Assembly (NCBI GenBank): GCA_030650395.1
Contig: JAUSDY010000006.1
Location: 1 to 52,976, forward strand
Direction of reading: 5' to 3'
Origin: Acidobacteriota bacterium
GTDB lineage: Bacteria > Acidobacteriota > Vicinamibacteria > Vicinamibacterales > UBA2999
Length of the DNA stretch: 52,976 nt
The notes beneath the pieces are model-generated. The model saw only the letters and a list, made by a program, of their open reading frames with translations. It was not told the origin of the DNA and made no database searches. Each line of letters opens with the position of its first letter. The first letter of the stretch is position 1. The position numbers and the translations under genes are program-made. Positions 1 through 52,976 of this stretch are shown here, one piece after another.

Positions 1-531
1 CGACAGTGTCGGCGAGTTCATCGCATCCACGGATGCCGGAGCCCGGCTCCCGGAGCCCGGCTCGATCGCCTTGGCGAGACCGAAATCGAGCACCTTGACG
101 GTGCCGTCGGCACGCAGCTTGATGTTGGCCGGCTTCAGATCACGATGGATGATGCCGTGATCGTGTGCGGCCTCGAGAGCTTCAGCGATCTGTCGCGCGA
201 TCGGCAGTGCCTCGTCGAGAGGAATCGGTCCGCGCGCGATGCGTTGCGCAAGGTCCTCGCCTTCGACCAGCTCGAGAACCAGCGCGGTGACTCCACCAGA
301 TTCTTCGAGCCCGTGGATGTGGGCGATGTTCGGATGATTGAGCGAGGCGAGCACCTGCGCTTCACGACTGAAGCGCGCCAGCCGATCGGGATCGTTGGCG
401 ACGGCGGGCAACAACACTTTGATCGCGACGTCGCGATTCAGCTTGGTGTCGCGCGCGCGATACACCTCGCCCATTCCGCCTTCGCCCAGTTTGCTAAGAA
501 TGTTGTACGGCCCGATGTTTTTGCCGATCAT
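1..531 (-). CDS. Serine/threonine protein kinase, N-terminal part (cut by window edge)
   Basis: N-terminal 177 codons of a PknB-type kinase; the C-terminus lies outside the window. Visible motifs are the glycine loop [13 protein letters not shown] (about residues 16-28), VAIK with Lys38, the catalytic loop [10 protein letters not shown], the DFGLAK motif and the start of the activation segment (DAMNSPTLS). Its catalytic domain is nearly identical to those of the two paralogues ending at 3239 and 5902, but its first 15 residues ([14 protein letters not shown]) differ. The ATG at 531 overlaps by 4 bp (ATGA) the stop of a short kinase remnant, so it is probably translated by coupling at the distal end of the kinase operon. 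A C-terminal membrane segment and propeller, as in the neighbours, is expected but not visible. Known role of the family: protein phosphorylation in membrane-anchored signalling; the signal is unknown. Confidence 0.9.
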
Positions 532-668
532 CGGTGCATCCTCAGCTGGGCTTCGGCGAGACCTCGCCGTAGCTCGCGCGCCAGACCAACGCGAGCGAAG
601 GCGGGGCCTCCAGCGCCAAGAGCGGAGATGATCTCGTAAGGGCCAAGGCGCGTGCCGGGGGACAGCAT
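528..668 (-). pseudogene. Vestigial kinase N-terminus between two kinase genes
   Basis: A 46-codon frame begins MLSPGTRLGPYEIISALG, continues to AGG, and so copies the N-terminus of the kinase family up to the glycine loop; it then departs into an unrelated sequence (FARVGLARELRRG) and stops. It starts 6 bp after the stop of the upstream kinase (675) and its TGA overlaps the ATG of the next kinase (531). It is best read as the stub of a deleted or recombined kinase. It could still act as a translational relay that keeps ribosomes on the message; that is inference. Confidence 0.6.
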
Positions 669-674
669 GGGTAG

Positions 675-5901
<5,227 letters not shown>

Positions 5902-5905
<4 letters not shown>

Positions 5906-8568
5906 CGTTTCAGCCCGGCCGTCCAATTGATCAGCACGTGAAACGGCGACGTGGTTTCGCCGACGGGCGTAATCATAAGAAACCGCTGCCCGTCCGCCGT
6001 GACGGCGTACTGGTGAATGAGTGGCTGGACGTTGATCCGCGTATGAAAGAGCGGCGAGGGAACGCCGATCGGCCGTCCGTTTCGCATCGCCACCGCCGTC
6101 AGCGTACCGTCGAGGGCCAGGTAGAACAGCTCCTTGCCGTCGCGCCGCCACTGCGGTTGACCGCCGCCCTCCGACGACAGGCGCAACTTGTCGCCCGCCT
6201 GCGGGAATCGCTCGACATAGATCTCGTAGCGGCCCGACTCGTCCGCCACGTAGGCCAGCCACTGAACATCCGGGGAAAACTGTGGCTCGTCCTTGAATGC
6301 CGGCGCGTCGAGGAAGACGAACGGCTTGCGGTCGCCGAACATCGGCAGGATTTCGAGCCGCCGGTGCGTCGCATTCACCGAGACGATATACCGGCCGTCG
6401 CTCGACCAGTCTTCCGGCCATTTGCGCTCTGCCGACTGCAGCAGGGTCGTCACCGCTCCGCCGGCCAGCAACTTGTGAAAGATCCCGAGACCGTCCTTGC
6501 CGTCCGAGGCATACACGAGTGCCGTACCGTCGGGCGACACGATCATGTTTTCTTCGTTGTCCGAGCTGGGCGTGAGGCGCGTGCTGATCCCCCGGGCGAC
6601 GTCAATCTGCCAGATACCGCGCTTGCCGCTCTGGGCGTCGACCCGCTCCGCTATGACCTGGTCGCCGGCGCGGGACAGAACGAACTCACGGTAGGTCGCG
6701 CTCTCGCCCATCGTTCCGAGCGGTTTGCCGGTGCGATCGAACCACGCCAGCTGCGTCACCGCGGCGGTCGACGTCCGATAGATGAGCACGTCGTTGTCCG
6801 AGACGGAAAACAACATCCGCGCGCCAGGCGTCGTCACGTGATCCGCGATCATTACCGGCTCGCTCACGATGCGCCGCCGGGCGGCGTCAAACGGCTGCGC
6901 CAGCAGCGCGCCGCCGCGACCGAAGACGAGATATCCTGGCGGCGCGTACTGGGCGGGCGAGTCGGCCTCGATCAGCCGCGCCTGGTCGGATGACTGCAAC
7001 GCGCCGACGTACTCCGCGTTCTCCGGCTGCGCGAAATAGATGAAGTGCGTGCCGTCGGGCAGGAACCATGGCGACCGATACGCCGTGTGCCCGCGCGAGC
7101 GGTCGAGTGCGACGACGGGCTCGGGCTGCCCGCCTGATGCCGCGACCCGTGCCAGAGCGCCGTCGCCGGTCGTGAACAGGATGACGCCGTCGCGATTCCA
7201 AGTGCCCCCTGAGGCGTTGGGCGCATCGCAGATCGTGAGAGGCGGCGCCGCGCTGACGACGTCGAGTTTTTTGAGCTTGCCCTGATCAAAGAACGCGATC
7301 GTTCGGCCGTCCGGCGACCAGAACGCGGTGTTCACGCCGGTCGTGCCAGCGAGCGGCCGCGCCTCGAGCGTGTCGAGCGATCGAACCCACAACTGGTTGC
7401 CCGTGCCCAGTATGAAGGCGCCACCGAACAGGACGCGGCGTCCGTCCGGCGAGACCACGCTCGCGTTCCAGGCTTCCGGCGAGTGTGTTGGCGGCGCGAT
7501 CGTAAAATGCACGGGCGGTGCGTCCGACGACAGCGGTGTGGTTCGCAGCGCGAGGACAATCGCGGCCGCGCCGAGAGCGCACACCGCCGCGAGCCACGCG
7601 ATCCGCTCACGCGTGCGGCTGGTGCTGCCACCAGCGCGCAGGTGCCACCCTGATCGCGCGTCAGCGGCATTCGCCACACCCGCGCTCGAAGAAAACGCAG
7701 ACTGGGCATCGTCGATCTCGATGCGCACCGTGGCGGCGGAATCGAGTCGGCGCTTGGGATCCTTCTCCAGGCTTCGCCGCAGCACTCGGTGGATGCCGGC
7801 GGGCACCGCGCGCGGCAGGGTGCTCCAATCGGGGTCCTTGCTGACGACCGCCACGATCGTGTCGGTCGCATCGTCACCTGCAAATGGGCGCCTGCCCGTA
7901 AGCATCTCGAACAACACGCACCCGAGCGACCAGATATCGGACCGCTTGTCGACGAACCTGCCGCGGGCCTGCTCGGGGGACATGTATGCGGCCGTGCCGA
8001 GAATCACGCCGGCCGCGGTGGCGTGGATCGACAGCGTCGGCGAGTTCATCGCATCCGCGGAGCCCGGAGCCCGGTTCCCGGAGCCCGAATCGATCGCCTT
8101 CGCCAAACCGAAATCGAGCACCTTCACCGTGCCATCAGGGCGAACCTTGATGTTGGCGGGCTTCAAATCGCGATGGATGATGCCGTGATCGTGCGCGGCT
8201 TCGAGCGCTTCGGCGATCTGCCGCGCGATCGGCAGCGCCTCGTCGAGCGGGATCGGTCCCCGTGCGATGCGTTGCGCGAGATCTTCACCTTCGACCAGTT
8301 CGAGCACCAGCGCAGTGATCCCGCCAGACTCTTCGAGCCCGTGGATGTGGGCGATATTCGGATGATTGAGCGACGCCAGCACCTGCGCTTCGCGACCGAA
8401 GCGGGCGAGGCGATCGGGATCGTTGGCCACCGCGGGAAGCAGGACCTTGATCGCGACGTCGCGATTCAGCTTGGTGTCGCGGGCGCGGTAGACTTCGCCC
8501 ATGCCACCGGCACCCAGCGCCGAGATGATTTCATACGCGCCGAGGCGCGTACCGGGGGATAAGTTGAT
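5902..8568 (-). CDS. Serine/threonine kinase with TolB-like propeller; non-standard start codon
   Basis: First gene of the kinase operon. The family N-terminus (NLSPGTRLGAYEIISALG) is encoded upstream of the first in-frame ATG (8502), which lies after the glycine loop and would remove it. No ATG, GTG or TTG occurs between the upstream in-frame stop and 8502; the codon where Met is expected is ATC at 8568-8566. From there the protein is 888 residues. Motifs: glycine loop [17 protein letters not shown] Lys41, [28 protein letters not shown], one transmembrane segment (WLAAVCALGAAAIVLAL), then a propeller with SPDGRRVLFG and SPDGRTIAFF. A TATAAT box ends 6 nt upstream of the ATC, predicting a transcript that begins at the start codon. 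ATC initiation, sequence error or a damaged gene are all possible. Confidence 0.88.
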
Positions 8569-8574
8569 GGGCGG

Positions 8575-8602
8575 ATTATAGGCGGGATTGGCTGCTCGCC
8601 AA
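8575..8602 (-). promoter_or_regulatory. Sigma-70-type promoter of the kinase operon, predicted leaderless
   Basis: Minus-strand TTGGCG (8602-8597), a 16-nt spacer and a perfect TATAAT (8580-8575). With the usual 6-7 nt from the -10 box to the +1, transcription would begin at about 8568, the first base of the inferred start codon. Confidence 0.6.
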
Positions 8603-8647
8603 CCGCCATCGTTTCACGAGCGTAAGGGTGCAATTCAGCACAGGTGC

Positions 8648-9220
8648 ATGACGGACCAGATTACTGTTCAGGTGATCGTCTTCACCGGCTCGATGGGAGC
8701 CGGTAAGACGACGGTTCTCGGCGAGGCCTCCGACTTGTTGTCGGCGCGCGGCGTCGTTCATGCCGTGATCGATCTCGATGACCTGGCTGCCGCCGGGCTG
8801 CCGGACAGTTTGTGCACCGAGCTGACCTACGCCAATCTGGCCGCCGTGTGGTCCAACTTCGCGCGCGCCGGAGTCACGCGCTTGCTGCTTGCCGAAGCAG
8901 TCGAGACCGAGGAGGAGCTGTCGCGAATTCGCGCGGCCATTCCGGATTCAAATGTCGTGGTGTGCCGATTGACCGCGACGGTCGAGACGATGCGACGCAG
9001 GCTCCGCACCCGCGAGCCCGGTATGCTGCAGCAGACGTTCCTGGCGCGGGCCCGCGAGCTCGACGAGGTCCTGGAGCGAGCGCGCCTGGAAAATTTCTGT
9101 GTGGCAAACAACAATCGCTCAGTCACGGACGTCGCGACCGAAGTACTGAAGCTCGCTGGCTGGCTCGACAATGGCGATAAGAAGGTATTGGCAGGTAGTA
9201 TGCACTCGAGATCATGGTGA
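8648..9220 (+). CDS. P-loop NTPase, small-molecule kinase-like (AAA/APS-kinase type)
   Basis: 190 residues from the ATG at 8648 (MTDQITVQVIVFTGS). An in-frame ATG at 8588 exists, but the peptide it adds (MAARQPPSFHERKG) looks non-coding. Walker A is GSMGAGKTT with Lys20; VVHAVIDLDDLAAAG follows with a Walker-B-like acidic pair, and RLTATVETMRRRL resembles the lid/Arg region of small-molecule kinases such as adenylylsulfate or shikimate kinases. No substrate can be named. Divergent from the kinase operon. The last codons overlap the start of the methyltransferase (9214) by 7 bp, so the two genes are probably co-expressed. Confidence 0.75.
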   Translation: MTDQITVQVIVFTGSMGAGKTTVLGEASDLLSARGVVHAVIDLDDLAAAGLPDSLCTELTYANLAAVWSNFARAGVTRLLLAEAVETEEELSRIRAAIPDSNVVVCRLTATVETMRRRLRTREPGMLQQTFLARARELDEVLERARLENFCVANNNRSVTDVATEVLKLAGWLDNGDKKVLAGSMHSRSW

Positions 9221-9846
9221 ACGCCTACGCAGATAACGACCTGGTCGAGAAGGTCTATCGCCAGCTCGCGAAAATCTATGATGTCGCGTTCGGTGTCATC
9301 CTGCAATCCGGACGCGAGCGCGCCATTCGCGCGATCGCCGCCGACCGCGCGCTCCGCGTGCTCGAGATCGGCATCGGCACCGCGCTCACCGTCCCCGAGT
9401 ACCCCGGCAACTGCAAGATCACCGGACTGGACTTTTCAGCAGCGATGCTCGACAAGGCCAGGAAGCGCGTGTCCAAGCTCGGCGCCACCGATCGCGTCGC
9501 GCTGGTGCAAGCGGACGCGGCAGACCTGCCGTTTCCCGACGGTTACTTCGACGCCGTGTTCGCACCGTACGTGATGTCGGTGGTCACCGACCCGCTCGGC
9601 GTCGGACGCGAGGCGAACCGCGTCTGCCGGCCAGACGGCCGGGTCGTCTTGCTCAACCACTTCCGCAGCGAGCTCCCGGCGGTGGCGCAGCTCGAGCGAT
9701 TCGTGTCGCCGGTGACTCGTTACGTGGGATTCCGCACTGATCTGCAGTTGATGCCGCTGCTCGCCGGCGCCGGGCTGCGCCCGTTGTCGGTGCAAAACGT
9801 CAACGTGCCGCCGTTCTGGAAGCTGGTGGTCTGCGCAAAACAATAA
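9214..9846 (+). CDS. Class I SAM methyltransferase, PmtA-like (phosphatidylethanolamine N-methyltransferase type)
   Basis: 210 residues. YRQLAKIYDVAFGVIL and SGRERAI at the start, the SAM motif VLEIGIGTALTVP (motif I), GLDFSAAMLDKARKRV (motif II), ADAADLPFPDGYFDAVFA and VCRPDGRVVLLNHF match the bacterial PmtA/UbiE group; the YD..FG..L..GR N-terminus is typical of rhizobial-type PmtA enzymes that methylate phosphatidylethanolamine towards phosphatidylcholine. No membrane segment is seen, as in soluble PmtA. Substrate assignment is by motif resemblance only; another small lipid or quinone substrate is possible. It overlaps the upstream P-loop gene by 7 bp. Confidence 0.75.
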   Translation: MVNAYADNDLVEKVYRQLAKIYDVAFGVILQSGRERAIRAIAADRALRVLEIGIGTALTVPEYPGNCKITGLDFSAAMLDKARKRVSKLGATDRVALVQADAADLPFPDGYFDAVFAPYVMSVVTDPLGVGREANRVCRPDGRVVLLNHFRSELPAVAQLERFVSPVTRYVGFRTDLQLMPLLAGAGLRPLSVQNVNVPPFWKLVVCAKQ

Positions 9847-9876
9847 ACAGGAGGGCAGGAGGTCAGAAGAAAACGC

Positions 9877-10458
9877 CTAGGGAATGGCGTTGGGAATGAA
9901 GTCGATGATGAGGCTCGCGCGAGCGTCGTAGAGGATCAGGTGCTTGCCGACGAACCGGTATTCCACGTCCTGTGGCAGCACGGGCAGCGCTTTCAGGATG
10001 TCGGGCGGAACGGTCGACAGCGGTTCCCTTTTCGGATACGGCTGGTTGACTTTCAGCGTCATGGCGCCGGGATTGTCGTCCTTGATCGCCGCCTTGTTCT
10101 CGGCACCGTCCGGGCCCTTGAGCTGCGGACTGAGCAGGCGCTTGAACACGGGGCGCGATTCGATCGTGAAGATGTCGCCAACTTTGGCGGCGGTCCGCGC
10201 GGCCTGGATTTTCGCAACGAGCGCCTTCTGCTCGGCCTCGATCTTCGCCGGATCCGTGTGGCGCTCGACCTTCGCCTCGCCTTTCTCAACGCCCTTGCGC
10301 AGCGCGGCGTAGGCGTTGACGCGCTGGGTGAACGCCGCAATCACAGCGGCGCTTGGGTTCACTGATGGCGCTTGTGGCTTCGCTGTTGGCGCTTGCGCGC
10401 GGCACGGAACGGCCGTCGCGACGACGCCGGCAAGCACGGCAATTGTGGTGAACCTCAT
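9877..10458 (-). CDS. Conserved secreted protein of unknown function
   Basis: 193 residues. A signal peptide (MRFTTIAVLAGVVATAVPCRAQ) is followed by a low-complexity Ala/Pro stretch, a charged helical region rich in Lys/Glu (AALRKGVEKGEAKVERH) and a compact C-terminus ending in ALPVLPQDVEYRFVGKHLI and then LYDARASLIIDFIPNA. The C-terminal LP..VEYRFVG..L.L.D..A.LI.DFI pattern resembles a group of uncharacterised acidobacterial exported proteins. An AGAGG ribosome-binding sequence sits directly before the ATG. The DNA coding for the linker repeats the word GGCGCTTG. No function can be assigned. Confidence 0.75.
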   Translation of the reverse strand: MRFTTIAVLAGVVATAVPCRAQAPTAKPQAPSVNPSAAVIAAFTQRVNAYAALRKGVEKGEAKVERHTDPAKIEAEQKALVAKIQAARTAAKVGDIFTIESRPVFKRLLSPQLKGPDGAENKAAIKDDNPGAMTLKVNQPYPKREPLSTVPPDILKALPVLPQDVEYRFVGKHLILYDARASLIIDFIPNAIP

Positions 10459-10522
10459 CCTCTAAAACCTTGCAAAATCCGCGCCTACAGGACCTCATCC
10501 GCGCTCAAAGCGCGGCCGTTGA

Positions 10523-11488
10523 TCACTTGCGGAACGGATAGAAACCCAACCCGACATTCGCGTGGAGATTGCTGGCATTCCAGCGGTCCGACATGGTTCC
10601 CGCCGGCGTCGTGACCGTGATGTCGGGTCGAATCAACATGTAGTCGCCCGAGACCCTGAACGTGAACCTGGGAGTGATGAAGTACTCGGCCTCAAACGGC
10701 AGCGTCAGAAAAACCAGCGCGGTCAGCCGCACCGTGCCGAAATCGGTGAGCAGGATCAGGAGGATGCTGACCAGCGCGACCCCGCCCCACATCAGTAGCG
10801 ATCGGCTCGACTCTGCCCGCGCCGCGTACTCACCCAGTACCTCGGCGTGATAGCCGGCGCCGAGATCGAGCGTGGCCAGGCGGGCATCGATGTCGCGCGC
10901 CACCGAGCCGAGGTCGCGGCCCGACACGTTGCACGTCACGTCGATGCGGCGGGCGCCGTTTTCGCGCGTGATCTCGTTCTGCACCGGCGCCACCGCGACG
11001 TCGGCCACCGCGCCGAGCGGCACGGTGCTGCCGCCCGGCACCGGCAAGCGGATCGCGCGCACCGCTTCGATGCTGCCACGCGCCTCCGGCGTGCCCCACA
11101 CCACGACGTCGAAGAAGCGCTGGTCCTCGAAGAATTCGCCCGCTTTCGATCCGTGGACCACTGTGGTCACGACGCGGCGAACGTCACCGGCGGTCACGCC
11201 AAGCCGCTCGGCTCGATCGGGCCGGAACCTGACCTCGATCTGCGGCACCAGCACCTGCGGCTGCGCCTTGAGATCGACCACGCCGTCGATCGGCGCCAGG
11301 GCATTACGGACGGCGGCCGCATGCGCCTGCAGCCGATCCAGATCGGGCCCCTCGATACGCACGACGATGGTCGCGCTGGCGCCGGTTAACACTTCCTTGA
11401 TTCGCTCACGCAGATAGGCTTCTTCGCGCAGGCCCTTGGCCAGCATCTGCGCCGCCCGCGGCTCATCTTCGACGAGGAGAATCCGCAC
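10523..11488 (-). pseudogene. Chimeric gene remnant: response regulator + CusA/CzcA pump + outer-membrane barrel
   Basis: One open frame of 321 codons built from three unrelated pieces. Residues 1-25 (MRILLVEDEPRAAQMLAKGL..) are the start of an OmpR-type response regulator. Residues 26-265 (LRERIKEVLTGASATIVVRI, later GSTVPLGAVADVAV, ENGARRIDVTCNVSGRDLGS and a hydrophobic segment LLMWGGVALVSILLILL) are the periplasmic and membrane region of a CusA/CzcA RND metal efflux pump. Residues 266-321 (EYFITPRFTFRVSGDYML .. LHANVGLGFYPFRK) are the C-terminal strands of an outer-membrane barrel. Junctions fall near 11413 and 10693 and both keep the frame. It cannot work as any of the parents. It suggests a former metal-resistance locus collapsed by two large deletions, or an assembly chimera. 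Confidence 0.8.
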
Positions 11489-11509
11489 TGGGCACCATGC
11501 TAACGCACT

Positions 11510-11551
11510 GTCATGGTCCGGTCATCTGAACCGGCGCATGATCGGCCGGTT
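11510..11551. promoter_or_regulatory. Candidate operator: phased direct repeat and inverted repeat
   Basis: GTCAT at 11510-11514 and 11521-11525 are spaced 11 bp start to start, the phasing typical of OmpR-family response-regulator boxes. AACCGG (11529-11534) and CCGGTT (11546-11551) form a 6-bp inverted repeat. They lie between the response-regulator remnant and the divergent membrane-protein gene. Binding is inferred. Confidence 0.3.
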
Positions 11552-11570
11552 GTTCAAAGGACAAACCGCC

Positions 11571-11576
11571 TAGAAT
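11571..11576 (+). promoter_or_regulatory. Candidate -10 box (TAGAAT) for near-leaderless transcript
   Basis: TAGAAT ends 9 nt before the GTG start at 11586. No clear Shine-Dalgarno sequence is present, in keeping with a leader of only 2-3 nt. Confidence 0.4.
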
Positions 11577-11585
11577 GGTGACCGC

Positions 11586-12356
11586 GTGACCCTCTCAGAA
11601 CGCCTTCGGGAAGACGGCCGCCGGTTATTCGCGTCAAGATCCGTGATGCCGTTGCTGCTCCTGCCGCTGTTGGTGCTGGCGCTGCCCGAATCGGCGCGCG
11701 TCGAAGAGGTGCTCGGGGACTCGCGCAGTCGCATCGTCGGGTGGCTCGCTCTTGCGGTCGCGTTGTCGGGCCTGGTCCTGCGATGTCTGACGGTGGCATT
11801 CGCGCCCGAGGGCACCTCGTCGCGCGACACGCGCGCGTTTCGCGCGCCCTCGCTGAACACTACCGGCGTGTATTCACTGGTGCGGCATCCGTTGTACCTC
11901 GGCGGAGGGCTGATGTGGGTCGGCGTGGCGATGTCGCTGCGGGTCTGGTGGTTCGCCCTGCTCGTCGCGCTGGCGTACTGGTTATACGTCGAACGGCTGA
12001 TGCTGGTGGAAGAGGGCTTTCTCGAAGGACAGTTCGGCGAGCTGTTCCACCGCTGGGCCGGGCAGACGCCCGCGTTTGTTCCGAGCTTGTCGGGATGGCG
12101 CCCCGCCACGGGCCCCATTCAATGGCGGCGCGTGCTGAGCGAACACAACGGCCTGCTCGGTGTGTCGTTCGCGTTGCTGTTTCTGCAGGTCCTGGACGAC
12201 TGGCAGTTCAGGGGCGAGCCGTGGGCCAAATGGTACGGTGATCATTCGGGCCTGATCGCGCTGCTGGGGTTTTCCGTCGTCGTGTCAGCAATCTGCATTT
12301 TCGTCCGGCGCCGGACCGACGGGCCGAAGGCGCTGCCCGAGGCGGAATTGCTTTAG
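11586..12356 (+). CDS. Isoprenylcysteine carboxyl methyltransferase-family membrane protein
   Basis: 256 residues from a GTG start. Hydrophobic segments at about 20-36, 50-72, 107-145, 185-200 and 225-245. The signature YSLVRHPLYLGG (95-107) followed by YVERLMLVEEGFLEGQFG and Y/F..W matches the ICMT/PEMT/NnrU-type methyltransferase fold, in which the RHP..Y motif and the later E..L....G..Y box bind SAM at the membrane face. The substrate is unknown; bacterial members include protein- and lipid-modifying enzymes. It faces away from the chimeric remnant and is followed at 12389 by DUF305 with its own -10-like box. Confidence 0.8.
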   Translation: MTLSERLREDGRRLFASRSVMPLLLLPLLVLALPESARVEEVLGDSRSRIVGWLALAVALSGLVLRCLTVAFAPEGTSSRDTRAFRAPSLNTTGVYSLVRHPLYLGGGLMWVGVAMSLRVWWFALLVALAYWLYVERLMLVEEGFLEGQFGELFHRWAGQTPAFVPSLSGWRPATGPIQWRRVLSEHNGLLGVSFALLFLQVLDDWQFRGEPWAKWYGDHSGLIALLGFSVVVSAICIFVRRRTDGPKALPEAELL

Positions 12357-12374
12357 TTCGCCGCGCGAATGTCC

Positions 12375-12380
12375 TACTAT
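12375..12380 (+). promoter_or_regulatory. Candidate -10 box (TACTAT) upstream of DUF305 gene
   Basis: TACTAT ends 8 nt before the ATG at 12389; predicted transcript starts at or within 2 nt of the start codon. Confidence 0.4.
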
Positions 12381-12388
12381 GCGGCGAA

Positions 12389-13015
12389 ATGCCGGATGGT
12401 CGAAGGACGACAACGCCCCGCCGATTAATCGCGGCCGGCCTGTTTCTGGTGTTTGCGGCAACAGCAAACGCCGGCGCCCAAGCTGGGGAGCCCAAGGCCA
12501 GACCTGATCTGGTTCGCCAGCCCTACAGTGACGGCGACGTCAATTTCATGTCCGGCATGATTCCCCATCACGCGCAGGCGGTGTTGATCGCCGGGTGGGC
12601 CGAGTCGCATGGCGCCCGTCCGGAGCTCCGCGTGCTGTGCGAGCGGATGGTGGTGGGCCAGCGCGACGAGATCACGTTCATGCGCAACTGGCTGCGCGAT
12701 CGCGGCGAGACCGTGCCCGACGCCGACGCCACGCATCATCGAATGAAAATGAACGGCTCGGAGCACGACATGTTGATGCCCGGCATGCTCAGTCCCGAGC
12801 AATTGGCCGAGCTCGACAAGTCCAGAGGCTCCGAGTGGGACCGGCTGTTCCTGACGTTCATGATCGGCCACCACGAAGGCGCCCTCACGATGGTCGATGA
12901 GCTGTTCAACTCATTCGGCGCGTTGCAGGACGACGATGTCTACACGCTGGCGTCCGACATCCACGCGGACCAGACGATCGAGATCGAACGCATGCAGAAG
13001 ATGCTGTCTAAATGA
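12389..13015 (+). CDS. DUF305 exported protein (putative metal-binding)
   Basis: 208 residues. Signal peptide (RRLIAAGLFLVFAATANAGA) then a DUF305 four-helix domain with its two His-rich motifs: FMSGMIPHHAQAVLIA near residue 55 and FLTFMIGHHEGALTMV near residue 155, plus a middle Met-rich stretch (HHRMKMNGSEHDMLMPGM). DUF305 proteins are often found with copper and other metal-handling genes, and some bind copper; the His/Met richness fits that. The LVIVD-repeat lipoprotein follows 13 bp downstream and is probably co-transcribed. Confidence 0.88.
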   Translation: MPDGRRTTTPRRLIAAGLFLVFAATANAGAQAGEPKARPDLVRQPYSDGDVNFMSGMIPHHAQAVLIAGWAESHGARPELRVLCERMVVGQRDEITFMRNWLRDRGETVPDADATHHRMKMNGSEHDMLMPGMLSPEQLAELDKSRGSEWDRLFLTFMIGHHEGALTMVDELFNSFGALQDDDVYTLASDIHADQTIEIERMQKMLSK

Positions 13016-13028
13016 AAAGAGTCCAGTC

Positions 13029-15113
13029 ATGAGATCCACCCTCTGTGTGCCGCTCGGCCTCGCGCTGCTCATCGCTGCGTGTGCCTCGTCGTCCAACCCG
13101 GCGCCGACGACGGCCTCGAGCGCACCGGCGAGCGCGCCAGCGAGCGCAGTAGTGCAGCCGGCGCCCGCACCTCCAGCGCCGCCAAGTACGCCCGCGCCGC
13201 AAGCGCAGGCCGCGGCGCCAGTTACCGCGACACCAGCGGTCGCCCCCGCACCGATGGCGCAGGCCGCCGCCCCGGCAACCGACGCCGGCGCGCCAGCGGC
13301 CGGCGGCGCGGGCGGACGCGGACGTGGCGGCCCGCCGCCACCACCACCGCCGCCGCCACCCGCGGTGATGCCGGCGCCCGTGACGCCAATCGTGTCGGAC
13401 TTCGCGCCCAGCCCCGATCCGCGCGTCGGATTAGCGGCAGGCCGATGGGACGCGGCGCAGGCCGCCTGGAATATTCGCCTGGTCTCGACGACGCCACCGT
13501 CGCCGAAATTCCTGGGCGTCACGAACTCCGACCTGGCGTTCACCGGGAAGTACGTGATCCAGGGCAACTACAACGGGTTCCAGATCTACGACATGTCGGC
13601 TCCCGCGAAACCCGCGCCGGTGCTCACCTACGTATGCCCCGCATCGCAGAGCGACGTGTCGGTCTACAAGAACCTGCTGTTCGTCTCTGGCGAGGGCCAG
13701 GCCGGCCGCGTTGATTGCGGCATTCAGGGCGTGCCCGAGCCGATCAGCAAGGATCGCCTGCGCGGCGTTCGCATTTTCGACATCGCGGACATGTCGAATG
13801 TGAAGTACGTCACCAACGTCCAGACCTGCCGCGGCTCACACACGCATACGGTCGTGACCGATCCGCGCGACCGGAACAACGTTTACATCTACGTCTCCGG
13901 TTCGTCCGGTGTTCGTTCCGCGGAGGAGATGCCCGGCTGCAAGGATGCGCCGATCGACGATCCCACCGGTGCACGCTTCCGACTCGAAGTGATCAAGGTT
14001 CCGCTCGCGGCGCCGGAGAAGGCGGCGATTACGACCTCGCCGCGCATCTTCAACGATCTTGCGCCGGCACCGCGCCGCATCGAAACGCGCGAGGGTGTAC
14101 CGACGACGCCAGAAGCGGCTGCGGCGGCAGCTGCGGCAGCTCCGGCAGGTGCGGCGGGAGCGCCGCCAGCGCGGCCTAACACCGGACCGAATCAGTGTCA
14201 CGACATCACCGTCTATCCCGACATCGGGCTCGCAGGCGGTGCGTGTGGTGGATACGGACTGTTGCTCAACATCCGCGAAGTGGCGCATCCGCAGCGCATC
14301 GACGCGGCCTCCGACATCAACATGTCGTTCTGGCATTCGGCGACGTTCAACAACGACGGCACCAAGCTGCTGTTCTCCGATGAGTGGGGCGGCGGGTCGG
14401 CGCCGCGCTGCCGCGACACCGACAAGCTCGAATGGGGCGCCAACGCGCTGTTCGCGCTCGAGAACGGCAAGATGGTCTTCAAGAGCTATTACAAGATCCC
14501 GGCGGCGCAGACGTCGTTCGAGAATTGCGTGGCGCACAACGGATCGCTCATTCCGATCCCCGGGCGCGACGTGATGGTGCAGGCGTGGTACCAGGGCGGG
14601 ATTTCGGTGTTCGACTGGACCGACGCTTCGAAGCCCAGGGAAATTGCCTTCTTCGATCGCGGACCGTTGGACGCCACCCGTCTCGTGCTCGGCGGCTCCT
14701 GGTCGATCTATTGGTACAACGGCCTGATCGTGAGCTCCGAGATCGCGCGCGGCCTCGACGTCTTTGAATTGCTGCCGACCGGCCTGATTACTCAGAACGA
14801 GCTCGATGCCGCCAGGACGGTGCGCTTCGATTACCTGAACGCGCAGGAACAGCGGAAGTTCGTGTGGCCGGCCAGCTTCGCCAAGGCACGCGCGTTTCTC
14901 GATCAGCTCGAGCGCGACAACGGCCTCGCGCCGGACCGGATCAGCGCCGCGCGCGCAACTCTGGCGAGCGCGGAGAAGCTGTCGGGCCGCCCGCGGCAAC
15001 AGGCGCTCAGGACGCTGGCGGCGCAATTGAACAGTGATGCCACGCGCGCGGCCAATCTGGCGAAGGTGCGGATGTTGTCGACCGCGGTCACTGAGCTGGT
15101 GAGCATGCGCTGA
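13029..15113 (+). CDS. LVIVD-repeat beta-propeller lipoprotein
   Basis: 694 residues from the ATG at 13029; the frame extends upstream but only shadows DUF305. Lipoprotein signal MRSTLCVPLGLALLIAAC, then about 110 residues of Ala/Pro linker including ten consecutive prolines, then a domain with LVIVD-type blades (NSDLAFTGKYVIQGNYNGFQ, IYDMSAPAKP, VRIFDIADMSNVKYV, ISVFDWTDASKPREIAFFD, SWSIYWYNGLIVSSE). A second AAAAAAPAGAAGAPPA linker interrupts the propeller near residue 370. The C-terminal about 120 residues are helical (FAKARAFLDQLERDNGLAPD). The function is unknown; known LVIVD proteins are cell-surface beta-propellers. Its pairing with DUF305 suggests a shared extracytoplasmic role. Confidence 0.85.
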   Translation: MRSTLCVPLGLALLIAACASSSNPAPTTASSAPASAPASAVVQPAPAPPAPPSTPAPQAQAAAPVTATPAVAPAPMAQAAAPATDAGAPAAGGAGGRGRGGPPPPPPPPPPAVMPAPVTPIVSDFAPSPDPRVGLAAGRWDAAQAAWNIRLVSTTPPSPKFLGVTNSDLAFTGKYVIQGNYNGFQIYDMSAPAKPAPVLTYVCPASQSDVSVYKNLLFVSGEGQAGRVDCGIQGVPEPISKDRLRGVRIFDIADMSNVKYVTNVQTCRGSHTHTVVTDPRDRNNVYIYVSGSSGVRSAEEMPGCKDAPIDDPTGARFRLEVIKVPLAAPEKAAITTSPRIFNDLAPAPRRIETREGVPTTPEAAAAAAAAAPAGAAGAPPARPNTGPNQCHDITVYPDIGLAGGACGGYGLLLNIREVAHPQRIDAASDINMSFWHSATFNNDGTKLLFSDEWGGGSAPRCRDTDKLEWGANALFALENGKMVFKSYYKIPAAQTSFENCVAHNGSLIPIPGRDVMVQAWYQGGISVFDWTDASKPREIAFFDRGPLDATRLVLGGSWSIYWYNGLIVSSEIARGLDVFELLPTGLITQNELDAARTVRFDYLNAQEQRKFVWPASFAKARAFLDQLERDNGLAPDRISAARATLASAEKLSGRPRQQALRTLAAQLNSDATRAANLAKVRMLSTAVTELVSMR

Positions 15114-15143
15114 TCGGACGTTTCAAGGTAGAGCACTAACCGA

Positions 15144-16013
15144 TTAAGTTAGGCGGCGCAGCCTCTCGATCGCCCGCGTCAACGATCGCCCGCGCCGCTT
15201 CATGTCGGCCCACACGTCGCCGAGCTTCGCGACACGCGCCGGCATATTCCGCAGCGTGAAGGTAGTTGGGCTGACTTTGCCGCTCTCGATCTCCTTCCAG
15301 GTACAGGGTGCCGACACCGGCGCCCCGCGTTTCGCTCGCACCGTATACGCCGCCGCGAAGGTCGCGCCGTAGCCGTTGCGCCCGGTGTCGACATAGATGC
15401 GGCCGGTGCGATCGACCTTGCTGAATTCCTGCGTCAATCGATCGGGCGCGCGGCTGACAAACAGCGCGCCCACCGCGCCGGCAAAGCGTGCGACATCACC
15501 GATGTGCGTCTTGCCGTCGAGCGGCACGACGATGTGGAAGCCTTTCGAGCCTGAGGTTTTGATCCATGAGGGCAGCGATAGCTCCTCGAGGAGATCGCGC
15601 AGCTCGATCGCGGCGTTGCGCACCGCGGCGGGATCGTCCTTCGATGGATCGAGATCGAAGACGCACAGATCGGGATGATCGAGGTCGGGCACCCGCGACG
15701 TCCAGACGTGATGCGTAATGGTGTTCTGGTTGGTCAGCCACATCAGCCCGCGTTGATCGGTGACGATCGGATGGTGGACGACGCCGCCTTTCTTGCCGAC
15801 CTCGACGCGCTCGAGCCACTCGGGGAAGCCCTTCTCGACCGACTTCTGCCAGAAGCCCTTCTTGCCGATGCCGGCGGGGAAGCGCTCCATCGTGATCGGC
15901 CGGCCGCGCAGGTGCGGCAGCATCACCGGCCCGACGGCTTCGTAGTACTCCGCCAGGTCACCCTTGGTGATCCCATCGTCCGGGAACAGCACTTTTTCAG
16001 GATGGCTGATCAC
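15144..16013 (-). CDS. ligD (polymerase part): LigD polymerase domain protein (NHEJ primase-polymerase)
   Basis: 289 residues from a GTG at 16013 (VISHPEKVLFPDDG); longer in-frame sequence upstream shadows the ligase gene. It shows the archaeo-eukaryotic primase fold motifs of LigD polymerases: KGDLAEYYEAVGPVMLPHL, GRPITMERFPAGI, GFWQKS, LCVFDLDPSKDD (metal-binding Asp-x-Asp), TSGSKGFHIVVPLDGK and VDTGRNGYGATFAAAYTVR, with the third acidic site in KVDRTGRIYVD. The GTGA overlap with the ligase gene shows translational coupling. The 3'-phosphoesterase domain of full-length LigD is absent. Expected role: end filling and ribonucleotide addition in non-homologous end joining. No Ku gene is in the window. 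Confidence 0.9.
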   Translation of the reverse strand: MISHPEKVLFPDDGITKGDLAEYYEAVGPVMLPHLRGRPITMERFPAGIGKKGFWQKSVEKGFPEWLERVEVGKKGGVVHHPIVTDQRGLMWLTNQNTITHHVWTSRVPDLDHPDLCVFDLDPSKDDPAAVRNAAIELRDLLEELSLPSWIKTSGSKGFHIVVPLDGKTHIGDVARFAGAVGALFVSRAPDRLTQEFSKVDRTGRIYVDTGRNGYGATFAAAYTVRAKRGAPVSAPCTWKEIESGKVSPTTFTLRNMPARVAKLGDVWADMKRRGRSLTRAIERLRRLT

Positions 16014-16867
16014 GGCTGCTCCCGGGTGACATCGCGCGCGCGTTTGTCGAAGCGGATCGCGATCAACCGCGGATGCCGGAGCTTGCCGTGCTTCGTCCAT
16101 TCCATGAACGCGACCTGCACCACGATCTTGGGGCGGACCCAGTGCGCGCGGATCTTGGGCAGGCCCGTGCCCTTTGTAAACGGCGGCTTCGCGATTTCGA
16201 GGGCATCGAGGCGCTGGCGCAGATCGAGCAGCATCTTGGTGTCGAAGCCGGTGCCGAGCTTGCCGGCAAAGACGAAGTCTTCGCCTTCGTAATAGCCGAC
16301 CAGCAGCGCGCCGAGACCGGTGCGCGCGCCTTGCGGATCGGTGAAGCCGCCGACCACCAGCTCCTGCGACGCTTCGATCTTCATCTTGAGCCAGTGCTTC
16401 GAGCGGCGATGCTCGTAGGGCGAGCCGCGCCGCTTGGCGATCACGCCTTCCCAGCCCTCGCGCCGGGCCCGCTCCCACGGCTCGTCGCCAGAGAGCAGAT
16501 CGACGCGGTGCATCGGCGCCTTGAGGGGCAGCGTCTTCAGCAGCGCGCGTCGCTCTTCCAGCGGGAGCGGCGTCACCAGGCGCCCGTTGATCCAGAGGAT
16601 GTCGAAGACGTGATAATCGCTGCCGCCATGCCACGACACTTCGCCGTCGAGAATCAGGTCGTCAGCCGGCAGCCGTTCGATCGCCTTGGCGAGCACGGGC
16701 AGGTGTTGCGGCAGGCGGTTGCGCGAGTACAGCTCAACCTTGCCGCCGCGCTTGTAGGCGATCAGGCGGATGCCGTCGAACTTGCGCTCGAACAGCCAGT
16801 CGGGGCTGCTGAAGCGATCTTGCGTTAACGTAGCAGCCATCGGCTCGAGCCAGTCCGGCATTCTCAT
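16010..16867 (-). CDS. ligD (ligase part): ATP-dependent DNA ligase, LigD ligase-domain type
   Basis: 285 residues. Adenylation domain with the nucleotidyl-lysine motif ERKFDGIRL (KxDGxR-like, Lys near residue 29), LYSRNRLPQHLP (motif Ia), LILDGEVSW (motif III), FDILWINGR, WEGVIAKRRGSPYEHRRSKHW (shown split; motif IV is EGVIAKR) and LKMKI (motif V); then the OB-fold domain ending with AFMEWTKHGKLRHPRLI. The length equals a LigD ligase module alone. It is first in a two-gene operon with the polymerase part, coupled by a GTGA overlap. An alternative start is the ATG two codons downstream (16861). Expected role: sealing of double-strand breaks. Confidence 0.92.
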   Translation of the reverse strand: MRMPDWLEPMAATLTQDRFSSPDWLFERKFDGIRLIAYKRGGKVELYSRNRLPQHLPVLAKAIERLPADDLILDGEVSWHGGSDYHVFDILWINGRLVTPLPLEERRALLKTLPLKAPMHRVDLLSGDEPWERARREGWEGVIAKRRGSPYEHRRSKHWLKMKIEASQELVVGGFTDPQGARTGLGALLVGYYEGEDFVFAGKLGTGFDTKMLLDLRQRLDALEIAKPPFTKGTGLPKIRAHWVRPKIVVQVAFMEWTKHGKLRHPRLIAIRFDKRARDVTREQP

Positions 16868-16868
16868 G

Positions 16869-16943
16869 ACAGAGTTGAAAGTTGAAAGTTGAAAGTTGAA
16901 AGTTTCAGTTCAAAGTTCAGTTTAGAGTTTACAGTTTGAAGTT
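16869..16943. repeat. Iterated word repeat GTTGAAA / GTTTACA-type
   Basis: Between divergent genes. Starts with four tandem copies of GTTGAAA and continues with degenerate variants (GTTTCA, GTTCAAA, GTTCAGT, GTTTAGA, GTTTACA, GTTTGAA). Much richer in A/T than its surroundings. It ends beside the TTAGGAG ribosome-binding sequence of the next gene. One of several iterated-word spacers in this window. Confidence 0.7.
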
Positions 16944-16948
16944 AGGAG

Positions 16949-17782
16949 ATGAGCAGGATGCGGTCCGGTGTTGCGATTCTCATCGTCGCGCTCTGCGGAG
17001 TTGTTCACGGGCAGTCTGGTGTTCGCGCGGGTAAGACAGCGGCGGGCATCAGCTATGACGTGCAGGGCAGCGGGCCAGTGGTGGTGCTCCTTACCGGGTC
17101 GAATCTGGATCGCCGCATGTGGGCGCGTGAGACGGCCTGGCTCGCCCGCGATCGCACCGTGGTGCGCTACGATTTGCGCGCGCATGGCCAGTCCGACACG
17201 GCGACAGCGCCGTTCAGCCATCTGGGCGACCTGATCGATGTGCTCGACACCCTGAAGATTTCGAAGGCCGCGCTGGTCGGCCTGTCGGCGGGTTCGACCA
17301 TTGCGCTGGACGCCGCGCTGGAGCACCCCTCGCGTGTCGAGCGCATCGTGCTCTCCGGGCCCAGCATTAGCGGGTTCGTCGTGAAAGAGCGTCCTGCGTT
17401 CTTTGGGGATCTGATGACGGCGTTGCAGGCGCGGGACTACAAGAAGGCGGCCGACGTGTTGCTGGCCACGCCGGTCTTCGCCGCGCCGCCAGAATCACAA
17501 GCGCTCGTCCGGCAAATGGTCACCGAGAACGATCGGCTGTGGACGGTACCGCGTGACTGGATGAAAGGCCCAGCGCGAAACGCGGTCGATCGGCTCGACC
17601 AGGTGCGCGTGCCAACCCTCGTCCTCATCGGTGAACACGACGCCCTGCAACGCGAGCCGGCCGAGCTGCTGGGCAAGCGCATCCCAGGCGCGCGGCTCGT
17701 CGTCATTCCCGGCGGCGGCCACCTGCTGAATCTCACCTCTCCGAAAGAGTTTGAAGTGGCGGTGTCGTCGTTTCTGAAATAA
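16949..17782 (+). CDS. Exported alpha/beta hydrolase
   Basis: 277 residues; TTAGGAG lies just before the ATG at 16949 (a second ATG is at 16958). Signal peptide MSRMRSGVAILIVALCGVVH followed by GQS. Canonical alpha/beta-hydrolase order: oxyanion region VVVLLTGSNLDRRMW, YDLRAHGQSD, nucleophile elbow GLSAGS with Ser113, acid in LVLIGEHDALQ, and His in PGGGHLLNLTSP. A lid of about 70 residues lies between 150 and 220. The substrate is unknown (esterase or peroxidase-like). The stop codon runs directly into a long hairpin repeat. Confidence 0.87.
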   Translation: MSRMRSGVAILIVALCGVVHGQSGVRAGKTAAGISYDVQGSGPVVVLLTGSNLDRRMWARETAWLARDRTVVRYDLRAHGQSDTATAPFSHLGDLIDVLDTLKISKAALVGLSAGSTIALDAALEHPSRVERIVLSGPSISGFVVKERPAFFGDLMTALQARDYKKAADVLLATPVFAAPPESQALVRQMVTENDRLWTVPRDWMKGPARNAVDRLDQVRVPTLVLIGEHDALQREPAELLGKRIPGARLVVIPGGGHLLNLTSPKEFEVAVSSFLK

Positions 17783-17844
17783 CAGGAGATCAGGAGAGCA
17801 GGAGAGCAGGAGAAACATTTACTCCTGACCTCCTGATCTCCTGT
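17782..17844. repeat. Long AGGAG-word hairpin between convergent genes
   Basis: Left arm 17782-17804 begins ACAGGAGATCAGGAG and the right arm 17822-17844 ends CTGATCTCCTGT; the 23-nt arms pair at 21 positions around a loop of about 17 nt (GAGAAACATTT region). It starts in the stop codon of the hydrolase and ends 15 bp before the stop of the convergent gene. It could serve as a bidirectional terminator. The same word family recurs near 9.85, 24.65, 25.87, 26.43, 26.59, 27.37, 29.59, 29.90, 30.49 and 32.68 kb. Confidence 0.75.
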
Positions 17845-17858
17845 GATCCTCTCTTGAT

Positions 17859-18836
17859 CTACTGCTTCGCAGGATCGAAATCGGCCCTCGCGCCGACCGA
17901 GCGCCCCTGTTCGATCTTCTCCCGCAGCTTCGCGATGAACCGGTTGGCGACGTCGGGCGTGTAGCCGCCGGCGTTGAAGGCGGCCTCCCACTGCTGGGGC
18001 GTCAGCTGTCCGAGCAGGTTGCTCGCCCACGCCACATCCTCCGTGGTGATGCGATCGCGCACGAGGTTCTTGTACCAGCCGTTATAGGCAAACTGGACCT
18101 GGCCGTTGTTCGTGCCGATGATGAACGGATAACGTTCGAAGGACTCCACATGGTTCTTCCGCGGCGCGAGCGGATTGGTGTCGCCCAAGGCCGCGCCGAT
18201 GTCGCGCACGGCATACCACTGCTCGACCAGGTCGCCGCGCCGGCGCTCGTACAGCGTGTTGTTGCTGTTCTTCAGGTCGGTGCTGTTGAACATCATCAGC
18301 ATCACGATCAAACCCTGGTACGGCTTGCTGCCGGTAAAGGGGTTGTCTTCCCATTTCCACGGTCCGAGATACTTCAGCGTTGGTTCCTTGAGCCGGAATC
18401 GCCCGCCCGCTTCGATATGGATGCCCCAGTCGTCTTTCAACCGGAACGCCGGCAGGTAATACACCGGCGGTTGGTGATAGCCGACCGCCGATAACAGCCG
18501 CGACAGCACGACCTCGACCGGCCCTTCCGGGTCGAGCCCGCCGGGAAACGCCTGCTTGACACTCCATTCGCGACCGCCGGAGTCTTTCACCGTCATGCCG
18601 AGGTTGACGCCGGTGTGCTTGGTCGCGACGTGGGTAAATGTGTCCCACAGATCGGGCGCCAGGTCGGCGCCCCACGGGCCGTTATACAGATCGCGCGCCG
18701 CCAGGTCAGTGGGCTCGACCCACAGGCTGGCCCCGGGTGGCGGCGGCGTGGTTTGCACGACTGGACGCTTCACGCCGGCGCAGGCTGCGCCGGCGATGGT
18801 CGCAGCCACGAAGAGCGCGATGGCAGTACGGTTCAT
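17859..18836 (-). CDS. Secreted lipoprotein of unknown function with kinase-like motifs
   Basis: 325 residues from the ATG at 18836, preceded by GAGGAA; the frame extends upstream but shadows the preceding gene. Lipoprotein signal MNRTAIALFVAATIAGAAC. The mature part carries EWSVKQAFPGGLDPEGPVEV, then LSRLLSAVGYHQPPVYYLPA, MFNSTDLKNSNNTLYE and WYAVRDIGAALGD. Their order (Lys strand; Glu helix with xGxxxPP; D-x-K-x-x-N loop; D-x-G) resembles atypical kinases of the HipA/CotH/Fam20 type. That fold assignment is my inference, not a match to a named family. It lies 13 bp downstream of an Omp85-type barrel gene, suggesting one operon and a role at the cell envelope. Confidence 0.75.
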   Translation of the reverse strand: MNRTAIALFVAATIAGAACAGVKRPVVQTTPPPPGASLWVEPTDLAARDLYNGPWGADLAPDLWDTFTHVATKHTGVNLGMTVKDSGGREWSVKQAFPGGLDPEGPVEVVLSRLLSAVGYHQPPVYYLPAFRLKDDWGIHIEAGGRFRLKEPTLKYLGPWKWEDNPFTGSKPYQGLIVMLMMFNSTDLKNSNNTLYERRRGDLVEQWYAVRDIGAALGDTNPLAPRKNHVESFERYPFIIGTNNGQVQFAYNGWYKNLVRDRITTEDVAWASNLLGQLTPQQWEAAFNAGGYTPDVANRFIAKLREKIEQGRSVGARADFDPAKQ

Positions 18837-18849
18837 GATCATTTCCTCG

Positions 18850-20145
18850 TCACGGAACGAACGGTGCGACGGCCGCGCGGCGCGACAGCCTCGACAGATC
18901 GAGCGGGTCGGTGAGCCGGAACACGAACCGCCACCCCTCATCGCCGCGCGCGGCATCGAAGCGCGCGAAGGTGATGCGGCGGGTGTGTAGGCGCAGGCCG
19001 GCCCCGTACGATTGCTTGTCGAAATTCAGATCGCGCCGGTCGGCGGCGACGTTACCGGCGTCGGCGAACAGCGCGAAATCCAGATGCGTCATCATGGCAA
19101 TGCGCGCTTCCGCGTTCACCACCACCATGTTGCGATCGGTGAATCGATAGTCGGAGTAGCCACGGATGGTGTTGGCGCCGCCAAGGCTGGGCTGCAGATA
19201 GAAGGGGACCGTCTGCCCCGGATCCGTTTCTGTCGCGACCGCCCAGCCGTGCACGGCCAGCACGACGCGGCCGCCGCCGATCGGCAGGAAGCCGGCCGCT
19301 TCTGATTCGTAGCGTTTGAAGGTGAAGGCGCCGGTGTCGCGATCGTCGTATTGCGCCGCCGCCCCGCGCAGCAGCACGCCGCGAGTCGGGTGCGACGGGA
19401 AGTCGCGGCCGTCGATGGTGATCGACACTTCGGCCGGCACGAACGTCGGCGCATCCGGACCCGCAAACACCGGGTCGCCGGCAAACGCGACGCCAGTCGG
19501 CGCGATGTTTCGCCGCGAGGCGCCCGACGACACCATGACCGACGGTTTCAACCAGCCGATCTGGGCGGTGACGTCCATCCATCGCATCGGGCGCAGCGTT
19601 GCGACGCCGACCACGCTCTTCGATTGGAGGCGGTACTCGCTGCGCGCGGCTGTGCTCGTGGCCGGTCCGGCGCCGAAATAGTCGATCGGCGCGAAGTCCT
19701 GCCAGCGGAACTGCGCGCCGAGCCCCAATCGGCTGTGCGCGAGTGACGGCAGCTCGAATCGCGCCTGCGCCGCCTTATAGCCCCGCTGCGACACAGCCAC
19801 CGAGCCGTGCACGAGCGCTGTGTCCCCGCCGTACCAGCGGCGGTAGCCGGTGCCGACCCCGACCCCGCCGGCATCGGGCATCATCGTCCCGAGGTCGATG
19901 TAATGGCCGTTGCTGACGTCGCCCTTGCTCAGGTTGCGATCGACCAACAGCGCAAGCCGTGTGAAGAGGTCCGGCTCGGCGACGAACCCTTGCGCTTCAA
20001 TGGCAGAGGGTGGAGTTCCCGGGACTTCCTGTGCAGCCGCGAGGTGCGGCGCGACGCAAGTGAATCCGAGCGTGATCGCTGCGACGACAAGCCCACGGAT
20101 GAGTGTTCCGGCGTGCGTGATCGGTCGTCTCATCCCTACCGCCAT
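18850..20145 (-). CDS. Omp85/BamA-TamA-family outer-membrane barrel protein
   Basis: 431 residues; start at 20145, or the in-frame ATG at 20133 (MRRPITHAG). Signal peptide VVAAITLGFTCVAPHLAAAQ. The rest is beta-strand-rich with aromatic-flanked strands; the C-terminus holds the surface-antigen hallmark GGANTIRGYSDYRFTDRN (VRGY-like loop), then VVNAEARIAMMTHLDFALFA, DAGNV and YGAGLRLHTRRITFARFDAA before a late FVFRLTDP strand. No POTRA domains are evident, so it resembles short barrel-only members. It is the first gene of a two-gene operon with the lipoprotein ending at 17859. A TATACT hexamer lies about 40 nt upstream of the start. Confidence 0.82.
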   Translation of the reverse strand: MAVGMRRPITHAGTLIRGLVVAAITLGFTCVAPHLAAAQEVPGTPPSAIEAQGFVAEPDLFTRLALLVDRNLSKGDVSNGHYIDLGTMMPDAGGVGVGTGYRRWYGGDTALVHGSVAVSQRGYKAAQARFELPSLAHSRLGLGAQFRWQDFAPIDYFGAGPATSTAARSEYRLQSKSVVGVATLRPMRWMDVTAQIGWLKPSVMVSSGASRRNIAPTGVAFAGDPVFAGPDAPTFVPAEVSITIDGRDFPSHPTRGVLLRGAAAQYDDRDTGAFTFKRYESEAAGFLPIGGGRVVLAVHGWAVATETDPGQTVPFYLQPSLGGANTIRGYSDYRFTDRNMVVVNAEARIAMMTHLDFALFADAGNVAADRRDLNFDKQSYGAGLRLHTRRITFARFDAARGDEGWRFVFRLTDPLDLSRLSRRAAVAPFVP

Positions 20146-20191
20146 TGCATGTTGCGGGCCAAGGATGTCGCCAGCTCGAGTATAGAGAGGG

Positions 20192-21127
20192 TCAGCGCTG
20201 CGTGTTTCCGCCGCTTAAGACGACGACAACATGTTCGTCTTCGGCGGGAATATACCGGCCCGACAGGATGGCGCTGAACGCCGCGGCGCCGCCCGGCTCA
20301 ACCACAAGACGAAACGTATTCCACAAAATGTCCTGCGCGCGGGTGATATCCGCGTCTTCGACGAGGACGACGTGGTCGACGAGCGTCTGGGCGATTGGAA
20401 ACATCAGCTCGCCAACCCGACGCGGCGCCAGCGAGTCCACCGCGACGCTGCCGGCGGGCGCGTCGACGGGCCGCCCGGCCTTCAACGCTTCGGTCAGCGT
20501 CGGCGCCCCGACCGGCTCGACGCCGATGACGCACGCGCGCCGCTCGTACCACGCGGCGACGCCGCCGATTAGTCCGCCGCCGCCCACCGCCGCCAGAACG
20601 GTCTGAGCGGCGGGCACCTGCTCGCTCAGCTCTTCACCTAACGATCCCGCGCCCAACAGCGTTTCGGTTTGATCGAACGCGTGCACCTGCAGCGCGTTCG
20701 ACCGCGCCGCCCATTCCTGGCTGGCGGCGAGAGCATCGGCGTATCGCTCACCGCCGACGACGACGTCGGCGCCGTAGTCGCGGATGCGCGCAACCTTGAC
20801 GGGCGATGACACCTGCGGCACGAAGATCTTGGCGGCGACCCGGCGCTGCATCGCGGCATAGGCGACCGCCGCGCCGTGATTACCGCCCGATGCCGCCACC
20901 ACGCCGGCCGGCGGCACCTCGCGCGTCAGCAGATTCGCAAAGGCGCCGCGGGTCTTGAACGAGCCGGCATGTTGCAGCAGCTCGAGCTTCAACGTGAGCG
21001 GGAATGGCGCCAGGCCGATATCGCTGCCATTGGCATGCAGCACCGGCGTTTCCCGGATGTAGGGGCGGATGATGTCGTGAACGCGCGCGATCTCGGCGGG
21101 GGTGATGGCACTCATTGGATTCACCAT
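20192..21127 (-). CDS. PLP-dependent threonine/serine dehydratase
   Basis: 311 residues of fold-type II PLP enzyme. TPVLHANGSD, the PLP lysine in HAGSFKTRGAFANLL (Lys58), SGGNHGAAVAYAA (phosphate/carboxylate loop), GGERYADALAASQEWA, DQTETLLGAGSLGEE and the glycine loop AVGGGGLIGGVAAWYE are the threonine ammonia-lyase / serine racemase set. No C-terminal ACT regulatory domain is present, so it is the short catabolic or racemase-like form; the choice between threonine dehydratase and serine racemase cannot be made here. A later start at 21115 (MSAITPAEIARVH) is equally likely. Divergent from the ADOP permease, with a 14-bp palindrome between. Confidence 0.88.
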   Translation of the reverse strand: MVNPMSAITPAEIARVHDIIRPYIRETPVLHANGSDIGLAPFPLTLKLELLQHAGSFKTRGAFANLLTREVPPAGVVAASGGNHGAAVAYAAMQRRVAAKIFVPQVSSPVKVARIRDYGADVVVGGERYADALAASQEWAARSNALQVHAFDQTETLLGAGSLGEELSEQVPAAQTVLAAVGGGGLIGGVAAWYERRACVIGVEPVGAPTLTEALKAGRPVDAPAGSVAVDSLAPRRVGELMFPIAQTLVDHVVLVEDADITRAQDILWNTFRLVVEPGGAAAFSAILSGRYIPAEDEHVVVVLSGGNTQR

Positions 21128-21142
21128 TGTGCCATTCGACTC

Positions 21143-21173
21143 GATTTACGATTCGCCAGGCGAATCGTAAATC
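21143..21173. repeat. Perfect 14-bp palindrome with 3-nt loop
   Basis: GATTTACGATTCGC (21143-21156), loop CAG, GCGAATCGTAAATC (21160-21173). It lies between the divergent dehydratase and permease genes. It may be an operator or a compact form of the iterated-word elements. Confidence 0.7.
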
Positions 21174-21215
21174 TCGCTCATGGCCGGCCACTGCCAAAAA
21201 GGAGCAGGCCGGGTA

Positions 21216-21221
21216 TACGAT
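21216..21221 (+). promoter_or_regulatory. Candidate -10 box (TACGAT) for ADOP permease
   Basis: TACGAT, within TATACGAT, ends 9 nt before the ATG at 21231; predicted near-leaderless transcript. Confidence 0.35.
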
Positions 21222-21230
21222 TGCCGTCCT

Positions 21231-23639
21231 ATGGGATGGCTGCGCGATTTCGCACAGGACCTCCGCTATGCCGCCCGCGGGCTCGCGAAGCACAAGGCCT
21301 TTACCGTCACCGCCATTGCCACGCTCGCGCTCGGCATCGGCGCCAACGCCGCCATCTTCAGCGTCGTCAACGGCGTGATCTTCCGCCCGCTGCCGTTCGC
21401 CCAGCCCGAGCGGCTGGTGCAGATGCACGGCTCGAGCCCGCTTCGCCCCCGCAACGACGCGGTCATGAACCTCGACGAGTACCGGCGGCAGAGCACGTCG
21501 TTCGACGCGCTTGCCGGGTACGAAGTGTCGGCGCGCTACATGCGGTCGGCCACCGGCACGGAACGGCTGATGGTCGTGCAGGTGGAACCCGGGTTCTTCC
21601 CGATGCTCGGGGTCTCACCGCTCATCGGCCGAACGTTCGGCCCTGACGATCCCGCCGGCGTCGCCGTCATCAGCGCAGCATTCGCACGACGGCTCGGCGG
21701 CGGCCCGTCCGTGATCGGCCGCGCGCTGGTGCTCGACGACCAGTCGTTGACCATCGTAGGCGTGATGCCCGAGGCGTTCCAGTTTCCGTACGGTGCCGCG
21801 TCGCTGCTGCAGGGCGCGACCGCACAGGCGCGCACCGAATTGTGGTTCCCGTTTGCGCAGCCGCTCCGGCCGGGCGGGCGCATCGGCAACGTCACGGGAC
21901 GGCTGAAGTCCACGGCCACGATCGAGTCGGCGCACAGCGAGCTCGCCGTGATCGCCGCGCGTCTCGAAGCGCAGCATCCCGAGACCCACAAGGGCCGCGG
22001 CGCGTATGTCGTACCGTTGTCTGAGTCAGTCGTATCCGCGTCGGTGCGACGCCCGCTATTCGTGCTGTTCGGCGCGGTCGCGATCGTGCTGGCGCTGGCG
22101 TGCGCCAACGTCACGAACCTGTCGCTGGTGCGAACGACATTGCGGAGCAGGGAGGTGGCGGTGCGGGCCGCGATTGGCGCGGGACGCTCGCGCCTGGTGC
22201 GACAGTTCCTCACCGAAAGCCTGTTTCTCTCGCTGGCCGGCGGTCTCGTCGGACTGGCGATCGCGTGGGTTGGCACCAATCGTCTGATGATCGCGGTCGC
22301 AGGCCAAATGCCTCGCGCGCACGAGGTCAGTCTCGATTGGCGCGTGTTTGTGTTTCTGTTGACCGTGTGCGTCATCGCGGGCGCGGTGGCGGGTCTCATT
22401 CCCGCCCTGATGGCGATGCGCACCAACACGCAGTCGGTGCTGCAGGAATCCGGCGGGCACAGCACGATGGGCGCGGGGCAGCGCCGCCTTCGCGATGCGC
22501 TGGTCGTCGCCGAAGTGGCGCTGGCGTGCGTGCTGGCGGTTGGCGCCGCCGTGTTGATTCGCGAGCTGGGCCGCCTGCGCGCCATCGACATGGGAATGGT
22601 GACCTCGCAGGTGGTGACCTTTCACGTCGGCCATCGCATGACGCCGCAGACGGATCAAAACCAGTTCTACGAGATCGCCGATCGCGTCGCGAAGTTACCC
22701 GGCGTTCGCGCGGCGGGGTTCATCCAGATGCTGCCGCTGCAGAACTGGGGCTGGAGCAGCAATTCGAGCGACTTCAGGCGCCGCGGCGAACCGGTGCCGC
22801 CGGCGACGTTTCCGATCGAGCTTCGCTACATCACGCCCGGTTACTTTCAAGCGCTCGGCATTCCGATCAAGAAGGGTCGCGCGCTGACCGAGCGCGATAC
22901 GAAGGATGCGCCGCGCGTCATTCTGATCAACGAGGCGCTGGCGAAGCGGACATTCGGCAGCGAGGATCCGGTGGGCCGGGAAACGACGCGCGGCACGGTG
23001 GTCGGCGTGGTCGGCGACGTCCGGCAGGTCAACCTCGATCAGGCTGCGATGCCGGAGTTGTACTACCCGATCGCGCAGAACTGGTCGCAGGTGTCCGAGC
23101 TCGGCCTCACGCTGGTGGTGAGAGCGCAGGATCGTCCGGACGCGTCGATCGATGCGGTGCGCTCGGTCGTGCGCGACGTCAACCCAAACCTGGCGGTGTT
23201 CGGCGTCAAGAGCATGGACCGGGTAGTGGCCGATTCGCTTGCGGACTTCACGCTGTTCCTGATGCTAATGGGCTCGTTTGCCGGGCTCGCACTGCTGCTG
23301 GCGACGACGGGGACGTACGGTGTACTGGCCTACATCGCCGCGTCACGCACGCGCGAGTTTGCGCTGCGGATCGCAATGGGCGCCGATCGCGGCCGCGTCA
23401 CCCGCCTCGTCCTCGCCCAGGGTCTTCGCCTCACTGCGCTCGGCCTGGTCCTGGGCGTGGCCGCCGCACTGGCCTCCGCGCCGTTGCTGGATCAACTGCC
23501 AATGACCATCCCGCACCCGACCGCCGCCACGATTGCCCCGGTCGCGATCCTGATCGGCGTCATCGCACTGCTGGCGTGTCTCATCCCGGCGTACCGGGCC
23601 GCGCGGGTCGATCCGATGACGGCGTTGCGACAGGAATAG
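21231..23639 (+). CDS. ABC transporter permease, ADOP type (MacB periplasmic + FtsX domains)
   Basis: 802 residues from the ATG at 21231 (MGWLRDFAQDLRYAARG); an upstream in-frame ATG at 21180 adds an unlikely peptide. Architecture: a short cytoplasmic leader with the DLRYAARGL motif; transmembrane helix about 28-50 (TLALGIGANAAIFSVVNGVI); MacB-type periplasmic domain to about 265; three helices (about 275-420) with NVTNLSLVRTTLRSREVAVR; a second periplasmic domain (about 440-670); and three C-terminal FtsX helices ending ARVDPMTALRQE. Such duplicated permeases are common in Acidobacteriota and usually occur without an adjacent ATPase, as here. Expected role: part of a MacB-like efflux or lipoprotein-handling complex; the substrate is unknown. 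Confidence 0.92.
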   Translation: MGWLRDFAQDLRYAARGLAKHKAFTVTAIATLALGIGANAAIFSVVNGVIFRPLPFAQPERLVQMHGSSPLRPRNDAVMNLDEYRRQSTSFDALAGYEVSARYMRSATGTERLMVVQVEPGFFPMLGVSPLIGRTFGPDDPAGVAVISAAFARRLGGGPSVIGRALVLDDQSLTIVGVMPEAFQFPYGAASLLQGATAQARTELWFPFAQPLRPGGRIGNVTGRLKSTATIESAHSELAVIAARLEAQHPETHKGRGAYVVPLSESVVSASVRRPLFVLFGAVAIVLALACANVTNLSLVRTTLRSREVAVRAAIGAGRSRLVRQFLTESLFLSLAGGLVGLAIAWVGTNRLMIAVAGQMPRAHEVSLDWRVFVFLLTVCVIAGAVAGLIPALMAMRTNTQSVLQESGGHSTMGAGQRRLRDALVVAEVALACVLAVGAAVLIRELGRLRAIDMGMVTSQVVTFHVGHRMTPQTDQNQFYEIADRVAKLPGVRAAGFIQMLPLQNWGWSSNSSDFRRRGEPVPPATFPIELRYITPGYFQALGIPIKKGRALTERDTKDAPRVILINEALAKRTFGSEDPVGRETTRGTVVGVVGDVRQVNLDQAAMPELYYPIAQNWSQVSELGLTLVVRAQDRPDASIDAVRSVVRDVNPNLAVFGVKSMDRVVADSLADFTLFLMLMGSFAGLALLLATTGTYGVLAYIAASRTREFALRIAMGADRGRVTRLVLAQGLRLTALGLVLGVAAALASAPLLDQLPMTIPHPTAATIAPVAILIGVIALLACLIPAYRAARVDPMTALRQE

Positions 23640-23666
23640 CAGCACGAACGCGTCGATTTCAGAAGT

Positions 23667-23748
23667 CAGATTGCAGATTGCAGATCAATCTCAGATTATC
23701 TGCAATCTACGATTGATCTGCAATCTGAGATCTGCGATCTGAGATCGA
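23667..23748. repeat. Iterated-word hairpin (GATTGCAGATC type) between convergent genes
   Basis: Composed of CAGATTG / ATCTGCAATC words. GATTGCAGATCAATC (23676-23690) and GATTGATCTGCAATC (23711-23725) are perfect 15-bp inverted copies separated by 20 nt, with further CAGATT/AATCTG pairing outside. It lies between the converging ADOP and epoxide-hydrolase genes; possibly a bidirectional terminator. Confidence 0.7.
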
Positions 23749-23774
23749 CATGAAAACCCTTGCTGTTTAAGGTG

Positions 23775-24612
23775 TTACCTGAGGGTACGGAAGAACGCCC
23801 TGACGTCGTCAACAAAGAGCTGCGGCTGTTCGAACGCGGCAAAGTGGCCGCCGCGAGGCATCTCGGTCCAGCGGGTGATGTTAAAGCGCGGCTCGAGCCA
23901 GCTCCTCGGTGACCAGATAATTTCCTTGGGAAAATCGGCGCACGCCGTTGGCACTTCGATTCGGCGCGGCGCCGCCGGGGCGGCGTGGCGGCTTTCGTAA
24001 TAGATGCGCGCCGACGAAGCCGCGGTCTGGGTCACCCAGTAGAGCGTGATGTTGGTCAGCAACTCGTCCTTCGTAAACACCGTCTCGGGGTTGCCGTTGC
24101 AATCGCACCAGGTGCGAAACTTCTCGACGATCCACGCGGCGAGGCCGGCCGGTGAATCGTTGAGGGCGACGCCCAGCGTCTGTGGCTTGGTGCCCTGGAT
24201 CTGCTGGTAGCCGGTTTCCTCGGCCTGGAACGACTGGCGCTGCTTGAGGCGCTCCCGCTCGCGCTTCGTCAGCCCCACGTTCGGATCCACGCCGGCGGGC
24301 GCCGCGCCGAAACACATAATGGACGAAGTGCACCGACAATCCGTCGATCGTCGTCGTGAATTGCTCGAACTGGTTGAGGCGCCGCTCCTGTGCGCGCCAA
24401 TCAAAACCGTTACGCCAGTAGGCGACCAGCTCGCGGAGGTAGCGGATGTCGGTGCCGTGGGTCCAGCCGTCGCCTTGCAGCGGCTCTGGAATTCGCGCAT
24501 TGGCCAGCCGCGCCTTGAGATCGGTGAGGACGCTGTTGGGCACCCGGATCGTAAATGGCCGGATCGCTTCGGGCGAAGCTTGTTGAGCCGAGGCGGTTGC
24601 TGCGAGCAGCAA
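23775..24612 (-). pseudogene. Epoxide hydrolase, internally deleted and frameshifted
   Basis: Two overlapping frames together cover an epoxide hydrolase. The N-terminal frame (TTG start at 24612) has a signal-like LLLAATASAQQ and an EHN domain (IRPFTIRVPNSVLTDLKARL, DIRYLRELVAYWRNGFDWRA, LSVHFVHYVF). The C-terminal frame, from about 24320 to 23775, has DPNVGLTKRERERLKQRQSF, TGYQQIQGTKPQTLGVALND and GLAAWIVEKF, and ends RGGHFAAFEQPQLFVDDV with the catalytic His. The intervening HGWPGS and nucleophile (GGDWG) region of the family, about 110 residues, is missing; the junction near 24310 is out of frame. No active enzyme can be made. It converges with the ADOP gene. Confidence 0.85.
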
Positions 24613-24670
24613 CGCCGCCGCGAGTGCGACCGCGCCTAAGTAGTAACTCCTGATCTCCTTGTCTCCTGTT

Positions 24671-25828
24671 TTATTTATTGTTTGACGTCGTCGCGGCCTT
24701 ATCCATCAGTACCACTTCCTGACCGTCTATCCTGAGCGGCGGCAGGTTGCTCGAGCGATCCTTCACCGCCTGCACCAGCCTGGCGCCTTCGCCTTCCGAC
24801 GGATCCAGCAGGTAGACGTCGTTGTTGGCGTCGCGCGTGACCGGCACGAACGACACGCGCAGGATGCTCTTGCCGCGGATCACCACGCGGGCGACGAGGC
24901 CGTCGACCGACTTCTCGTATCCCGGCTGATCGAAATTCGAGTGCCCGATCGCGTAGAGGATCGGCTTGCCCTTGTAGATCTCGACGCCCTGCACCGTGTG
25001 CGTGCCGTGGCCGAACACCAGGTCGGCGCCGGTGTCGAGCGCGACGTGGGCGAACTGCTTCTGATAGTCCTCGGTCTTGGTGCGATCGCGCCCCGCGCTC
25101 GTCCCTTTGATCGCGCCAAACTGCACCGCCGTCGAGCCGTCGCGATTGTGATGCGAGACGACGACGATGTCGACCTGTGGGCGGAGCTTGCGGACGTCGC
25201 TCTTGAGTCGTTCGAGGTCGCCCGGGTCGATGGTGACGCCGTCGATCGAGGTGATCTTCGCGACACCTGCCTCAGTCGCGGTCGCGATCATGTCTTTATC
25301 CTGATACCAACGCGCGGTGTACTGCAGGAAGCCGATCTTCACGCCCTTGCGTTCGACGATCGTGGGCTTGTGCGCTTCGTCGATGTTTCTGCCGGCGCCG
25401 GCGTGGCTGATGCTGTTGGCGTCGAGCACGCTCAGGCTTTTCAGGATGTTCTCGCGACCCGAGGCCACGTTGTTGGCGACGCCGACCACGGCGATGTTCG
25501 CCGCCTTCAACGCCTTGACGCCGTCAGGTCCCGGATGGGTCCACTCCGGCTTGTCCGGGATGTCGATCGTGGTGCCGACCGATTTCACCAGCAGGCCCTC
25601 GAGGTTCGCGTAGACCAGGTCGGCCTTCTTCAGCGTGTCGCGCATGCGGCCAAACGCCGTCGTCGGATCGGCGCGGCGCGTGTGCACCTGGATGTCGCCG
25701 AGGATCAGCATCTCGACCGCCTTGTCGCCGTACGACCCGGTCCATTTCCAGGCCGAGTCGGCGGACAGGGTAGCCATCAAGCCGAGCAGCGCGAGCGATA
25801 AACCAAAGAAGCGGCGCGTGGTCATCAT
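24671..25828 (-). CDS. CapA-family protein (poly-gamma-glutamate capsule synthesis type)
   Basis: 385 residues with a signal peptide (RRFFGLSLALLGLMATLSAD) and a GGAGG ribosome-binding site before the ATG at 25828. Metallophosphatase-like motifs in CapA order: MLILGDIQVHTRRADP, VYANLEGLLV, VVGVANNVASGRENILKSL, AGRNIDEAHKPTIVERKGVK, FLQYTARWYQDKD, VVVSHHNRDGS, DLVFGHGTHTVQGVEIYKGK and LYAIGHSNFD. CapA proteins are membrane-linked or exported enzymes acting in polyglutamate capsule formation or related phosphoester chemistry. No capB/capC is adjacent, so the capsule role is unproven. The downstream spacer carries AGGAG-word repeats. Confidence 0.87.
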   Translation of the reverse strand: MMTTRRFFGLSLALLGLMATLSADSAWKWTGSYGDKAVEMLILGDIQVHTRRADPTTAFGRMRDTLKKADLVYANLEGLLVKSVGTTIDIPDKPEWTHPGPDGVKALKAANIAVVGVANNVASGRENILKSLSVLDANSISHAGAGRNIDEAHKPTIVERKGVKIGFLQYTARWYQDKDMIATATEAGVAKITSIDGVTIDPGDLERLKSDVRKLRPQVDIVVVSHHNRDGSTAVQFGAIKGTSAGRDRTKTEDYQKQFAHVALDTGADLVFGHGTHTVQGVEIYKGKPILYAIGHSNFDQPGYEKSVDGLVARVVIRGKSILRVSFVPVTRDANNDVYLLDPSEGEGARLVQAVKDRSSNLPPLRIDGQEVVLMDKAATTSNNK

Positions 25829-25853
25829 CGTTCCTCCAACCGGGGCAATCTTA

Positions 25854-25903
25854 TCAACAGGAGACCAGGAGATACCAACAGGAGACCAGGAGGTCAGGAG
25901 GAT
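25854..25903. repeat. AGGAG-word repeat
   Basis: Tandem words ACAGGAGACCAGGAG, then ACAGGAGACCAGGAGG and TCAGGAGG, upstream of the CapA gene. Same family as the hairpin at 17782-17844, here present as direct words without the pairing arm. Confidence 0.65.
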
Positions 25904-26060
25904 CTATTCTTCGGATCCCCAATCCGGGCCCTGGTTTTCATTCGTAAGATCTTCCACATCCAACTGGCGGTCATATTGCAGAATTTTCCAGGGTAGCGGC
26001 GGACTTCGCGAGAATTGCTCGACATTTCGATCGGCGCGGTTCGTGCTACTTGGACAGGCC
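25904..26060. other. Gene-free spacer, possible fragment of a protein tail on the minus strand
   Basis: More A/T-rich than the surroundings. A minus-strand frame ending at 25904 reads LPWKILQYDRQLDVEDLTNE and stops soon after; it looks like a real C-terminus with normal codon use but has no recognisable family or start. I treat it as possible gene debris. Confidence 0.25.
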
Positions 26061-26408
26061 ATGAACACGACTGATGACCGTATCGAGGCGTTAACCGAGA
26101 CAATCATCGGCTGCGCGATCGAAGTACATCGAACTCTTGGACCGGGGCTGCTCGAGGCGGTCTATCGCGAATGCCTGATCCTAGAATTGCGCGGGAGGTC
26201 TCTTGATGTCGAGATCGAACGGCACGTGCCGCTCGACTACAAAGGCCAGCGCATTCGGAGCAGGCTCACGGTTGACCTGTTGGTGCAGAATTGCGTCGTG
26301 GTCGAACTGAAGGCCGTGGAAAGTCTGCACGCGGGCCTCCGCCGCCTCGATCACCCTGATCGGTATGCGAAAAAGCGATCGAGGTCGGGAGCGAAATCAG
26401 AAGAGTAG
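26061..26408 (+). CDS. GxxExxY protein, internally shortened
   Basis: 115 residues. MNTTDDRIEALTETIIGCAI and HRTLGPGLLEAVYREC carry the family's namesake GxxExxY motif (GPGLLEAVY); LTVDLLVQNCVVVELKAVE holds the D and E-x-K of a PD-(D/E)XK nuclease-like core. Family members then have a segment resembling HxAQxxTYLKLTGxxxGLLMNFN and a tail LKxGLKRxDHPxRY. Here VESLHA is followed directly by GLRRLDHPDRY, so about 30 residues, including part of the core sheet, are missing with the frame kept. A related tail survives at 29.75-29.89 kb. The function of the family is not established; this copy is probably inactive. Confidence 0.75.
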   Translation: MNTTDDRIEALTETIIGCAIEVHRTLGPGLLEAVYRECLILELRGRSLDVEIERHVPLDYKGQRIRSRLTVDLLVQNCVVVELKAVESLHAGLRRLDHPDRYAKKRSRSGAKSEE

Positions 26409-26640
26409 GCATTTGAACAAGTTACTCCTGACCTTCTGATCTCCTGTTGAGATCTCTCCTGAACTCCTGTTTATTTCGTCCAGGTGGACGTCACGCGAAA
26501 AGAGGGATTGCCGGCGTTGGCGTGCGGCGCATCGAAGGCAGCTCAATGTCGACCCGCTGAGCGTGCCCGGCCGAAGAGAGCCAAAACAGGAGATCAGGAG
26601 ATCAGGAGAAAATTATTCCTTCGAGTGCTGACCCTCCTGT
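26409..26640. repeat. Spacer with two AGGAG-word blocks and possible gene debris
   Basis: CTCCTG words occupy about 26424-26470, and AACAGGAGATCAGGAGATCAG with flanks occupies about 26584-26612, ending in a CCCTCCTG block before 26640. The two blocks are mutually complementary and could pair over about 120 nt. Between them a minus-strand frame (26543-26471) reads HANAGNPSFRVTSTWTK and stops; it resembles a protein C-terminus with no upstream gene. Confidence 0.5.
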
Positions 26641-26646
26641 TATGTT
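26641..26646 (+). promoter_or_regulatory. Candidate -10 box (TATGTT) for zinc-ribbon gene
   Basis: TATGTT ends 7 nt before the ATG at 26654. This favours 26654 over the ATG at 26642, which lies inside the hexamer. Confidence 0.35.
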
Positions 26647-26653
26647 CTTGGCG

Positions 26654-27367
26654 ATGAACTGCCCGCGCTGCGCGTCAGAAATGAAGGAACACACGCTCGA
26701 TGCTCACATGGCCCGCACGGTCGTCGTTGACGTGTGCACGCCGTGTCAGTCGCTGTGGCTGGACGTTCGCGAGAACCTGCAGCTCACGCCTGGCGCCACG
26801 CTGGCCCTGTTTCGCGTGATTGGCGAGCAGGTCGCGAAGCCGCAACGAACGGGAGCCGACACCGCCAAGTGCCCGCGGTGCCGCGGCCGCCTTCGAAAAA
26901 CGCAGGACATGCAGCGGGCGACGAAGTTTGAATACCTGCGCTGCCCGAACGGCCACGGGCGGCTGATGACGTTCTTCGACTTCCTGAAAGAGAAGGACTT
27001 CGTGCGCCCGCTGACCCCGCACCAGGTCGCCGAGCTGCGCAAGAACATCCAGACGGTGAACTGCTCGAACTGCGGCGCGGCGATCGATCTGGCCCACGGG
27101 TCGGTCTGTGCGCACTGCGGCTCTCCGCTGTCGATGTTGGATCTGGATCAAGCCGAAACGCTGGTCGCCCAGCTGCGCGAGGCGGACCGTCCGGGCAAGC
27201 CGGTCGATCCCGCGTTGCCGTTGGCGCTGGCCCGCGCGAGACGGGAAGCGGAAGAAGCGTTTGCGGGGTTACCAAAGGACGATCTCTGGCTCGAGGAGAA
27301 TCTCTCGTTCGGTCTCGTGGGGGCCGGACTCACCGCGCTGGTTCGCCTGCTCAAGCGCGAAAGCTGA
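26654..27367 (+). CDS. Zinc-ribbon (zf-TFIIB-like) protein
   Basis: 237 residues from the ATG at 26654 (MNCPRCASEMKEH); an earlier ATG at 26642 would add four residues. Three zinc-ribbon units: CPRC...CTPC (residues about 3-31, zf-TFIIB type with QSLWLDVRE), CPRC...CPNG (about 73-100) and CSNC...CAHC (about 137-156). The C-terminal half is helical and acidic (LPLALARARREAEEAFAG) and ends in a short hydrophobic segment (FGLVGAGLTALVRLL) that may bind a membrane. It is the first of three consecutive genes with zinc ribbon, SPFH and zinc ribbon-membrane parts, suggesting a common membrane-associated complex. Confidence 0.8.
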   Translation: MNCPRCASEMKEHTLDAHMARTVVVDVCTPCQSLWLDVRENLQLTPGATLALFRVIGEQVAKPQRTGADTAKCPRCRGRLRKTQDMQRATKFEYLRCPNGHGRLMTFFDFLKEKDFVRPLTPHQVAELRKNIQTVNCSNCGAAIDLAHGSVCAHCGSPLSMLDLDQAETLVAQLREADRPGKPVDPALPLALARARREAEEAFAGLPKDDLWLEENLSFGLVGAGLTALVRLLKRES

Positions 27368-27389
27368 GCCCTCCTGGCCTCCTGTTGAG

Positions 27390-27395
27390 TATTAT
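27390..27395 (+). promoter_or_regulatory. Candidate -10 box (TATTAT) for SPFH gene
   Basis: TATTAT ends 8 nt before the ATG at 27404, directly after a CCTCCTG word block. Confidence 0.4.
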
Positions 27396-27403
27396 CAATC
27401 GCT

Positions 27404-28480
27404 ATGGGTATTGCCGACTTTTTCAAGGGCGAGCTGATCGACGTCATCGAGTGGACGGACGACTCCCGCGACACGCTGTCGTACCGCTTTCCGGATGACG
27501 ACAAGGCGATCAAGAACGGCGCGCAGCTGATCGCGCGCGAGTCGCAGGTGGCGCAGTTTGTCTACCTCGGCGAGTTCGGCGACACCTTCGGGCCCGGCAA
27601 GCACACGCTGACCACCGACAACATCCCGATCCTGACGAAGCTGACGTCGTGGAAATTCGGCTTCAACTCGCCGTTCAAGGCCGACGTCTACTACGTCATC
27701 ACCCGGCTCTTCACCGGCAACAAGTGGGGCACCTCGAATCCGATCATGTTGCGTGACGCCGACTTCGGCGTGGTGCGCGTCCGTGCGTTCGGCACCTACG
27801 ACTTCAAGGTCGTCGAGCCCAAGACCTTCCTGCGCGAGGTCGCCGGCTCCGATCACAACTTCCGGCTCGACGAGTTCACCGACACCATGCGCTCGCGCAT
27901 CGTCAGCCTGTTCACGGACGCGATCGCCTCGGCGAAGGTCCCCGTGCTCGACGTCGCGTCCCGCTACGCCGAGCTCGGCGAGGCGCTGCTGCCGGTGATC
28001 AACGCCGCGGTCACCGCCAAGTACGGCCTGGCGATCACGAGCTTCATCGTCGAGAACGTATCGGTGCCGCCCGAGGTCGAGGCAGCGGTCGACAAGCGCG
28101 CCAGCATGACCGCGATCGGCAATCTCAACGACTACGTGAAGTACCAGATGGGTCAGGGCCTCGCGAGCGGAACCGGCGGCGCCGGTCCCGCGGGCACGGC
28201 CGCGGAGCTGGCGGTGGGCTTCGGCCTCGCGCAACAGATGATGCAGCAGGGGTTCGGCGGCGCGGCCACGCCTGGCGTCGCGGTAGGGATGGCACCCCCT
28301 AAAGGGGTGCCCTACGCAGACGTGCCGGAGCTGCTCGGCCCGAAGGAAGCGGCGCAGATCCTCGGCGTCACCGAAGCCGACGTGCTGGCGGTGCTTGAAA
28401 AGGGCGAGCTCAAGGGCAAGAAGATCGGCACGTCGTGGCGCATCCCGCGCGCCGCGATCAACAGCTACCTGGCGGAGTAG
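27404..28480 (+). CDS. SPFH/Band-7 (virion-core/YdjI-like) protein with C-terminal HTH domain
   Basis: 358 residues. MGIADFFKGELIDVIEWTDD is the typical start of the SPFH 'virion core' family; SQVAQFVYLGEFGDTFGPGK, the YYVITRLFTGNKWGTSNPIM region, DADFGVVRVRAFGTYDFKVV and FLREVAGSDHNFRLDEFTD follow in order, then a helical stretch ending VSVPPEVEAAVDKRASMTAI. Residues about 250-290 are a Gly/Ala-rich linker. A DNA palindrome encodes GMAPPKGVPY at about 293-304, after which LLGPKEAAQILGVTEADVLA and GTSWRIPRAAINSYLAE form an excisionase-type (HTH_17) helix-turn-helix. In relatives the tail is commonly a zinc ribbon; here the zinc ribbon starts the next gene, in the same frame beyond the UAG stop. 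Confidence 0.87.
   Translation: MGIADFFKGELIDVIEWTDDSRDTLSYRFPDDDKAIKNGAQLIARESQVAQFVYLGEFGDTFGPGKHTLTTDNIPILTKLTSWKFGFNSPFKADVYYVITRLFTGNKWGTSNPIMLRDADFGVVRVRAFGTYDFKVVEPKTFLREVAGSDHNFRLDEFTDTMRSRIVSLFTDAIASAKVPVLDVASRYAELGEALLPVINAAVTAKYGLAITSFIVENVSVPPEVEAAVDKRASMTAIGNLNDYVKYQMGQGLASGTGGAGPAGTAAELAVGFGLAQQMMQQGFGGAATPGVAVGMAPPKGVPYADVPELLGPKEAAQILGVTEADVLAVLEKGELKGKKIGTSWRIPRAAINSYLAE
28283..28315. repeat. REP-like palindrome inside the SPFH gene
   Basis: GTAGGG (28283-28288), arm GGCACCCC (28291-28298), loop CTAAA, arm GGGGTGCC (28304-28311) and CCCTAC (28310-28315). It is translated in frame as part of the linker before the HTH domain. It has the GTAGGG + hairpin layout of the elements at 38865-38941 and 39443-39498. 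Confidence 0.7.
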
Positions 28481-28483
28481 CGC

Positions 28484-29581
28484 CTGGCGACCGACGTTCC
28501 AGCGCTCGAGAAGCACGCCTGCCCCGCGTGTGGCGCGCAGGCGGAATGGGATCCCGCGAAACAGAAGCTGGTGTGCCCGTTCTGCGGCACCGAGTCTCCG
28601 TACCAAATCGATCGCGAGACCGGCAAGGTCGTGGAGAACGATCTGTCGGCCGCGCTTCGCGATCTGCCGCGCGAAGAACCGGAATGGCAATCGTCGCGGC
28701 GCACCGTGCAGTGCCAGAGCTGCCGGGCGGTGATGGTGTATGAAGCCGGCCGTGTCGGCCAGAACTGCGAGTTCTGCGGCTCGCCCGCGCTCGTCGCCTA
28801 CGAAGAGATCAAGTCGCCGATCCGTCCGCAAGGCGTGTTGCCGTTTCGCATCGATCGCAACCGCGTGCGCGACGACATCCGCCGCTGGTGGCGCAGCAAG
28901 TGGCTTGCGCCCGGCCGCCTGGCGAAGGCGACCCTCGTCGATACCGTCCGCAGCCTGTACATCCCGTACTGGACCTTCGATGCGCACGCGCACTGTCCGT
29001 GGGAGGCCGAGGCCGGACACTACTATTACGTCAACGTCGAAGGCCGCGACAGCAAGGGAAATAGGATCGTCCGCCAGGAGCGCCGCGTCCGGTGGGAGCC
29101 GGCGTCAGGAGTGGTCGAACACAATTTCGACGATGAGCCGGTGCCGGGCACGCAGGGGATACCTCTCGAGTTGCTGCGGCAAGTGGAGCCGTTCCCGACC
29201 GGCGAGCTCGTCCCGTACGACACCGCCTTTCTTTCCGGCCACGTCGTCGAGCATTACCATGTGGTGTTGACCGAGGCCGCGGGCAGCTCGCAAGAGCAGA
29301 TGCACGATGCGCTCATGGAGCTCTGCGCGAGGCAGATCCCCGGGGATACGCATCGCAACCTCGTGATCCACCCGACCTACTCGGGCCAGACGTTCAAGCA
29401 CATCCTGGTGCCGATCTGGCTGCTCTCCTATCTGTTTGGCCGCAAGTCGTATCAGGTGATCGTCAACGGCTCGACCGGACGCATCGCCGGAAAATATCCC
29501 TGCAGTCCGTGGAAGATTTTCTTCCTCGTCGTGCTGGTGATCATTGGGGTCATCATCTTCATTGCTGTGAATCAGGGATAA
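28484..29581 (+). CDS. Zinc-ribbon membrane protein, partner of the SPFH protein; CTG start
   Basis: 365 residues if read from CTG at 28484 (LATDVPALEKHACPACG). The first in-frame GTG is 28571, inside the first zinc ribbon, and would split its CPAC...CPFC cysteine pairs; no ATG, GTG or TTG lies between the SPFH stop (28478-28480) and 28571. Where relatives begin with Met-Ala-Thr/Pro-Asp, this gene has CTG, so CTG initiation or a lost ATG is likely. Two zinc ribbons (CPAC/CPFC and CQSC/CEFC, residues about 13-100), then a domain with IRPQGVLPFRIDRNRVRDD, SLYIPYWTFDAHAHCPWEA and the IHPTYSGQTFKHILVPIWL motif. The C-terminal segment FFLVVLVIIGVIIFIAV is membrane-spanning. Probably co-translated with the SPFH gene. 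Confidence 0.82.
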   Translation: MATDVPALEKHACPACGAQAEWDPAKQKLVCPFCGTESPYQIDRETGKVVENDLSAALRDLPREEPEWQSSRRTVQCQSCRAVMVYEAGRVGQNCEFCGSPALVAYEEIKSPIRPQGVLPFRIDRNRVRDDIRRWWRSKWLAPGRLAKATLVDTVRSLYIPYWTFDAHAHCPWEAEAGHYYYVNVEGRDSKGNRIVRQERRVRWEPASGVVEHNFDDEPVPGTQGIPLELLRQVEPFPTGELVPYDTAFLSGHVVEHYHVVLTEAAGSSQEQMHDALMELCARQIPGDTHRNLVIHPTYSGQTFKHILVPIWLLSYLFGRKSYQVIVNGSTGRIAGKYPCSPWKIFFLVVLVIIGVIIFIAVNQG

Positions 29582-29583
29582 CT

Positions 29584-29612
29584 TCAAACAGGAGATCAGG
29601 AGATTAGGAGAA
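29584..29612. repeat. AGGAG-word repeat
   Basis: AACAGGAGATCAGGAGATTA with a following GGAG, directly after the zinc-ribbon gene. Its complement lies in the CTCCTG block at 29892-29915, so the pair brackets the GxxExxY remnant. Confidence 0.6.
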
Positions 29613-29649
29613 ACTCTTTCTCAGACTCTCATCGCGATGCGCGCAAGAT

Positions 29650-29889
29650 TTGCGCTATTTGACGCGGCGCGTTGTCGCGGATTTTGTCACCGTCGCATCC
29701 CGCATCTCCAAAAACCCAAGAAAAAACGCGTGGCGCGGTTTGTGCTGTGTAGCCGCAAAACTCACCGGACGCCCCGCAGGGCTGCTCATGAACTTCAATA
29801 CGACGAGCCTAAAGTTCGGGCTGAAGCGCGTCGATCATCCCGAGCGTTACCGAAGGAAGCAAGTTCTGGCAGCGTCTGAGGAAAAATAA
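29650..29889 (+). pseudogene. GxxExxY protein, C-terminal remnant
   Basis: Only the part from about 29752 is recognisable: KLTGRPAGLLMNFNTTSLKF and GLKRVDHPERYRRK, the C-terminal third of the GxxExxY family. The upstream 130 bp (RYLTRRVVADFVTVASRI) shows no family motif and is more A/T-rich. The N-terminal half with the GxxExxY and ELKA motifs is missing. It supplies just the portion deleted from the copy at 26061-26408, but that copy also keeps its own tail, so the two are separate damaged copies, not one split gene. Confidence 0.65.
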
Positions 29890-29891
29890 CG

Positions 29892-29917
29892 ATCTCCTGA
29901 TCTCCTGACCTCCTGTT
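29892..29917. repeat. CTCCTG-word block
   Basis: GATCTCCTGATCTCCTGACC followed by TCCTGTTATG, immediately before the hydrolase start; complementary to the block at 29584-29612. Confidence 0.55.
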
Positions 29918-30481
29918 ATGTTGGCGTCGTCGAGAGTGCCCAAAGCAATCCTGATTCACGGGAATGGTGGATGCACGGCGGGGGACATCTGGTTACCTTG
30001 GGTGGAGCGTGAGCTGACCGCGCTCGGGGTGACGGTGATCAACCAGACATTCCCCGACAACGTCAAGGCGCGGGCGCGGATCTGGCTGCCTCATCTCGAA
30101 GAGCTCGGCGCCGACGAGAACACGATCCTGATCGGCCACTCATCCGGCGCCGTTGCCGCAATGCGCTACGCCGAAACGCATCGCGTGCTGGGATCGATCC
30201 TCGTCGGCGTGTGCCATACCGACCTCGGCGACAGCGGGGAAGCGGCGAGCGGCTACTATCGCGACCCGTGGCCATGGCAGCGCATTCGCGAGAATCAGAA
30301 GTGGATCGCGATCTACAGCTCCACCGATGATCCGCACATTCCGATCAAGGAGCCGCGCTTCGTCGCCGCGCAGCTCCAGTGCAGCTATTTCGAATTCGAA
30401 GACCGTGGGCACTTCGTCGATTCACGCGAGCTGCCCGAGGTCGTCCAGTTCGTGAAGCGCAACATCACGCCGAAGCCCTAA
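29918..30481 (+). CDS. RBBP9/YdeN-like serine hydrolase
   Basis: 187 residues from the ATG at 29918, or 181 from the GTG at 29936 (VPKAILIHGNGG), which better fits the usual family N-terminus and the roughly 185-residue family size. Motifs: ILIHGNGGCTAGDIWLPWV (oxyanion region), nucleophile elbow GHSSGAVAAMRYAE, acid in IYSSTDDPHIP and His in FEDRGHFVDSRELPEV. This small alpha/beta-hydrolase family includes human RBBP9 and bacterial YdeN; physiological substrates are mostly unknown. No signal peptide, so cytoplasmic. AGGAG-word repeats flank it on both sides. Confidence 0.85.
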   Translation: MLASSRVPKAILIHGNGGCTAGDIWLPWVERELTALGVTVINQTFPDNVKARARIWLPHLEELGADENTILIGHSSGAVAAMRYAETHRVLGSILVGVCHTDLGDSGEAASGYYRDPWPWQRIRENQKWIAIYSSTDDPHIPIKEPRFVAAQLQCSYFEFEDRGHFVDSRELPEVVQFVKRNITPKP

Positions 30482-30482
30482 A

Positions 30483-30550
30483 ATAACAGGAGATCAGGAG
30501 GACAGGAGAGAGTGGGCTATGAGTGTGTACAGTGCCTAAGGGTGGTGCCT
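30483..30550. repeat. AGGAG words followed by a GTGTACAGTGCC word
   Basis: AACAGGAGATCAGGAGGACA at 30485-30504, with two more GGAG words, then GAGTGTGTACAGTGCCTAAG and GGTGGTGCC, which resemble the left arm of the inverted element at 35509-35685 (GAGTGCGTACAGTGCTTGGG). Two word families abut in one spacer. Confidence 0.5.
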
Positions 30551-30552
30551 GT

Positions 30553-32657
30553 ATGGATCAACTGCTTCAGGACCTTGGTTACGGCATTCGAGCGTTTCGC
30601 CGGAACAGCGGCTTCACGCTGGCGGCGCTCGCCGTTATTGGCCTCGGCATCGGATCGACGACCGCCATATTCACCGTCGTCAACGCCGTCGAATTGCAAC
30701 CGCTGAACGCACCGAACGAAGACCGCATGGTGCGGATCACGACGGTCTATGCGGTCGGCGCGAATCAAACGGCCACCCTTCCTCATTTCAACGTGCTCAG
30801 GGATCAGCAGGGTGTGTTCGATAGCCTCGCGGCGCACCGGCTCGATCTCGTGAATCTGACGGGCGGCGCCACCCCTGAGCCGCTCATGGCCGGTCGAGTC
30901 ACGGCCAGCTTCTTCCCGTTGTTCGCGGCGCCTGTTGTTCTGGGCCGGTCGTTTTCGGATGAAGACGATCGCCCGCGTAGCGCACGCGCCGTGGTGCTGA
31001 GCCATGGGCTGTGGACACGGCGATTCGGCGCTGACCCAGAGGCGATCGGCCAGATGCTCGTCCTGGGCGGCGAGCCGTACACCGTCGTCGGTGTGGTTGG
31101 CCCACAATTCAACTCCGGACAGTTCGAGCGGCCGCCAGACGTCTGGATTGCGTTCCAGATCGATCCAGACACGCAGGATCGCGGCGGAGAGTTTTGTCAG
31201 ATCACCGCGCGCCTCGCACCGGGGGTGACGCTTGCTCTCGCGCAGGGTCGGCTGGATCAGGCGACTGCGGACTACCAGCGACGCTTTCCAAATCGGACGG
31301 CGCCAAGCTCTCAATTTACGATGCTGCTGTTGCGGGATGCGCTTGCCGGTCGCTTGCGTTCGTCGCTGATCCTGCTGTCGGCGGCCGTGAGCCTCGTGTT
31401 GCTGGTAGCCTGCGCGAATGTGTCCACCTTGCTGCTGGCTCGTGGGACGAGCCGCAGGCGCGAGCTCGCGATCAGGACCGCCATGGGTGCCGGACGCGGC
31501 CGGCTCGTGCGTCAACTGCTAACCGAGAGCCTGCTGTTATCGACGGCCAGAGGTCTAGTAGGCCTCGGCCTGGGCGTCGCCGGTGTTCGCGCACTGCTGC
31601 TGCTCTATCCTGGCAGCAACCCGTTGATCCTGGCCGGCAATGGCTTCGAGATCCCTCGCGTGGGCGAGCACGGCGCCGACGTCATCCTTGACTGGCGCGT
31701 ACTACTTTTCACGGTGATCGCCTCGGTTCTGGCCGGGCTGCTGTTCGGAACGCTGCCGGCTCTGCTCGGCTCGCGATCGGGATCAGTCAACTGGCTGAAG
31801 CAAACCGGTCCCGCGTCCGGTGGTCCACACCAGCATCGCGTCCGCTCGATCTTGACTGCGACCGAGCTTGCCCTCGCGGTGATGCTGCTCGTCGGCGCGG
31901 GGCTGTTGGTGCGGACGTGGACTGAGCTGCGCGCCGTCGATCCGGGATTCGACTCGCATAACGTCCTCACGCTTCGGATGTCTGTGACCGCGACGGCCTT
32001 TGAACGGCGGGAAGGGATCGAACGCCTGACGCGCGAGGGCATTGCTGAACTTCGCTCGACGCCAGGCGTCGTCGCGGCCAGCACGGCGTGTTGCGTGCCC
32101 CTCGAGACTGTATGGCAGTTGCCGTTCATCCAGGACGGAGGCTCAATTCCTCGACAGGGCCTCGTCGGGTGGACGTTCATCTCACCTGGCTACTTCCAGA
32201 CGATGCGGATCCCGATTCTGCGAGGCAGAGATTTTTCCGAACGCGACACTACTGGCGCACCGGGCGCGGTGATTATCAACGCCGCCATGGCCCGCCGCTA
32301 TTGGCCGGATGCCGATCCTGTGGGAGACAGCATTCGGGTTGGCCGCGGTGTGCGTCCAGACTACGACGCCGATCCTATCCGGCGCATCATTGGAGTCGTT
32401 GGCGACATCCGCGATACCAACCTGACGCGCAATGGCAGGCGATGAGTCCCGCACTCGCCGGTATCGTGCTCGGTGTGTTGATGGCGTTTGGCTTCGCTCG
32501 GTTGCTGGCCGGCTTTCTCTTTGGCGTGACGCCGCGAGACCCCGTGGTGTTTGTGTCGGTACCGCTCCTGCTGACTGCGGTCGCACTCTTCTCCGCGGTC
32601 ATACCGGCGCTTCGCGCGACTCGAATCAGTCCGGCTGCCGCACTACGCCACGATTGA
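30553..32657 (+). pseudogene. ADOP-type ABC permease, deleted and frameshifted
   Basis: The frame from the ATG at 30553 (MDQLLQDLGYGIRAFRRNSG) runs 631 codons to TGA at 32445. It contains the first helix (ALAVIGLGIGSTTAIFTVVN), the MacB-type domain, three helices with NVSTLLLARGTSRRRELAIR and the second periplasmic domain to GVVGDIRDTNLTRNGR. The C-terminal helices (QAMSPALAGIVLGVLMAFGF ... LRATRISPAAALRHD) follow in another frame from about 32436. Compared with the intact permease at 21231, about 115 residues at the junction are missing, including the first helix of the last FtsX block. The GGCAGGC at the junction could be microhomology used in the deletion. A truncated first part might still be made but would lack its last membrane domain. 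Confidence 0.85.
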
Positions 32658-32697
32658 GGTCAGAAGAAGGAGCTTCTCCTGATCTCCTGACCTCCTG
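32656..32697. repeat. AGGTCAG/CTGACCT hairpin between convergent genes
   Basis: AGGTCAGAAGAAGGAG pairs partly with CTCCTGATCTCCTGACCT around a short TTC turn. It begins at the permease stop and ends at the stop of the convergent oxidoreductase; AGGAG word family. Confidence 0.6.
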
Positions 32698-33711
32698 TTA
32701 TGTGAGTTTGACCAACTGCTTGCCGAAGTTCTTCCCCTTGAGCAGTCCCAGAAACGCTTCGGGCGCCGACTCGATGCCTTCGGCTACGCTCTCGCGGTAT
32801 TTGAGCTTGCCGGTTGCCACCATGGTGCCGAGCTCCGTCAGCGCTTCCGGCCACACCTCCATGTGCTCGCTGACGATGAACCCTTCGATGCGCAGGCGCG
32901 ACGTCAGGATCAACGACGGCTGGCTCAGGGGAATCGCCTGGCCGTCGTAGCCGCTGATCATCCCGCAGAGCGCGATGCGGCCGAACGGGTTCATCCGCGC
33001 CAGCGCCGCATCGAGGATCGTGCCGCCGACATTCTCGAAGTGCCCGTCGATGCCGCTCGGTGTCGCCTCCTTCAGCGCCCGATACAGCGATTTCGGATCG
33101 GCGTGGACTTTGTAGTCGATGCAGGCGTCGAACCCGAGCTCGTCGACCACATACGCGCACTTCTCAGCGCCGCCGGCAATGCCGATCGCGCGGCAGCCCT
33201 TCGCTTTGGCGAGCTGTCCGACGACGCTGCCGACCGCGCCGCTCGCGGCGCTGACGAGAATGGTGTCGCCTGACTCGGCCTCGCAGATCTTCATCAAGCC
33301 GTACCACGCCGTCACGCCGGGCATGCCGACCACGCCCAGGTAGGCCGAGAGCGGTATTCGCGAGACGTCGACCTTGCGGAGGCCGCCGCGCGCGTTGCCG
33401 TCGACGACGCTGTATTGCTGCCAGCCGCCCATGCCGGCGACCCTGTCGCCGGCCGCAAAGTTCGGGTGGCGCGACTCGACGACTTCGCCGGCGGTGCCGC
33501 CGATCATCACCGCATCCAGCGGCTGGGGCGGGGCGTAACTCTTCGCGTCGCTCATGCGCCCGCGCATGTACGGGTCGAGCGAGAGATAGTGGTGCCGGAC
33601 CAGCACCTGCCCGTCCGCGAGCGCTGCGACCGGCGCCTCCACGAGCCGGAAGTTCCCGGTCGTGGCCTGGCCTTGCGGCCGCGACGCCAGGTGGAACTGT
33701 TTATTGACCAT
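32698..33711 (-). CDS. NADP-dependent zinc-free medium-chain oxidoreductase (CurA/PTGR-like)
   Basis: 337 residues. MVNKQFHLASRPQGQATTGN and LVRHHYLSLDPYMRGRMSD are the start of the leukotriene/prostaglandin-reductase-like MDR family, and MIGGTAGEVVESRHPNFAAG follows. The NADPH-binding region is ILVSAASGAVGSVVGQLAKA with CRAIGIAGGAEKCAYV; FENVGGTILDAALARMNPFG and IALCGMISGYD are family-typical. The structural and catalytic zinc ligands of alcohol dehydrogenases are absent. Expected activity: NADPH-dependent reduction of an activated alkene (enone). It is divergent from the aldolase gene and shares an interlocked promoter with it. Confidence 0.9.
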   Translation of the reverse strand: MVNKQFHLASRPQGQATTGNFRLVEAPVAALADGQVLVRHHYLSLDPYMRGRMSDAKSYAPPQPLDAVMIGGTAGEVVESRHPNFAAGDRVAGMGGWQQYSVVDGNARGGLRKVDVSRIPLSAYLGVVGMPGVTAWYGLMKICEAESGDTILVSAASGAVGSVVGQLAKAKGCRAIGIAGGAEKCAYVVDELGFDACIDYKVHADPKSLYRALKEATPSGIDGHFENVGGTILDAALARMNPFGRIALCGMISGYDGQAIPLSQPSLILTSRLRIEGFIVSEHMEVWPEALTELGTMVATGKLKYRESVAEGIESAPEAFLGLLKGKNFGKQLVKLT

Positions 33712-33719
33712 GGTGCGGG

Positions 33720-33726
33720 TATCCTA
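33720..33726. promoter_or_regulatory. Interlocked divergent -10 boxes
   Basis: Plus strand TATCCT (33720-33725) ends 7 nt before the aldolase ATG (33733). Minus strand TAGGAT (33726-33721) ends 9 nt before the oxidoreductase ATG (33711). The two hexamers overlap by five bases, so one short symmetric sequence may serve both genes, each with almost no leader. Confidence 0.45.
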
Positions 33727-33732
33727 GCTGCA

Positions 33733-34503
33733 ATGGAATTCCCCCTGCCCCTCAATCGTCTCAAGCGCGCGCTGCAGCAAGGGCAGCCGCAAATCGGTTT
33801 ATGGCACGGCCTCTCGAGCCATATCGCGGTCGAGGTCATCGCCGGCTCCGGGTTCGACTGGGTGCTGCTCGACACCGAACATTCCCCGAGCGACGTCACG
33901 ATGGTGCTCACCCATCTTCAAGCGATGTCTGAAGGCACCGCGAGCGCCGTCGTCCGGCCTGCCTGGAATGACGCGGTAATGATCAAGCGGCTGCTCGATG
34001 TCGGCGTGCAGAGTTTCTTGATTCCGTTCGTGCAGAACGCCGACGAAGCGAAAGCGGCGGTCGCCGCGACACGGTACCCGCCGCAGGGCATTCGCGGCAT
34101 TGCCAGCACCATGCGGGCGAATCGCTACGGGCGCATCAAGAACTACGTGGCCCGCGCCAACGAAGAAATGTGCGTCATCGTCCAGATTGAAACGCGCGCC
34201 TCGCTCGACAACATCGAAGCGATTGCCGCGGTCGAGGGTGTCGATGGCATGTTCATCGGCCCCAGCGATCTGGCCGGAGCGCTGGGGCACGCCGGCGACA
34301 ACGCGCATCCCGAGGTCCGCGACGCGATCGAGAAGGCGGTCGATCGGATCTGCGCCGCCGGAAAGGTCGCCGGCATCCTGGCGCCGCTCGAAGCCGATGC
34401 GCGGCACTGGCTCGCTCGCGGATGCCGCTTCGTCGCCGTCGGCAACGATGCCGCGCTGCTGGCGCGCCAGAGCGAAGCGTTGGCCGCCAGGTTCAAGGGG
34501 TAG
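33733..34503 (+). CDS. HpcH/HpaI-family aldolase
   Basis: 256 residues from the ATG at 33733 (MEFPLPLNRLKRALQQGQPQ); the frame is open far upstream but that part shadows the oxidoreductase. Class II pyruvate-aldolase motifs: IGLWHGLSSHIAVEVIAGSG, FDWVLLDTEHSPSD, VVRPAWNDAVMIKRLLDVGV, FLIPFVQNADEAKAAVAATR, YPPQGIRG, metal-binding Glu in IVQIETRASLDNIEAIA and Asp in MFIGPSDLAGALGH. The family splits 4-hydroxy-2-oxo acids such as 4-hydroxy-2-oxoheptanedioate or 2-keto-3-deoxy-L-rhamnonate into pyruvate and an aldehyde; the substrate here is not determined and no pathway genes adjoin. The 3' end overlaps a small convergent gene by 11 bp. Confidence 0.9.
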   Translation: MEFPLPLNRLKRALQQGQPQIGLWHGLSSHIAVEVIAGSGFDWVLLDTEHSPSDVTMVLTHLQAMSEGTASAVVRPAWNDAVMIKRLLDVGVQSFLIPFVQNADEAKAAVAATRYPPQGIRGIASTMRANRYGRIKNYVARANEEMCVIVQIETRASLDNIEAIAAVEGVDGMFIGPSDLAGALGHAGDNAHPEVRDAIEKAVDRICAAGKVAGILAPLEADARHWLARGCRFVAVGNDAALLARQSEALAARFKG

Positions 34504-34696
34504 GGCGATCGTGAAACTCGGGGCTGTTGCTCTTCGTCTTCTCGTCGTCTTCCGCGCGCGGCATCGTCGCCGGGTTCTGCGGCGTGACGCCCTCGGTCAC
34601 CGGCTTGAGCGGCGCGTTGCCGGTGTGGCTTCCTGGCGCGTCGGGCAGATACTCATCGCGATCGTTTCTCGGGCTGGTCTTCTCCGGGTCGGCCAT
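34493..34696 (-). CDS. Small hydrophilic protein of unknown function
   Basis: 67 residues from the ATG at 34696, preceded by AGGAG; a longer frame upstream lacks a plausible start. The sequence (MADPEKTSPRNDRDEYLPDA, then GSHTGNAPLKPVTEGVTPQN) is rich in Pro, Asp, Glu and Asn with no hydrophobic core, so it is probably disordered. It ends inside the convergent aldolase gene (11-bp overlap). I do not recognise a family. Confidence 0.6.
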   Translation of the reverse strand: MADPEKTSPRNDRDEYLPDAPGSHTGNAPLKPVTEGVTPQNPATMPRAEDDEKTKSNSPEFHDRPTP

Positions 34697-34940
34697 GGGA
34701 GTTCTCCTGCCGCATGGGCTTGCAAGACCTGAGCCTGAGCGAAGCTCGGCGTTAGATTGGCAGGCGCGTTGCAATAGCCGATTTCTTGGCGAGACTGCTG
34801 CGCGGCCAGAGCGTCTCGATCCCTATGACGGTCTGCGTAAGAGTTTTCCCTTCGCGTAAGGGCGCCGGCCGCTAGATCCGGAATTCGCGGCTGATCGGCG
34901 CGGCACGGCGCTTGCGTGTCTGGCAGCGGAGGAAAACTGC

Positions 34941-35441
34941 ATGCAACACTCAATAACTCCAGCAGCCGCCATCGCGATCGTCGGGGCCATGGCACTGTGG
35001 AATTGTGGAGGAGGCGGTGGGGGTACGGCCGCCGTGCCAACGTCGCCGAGCCCGACCGTGTCCGCACCCGCACCCGCACCCGCGCCGGCACCCGCGCCCG
35101 CACCCGCGCCCGCGCCACCGGCCAACCCCACAACGGTCACGGTGTCCATCGTCTCTTCGGTCGGGAACACGGCCTTTCAGCCCAACCCCGTGCGCGCCAA
35201 TTCCGGCGACACTGTGATGTTCAGGAACAGCGACAGCACGCTGCATCGCCTCGTGATGGATGACGGGTCGGCGGATCTCGGCGACGTCGCCCCGGGCGCC
35301 ACTTCCCGCGGGTTCACGCTGAGAAACGCGAATGCCACGACATTCCATTGCACCTTGCACTCGTCGATGGTCGGCAGCATCAACGGCGCCGCCGCGCCGG
35401 AGCCGCCGCCCTGCCTCGACCCGTACGGATATGGCTGCTAG
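34941..35441 (+). CDS. Cupredoxin (plastocyanin-like) exported protein
   Basis: 166 residues; GGAGG stands 9 nt before the ATG. A hydrophobic signal (AAAIAIVGAMALWNC) gives a possible lipid-attachment Cys22, followed by a Gly run and an Ala-Pro spacer (APAPAPAPAPAPAPAP) written in GCACCC-type DNA words. The cupredoxin domain (about 65-150) has FQPNPVRANSGDTVMFRN and type-1 copper ligands His102 (LHRLVM), Cys137, His140 and Met143 (FHCTLHSSMVG), all present. Expected role: periplasmic or surface electron carrier. The short C-terminal tail with two Cys (PPCLDPYGYGC) is unusual. No redox partner adjoins. Confidence 0.87.
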   Translation: MQHSITPAAAIAIVGAMALWNCGGGGGGTAAVPTSPSPTVSAPAPAPAPAPAPAPAPAPPANPTTVTVSIVSSVGNTAFQPNPVRANSGDTVMFRNSDSTLHRLVMDDGSADLGDVAPGATSRGFTLRNANATTFHCTLHSSMVGSINGAAAPEPPPCLDPYGYGC

Positions 35442-35508
35442 CTGATACGTGACATACGAGCGGGTTCGTCAGATCCCGCAACGCCGAGCGCCGTCGGCGT
35501 CAATCAAA

Positions 35509-35685
35509 GTGCGTACAGTGCGTACGGTTCCTAGAGTGCGTACAGTGCTTGGGCACAAGGTGCGCCGTGCCCACGGTGCCTCGTGCCCACGGTGCTCTGA
35601 TCTACGCGCTTTGTGCGGCACCCGCACATTGCACGTGGCACCAGAGCACTGTACGCACGTTAGGAACCGTACGCACGGTACGCAC
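35509..35685. repeat. Large inverted-repeat element (GTGCGTAC words)
   Basis: Left arm 35509-35550 (starts GTGCGTACAGTGCGTACGGT) pairs with right arm 35643-35685 (ends CGTACGCACGGTACGCAC) over about 42 bp with about four mismatches. The 92-nt interior has its own words (GGTGCGCCGTGCCCACGGTG; GTGCGGCACCCGCAC) that also pair. No ORF. It ends 26 bp before the HD gene. Related words occur at 30521-30550 and inside the coding region at 42803-42875. It could be a non-autonomous mobile element or a structured RNA. Confidence 0.75.
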
Positions 35686-35697
35686 CAGGGCTTGATG

Positions 35698-35703
35698 TAA
35701 CCT
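35698..35703 (+). promoter_or_regulatory. Candidate -10 box (TAACCT) for HD gene
   Basis: TAACCT ends 8 nt before the ATG at 35712; a weak match to the -10 consensus, in the same position as in other genes here. Confidence 0.25.
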
Positions 35704-35711
35704 CAAACAGC

Positions 35712-36293
35712 ATGAGTACTCGCTTCGAGTCGGCCCTGGTCTACGCTTGCCAGGTTCATCGCGGGCAGACGCGCAAGGGCACCGGCATTCCATACATCGC
35801 CCACATTCTTGGTGTGGCGGCCATCGCGATGGAGTACGGCGCCGACGAAGACGAGGCGATTGGCGCGCTCCTGCACGACGCCGCCGAAGACGGCGGCGGG
35901 GAAGCCCGGCTGGCCGAGATCCGGGCGCGGTTTGGCGATGCGGTCGGCGACATCGTGCTCGGCTGCAGCGACAGCCTGGTTGAGCATCCCGAAGACAAGC
36001 TGCCGTGGCGTGAGAGGAAAGAAAACTACCTGGCGCACATCGAGAACGCGAGCGACTCAGTGAGCCTGGTGTCGGCCGCCGACAAACTCCACAACGTCCG
36101 TGCCATCACGCGCGACCTGCGCGAGCACGGCGACGACGTGTGGGAGCGGTTCCAGGGTAAACGCGAAGGCACGTTGTGGTACTACGAGGCCGTTGCGGAC
36201 GCACTGCTGCGGCGCTACCGCTCGCCGCTCACCCGCGACTTGCAGCGCGAGGTGGATGAGTTGCTTCGCCTCGCGGCGGGGAATAACGAATAA
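35712..36293 (+). CDS. HD-domain hydrolase, MESH1/SpoT-like
   Basis: 193 residues of a stand-alone RelA/SpoT-type HD domain. HRGQTRKGTGIPYIAHILGV carries His31; GALLHDAAEDGG has the His55-Asp56 pair and the ED pair typical of ppGpp hydrolases; SLVSAADKLHNVRAI has the distal Asp123. No synthetase, TGS or ACT domain. Small members of this family (MESH1) hydrolyse (p)ppGpp or NADPH, but many bacterial ones are uncharacterised. The C-terminus (AAGNNE) and stop codon are written by the adjoining AATAAC-word repeat. Confidence 0.87.
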   Translation: MSTRFESALVYACQVHRGQTRKGTGIPYIAHILGVAAIAMEYGADEDEAIGALLHDAAEDGGGEARLAEIRARFGDAVGDIVLGCSDSLVEHPEDKLPWRERKENYLAHIENASDSVSLVSAADKLHNVRAITRDLREHGDDVWERFQGKREGTLWYYEAVADALLRRYRSPLTRDLQREVDELLRLAAGNNE

Positions 36294-36364
36294 CCAATTA
36301 CCAATAACGAAAGTGTCCTTTGGTTATTCGTAATTGGTTATTGGTTATTCGTAATTGGTTATTT
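36280..36364. repeat. AATAACCAATTACC-word hairpin between convergent genes
   Basis: The left part (GAATAACGAATAACCAATTA ...) and right part (GGTTATTCGTAATTGGTTAT, twice) are inverted copies around AAGTGTCCTTT. A/T-rich in a GC-rich genome. The left side provides the last codons and stop of the HD gene; the right side ends at the stop of the convergent amidase. Confidence 0.7.
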
Positions 36365-36365
36365 C

Positions 36366-38063
36366 TCAAGGCGCGGCTGAAGGTGCCACGCGCCGCTTGG
36401 TAGCCTGCTCGAAGGCGTAGGCGATCTCGATCAGCTTCGGCTCGCTGCACTGGCCGCCGACAAACCCAATCCCGAACGGCGCGGGCTTCGCGTTGAACCC
36501 GGGCGGGAACGGTTGCGTCGGCGCGTTCGGCACCATCCCGAACGGCACGGCGATGATCGGGTAGCCGGCGCGCGACGCGATCCCGGCGCCCGATCCGCCG
36601 GGCGTGAGAATGGCGTCCAGTTGGTACTGCTTAAGAGCGCCATCGATGCCCTGGTCGCGGCTCAGCCGCCAGTCTTTGGCGTTATCGGCGTCGAACCGCG
36701 CCTTGTCGGCCACCACATCAATCTCGTCAGAAATGTCGAAGCGCGATTGCTGGTACTTGATCGCGCCGGCCTTGGCGTGGGCCAGGTTCCACTCGCGCAT
36801 CTCGGTGAGCGTCTTGAACGGCGCCGTCGGCCCGAGGCTCGCCAGCCAGGCATTGAAGTCCCGTTTCATGCCGTACTTGAAGTTGATCGAGCAGCCGGCA
36901 TCCTTGCCCTTGGCGTGCTCGCCGCCCGAACAGAAGTCCCACAGCGGAAAGCTGTCGTTGGCCTCCTTGGCGATGAAGCTCGGGATGTCCGCCGGGTCGA
37001 CGACGACGGCGCCTTGTTGCTTCAACACCGCAATGGCGTCGGCGACGACCTTCGCCTGTTCGGCATTGATACCCCCGCGCGGATTGCTTTCGCCAGGCAG
37101 CGTGACGCGGTCGATGTAAAACGCCCGCGGCACGCCGATGCGCGCGCCCTTCAAGCCTCCGGCGTTCAGGAACTTGGTGTAGTCGCGGCCGGGCGGCGGC
37201 GTGCAGGTGCGGGTCGCCGCGTCATTCGGATCGGGCGACGCCCCCTCCATGGCGCCAAGCATGATTGCCGAGTCGGCGACGGTGCGCGTCATGGGGCCGG
37301 CGGTGTCGTGCTCGGCGGTGATGGGGATGACGCCGTGGCGGCTGATGCGGCCGATCGTCGGCCGGATGCCGACCAGCATGTTGGCGTTCGAAGGGCTGAT
37401 GATCGATCCGCCCGTATCGGATCCGACGCTGCCCGCCCACAAGTTGGCCGCGGTGCCGACGCCCGAGCTCGAGCCGCCGGTTTGCAGCACGGGCCGCCCG
37501 TCGCCGGGCTCCGGCCGCGGATCGGGCCGAGGGTCGTACGGATTGAACGCGAACCCGCCGACGGCGTTGTAGTTGCCGGGCATCGCGTTGGGATTGCCGG
37601 CGACCCAGTTCGCCAGCTCCGTGAGCCCCGTCTTCGCGATGATGATCGCGCCGGCCGCCTTCAGGTTCTCCGTGAGCGTCGCTTCGTACGGCGGGATGTA
37701 GCCCGCAAACGCCAGCGCGCCACCCGTGGTCGGCATGTTGGTGGTGTGAATGTTGTCTTTGAGTGCCACGGGAATGCCGTGGAGCGGACCGCGGATCTTG
37801 CCCTGCGCGCGCTCACGATCGAGCGCGTCTGCCTCTTCGAGCGCCCTGGGATTCACCGCCAGCGCCGCGTTCAGGCGATCCTCGTAGATCGCGATGCGGA
37901 TCAAATACTGTTCGACCAGCTGCCGCGACGTCACCCGCCCCTTGGCCATCGCGGCCTGCATCTGCGGGATGGTCGCTTCGACCACCGAGAAGCGGCCCTG
38001 GCCCTGGATCCCGATCGCGAACACCGCCAGCAGCATCGCCAAGAGAGAAGTGGTCAGTTTCAT
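36366..38063 (-). CDS. Exported amidase (amidase-signature family)
   Basis: 565 residues with a signal peptide (KLTTSLLAMLLAVFAIGIQG). Amidase-signature triad: Lys102 in GIPVALKDNIHT, cis-Ser in TGGSSSGVGTAANL (about 199-200) and nucleophile Ser220 in GSDTGGSIISPS. Family-typical LQTGGSSSG, GPMTRTVADSAIMLGAMEG and DAILTPGGSGAGIASRAGYP are present; the FGIGFVGGQCSEPKLIEIAY tail is usual. The substrate is unknown; GatA-like enzymes hydrolyse various amides. Position 38063 follows a TAAGAT hexamer by 6 nt, so the transcript is probably leaderless. It is divergent from the unknown gene at 38094. Confidence 0.92.
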   Translation of the reverse strand: MKLTTSLLAMLLAVFAIGIQGQGRFSVVEATIPQMQAAMAKGRVTSRQLVEQYLIRIAIYEDRLNAALAVNPRALEEADALDRERAQGKIRGPLHGIPVALKDNIHTTNMPTTGGALAFAGYIPPYEATLTENLKAAGAIIIAKTGLTELANWVAGNPNAMPGNYNAVGGFAFNPYDPRPDPRPEPGDGRPVLQTGGSSSGVGTAANLWAGSVGSDTGGSIISPSNANMLVGIRPTIGRISRHGVIPITAEHDTAGPMTRTVADSAIMLGAMEGASPDPNDAATRTCTPPPGRDYTKFLNAGGLKGARIGVPRAFYIDRVTLPGESNPRGGINAEQAKVVADAIAVLKQQGAVVVDPADIPSFIAKEANDSFPLWDFCSGGEHAKGKDAGCSINFKYGMKRDFNAWLASLGPTAPFKTLTEMREWNLAHAKAGAIKYQQSRFDISDEIDVVADKARFDADNAKDWRLSRDQGIDGALKQYQLDAILTPGGSGAGIASRAGYPIIAVPFGMVPNAPTQPFPPGFNAKPAPFGIGFVGGQCSEPKLIEIAYAFEQATKRRVAPSAAP

Positions 38064-38069
38064 GCGCGT

Positions 38070-38079
38070 ATCTTAGAAT
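38070..38079. promoter_or_regulatory. Interlocked divergent -10 boxes
   Basis: Minus strand TAAGAT (38075-38070), 6 nt before the amidase ATG. Plus strand TAGAAT (38074-38079), 14 nt before the GTG at 38094. The two overlap by two bases. Confidence 0.4.
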
Positions 38080-38093
38080 CAACAGGCCCGCTC

Positions 38094-39449
38094 GTGGAAA
38101 TCACCTTTGATCATGCCTGCAATCTTGTCGGCGCCGCCCTGCAAGGCACCGCACGCCAGGACATCGTCGCGGAGGTCACGAAGGTAAAGGACCTGGGCGC
38201 GGGCCTGCTCAAGCTGCGGGATGCGATGCGTGCCAATACCTTCAAGGCCGGCGCGCACCAGATCTTCCTCGACCGGATGATTCGCGCCTTCGACGGCCGC
38301 ACGCGGGCGGAAGGCTTCCACATTCTCCACGACTGGGACGGCGCCTCGCAGCAGGTCAACCCCGACGTCATTCCCGTCGACGTGCTGCACTTCCTCGTCA
38401 ACCAACGGGGCGGCGATGAGGCCGGCACCATCGAAGCCGCCATCCTGCTCGACTACTACTTCATGCACGTGCTCGCGCTGCTGTCGATGCGGATCTGGGA
38501 CGACGGGGATGCGGATGCGAACCTCGATCGCCTGAACGCGCTGCTGGCGGAGCTGCAGGGGACCGGCGGGAGCGGTCATCTGTTCGCGGACGATGCCGAG
38601 ACGCTGATGTTGATTGGCACATCGCATTACGAACCGCACGAGTGGGGCTACGGTAAGCTGCTCGACCGGGTGCGCACGCTCAACCAGGATCACCAGTTCA
38701 AGATTGGCCTGGGCCACGTATCGAGCATGGGCTGCCATCTGCGGTTCGGCTTTGAGGCGCAATGCGGGCGCGACACCCTCGCGTTGCGCGACGACAACAT
38801 CGCCGATTATCCGTGGCTGTGCTTTGCGCTCGCCGCCGTGATGCGGGAGTATGACAGGGCGGCCGTAGAGCCTCCCTCCACGGGAGGCCGTCAAGACGTG
38901 GCGGTCGTAGGGCCCCCCTTTACGGGGGGCCGTCAAGACGTTCTGGCGGAAGCGCTGTTGAATGGCCTGACCCCGGACGCGCGCGCCTTTGTCGGCGTGC
39001 CGCCCGCTTCGCTATCGGCGTCGGCAGCCGATCGCAGCCAGTTTCTCGAATTGTTCACGCGTCACAAGACGGAGCTGCTCGCGGCGTTCGAGCGCTTCCG
39101 GCCTTCCGAAACCGCCTACTCGCCACTGTCGTTCTTCTTCAACTTCTCTCACAACGTCGTCAAGGGCACCGTCATTGATGCGTTGCTGTGGGGGAAGTAC
39201 TGGGATGTGACGCTGAACGATCTACTGAGCGGTGCCCCCCGACCTTCGACAGGCTCAGGTCGGCCCGAGCGAAGTCGAGGGGCCGCGGGGCTCGAAGAAG
39301 GGGATAAGCAGCTGCTGGCCGCAACGCTGATGGGCTACGCGCGATCGAATCCCGATCGCATTCGCGGCAAGCTGATGCCCGTCATCGTCTACGACCCGCA
39401 GGCCGGCCGCCGCGCCTACACGATCGCGATGGAGAAGTTGACGGCGTAG
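38094..39449 (+). CDS. Protein of unknown function with in-frame palindromic insertions
   Basis: 451 residues from a GTG at 38094 (VEITFDHACNLVGAALQGTA); the long upstream open frame shadows the amidase. No family recognised. It looks soluble and helical, with conserved-looking stretches FHILHDWDGASQQVNPDVIP, LLDYYFMHVLALLSMRIWDD, IGTSHYEPHEWGYGKLLDRV, LGHVSSMGCHLRFGFEAQCG and SPLSFFFNFSHNVVKGTVID. Two palindromic DNA elements are translated in frame: a dimer at 38865-38941 (giving VEPPSTGGRQD and VVGPPFTGGRQD) and one at 39236-39283 (RPSTGSGRPERSRG). Both sit in probable surface loops. The stop codon lies in a further repeat (39443-39498). No signal peptide. Confidence 0.8.
   Translation: MEITFDHACNLVGAALQGTARQDIVAEVTKVKDLGAGLLKLRDAMRANTFKAGAHQIFLDRMIRAFDGRTRAEGFHILHDWDGASQQVNPDVIPVDVLHFLVNQRGGDEAGTIEAAILLDYYFMHVLALLSMRIWDDGDADANLDRLNALLAELQGTGGSGHLFADDAETLMLIGTSHYEPHEWGYGKLLDRVRTLNQDHQFKIGLGHVSSMGCHLRFGFEAQCGRDTLALRDDNIADYPWLCFALAAVMREYDRAAVEPPSTGGRQDVAVVGPPFTGGRQDVLAEALLNGLTPDARAFVGVPPASLSASAADRSQFLELFTRHKTELLAAFERFRPSETAYSPLSFFFNFSHNVVKGTVIDALLWGKYWDVTLNDLLSGAPRPSTGSGRPERSRGAAGLEEGDKQLLAATLMGYARSNPDRIRGKLMPVIVYDPQAGRRAYTIAMEKLTA
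38865..38941. repeat. Dimer of a REP-like palindrome inside a coding region
   Basis: Two 35-nt copies, 38865-38899 and 38907-38941, with a 42-bp period (14 codons). Layout CGTAG(A/G)G + GCC(T/C)CCC hairpin GGG(A/G)GGC + CGTCAAGACG. The arms differ but covary (CCTCCC/GGGAGG against CCCCCC/GGGGGG), which argues for selection on the fold. The head is like that of the palindrome at 28283-28315. Confidence 0.75.
39236..39283. repeat. CTTCGAC...GTCGAGG palindromic repeat inside a coding region
   Basis: CCGACCTTCGACAGGCTCAG followed by GTCGGCC and GAGCGAAGTCGAGG. This layout (CTTCGACxGGCTCAGG ... GAGCGAAGTCGAGG) resembles palindromic repeats scattered in many bacterial genomes. Here it is in frame and contributes about 15 residues (RPSTGSGRPERSRGA) to the unknown protein. 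Confidence 0.65.
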
Positions 39450-39498
39450 CGCCGGCGTAGCGCCGGCGTAGCGCGGAACTTTAGTTCCGCGATCCTAC
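39443..39498. repeat. GTAGCGCCGGC tandem plus CGCGGAAC hairpin
   Basis: Three GGCGTAGCGCC words, then GTAGCGCGGAACTTTAGTTC with CGCG and a closing CCTACG. The hairpin CGCGGAAC-TTTA-GTTCCGCG has an 8-bp stem. It contains the stop codon of the upstream gene and reaches the stop of the convergent methyltransferase-like gene (39495). REP-like; same GTAG head as 28283 and 38865. Confidence 0.7.
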
Positions 39499-40310
39499 GG
39501 ACGCCGCGTGGCCCGCCACGTGGTCGTGCCAGAAGGCGTGGTGGCCGTTCCTTCCATCACGTTGCCCTTGACCGTGCCCGTATACGCCAGCCCGCCGGCG
39601 ATGAACGAGATCTCGTCGCCCCGCATCTTCCCCTGGGCGATTCGAACGGCCCCGTCTCCGGTCCGGACGGTGCCCGTCACCACCTGGTAAGACTGCTCGA
39701 GCACGAGGGACCCGCCCGGCCACTCCCAGGTGCCGTGGACTTTCGCCGGGACGATCCACAACAGCGCCTCGCACCAGGACTCGCAATCGGTGTCTGGGTT
39801 GACGGTCGCGCGCGCATCGGGCTGCCAGCCATCGATGCCAAACGTGTTGGCGACGATGCGCGAGCCGGGCGCGAGGTTAAAAAACTTCGGCGCGAGCCGG
39901 TTCATGTTGACCGGCAGCAGGAACAACGCCAGCACGCTCGCCTTCGAGATGTCGGCCTCGTACATGTCGGCCTCGACGAACCGCGCCGTGTCGGCGACGC
40001 CGGCTTCGGCGGCGAGCTTGCGCGACAGCGCCACCATGTCGGGATTGAATTCGACGCCGAGCCCATTCGCGCCAAGCTTTGCCGCCGCAATGATGTTGCG
40101 CCCGTCGCCCGAGCCGAGGTCCATGACGAAGTCGTCCTTGGTGACCGTGGCGACCTTCATCATCAAATCGACGAGGGCCATCGAGGTCGGCACCCAGACG
40201 ACGTCCTTGCCCGCCTGTCCGCTGACCGGCTCGAACGGCTTTTGTGTTTGTTGCGCAAACGCCGTGGTCGAAAGTACGGCAATGAGCGCGATCAGACGAA
40301 GCGACTTCAT
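39495..40310 (-). CDS. Exported methyltransferase-like protein with C-terminal beta domain
   Basis: 271 residues. A signal peptide (MKSLRLIALIAVLSTTAFAQ) precedes a class I SAM-methyltransferase-like domain (about 30-190): VWVPTSMALVDLMMKVATVT, DFVMDLGSGDGRNIIAAAKL (motif I), GLGVEFNPDMVALSRKLAAE, FVEADMYEADISKASVLALF, then LAPGSRIVANTF. Residues 190-271 are a beta-rich tail (GTWEWPGGSLVLEQSYQVVT). A SAM-binding fold behind a signal peptide is odd because SAM is cytoplasmic. Similar exported methyltransferase-like proteins are familiar in Acidobacteriota annotation but their activity is unknown. Its ATG overlaps the upstream lactamase-fold gene by 4 bp (ATGA). Confidence 0.8.
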   Translation of the reverse strand: MKSLRLIALIAVLSTTAFAQQTQKPFEPVSGQAGKDVVWVPTSMALVDLMMKVATVTKDDFVMDLGSGDGRNIIAAAKLGANGLGVEFNPDMVALSRKLAAEAGVADTARFVEADMYEADISKASVLALFLLPVNMNRLAPKFFNLAPGSRIVANTFGIDGWQPDARATVNPDTDCESWCEALLWIVPAKVHGTWEWPGGSLVLEQSYQVVTGTVRTGDGAVRIAQGKMRGDEISFIAGGLAYTGTVKGNVMEGTATTPSGTTTWRATRRP

Positions 40311-41773
40311 GGTTTGGCTACCTTCTCTAGTTCCGCCATCGGCGCGATCGCGCCATGCAGCGGCACGATGCGGTCGACCCGCAGTTTCCGCTTCTGGATG
40401 TTCTCGAGCAGGTTGGCGGCGTACGGATTCACCGCCGAGCCCGCGGCGAACGCATCGACCTCGACGAGCACGCGATCGCGCGGGATGTAGGCCATCAGCA
40501 TCGTATCGGAGTGCGGATTGCCCTCGACGTGATACAGCATCACGGTCATGGTGTGATCCTTATACTCGCGCCCGGCGTCGACGGTCTCGACGACCAGCCG
40601 CTGTTCTTTCTTCGCCAGCACGTCGGGCTGAAGCGTGTGCGGGCGCTTGGCCATGGCCTCGACCCACGCGCGGTTGCCGCTCTGCGTGACCACCGTCATG
40701 CCCTCGGCGATGGCGGCGCGCAGCCCGGCCGTGTGATCAAAATGGTGATGCGTCGTCACCAGCTGTTGCAGCGGCTTGCCGGGCACGAGCTGCTTGGCCT
40801 TGGCAAAGACGGCAAGGGTGCGCGCCTCGCTCTGCGGCGCGTCGACGAGCATCAGGTGATCGCTGAACTCGACGAGCACGCTGTGGTGCGACTGCCCCGC
40901 GAGAACCCACACGCCTTTGCCGATCTGTTCCACCGTCACGTTCGGCGGCGCGGGCGCGGGTGGCGACAAACCTTCAGGTTTGTCGGCTCGAAGCGACGCG
41001 GGTGCGGCGAGGTCGCCGACCTCGGCATCCACCGTCTGCTTCGATGCGTGGATTTCCCAGGTCGTGAAGTCGTCGACCTTTCCGGTCAACTGCGCCGGAA
41101 GCTTGAGGCCGCTCACCTCCTGGTACTCCCCGAACGTCGTCGTGATGACGACGTCGCCGAGGTTGGCGTGGTACGACTTCGACGAAATCGACAACGGCAC
41201 GCCGGCGGCATCGATGCTCATCGTGACCTTGGCGCCGCCCGCGGTCGTGATGTCGGCCTGGCGCACTGTTCCGATCTGCCGCACGTTGCCGACCGTCGCC
41301 TTTGGATCCACGGTCGCGCGCACGAGCTTGAGCGGGTGGTGATACAGGTCGTGACGGCGATCCAGTTCGGCCGCGGGTCCGAGTCGGGTGGCGGCGCCGG
41401 CGGCGTTGACGTTGAACGCCACCGTGTCGTCCAGGCCTTGAATCTGTTTCTGCGGCTGCGGGCCCTGGAAGTACGCGAACTTCGGCGTGCGCGTCTGCTC
41501 GACGCGCTGGCGGCTGTTGGCAACGTCGATCTGGCGCCTGTAGCCGGTCACCGCGAACTGTTGGGTCGAGGCGTCGGGCTTCATGTCCTGCCCGAGGTTG
41601 TAGTTGGTGCCCTCACCTTCGATGGTCAGGGTCTTGACGGCTTGAATGCGGGTGCGGCCGCCGAGCGCGTCAGCCGCGTCGTTGATGAATTGCTGTTCGG
41701 GGGTGGTGGGCTGCGCGCAGCCGGCCACCGTCAGGCTCGCAGCAAAGACGGAAATAAGAACGCGTGTGTTCAT
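40307..41773 (-). CDS. Metallo-beta-lactamase-fold lipoprotein
   Basis: 488 residues from the ATG at 41773 (MNTRVLISVFAASLTVAGC, a lipobox); the upstream open frame shadows the preceding gene. The N-terminal half (about 20-285) is a beta-rich lipoprotein-like region (AVKTLTIEGEGTNYNLGQDM, VVITTTFGEYQEVSGLKLPA). The C-terminal half is a metallo-beta-lactamase domain with VEQIGKGVWVLAGQSHHSVL, LMLVDAPQSEARTLAVFAKA, the metal motif TTHHHFDHTAGLRAA, the later His in YHVEGNPHSDTMLMAYI, VDAFAAGSAVNPYAANL and a closing IVPLHG. Function probably hydrolytic on an unknown extracytoplasmic substrate. Coupled by ATGA overlaps to genes on both sides. Confidence 0.88.
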   Translation of the reverse strand: MNTRVLISVFAASLTVAGCAQPTTPEQQFINDAADALGGRTRIQAVKTLTIEGEGTNYNLGQDMKPDASTQQFAVTGYRRQIDVANSRQRVEQTRTPKFAYFQGPQPQKQIQGLDDTVAFNVNAAGAATRLGPAAELDRRHDLYHHPLKLVRATVDPKATVGNVRQIGTVRQADITTAGGAKVTMSIDAAGVPLSISSKSYHANLGDVVITTTFGEYQEVSGLKLPAQLTGKVDDFTTWEIHASKQTVDAEVGDLAAPASLRADKPEGLSPPAPAPPNVTVEQIGKGVWVLAGQSHHSVLVEFSDHLMLVDAPQSEARTLAVFAKAKQLVPGKPLQQLVTTHHHFDHTAGLRAAIAEGMTVVTQSGNRAWVEAMAKRPHTLQPDVLAKKEQRLVVETVDAGREYKDHTMTVMLYHVEGNPHSDTMLMAYIPRDRVLVEVDAFAAGSAVNPYAANLLENIQKRKLRVDRIVPLHGAIAPMAELEKVAKP

Positions 41774-43470
41774 GGTGTGCATCCTGGAAGTCGAATTGCG
41801 CCGATGCGCGTCGAGTAGCTCGCCGCGCCGTGCTTCAAGTAGTCGCCAACATACCAGATGGTGCAATCGTCCGCCGGATCGATCGCCATCTGCGTGTAGT
41901 CCTCCCACCTGAGCGTGGTGGTTTGCGCCGCCTCGCCTTCGACGAGCACGGCTTCGCGCACGCCGAGAACGCCCGGCGGATCGTTGGCCAGCCGCGCGGC
42001 AAACCGCTGTCCGGCGAAGTGCGAATTTCCACCAAAGGAATAGCCGATGCCGATATTGCCGTTCTTGTCGATCGCCGGACTTGCCATCCATCTGAACAAA
42101 GGCCCCGCAGCGTAGGTGCCTTGCTGATGCAACACGGGATTCCCGGCTCGATCGAGACGGAACTCGTACCAACGGACGCCGCCACCGCCCGCCGCGGTAT
42201 TCACGCTGTGCACGCCGACGATGGATTCGCGATCGCCGATGCGGCGATACACCAGGCGGGCCATGATTTTGTCTCCTTGCGCGTCCAGTTTTCTGTCGAC
42301 GCCCGGCTGCGGTACGCAGTTGGTGAGCTGCCCGCCGCACAGATACTGATACGGCGCCACGGGAATCCGCAACGGGCCGTCAAGCCGGGTCTTCGAGACG
42401 TGATCCCAATCCGTGTAGAACTTCCACGCCAGCACGACATCGTCGCCGAGCATCTGCTTCAACTGAGTGCCGCCGGCGGCCATCATGACGTTTGGGGCGC
42501 CCCGGCGCGGGAGCGCCGTACCGTCGAGGTCGGCGTTGTTGAGAAAGTTCACGTCGTTGATCACGAAGCACTGCTCGCGCGCAGGCTTGCCGTCGAGCAT
42601 GGCGCTCCGCTCGACGACGCACGCGTGCTTCTCGATCACCTCATCGCCGGTACTGGTGGGAACGTAGTAGCCGTCAGGCCATACCGCCGGGCGCGGGTAG
42701 TCAGGGAACAACGGACGAAGAAACTCATATCGGTAGTACGCGCCTAACGGGTCGTCACTTGTGCTGAGCGCGTAGCACATCGAAAAGGGACCTTTCGCTT
42801 CCGGTGCCTTGGGTGCCAAGGGTGCCTGAGGTGCCAAAGGGGTTGGTGCCTGGGGTGCCAAGGGTGCTGGGGGCTGATACAGGTCCACAGCGGGACCAGG
42901 CTGATTGGCTCGGCCGACCGGGCTCACGTACGCGGTGTCGCGCGCCGTCCACACGGGCGGTTGATCGGGCTCGCCTCCGCCACGGGACGTGGCTCCGGCG
43001 GAGTCGCGCCGAAGGTCGCTCGAGTCGGCGCGACCGAAGGCGGACGCGGGTGTGAAGATCGGCATCACGATCAGCCAGCGACCGGCGAGCTGGTCGTAGC
43101 GCACCACCGCGTCGCCGTTGTTGCGCTCCTCGCACGCGCCGCCGAATCCGCGGAACACGTTGTTGGTGTTCACCGGGCCATAGAGTACGCGCCCCGTCGT
43201 CTCGAACCGTTTGCCCTTCTTCGTGAAGATCGCCATCCGGGAATTGACGGTCTGGACGACGTGATCTGGGCCCACCGCCAGGGAGTTGTCCGACGGGTTG
43301 CGAAGGCTGGCCGTGCCCTGCGGGCCCTCGAAGCCAACGCCGAGCCCGTCGAAGCTCTCGACGATGGCGGCCGGCGGGCGGGTTCCCTGGGCCGATTGCT
43401 CGATGTTTTCAGGGACTTGGGTAGCGCCGATCAGGACGGCGACACCAAACCATTGGATCAGGGCGCGCAT
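41770..43470 (-). CDS. Secreted propeller-like protein of unknown function
   Basis: 566 residues; N-terminal hydrophobic segment (MRALIQWFGVAVLIGATQV). Recognisable blocks are NPSDNSLAVGPDHVVQTVNS, RMAIFTKKGKRFETTGRVLY, ERNNGDAVVRYDQLAGRWLI, the CYALSTSDDPLGAYYRYEF block, DYPRPAVWPDGYYVPTS and FRWMASPAIDKNGNIGIGYS; these repeated xAVGPDH/DPLGxYY/DKxGNIxxGY patterns suggest a sialidase-like beta-propeller. Residues about 200-225 (PPAPLAPQAPTPLAPQAPLA) are encoded by a GGTGCC word array. First gene of a three-gene coupled operon with the lactamase-fold lipoprotein and the methyltransferase-like protein. No function is known to me. Confidence 0.8.
   Translation of the reverse strand: MRALIQWFGVAVLIGATQVPENIEQSAQGTRPPAAIVESFDGLGVGFEGPQGTASLRNPSDNSLAVGPDHVVQTVNSRMAIFTKKGKRFETTGRVLYGPVNTNNVFRGFGGACEERNNGDAVVRYDQLAGRWLIVMPIFTPASAFGRADSSDLRRDSAGATSRGGGEPDQPPVWTARDTAYVSPVGRANQPGPAVDLYQPPAPLAPQAPTPLAPQAPLAPKAPEAKGPFSMCYALSTSDDPLGAYYRYEFLRPLFPDYPRPAVWPDGYYVPTSTGDEVIEKHACVVERSAMLDGKPAREQCFVINDVNFLNNADLDGTALPRRGAPNVMMAAGGTQLKQMLGDDVVLAWKFYTDWDHVSKTRLDGPLRIPVAPYQYLCGGQLTNCVPQPGVDRKLDAQGDKIMARLVYRRIGDRESIVGVHSVNTAAGGGGVRWYEFRLDRAGNPVLHQQGTYAAGPLFRWMASPAIDKNGNIGIGYSFGGNSHFAGQRFAARLANDPPGVLGVREAVLVEGEAAQTTTLRWEDYTQMAIDPADDCTIWYVGDYLKHGAASYSTRIGAIRLPGCTP
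42803..42875. repeat. GGTGCC word array inside a coding region
   Basis: Seven GGTGC(C/T) words separated by 4-8 nt (GGTGCCTTGGGTGCCAAGGG and so on). Translated on the minus strand as an Ala-Pro-Leu linker. The same word occurs in the intergenic elements at 30521-30550 and 35551-35640. Confidence 0.65.
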
Positions 43471-43485
43471 GCGGTGATTGCGCCG

Positions 43486-43493
43486 ATTATATT
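43486..43493. promoter_or_regulatory. Overlapping divergent -10 boxes
   Basis: Minus strand TATAAT (43491-43486), 15 nt before the ATG at 43470. Plus strand TATATT (43488-43493), at the head of the about 170-nt leader of the TonB receptor. They share four bases. Confidence 0.4.
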
Positions 43494-43617
43494 CGCCTGC
43501 GGGACGGGTCCGCGAGTCACAACGCTGGTCCCCTTCCTTCGCCCAGAAAATCGTTTACCCAGTCGAACAATGAGCGACAATGGCGCGTCAGTTCCACGCG
43601 ACAACTCGACGTTTCCC

Positions 43618-43646
43618 GAACGGTGCCTTGGGCCGTTCCTGTTTTT
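43618..43646 (+). promoter_or_regulatory. Terminator-like hairpin in the TonB-receptor leader
   Basis: GAACGG (43618-43623), 9-nt loop, CCGTTC (43633-43638), then CTGTTTTT. It stands about 17 nt before the start codon and just ahead of GGAGG (43653-43657), so it could attenuate transcription of the receptor. The stem is only 6 bp. Confidence 0.35.
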
Positions 43647-43662
43647 CACGACGGAGGAAGGC

Positions 43663-46476
43663 ATGACGATTGTTCGGCGGACTCTCTTGTTCGCGTGCAT
43701 GGCCCTGCTGTTGGGCGCCCCCCTTGCCCACGCGCAGACGACCGGTTCGATTACGGGCAGCGTGACCGACGCGAGCGGCGCGGTGTTGCCGGGCGTGAGC
43801 ATCACGCTCAGTGGTGACCGCCTGATCGGTGGCCCACAGACCCAGGTGACGGACACCAGCGGCACCTACCGTTTCGATCGCCTCGTCCCGGGCTCCTACA
43901 ACGTCAAGTTCGAGTTGCAGGGATTCCGCACCGTAGATCGGCCCGACGTGCGCATCAACGCGGCGTTTGTGGCCACCATCAACGGCAAGATGGAAGTCGG
44001 CGCGGTGAGCGAGACCATCACCGTCACCGGCGAATCGCCGACCGTTGACGTGCGCTCGAACGTGCAGCAGACGGTGATGAACCAGGAAATCCTGGAAGGC
44101 ATCCCGACCGGCCGCGATCCATGGTCGCTCGCCAAGCTGATCCCCGGCGTGCAGGTGGCGACGTATGACGTCGGTGGCACGCAGTCGATGCAGCAGAGCA
44201 GCATGTCGGCGCACGGTTCCAACACTGCCGACGTCAGCTACAACATCGACGGCGCCACGGTGAACTGGCCGGGGGGCGGCGGCGGCGCGACGATGATCTA
44301 TTACGACCAGGGCATGTTCGAAGAGGTCAACTACATGACCTCGGCGATCCCCGCGGAGGTGATGGCGGGCGGCGTCTCGATCAACATGGTGACCAAGGAC
44401 GGCGGCAACGTCTGGAGGGGCAACCTCCGCTACAACTTCGCCAACGACGATCTGCAGGGCGAGAACTGGGCCGCTACCCAGCAGCTCAATCCGAACTTCC
44501 GTGGCAACCCGACCATCAAGACTTACGACATGAACCTGTCGGGCGGCGGCGCCATCGTTCAGAACAGGGTCTGGGTCAACGGCACCGTCCGCCGGTGGGT
44601 CGTCAACAAGTTCGTCAGCAACCTGAACCCCGACGGCACCCAGGCGATCGACGACAACACCTTGAAGAACTACTCCGGAAAGGTCGTGGCGCAGCTGACG
44701 ACCAACAACAAGATCTCGGCGGGCTACTTCTGGAACGACAAGATCCGCGGCCACCGCCGCGACGGTAGTAACCGCATCCCCGACATCGCGTCGGTCCACC
44801 AGATCAACCCGGTGCAGACGACGCAGGCCAAGTACACGGGCATCAGAGGACCGCTCGTGTTCGAGTCGAACTTCAGCGTCATGGACGGCGTGACCTGGTA
44901 CACCTACCAGAAAGACACCACGCCCGACGCCATCCGCAAGATCGACTCCGGCCTGGCGGAAGTGTTCTTCGCCTCGGATCGTGAGGATCGCCAGCCGAAC
45001 TCGCGCACCCAGTTCGACAACGTGTTCACCTTTGGCAAGACCGGTCTGGGTGGCGAGCATCTGATGAAGGCCGGCGTGCAGTGGGCCCGCCTCTACTACG
45101 AATCCGAGTACTCGGTGCTCGGCGATCACCACCTGGTCTACAACAACGGCGTGCCGACCTCGGTGTTACAGTTCAACACGCCGACCAACCCGCGGAACGT
45201 CGCGAAGGTTCTCGGGCTGTTCTTCCAGGATTCGTGGTCGATGAACCGCCTGACGCTCAACCTCGGCGCCCGCTACGACAACTACGTCGGCACGCTGCCC
45301 GAGCAGTCGAATCCCGCCGGCCGGTTCATCGGTGCGCGGAGCATCCCTGAGACGGAAGTGATCAACCAGGCCAAGGGCGTGGGGCGTCTGGGCGCGGCGT
45401 ACGATTTGACCGGCACCGGCCGCACCGCGGTGAAGGCCAGCTACAGCCGCTACGGGCTGCAGGTCGGCATCGATCGCGTCACCAACCTGAACCCGCTGTC
45501 CAACGGCTCGCGCTCGTGCCCGTGGACCGATCCGAACCGCGATGGCCGCTTCACGGAGTCCGAAGTGAACGTCGCGCAGTGCTCGGGGTTTGGCGGCGGC
45601 GTCAACACCCGCTATGCCGACGGCATCCGCTGGCCCTACTCGGATGAGATCACGGCCGGCGTCGAAACGCAGCTCCCCGGCGCGGTGCGCATGGGTCTGA
45701 TGTTCTACTACCGCACCAACCGCGATCAGTTCGGCCAGAGGAATGTGGCGGTGCCGACCGGTACCTACACGCAGCACACGGTCAACGTGCCGAACGGTCC
45801 GGGCGGAACGGTGGCGAATCCGAAACCGACGACGGCGACTGTGTTCAACCTGGCCCCGACACTGACCAGCGCGCAGGACCTGGTGCGCGACAACGTCGAC
45901 TACCTCGATACCGAATACAAGGGGATCGAATTCACCGCCACCAAGCGCTTCACCCAGCGGTGGCAGATGCAGGCCGGCTTCACGATCGGCAAGAACGAGG
46001 GCGGCGTCTCGGGCGGCAACGACCTCAACGACCCGAACAACACGCAGTTCCCGACGGGCATTATCGGCAACGACTCCGAAACGGCGTTGCGGATTTCGGG
46101 TAGCTTCGAGCTCCCGGGCCGCATCAGCCTCTCAGGCTCCATGATCGCCAACAACGGCTACCCGTACGTGACGACCTACAACCTGACGCGCGCGTTGGCG
46201 GCGGCCCAGGGCATCGCCCTGATCCGCGCCAGCCAGACTGTGACGCTCAGCAAGCGCGGCGACGAGCGCTACGAAAACGTGACGATGGTCGACCTGCGGC
46301 TGTCGCGCCGGTTCCGGTTCGGCAGCCGCAGCTTCCAGCCGGAGATCAGCTTCTTCAACGTCAGCAACGCCGACACGGCGACCAGCCACACGACCGGTAT
46401 CGGCGCCAACTACCTCAGGCCGACCGAGATCCTGGCGCCGCGCACCATCCGCGTCGGCTTCAGCCTTAACTTCTAA
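43663..46476 (+). CDS. TonB-dependent receptor, Oar-like, with carboxypeptidase-regulatory N-terminus
   Basis: 937 residues from the ATG at 43663, preceded by GGAGG; the upstream open frame is a shadow. Signal peptide RRTLLFACMALLLGAPLAHA. A carboxypeptidase-regulatory-like domain (about 28-110) has GSITGSVTDASGAVLPGVSI, SGTYRFDRLVPGSYNVKFEL and ETITVTGESPTVDV. The plug (about 115-235) has IPTGRDPWSLAKLIPGVQV and SYNIDGATV; the barrel then runs to a terminal aromatic strand, RTIRVGFSLNF. Such receptors are abundant in Acidobacteriota and are thought to import oligosaccharides or peptides with TonB energy; the ligand is unknown. A strong terminator follows. Confidence 0.92.
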   Translation: MTIVRRTLLFACMALLLGAPLAHAQTTGSITGSVTDASGAVLPGVSITLSGDRLIGGPQTQVTDTSGTYRFDRLVPGSYNVKFELQGFRTVDRPDVRINAAFVATINGKMEVGAVSETITVTGESPTVDVRSNVQQTVMNQEILEGIPTGRDPWSLAKLIPGVQVATYDVGGTQSMQQSSMSAHGSNTADVSYNIDGATVNWPGGGGGATMIYYDQGMFEEVNYMTSAIPAEVMAGGVSINMVTKDGGNVWRGNLRYNFANDDLQGENWAATQQLNPNFRGNPTIKTYDMNLSGGGAIVQNRVWVNGTVRRWVVNKFVSNLNPDGTQAIDDNTLKNYSGKVVAQLTTNNKISAGYFWNDKIRGHRRDGSNRIPDIASVHQINPVQTTQAKYTGIRGPLVFESNFSVMDGVTWYTYQKDTTPDAIRKIDSGLAEVFFASDREDRQPNSRTQFDNVFTFGKTGLGGEHLMKAGVQWARLYYESEYSVLGDHHLVYNNGVPTSVLQFNTPTNPRNVAKVLGLFFQDSWSMNRLTLNLGARYDNYVGTLPEQSNPAGRFIGARSIPETEVINQAKGVGRLGAAYDLTGTGRTAVKASYSRYGLQVGIDRVTNLNPLSNGSRSCPWTDPNRDGRFTESEVNVAQCSGFGGGVNTRYADGIRWPYSDEITAGVETQLPGAVRMGLMFYYRTNRDQFGQRNVAVPTGTYTQHTVNVPNGPGGTVANPKPTTATVFNLAPTLTSAQDLVRDNVDYLDTEYKGIEFTATKRFTQRWQMQAGFTIGKNEGGVSGGNDLNDPNNTQFPTGIIGNDSETALRISGSFELPGRISLSGSMIANNGYPYVTTYNLTRALAAAQGIALIRASQTVTLSKRGDERYENVTMVDLRLSRRFRFGSRSFQPEISFFNVSNADTATSHTTGIGANYLRPTEILAPRTIRVGFSLNF

Positions 46477-46481
46477 CGAAG

Positions 46482-46510
46482 AAGGCAAAAGGCAGAAGGC
46501 AGAAGGCAAA
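46482..46510. repeat. GGCAGAA / GGCAAAA word repeat
   Basis: GAAGGCAAAAGGCAGAAGGC then AGAAGGCAAA: four copies of a 7-nt word between the TonB-receptor stop and its terminator. Confidence 0.65.
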
Positions 46511-46546
46511 AAGGGCGCGGCACCTTCGGGTGTCGCGCCTTTTCTT
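46511..46546 (+). terminator. Intrinsic terminator after the TonB receptor
   Basis: Stem GGCGCGGCACC (46514-46524), TTCG tetraloop, GGTGTCGCGCC (46529-46539), then TTTTCTT. Eleven pairs including one G-U. The clearest rho-independent terminator in the window. Confidence 0.85.
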
Positions 46547-46567
46547 CAGACAGGCGATCGACGAATC

Positions 46568-47040
46568 ATGAAATGGTTTCTACGGGCCGCCGTCGTGTTG
46601 GTGGCCGCCTACATCCTGTTGGCCGGGGCCGTGACCGCGGCCATGCTGCAACCGCCCGAGCGGTTCGGCCAGATCATGAAGGCACGTGCCTGGGGCGGTG
46701 GTGTGGGGCGTGCTGCCCGGCCCGCGCCTCTGGTTGTGGGCCCGCCGCGGCGCGCTAGTCGAGGGTCAGCCGGCACCCGACTTCACGTTGCCGGCCTACG
46801 ATCATTCAGGCCGCGTGACGCTGTCGTCGCATCGCGGCCAGCGGCCCGTCGTGCTGGTGTTCGGCAGTTACACGTGACCGCCGTTCCGCCGGGCGGTGCC
46901 CGCGCTCAACGAGTTGTACAGGCAGTATCAAGATCGCGTCGCGTGCTACGTCGTCTACATTCAGGAAGCCCACGCGATACCCGTTCGGGTTCAAGCCGGC
47001 AGAGGTTGAAGGTGTGTTGAAACGGCTGGCGCCGAACTAA
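46568..47040 (+). pseudogene. Deiodinase-like (DIO/thioredoxin-fold) gene with in-frame UGA, frame-disrupted
   Basis: Three frame segments form one gene. 46568-46681: membrane segment FLRAAVVLVAAYILLAGAVT and ERFGQIMK. One extra G at 46681/46682 shifts the frame; without it the next residues are HVPGAVVWGVLPGPRLWLW, then EGQPAPDFTLPAYDHSG and RPVVLVFGSYT. Then UGA (46875-46877), then PPFRRAVPALNELYRQYQDR and VVYIQEAHA. FGSxT-U-PPFR and VYIxEAH are hallmarks of the iodothyronine deiodinase-like family, whose active-site residue is selenocysteine or cysteine, exactly at this UGA. After EAHA a further frame gives YPFGFKPAEVEGVLKRLAPN to the stop at 47040; about 60 family residues, including the usual EAHPxDGW continuation, are missing. 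As assembled the gene is disrupted twice besides the UGA. Confidence 0.8.
46890..46902 (+). promoter_or_regulatory. Candidate bacterial SECIS hairpin
   Basis: CGGGC (46890-46894), loop GGT (46895-46897), GCCCG (46898-46902). The loop starts 17 nt after the UGA and has G in its first two positions, as the commonly used bacterial SECIS model expects (about 16-37 nt). In GC-rich DNA such hairpins also arise by chance. Confidence 0.4.
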
Positions 47041-47053
47041 CCACCTATTTCGT

Positions 47054-47059
47054 TACGAT
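47054..47059 (+). promoter_or_regulatory. Candidate -10 box (TACGAT) for CRTAC1 gene
   Basis: TACGAT ends 5 nt before the GTG start at 47065; predicted leaderless. Confidence 0.4.
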
Positions 47060-47064
47060 AGGCC

Positions 47065-48792
47065 GTGCCTTCCCGATGGCCTCGTGTGTTCGCGCTTCTT
47101 CTGACGGCGGGCTGCTCGGCCGACAGCGGTGGAAGCGGCGCGGCGAATGATCCCGGCCGCGGCGGCGACGAGTGGTTCACAGAGCGCGCGCAGGAGACCG
47201 GCCTCGACTTCGTGCATTTCAACGGCGCATCAGGACGCTTCTACTATCCGGAAATTCTTCCACCTGGCGTCGGGTTGTTCGACTACGACAACGACGGCGA
47301 TCTGGATGTCTACCTGGTACAGGGGCGAAGGCTCGGCGCGGACCAGTCGTCCGACACGCCTGGCGCGGGAGCACTCAAGGGCCGCTTCTACCGAAATGAT
47401 CTGCGCGTGAACGCCGACGGCACGCGGCATCTGCATTTCACGGATATCACCGGCAAGAGCGGGATCGACGCGACTCAATACGGTCTTGGCGTCACCGCGG
47501 CCGACGTCGACAACGACGGCTGGGTCGATCTCCTGCTGACGAATTTCGGAACGAACCAGCTGTTTCACAACAACAGCGACGGGACCTTCACGGACGTCTC
47601 GAAGCCGCGCGGCATCGAGGACGATTCGGGGCGCTTCGCAGTGTCGGCGGCGTTTCTCGACTACGACCGAGACGGATGGCTGGATCTGTATGTCGCCAAC
47701 AATGCCAACTACACGCTGCAGAACGAAACGGTTTGCCCCAACATGGCGGGTGCCCGCGACTATTGCCCTCCGCAAATCTACGGGGGCCAGCCGGATCGGC
47801 TGTACCGAAACCAGGCGGGACGATTCGTCGATGTCAGCACGAAGGCGCTGGCCGGAGGAAAGTTCGGACCGGCCCTGGGCGTCGCCACCGCCGACTACAA
47901 CGGCGATGGCTGGATCGACATCTACGTCGCCAACGACGGCGAGGCGAATCTGCTGTGGATCAACCAGCGCGACGGCACCTTCCGTGAAGCGGCGCTGCTC
48001 GCGGGAGCCGCTTTGACCGAAGAAGGAAAAGCCGAAGCGAGCATGGGCGTGGACGCCGGAGACTTCGACAACGACGGCGACGAGGACCTCGTCATGACCG
48101 AGCTGACGGGCCAGGGATCCAACCTGTATGCCAACGACGGGTCCGGCATTTTTCGCGACGTCAGCGCGGCGTCGGGGCTCGGTCAGTTGAGCGTGCCGTA
48201 CACGGGATGGGGCACCGCCTGGTTCGACTTCGACAACGACGGATGGCTCGACATCCTCTCGGTCAACGGGACAATCGTCGCCGCGTCCGGCCGCGGCGCG
48301 GAAGCGTTTCCGTACGACCAGCGCAAGGTGCTGTTCCGCAATCGGCGCGACGGACGGTTCGAAGACGTGACAGGCCAGGCAGGCGCGGTGTTCGAGCTGT
48401 CGGAATCCGGCCGCGGCGCGGCGTTCGGCGATATCGACAACGACGGCGATGTCGACGTCCTCGTCGGCAACGACGGTGGTCGCGTTCGCTTGTTGATCAA
48501 CAACTCCGGCAACCGGAGTCACTGGCTTGGGATCCGCCTGGTGGGGCCAACCGGCCGCGACATGCTGGGCGCGCGCGTCGAAGTAATTCGTGGCGGCAGC
48601 CCGACGATCTGGCGCCGCGCACGGTCTGACGGCAGCTACGGATCGGCGAACGATCCGCGCGTGCTGGTGGGCCTTGGCACGGTGACCGATACACCCACAG
48701 TCCGGGTGCACTGGCCCGACGGCCGTGCCGAAGCATGGTCAGGCGTCGCCATCGATCGATGGATGACGATGAGAGAAGGCAGTGGCCGGTGA
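47065..48792 (+). CDS. CRTAC1-family FG-GAP/VCBS repeat lipoprotein with ASPIC/UnbV domain
   Basis: 575 residues from a GTG start. Lipoprotein signal PRVFALLLTAGC. Seven calcium-binding DxDxDG loops mark VCBS/FG-GAP blades of a beta-propeller: DYDNDGDLDVYL, DVDNDGWVDLLL, DYDRDGWLDLYV, DYNGDGWIDIYV, DFDNDGDEDLVM, DFDNDGWLDILS and DIDNDGDVDVLV. The C-terminus (HWLGIRLVGPTGRDMLGARV to VRVHWPDGRAEAWSGV) is the ASPIC/UnbV domain. Surface-exposed, probably binding a ligand or matrix; the function of the family in bacteria is not settled. Its stop overlaps the TPR gene start (GTGA), giving a coupled three-gene operon with the TPR and DsbA-like genes. Confidence 0.92.
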   Translation: MPSRWPRVFALLLTAGCSADSGGSGAANDPGRGGDEWFTERAQETGLDFVHFNGASGRFYYPEILPPGVGLFDYDNDGDLDVYLVQGRRLGADQSSDTPGAGALKGRFYRNDLRVNADGTRHLHFTDITGKSGIDATQYGLGVTAADVDNDGWVDLLLTNFGTNQLFHNNSDGTFTDVSKPRGIEDDSGRFAVSAAFLDYDRDGWLDLYVANNANYTLQNETVCPNMAGARDYCPPQIYGGQPDRLYRNQAGRFVDVSTKALAGGKFGPALGVATADYNGDGWIDIYVANDGEANLLWINQRDGTFREAALLAGAALTEEGKAEASMGVDAGDFDNDGDEDLVMTELTGQGSNLYANDGSGIFRDVSAASGLGQLSVPYTGWGTAWFDFDNDGWLDILSVNGTIVAASGRGAEAFPYDQRKVLFRNRRDGRFEDVTGQAGAVFELSESGRGAAFGDIDNDGDVDVLVGNDGGRVRLLINNSGNRSHWLGIRLVGPTGRDMLGARVEVIRGGSPTIWRRARSDGSYGSANDPRVLVGLGTVTDTPTVRVHWPDGRAEAWSGVAIDRWMTMREGSGR

Positions 48793-50369
48793 AGCGACTG
48801 GCCGCGATCATCGGCGCATTGGTGCTTCTGGCCGGCGGCTGCAGCTCTCGAGAGGATCGGGAACCGCCGTTGAAGCCGGTGTCGCTGCCCGATCTGTCGA
48901 AAATGACCGCGTCGGCGCAGAAGCAGATTCGCGAGGCGCACGGATCGCTGACCAAGACCATCGAGAAGCACGAGGCCGCGCCGGCCAAAGTCGCCGAAGC
49001 GTACGGCACCTTGGGACGAATCTTCATGGCCGCCGATCAGACCGACGCGGCCGAACCCTGCTTGCTCAATGCCCAGACGCTGGCGCCGTCCGACATCCGC
49101 TGGCCCTACTATCTGGGGCACCTGAACCGCGACCGCGGCCAACTGCCGGCCGCGGCGGCGTTCTTCGAACGCGCGCTCGAACTGCGGCCGGATGACCTGG
49201 CCTCGCTCGTCTGGCTCGGTGACATCTATCTGGCATTGGGGCGGCCGGACGATGCCGAGCCCCGATTCGCGAAGGCGCTGGCGCTCCAGCCCAACTCGCT
49301 GTCGGCGCGATTCGGCCTGGGGCGCACCGCGTTGGCGAAACAAGACTACAGCGCTGCGGTGACCCACCTCGAAGGCGTGCTGGCCCAGGATCCTGAAGCG
49401 GCCGGAGCGCACTATCCGCTGGCGATGGCGTACCGCGGCGTGGGAAAACTGGACAAGGCCGACGCGCACCTGCGGCAGCGGGAAGATCACGTCATCCTTC
49501 CAGCCGATCCGTTGATGGTGGAACTGGAAGAACTGCTGGAGAGCCCCCAGGCCTACGAGTCCCGGGGCATTCGCGCGCTCGACCGGAAGGATTGGACCGA
49601 GGCGGCCACGCTGTTCCGCAAAGGTTTGGCGATCGCACCCGACAATGCCGCCCTTCATCACCGGCTGGGTACGGCGCTCTACTTGATGGGAGACGGCGCC
49701 GGCGCCCGCAACGAGTTTGAAGCCGCCGTGCAGGCCTCCCCGGATTACCACCTGGCGCAGTACAGTCTCGGCGTGCTGCTGCAGGCGGACGGCCGCCACG
49801 CCGAAGCCATCGATCGGTTTACCGCGGCCGTGCGATCGCGGCCCGGCGATACGGCTGCGCGTGTCCGCCTCGCGGCCAGCCTGCGGCGAATCGGGCGCGC
49901 GAAGGATGCGTTGTCTCATTACGAGCAAGTCGCTGCCATGAACCCCGATCTCACAGAAGCGCGGTTCGGCCATGCGATCGCCTTGGTCCAGATCGGGCGG
50001 CATCGCGAGGCGCGGGACCGCTTGACCGAGGGGATGAAGGCTGATCCCCATTCCTCTCTGTTTGCCCACGGACTCGCGCGCTTGCTGGCCACCGCTCGCG
50101 ACGATCGGATACGCGATGGCCAGCGTGCGATGACGCTCGTGCAGGACCTGCTCAAACAGGGCAGAACGCTCGATTTAGGCGCGACGATGGCGATGGCCCT
50201 GGCGGAACTGGGGCAGTTCGCGCAGGCGGCGACCGTCCAGCGAGACCTGATCGCGGCCGCCGAGAAGGCCGGCCTTCGCGACATGGTGGCGCGCCTGACC
50301 AGGAATCTCGGATTGTACGAACGCGGCGAGCCCTGCCGCACGCCGTGGACGGCGGACGAGGTGCCATGA
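48789..50369 (+). CDS. Tetratricopeptide-repeat lipoprotein
   Basis: 526 residues from a GTG at 48789 (VKRLAAIIGALVLLAGGC, a lipobox); the frame extends slightly upstream. At least ten TPR units fill residues about 70-500, for example AEAYGTLGRIFMAADQTDAA, AAAFFERALELRPDDLASLV, AALHHRLGTALYLMGDGAGA and SHYEQVAAMNPDLTEARFGH, with the usual W/L-G-A-F-A-P spacing. It probably scaffolds a protein complex at the inner leaflet of the outer membrane. TPR partners directly after CRTAC1 genes are common in Acidobacteriota and Planctomycetota, so the two probably work together. GTGA and ATGA overlaps couple it to both neighbours. Confidence 0.9.
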   Translation: MKRLAAIIGALVLLAGGCSSREDREPPLKPVSLPDLSKMTASAQKQIREAHGSLTKTIEKHEAAPAKVAEAYGTLGRIFMAADQTDAAEPCLLNAQTLAPSDIRWPYYLGHLNRDRGQLPAAAAFFERALELRPDDLASLVWLGDIYLALGRPDDAEPRFAKALALQPNSLSARFGLGRTALAKQDYSAAVTHLEGVLAQDPEAAGAHYPLAMAYRGVGKLDKADAHLRQREDHVILPADPLMVELEELLESPQAYESRGIRALDRKDWTEAATLFRKGLAIAPDNAALHHRLGTALYLMGDGAGARNEFEAAVQASPDYHLAQYSLGVLLQADGRHAEAIDRFTAAVRSRPGDTAARVRLAASLRRIGRAKDALSHYEQVAAMNPDLTEARFGHAIALVQIGRHREARDRLTEGMKADPHSSLFAHGLARLLATARDDRIRDGQRAMTLVQDLLKQGRTLDLGATMAMALAELGQFAQAATVQRDLIAAAEKAGLRDMVARLTRNLGLYERGEPCRTPWTADEVP

Positions 50370-51754
50370 GGGGAGCACGAATGTTTGGCGTGGCCCGCGC
50401 ACTCTGGCTCGTCGCCGCCGCGGTCCCCGCGACCGCCCAGCCCGCTATTGCCCCGCAGCTCGCCGTGACGGGCGCCGTCGCCGATGTCAACGGCCTGACG
50501 ATTACCGGCGTGAATTTCGGAACCGACCCGTTTGTGACACTGGATCTTGTTCCGTTGACGCTTCGCAGCGCGGCCGACAAGCAGATCTCCGCGGTGGTGC
50601 CGGTCAGCGCGATGCCGCCCGGCGACTACCTGCTCACCGTCAGCCGTGGACCGGCTCCGTCCGAGAACGGATCGTTCCAGTTGACCCTCGGCGCAGCCAA
50701 ACCGAAGCCGCTCGAAGTGGATAAGGGTACTCCGGGCGCCCGAGCGACCGCCGCGCCCTCAGGCGCGGGCGCTGAACCCGCCGTGCAGGTCGGCGACCGT
50801 GTCATCAGCGTGGCCGAAGTCGATCGCGAGTGGCAACGGACGGATCCCGCTAGTTACATCGCGCTAAGCCGGCAGATGCACGAGATGCGGCGGCGCATTG
50901 CCGATACGCTCGCGGCCGACGAACTGCTGGCCCGCGAGGCGGCCGCACGCGGGCTGACGACCGAGGCGCTGCTCAAGCAAGAGATCCCGAAGCGCGTGAT
51001 CACGACGCCCGACTCCGCGGTGCAATCGCTCTACGAAGGGCTCGGCGATCACGCGCGCGGCGCCACACTGGAGCAAATAAGGCCGGCGCTGCGCGCGTGG
51101 CTGCAGAAGATCACCGAACCAGAACTGGCGAAGATGGCATACCTCGAAGAGCTGATGAAAGTCTCAACGCGCGTCGAGAACTTTCTCGTGGCGCCGAGGG
51201 TAGCGGTTGAACGTACCGCGCAGGATGCGGTCCTTGGACCCGCGACGGCGCCCGTCGAACTGGTCGCGTTTGGGGACTTTCAGAACACCGAGTACGCGAG
51301 ATTCGCTCGCTCGTTCGGCCGGGTTCGCGACACGTTTGGCGATCGGCTGCGACTGGTGTTCAAGAACCTGCCGACGCTCGGTCCATCGTCAGTGGCGGCC
51401 GCCGAAGCCGCGCAGTGCGCCCTGTCACAGGGCAAGTTCTGGCCGTATCATGACGCGCTCCTGGTGCCGCAAGGCATCGCCGGCGCCGCGCAACTCAAAC
51501 GGGTCGCGGCCGATCTGGGGCTCGACGCCACGCCGTTCGATGCCTGCATCGATCGCGGCGCGACGCGCGGCGTCGTGCAGCAGGCACTGGAGGAGGCGCG
51601 ACGATATGGCCTGCAGAGGAGCCCGAGCTTCCTGATCAACGGACGGCTGGCGCCCGATCCGCCGGCCTTCCTGCCGCCGTTCGATTACTTCAAGCGCCTC
51701 ATCGAGGAGGAGTTGGGTCTTCAGGCCCGGGCGGCTTCGCGGAAGCAACAGTGA
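50366..51754 (+). CDS. Exported DsbA-like protein lacking its CxxC, with TIG-like and SurA-like N-terminal regions
   Basis: 462 residues from the ATG at 50366 (ATGA overlap with the TPR gene); an alternative ATG lies at 50381. Signal peptide ARALWLVAAAVPATAQ. Residues about 20-110 resemble an IPT/TIG immunoglobulin-like domain (ITGVNFGTDPFVTLDLVPLT, VVPVSAMPPGDYLLTVSRG). Residues about 130-280 (VGDRVISVAEVDREWQRTDP ...) resemble a SurA/parvulin-chaperone N-terminal helical region. The last about 180 residues are a DsbA-like thioredoxin domain: PVELVAFGDFQNTEYARFAR, FKNLPTLGPSSVAAAEAAQC and GLQRSPSFLINGRLAPDPP (cis-Pro present). The usual F-x-CPYC active site reads FQNTEYAR, so both catalytic cysteines are gone. 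Probably a structural or chaperone role, not redox. Confidence 0.85.
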   Translation: MRGARMFGVARALWLVAAAVPATAQPAIAPQLAVTGAVADVNGLTITGVNFGTDPFVTLDLVPLTLRSAADKQISAVVPVSAMPPGDYLLTVSRGPAPSENGSFQLTLGAAKPKPLEVDKGTPGARATAAPSGAGAEPAVQVGDRVISVAEVDREWQRTDPASYIALSRQMHEMRRRIADTLAADELLAREAAARGLTTEALLKQEIPKRVITTPDSAVQSLYEGLGDHARGATLEQIRPALRAWLQKITEPELAKMAYLEELMKVSTRVENFLVAPRVAVERTAQDAVLGPATAPVELVAFGDFQNTEYARFARSFGRVRDTFGDRLRLVFKNLPTLGPSSVAAAEAAQCALSQGKFWPYHDALLVPQGIAGAAQLKRVAADLGLDATPFDACIDRGATRGVVQQALEEARRYGLQRSPSFLINGRLAPDPPAFLPPFDYFKRLIEEELGLQARAASRKQQ

Positions 51755-52164
51755 CTCTCGCATTGCCGATCGATGATTGACGATTGAGCGACTGTTTGGC
51801 GATTGCGCGATTGTCGATTGGGTGAATCGATTGTGTGATTGCCGAATCGTGGATTCGCGGCCACGCGTCGACCTGCCGGCGAGATCGCGAGATCGCTCGC
51901 CGTTAGACAGCAGTGGCTATCTTTTCTGGCTAAGAACCAGCCCCACGACGTCTCGTCCTCAAAACACTCGACCATAAAACCGCGATCTTGGTGGAACTCG
52001 ATGTGCGCGCGTGGGAACTGACCCTTCGCGGGCTCAATAACGGCGGTATCCCAAGGAGGACGCGACTTGATGTGGTCAAGAAGGACGGAAGGCGCAGGTG
52101 CTGGCTCGACAACGTCTCCACTGACAAACGAGAGGCGAAAGGAACTGCCGGACACCGCTCCCAT
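51721..52164 (-). CDS. Hypothetical protein, probably 3'-truncated by a repeat
   Basis: 147 codons. The first about 85 residues look like a real protein: MGAVSGSSFRLSFVSGDVVE, VLLDHIKSRPPWDTAVIEPA, HIEFHQDRGFMVECFEDETS and WGWFLARKDS. After that the frame passes through the GATTG word array (NHTIDSPNRQSRNRQTVAQ) and even overlaps the end of the DsbA-like gene on the other strand, so the C-terminus is not genuine. I do not recognise a named family; the compact acidic/aromatic pattern recalls small cytoplasmic immunity-type or uncharacterised proteins. Treat as a fragment. Confidence 0.45.
   Translation of the reverse strand: MGAVSGSSFRLSFVSGDVVEPAPAPSVLLDHIKSRPPWDTAVIEPAKGQFPRAHIEFHQDRGFMVECFEDETSWGWFLARKDSHCCLTASDLAISPAGRRVAANPRFGNHTIDSPNRQSRNRQTVAQSSIIDRQCESHCCFREAARA
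51763..51850. repeat. CGATTG/GATTGTCG iterated words
   Basis: About nine GATTG-containing words (CGATGATTGACGATTGAGCG, GCGATTGCGCGATTGTCGAT and so on) ending near GATTGCCGAATCGTGG. Between the DsbA-like gene and a minus-strand frame that runs through it. It is translated in the minus-strand frame as an Asn/Arg/Ser-rich tail, indicating the repeat replaced the real end of that gene. Confidence 0.65.
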
Positions 52165-52291
52165 AATCTGCCTGTCCTTCTCTGAGCTGCTCCGCGGACG
52201 TCTAACGATCGCGGCTCACCCGCGGCGGCCGCGCGACGCCGATTCTACTCGTATCGATGGTGAGGCGGCCGCCGTCGGGTGCAGCCGCTGG

Positions 52292-52615
52292 TTAGCCACC
52301 AACTCGGATGAGTTCGCCAGCCGTGACGCGACCGATCGCCTCAAGGATCTGAGGGACGAGAGGTCTCAACTCTTTGACACGGTTGGTCTTTGCAAGCACG
52401 ACGATGACGCCGATACCGGACGCGCGCAAGTTCTGTTGAAACTCAAGATTCTGGTCCACGGTCAGCAAGGCCTCGAAATGCTCCGCGACCATCAGCCGGA
52501 GCAGTTCTCCGTTGCGCTTCGAGGACCACCCCATGTCAACGACGTGACGAACGTCGTGGCCGACCAGATCTCGCTTCAGTGGGCGAGGCACGCACTCATC
52601 GAGCAGGAGCAGCAT
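52292..52615 (-). CDS. DUF5615 PIN-like protein (probable toxin)
   Basis: 107 residues. MLLLLDECVPRPLKRDLVGH supplies the first acidic residues of the DUF5615 PIN-like fold, followed by HDVRHVVDMGWSSKRNGELL and LTVDQNLEFQQNL (second Asp) and IGVIVVLAKTNRVKELRPLV. PIN-like nucleases of this group commonly form toxin-antitoxin-like pairs with DUF433 proteins. It begins inside the DUF433 gene (20-bp overlap), as usual for such pairs. RNase activity is inferred. Confidence 0.9.
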   Translation of the reverse strand: MLLLLDECVPRPLKRDLVGHDVRHVVDMGWSSKRNGELLRLMVAEHFEALLTVDQNLEFQQNLRASGIGVIVVLAKTNRVKELRPLVPQILEAIGRVTAGELIRVGG

Positions 52616-52823
52616 GCGCTTCGGTCATCTCACGGGCAAGTTCGAGCGCCGCGATTGCCTGCTCGCGGCTGACCGATGGGAAACTGTCGAGAAACTCATC
52701 GAGAGAGTCCCCGGCTTCAAGATAGTCATAGAGGGACTTCACGGGAACGCGCGTCCCCACGAACACGGGTGTACCACCGAGGATTTCTGGATCGCTATGT
52801 ACGATCGTGGAAGCGTTGGGCAT
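52596..52823 (-). CDS. DUF433 protein (probable antitoxin)
   Basis: 75 residues. ASTIVHSDPEILGGTPVFVG, TRVPVKSLYDYLEAGDSLDE and FLDSFPSVSREQAIAALELA are the complete DUF433 signature, a winged-helix-like DNA-binding domain. It precedes and overlaps the DUF5615 gene, so the pair is one operon in which DUF433 probably represses transcription and neutralises the partner. TAAGAC lies 7 nt before the ATG and TATACT about 19 nt before it; either could be the -10 box. Confidence 0.9.
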   Translation of the reverse strand: MPNASTIVHSDPEILGGTPVFVGTRVPVKSLYDYLEAGDSLDEFLDSFPSVSREQAIAALELAREMTEAHAAPAR

Positions 52824-52976
52824 GGCTCGTGTCTTAGCCTTGAGTATACGCCCGGATCTTCCTGGTTGGGTGGCTAACTGTATCTGGGCTGACGAGCCGG
52901 TCAGCCGAAATCCTGGCCTCCTTTGCTGCAGGCGGCGCAGCTATGGGCCACCGCGCAAGGGCGGTGAGACTCGCCC
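52824..52976. other. Window-end spacer, nothing recognised
   Basis: A minus-strand frame stays open from the window edge to a TAA near 52834 (ending TRKIRAYTQG), but it shows no family motif. No RNA gene or terminator is evident. Confidence 0.3.

Follow-up and report, generated by a model that had tools for sequence, protein, structure and literature searches.

The window (the whole stretch of DNA analysed here, 52,976 nucleotides from an Acidobacteriota bacterium) carries a deiodinase-like gene (PF00837) at positions 46568-47040 on the forward strand of contig G000:C62, in which one protein is split into three pieces lying in three frames. The genome assembly (G000) is a draft of 5.41 Mb in 180 contigs with 98.4% completeness, and this gene is its sole PF00837 match at E-values up to 0.001; the match contains one TGA and scores 37.9 bits, above the cut-off of 27. 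The middle piece reads HVPGAVVWG...RPVVLVFGSYT-UGA-PPFRRAVPALNELYRQYQDRVACYVVYIQEAHA, which places the UGA at the catalytic column. The nearest relatives, L041 (also L029; genome G079) and L042 (also L027; genome G084), come from the same order, and their proteins are 76% and 71% identical to the middle piece, respectively. The features of the locus are the following:

46568-46681, + strand: N-terminal piece with a membrane-anchor helix, MKWFLRAAVVLVAAYILLAGAVTAAMLQPPERFGQIMK; 38 codons from ATG in the first frame, 71% identity to the start of L029 (E 2.5e-16)
46681-46682, + strand: frame break, one extra G relative to intact relatives, from DNA alignments with L029/L041 and L027/L042
46683-46979, + strand: middle piece with FGSYT-UGA-PPFRR and YIQEAH, second frame; 76% identity to L029 (E 2.7e-56), 46.9 bits against PF00837 on its own with the TGA read as Cys
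46875-46877, + strand: UGA at the selenocysteine (Sec) column; TGA in all of the best 80 of at least 581 relatives
46888-46905, + strand: predicted bacterial SECIS hairpin, with stem 46890-46894/46898-46902, loop GGU at 46895-46897, and lower pairs 46888-46889/46904-46905; covariation across 81 sequences
46976-46981, + strand: approximate deletion junction with a net 233 nt missing relative to L041 (705+1-473 nt) and the frame shifted again
46981-47040, + strand: C-terminal remnant PFGFKPAEVEGVLKRLAPN with stop codon TAA, third frame; 67% identity over 18 residues to the end of L029 (E 8e-7)

With its three pieces in three frames, the window copy has no continuous frame from start through UGA to stop, and it is therefore filed as a broken rather than a working member of the family. 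A sequence-only reading of this DNA had already proposed a single extra G at 46681/46682 and a deletion after EAHA, and both are real relative to the intact relatives L041 and L042. The extra G directly precedes the middle piece, and the deletion (at about 46976) takes out one third of the gene. Neither lesion is a multiple of three, so both shift the frame; together with the loss of a third of the gene, this leaves the window copy unable to make the normal enzyme. Translation from the ATG stays out of frame with the UGA throughout and yields 150 residues, of which just the initial 38 resemble the family. The deleted part corresponds to approximately residues 138-214 of a structural model of L041 and includes several strands and helices (among them strands 178-180, 197-201, and 206-210), such that the complete thioredoxin fold found in L041 is missing from the window copy.

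Over 135 codons, dN/dS is 0.21 between the window copy and L041, 0.34 between the window copy and L042, and 0.25 between L041 and L042. These values imply that most of the divergence arose under constraint and that the damage is either recent or artefactual. The value of 0.21 suggests that constraint on the window copy lasted until recently. The lesions and this ratio fit the earlier proposal of a decaying selenoprotein gene.

Comparative evidence at the UGA and its hairpin

Relatives were collected by a scan of public genomes that aligned the part of the protein following the UGA, which gave at least 581 confirmed relatives, of which the best 80 were kept. Because the query alignment excluded the Sec column, the scan did not select for TGA. 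The codon at the catalytic column is TGA in 80 of these best 80, all of which lie in assemblies titled Acidobacteriota, and similarity to the relatives runs on past the UGA, where the alignment to L029 continues. The sequence-only reading was thus right to place the UGA at an active-site position, to see coding similarity beyond it, and to look for Sec or Cys at this column in homologues. Its description of the UGA as a Sec codon stands for the conserved column, whereas in the window copy itself the UGA is out of frame with the start codon of the gene; barring assembly error at the lesions, it is therefore a relic and not a working Sec codon. In intact copies from related bacteria of soil, the UGA very probably encodes Sec, as judged from sequence conservation. 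A full-length frame is present in 77 of the best 80 of the at least 581 relatives by a length test; the other three (L046, L098, L102) are also interrupted, and such interruptions in draft genomes may in part reflect error.

Within the genome's own family, PF00837 occurs in one of 43 genomes, namely this one, with no match in the other 42 at E-values up to 0.001. It occurs in 18 of 193 genomes of the class (20 matches, 12 of them with one internal TGA) and above cut-off in 29 of 396 genomes sampled evenly across the phylum, where one TGA is found in 25 of the 36 matches and the other 11 are free of stops. The class members L031, L032, and L035 carry Cys at the Sec column.

Several further arrangements were observed among relatives. 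Two different Sec-TGA deiodinase-like genes occur in one genome twice among the best 80 of at least 581 relatives (L067 and L111 in RI_231; L075 and L097 in SRVP_11). Tandem deiodinase-like pairs occur in three genomes of the same phylum (L205:1280-2080 in G389, L206 on the minus strand in G403, and L207:1055-1934 in G494), in which the first gene carries Thr at the Sec column (FGSST-T) and the second carries UGA (GSST-UGA-PPY or -TPY). A conserved pairing of an apparently inactive copy with a Sec-containing copy would be odd. Finally, L198:8056-8450 (G104, same order) holds only the C-terminal part of the protein, from approximately AVGMAMYQQYRD onward, and a reading of about 550 upstream bases in all frames shows no FGSxT-UGA; it is either a second damaged relic in the order or a chimeric contig.

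The hairpin CGGGC-GGU-GCCCG at 46890-46902 has the geometry that was claimed for it, with a stem starting at the 13th base after the UGA and a spacing of 17 nt between the UGA and the loop. The bacterial SECIS model permits a spacing of 16-37 nt (PMC13188914), and the loop GGU of the window thus falls within the published range. Taken alone, the hairpin is within chance. Folding of the single sequence gives a z-score of -0.15, no better than shuffled sequences, and, counting both strands, 187 of the window's 1362 TGAs are followed by a stem-loop that satisfies a simple rule. A search of Rfam over 46400-47300 (E up to 1) returned a single miRNA match far below its cut-off.

The weakness of the single hairpin is offset by comparison of the 81 aligned sequences, in 79 of which a five-pair stem can form. 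Columns 15 and 30 change together, as C/G in 39 sequences, G/C in 29, G/U in nine, and other combinations in four. Column 15 is the third base of codon +4, which nearly always encodes Arg, and column 30 is the third base of codon +9, which mostly encodes Ala. When 861 column pairs are ranked by mutual information, 15-30 comes first, 12-30 second, and 20-24 third; the second-ranked pair lies outside the stem and is taken as hitch-hiking. The loop-closing pair is A-U in 75 sequences, C-G in four, A-G in one (L056), and A-C in one (L072). The C-G pair is shared by the window, L041, and L042, and also by L097, which branches elsewhere in the tree. The Val codon that closes the loop is GTT in 73 of 78 Val-bearing relatives, compared to 180 of 1270 Val codons elsewhere in the same genes.

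In a formal count over 77 distinct rows, 98.7% of 539 cells are paired and both sides have changed in 41 cells, while three of the seven stem pairs are invariant. At 0.203, the covariation score exceeds the shuffled mean of 0.073 and is reached by none of 500 shuffles, and shifted registers all score at most 0.052. Two of the five covariation measures do not rise above shuffles, namely double-change pairs (120 of 500) and further pair types (201 of 500). Since related sequences can beat shuffles without any structure, the shifted registers and the codon bias carry more weight here. The compensatory and largely synonymous covariation across 81 sequences thus marks the hairpin as a genuine bacterial SECIS, with a significance that comes from the alignment and not from the single hairpin. 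Among more distant class members the stems differ; L022, L023, L028, and L033 form a similarly placed hairpin whose loop is led by G, and L024, L025, and L026 adopt other folds when folded in isolation.

Genomic context and selenocysteine decoding

The sequence-only reading named selA, selB, selD, and tRNA-Sec as genes to be sought in the same genome, and all but selD are present. The genome encodes selA (449 bits), selB above cut-off in one frame of 660 amino acids (361 bits with neighbors), and a tRNA-Sec scoring 65.9 bits against a cut-off of 47, to which ARAGORN assigns the anticodon tca. Decoding of Sec, as defined by selA, selB, and tRNA-Sec, is therefore represented in this genome. In contrast, selD was not found in the assembly, where the best matches resemble ThiL and PurM by names read from sequence.

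All eight genomes of the same genus encode selD, each with one in-frame TGA. The sister gene row is mnmE-mnmG-rsmG-parA-parB-selD-atp genes, as read from translations in five of eight sister loci, where longer antisense frames hide some genes. In G000, contig C179 (13,381 bases) ends within mnmG and contig C85 begins in the atp genes. The intervening 6 kb of a sister genome (query 2566-8641) finds nothing but short matches in the rest of G000, most of them at one repeat and the longest of about 310 bases at 63%. By synteny, a gap of approximately 6 kb would hold the 3′ part of mnmG, rsmG, parA, parB, and selD. Because the contigs break where the sisters carry selD, its absence is best explained by an assembly gap, and calls of selD presence or absence from this assembly are unreliable. 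Loss of selD as a sign that Sec decoding is decaying across the genome was accordingly set aside, since the gap at the selD region takes in most of mnmG as well. The genome yielded no further selenoprotein gene; none of the six PF00384 molybdopterin-oxidoreductase matches has an internal stop, and a Sec-containing formate dehydrogenase, sought as the reason for keeping Sec decoding, was not found.

The origin of the gene was approached through a tree of 84 rows, consisting of the window, 77 of the 80 loci (the three broken loci were left out), and six class loci. The window copy, L041, and L042 cluster with support of 100/100, though there is little support (91/29) for placing either L041 or L042 nearer to the window copy. 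The trio sits among loci from Terriglobia, Bryobacterales, and other acidobacteria, far from L022-L026 and L028 of the same class. This placement of the trio, itself weakly supported, fits horizontal acquisition. The gene upstream of the broken copy is syntenic in six of eight sister genomes, and the deiodinase pieces have no match in any of the six sister loci; L195 is uninformative, ending 20 bases past the shared gene. Vertical inheritance at a fixed locus is unsupported, given the absence of the pieces from the sister loci and of PF00837 from 42 of 43 genomes of the family. The genes downstream in the window were not found near the two closest relatives, where the sole neighbor match is a partial one of 32% to the upstream gene, in L196.

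Positions 47065-51754, downstream of the broken gene, encode an FG-GAP/ASPIC-UnbV protein, a TPR protein, and a SurA-like/DsbA-like thioredoxin protein, all in one direction. In tblastn at E-values up to 1e-5, none of these genes matches the five sister loci reaching beyond the shared upstream gene, and the segment may therefore be lineage-specific. Between the upstream gene and the broken gene lies a short AGAAGGCA/AAAAGGC tandem repeat (46480-46508), of which near-identical copies of 30-40 bases occur at many places in this and sister genomes, so that it is part of a dispersed intergenic repeat.

Protein fold and interpretation of the disrupted copy

The model of L041, with Cys at the Sec position, has a mean pLDDT of 91.6 and consists of an N-terminal helix (residues 2-26) followed by a thioredoxin fold. 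It is most similar to the animal deiodinases, with Z 21.9, rmsd 2.7, and 171 aligned residues for Dio2 (9h48), and Z 20.8, rmsd 2.5, and 169 aligned residues for Dio3 (4tr3). AhpE (Z 18.8, rmsd 2.1, 146 aligned) and ResA (Z 17.7) share the overall fold but are less similar than Dio2 and Dio3, both by fold and by profile; a profile of 32 of the 80 relatives matches mouse Dio3 at E 6.5e-30, Dio2 at 6.2e-28, and ResA-type thioredoxins at 2.7e-8.

Residues described around Sec130 of Dio2 are Ser127, Thr129, Tyr157, Glu160, His162, and Trp167 (PMC11592359). In the 32 aligned relatives, the positions of Ser127, Thr129, Sec130, Tyr157, Glu160, and His162 are invariant (32 of 32); Trp167 is kept in 31 of 32, and the one that departs is L041, the modelled relative. 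The active-site set of iodothyronine deiodinases (Ser/Thr/Sec/Tyr/Glu/His/Trp) is thus found in the relatives along with the fold. In contrast to animal Dio2 and Dio3, the second relay His (Dio2 His182) is found in none of the 32 relatives at the aligned column, which is mostly Pro, and the SECIS is of bacterial type and lies inside the gene. The Dio3 equivalent of Dio2 His182 is presumably His219. From sequence and model, the intact protein probably acts like a deiodinase-type selenolate reductase, and its activity is presumably that of a thiol- or halogen-type reductase. Specificity for thyroid hormone is unsupported since the second relay His is lacking, and thyroid hormone is not expected to be the substrate of the acidobacterial proteins.

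Bacterial deiodinase-like proteins of PF00837 with Sec or Cys were reported from Sargasso Sea metagenomes in 2005 (PMC1088965), and bacterial deiodinase-like selenoproteins are listed in reviews, where their redox motif is given as UxxC (PMC9312934, PMC13188914). Because such proteins are already described, the gene in the window is a broken further example of a known family. It shares with them the catalytic UGA, a SECIS just downstream, and a thioredoxin-related fold, and differs in being interrupted; the acidobacterial motif U-PPF lacks the Cys of the reviewed UxxC. While both Sec and Cys forms exist in bacteria, the clade described here is acidobacterial, with Sec in all of the best 80 of at least 581 members. 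One acidobacterium with three selenoproteins is listed in work on deep-Sep, whose main text does not contain the word deiodinase (PMC12013277), and a term search of PMC5029168 returned neither deiodinase nor acidobacteria. As far as titles and the beginnings of abstracts reveal, no acidobacterial deiodinase-like selenoprotein was found in the literature.

Taken together, 46568-47040 is probably a recently disrupted gene for a membrane-anchored, thioredoxin-fold, deiodinase-like selenoprotein in a Sec-decoding bacterium. In the intact relatives, SelB carrying Sec-tRNA(UCA) would bind the SECIS hairpin 17 nt downstream and thereby direct Sec to the UGA, and the inserted Sec would form the selenolate redox center in FGSYT-U-PPF. 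The window copy has kept the UGA, the SECIS, the catalytic motif, and both termini, but the extra base upstream of the UGA and the 233-nt deletion downstream scatter the protein over three frames and remove strands and helices of the fold. Ribosomes initiating at the ATG would never read the UGA in frame and would produce the 150-residue product with its 38 family residues. The lesions are presumably present in the living cell.

The main rival to recent disruption is assembly error, in which a living gene makes a full-length Sec-containing deiodinase-like protein and both lesions, the extra base and the 233-nt deletion, stem from misassembly or strain mixing. This is unlikely, with some points in its favor. 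The genome is a draft in 180 contigs, one of which breaks off within mnmG; neither the SECIS nor the catalytic motif is damaged, dN/dS is low, and three of the best 80 of at least 581 relatives likewise look broken. However, it calls for two independent lesions in one small gene, and an internal deletion of 233 nt is untypical of base-calling error. Moreover, the adjoining 2.9-kb upstream gene aligns to six sister loci as single pieces of 910-949 residues with no frame break, which indicates that the contig is not generally error-ridden beside the gene, and PF00837 finds neither a second copy nor the missing part elsewhere in the assembly (E up to 0.001).

Far less probable is a shortened protein made from part of the frame, for instance through internal initiation past the added G or through a programmed frameshift that enters the UGA frame. 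That frame is open from 46680 to 47006 save for the UGA itself, but the product would lack either the membrane helix or the part of the fold at residues ~138-214 of the L041 model, with its strands and helices. A short form is also not a known feature of the family, since 77 of the best 80 of at least 581 relatives are full-length by the length test. The odds are slimmest for the UGA being the ordinary stop of a short gene with fortuitous similarity downstream. The chance-level behavior of the isolated hairpin is compatible with such a stop, yet similarity continues past the UGA, TGA is present in all of the best 80 of at least 581 relatives, synonymous sites covary as base pairs, and the Sec machinery is present; the TGA column and the covariation already contradict an ordinary stop. 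The earlier claim of a SECIS therefore holds through the compensatory changes in the 81 sequences, and is weak on the evidence of the window hairpin by itself.

Recent disruption of a selenoprotein gene has precedent, in that selenoprotein loss between sister bacteria has been described (PMC1794560). The locus in the window is apparently a worked case of selenoprotein loss in progress, in which a Sec codon normally taken for a stop was confirmed from raw sequence in an easily missed broken gene, and for which the relatives supply comparative SECIS evidence through paired, mostly synonymous changes. These relatives point to a large acidobacterial clade of Sec-containing deiodinase-like proteins. 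A more tentative possibility is that this clade is widespread and membrane-anchored, with Sec and never Cys among the best 80 of at least 581 members and the deiodinase active-site network kept, which would suggest selenium-demanding chemistry such as reductive halogen removal in soil. The window might then capture a lineage, perhaps a horizontal recipient, just after loss of the enzyme, with its Sec machinery and SECIS still intact.
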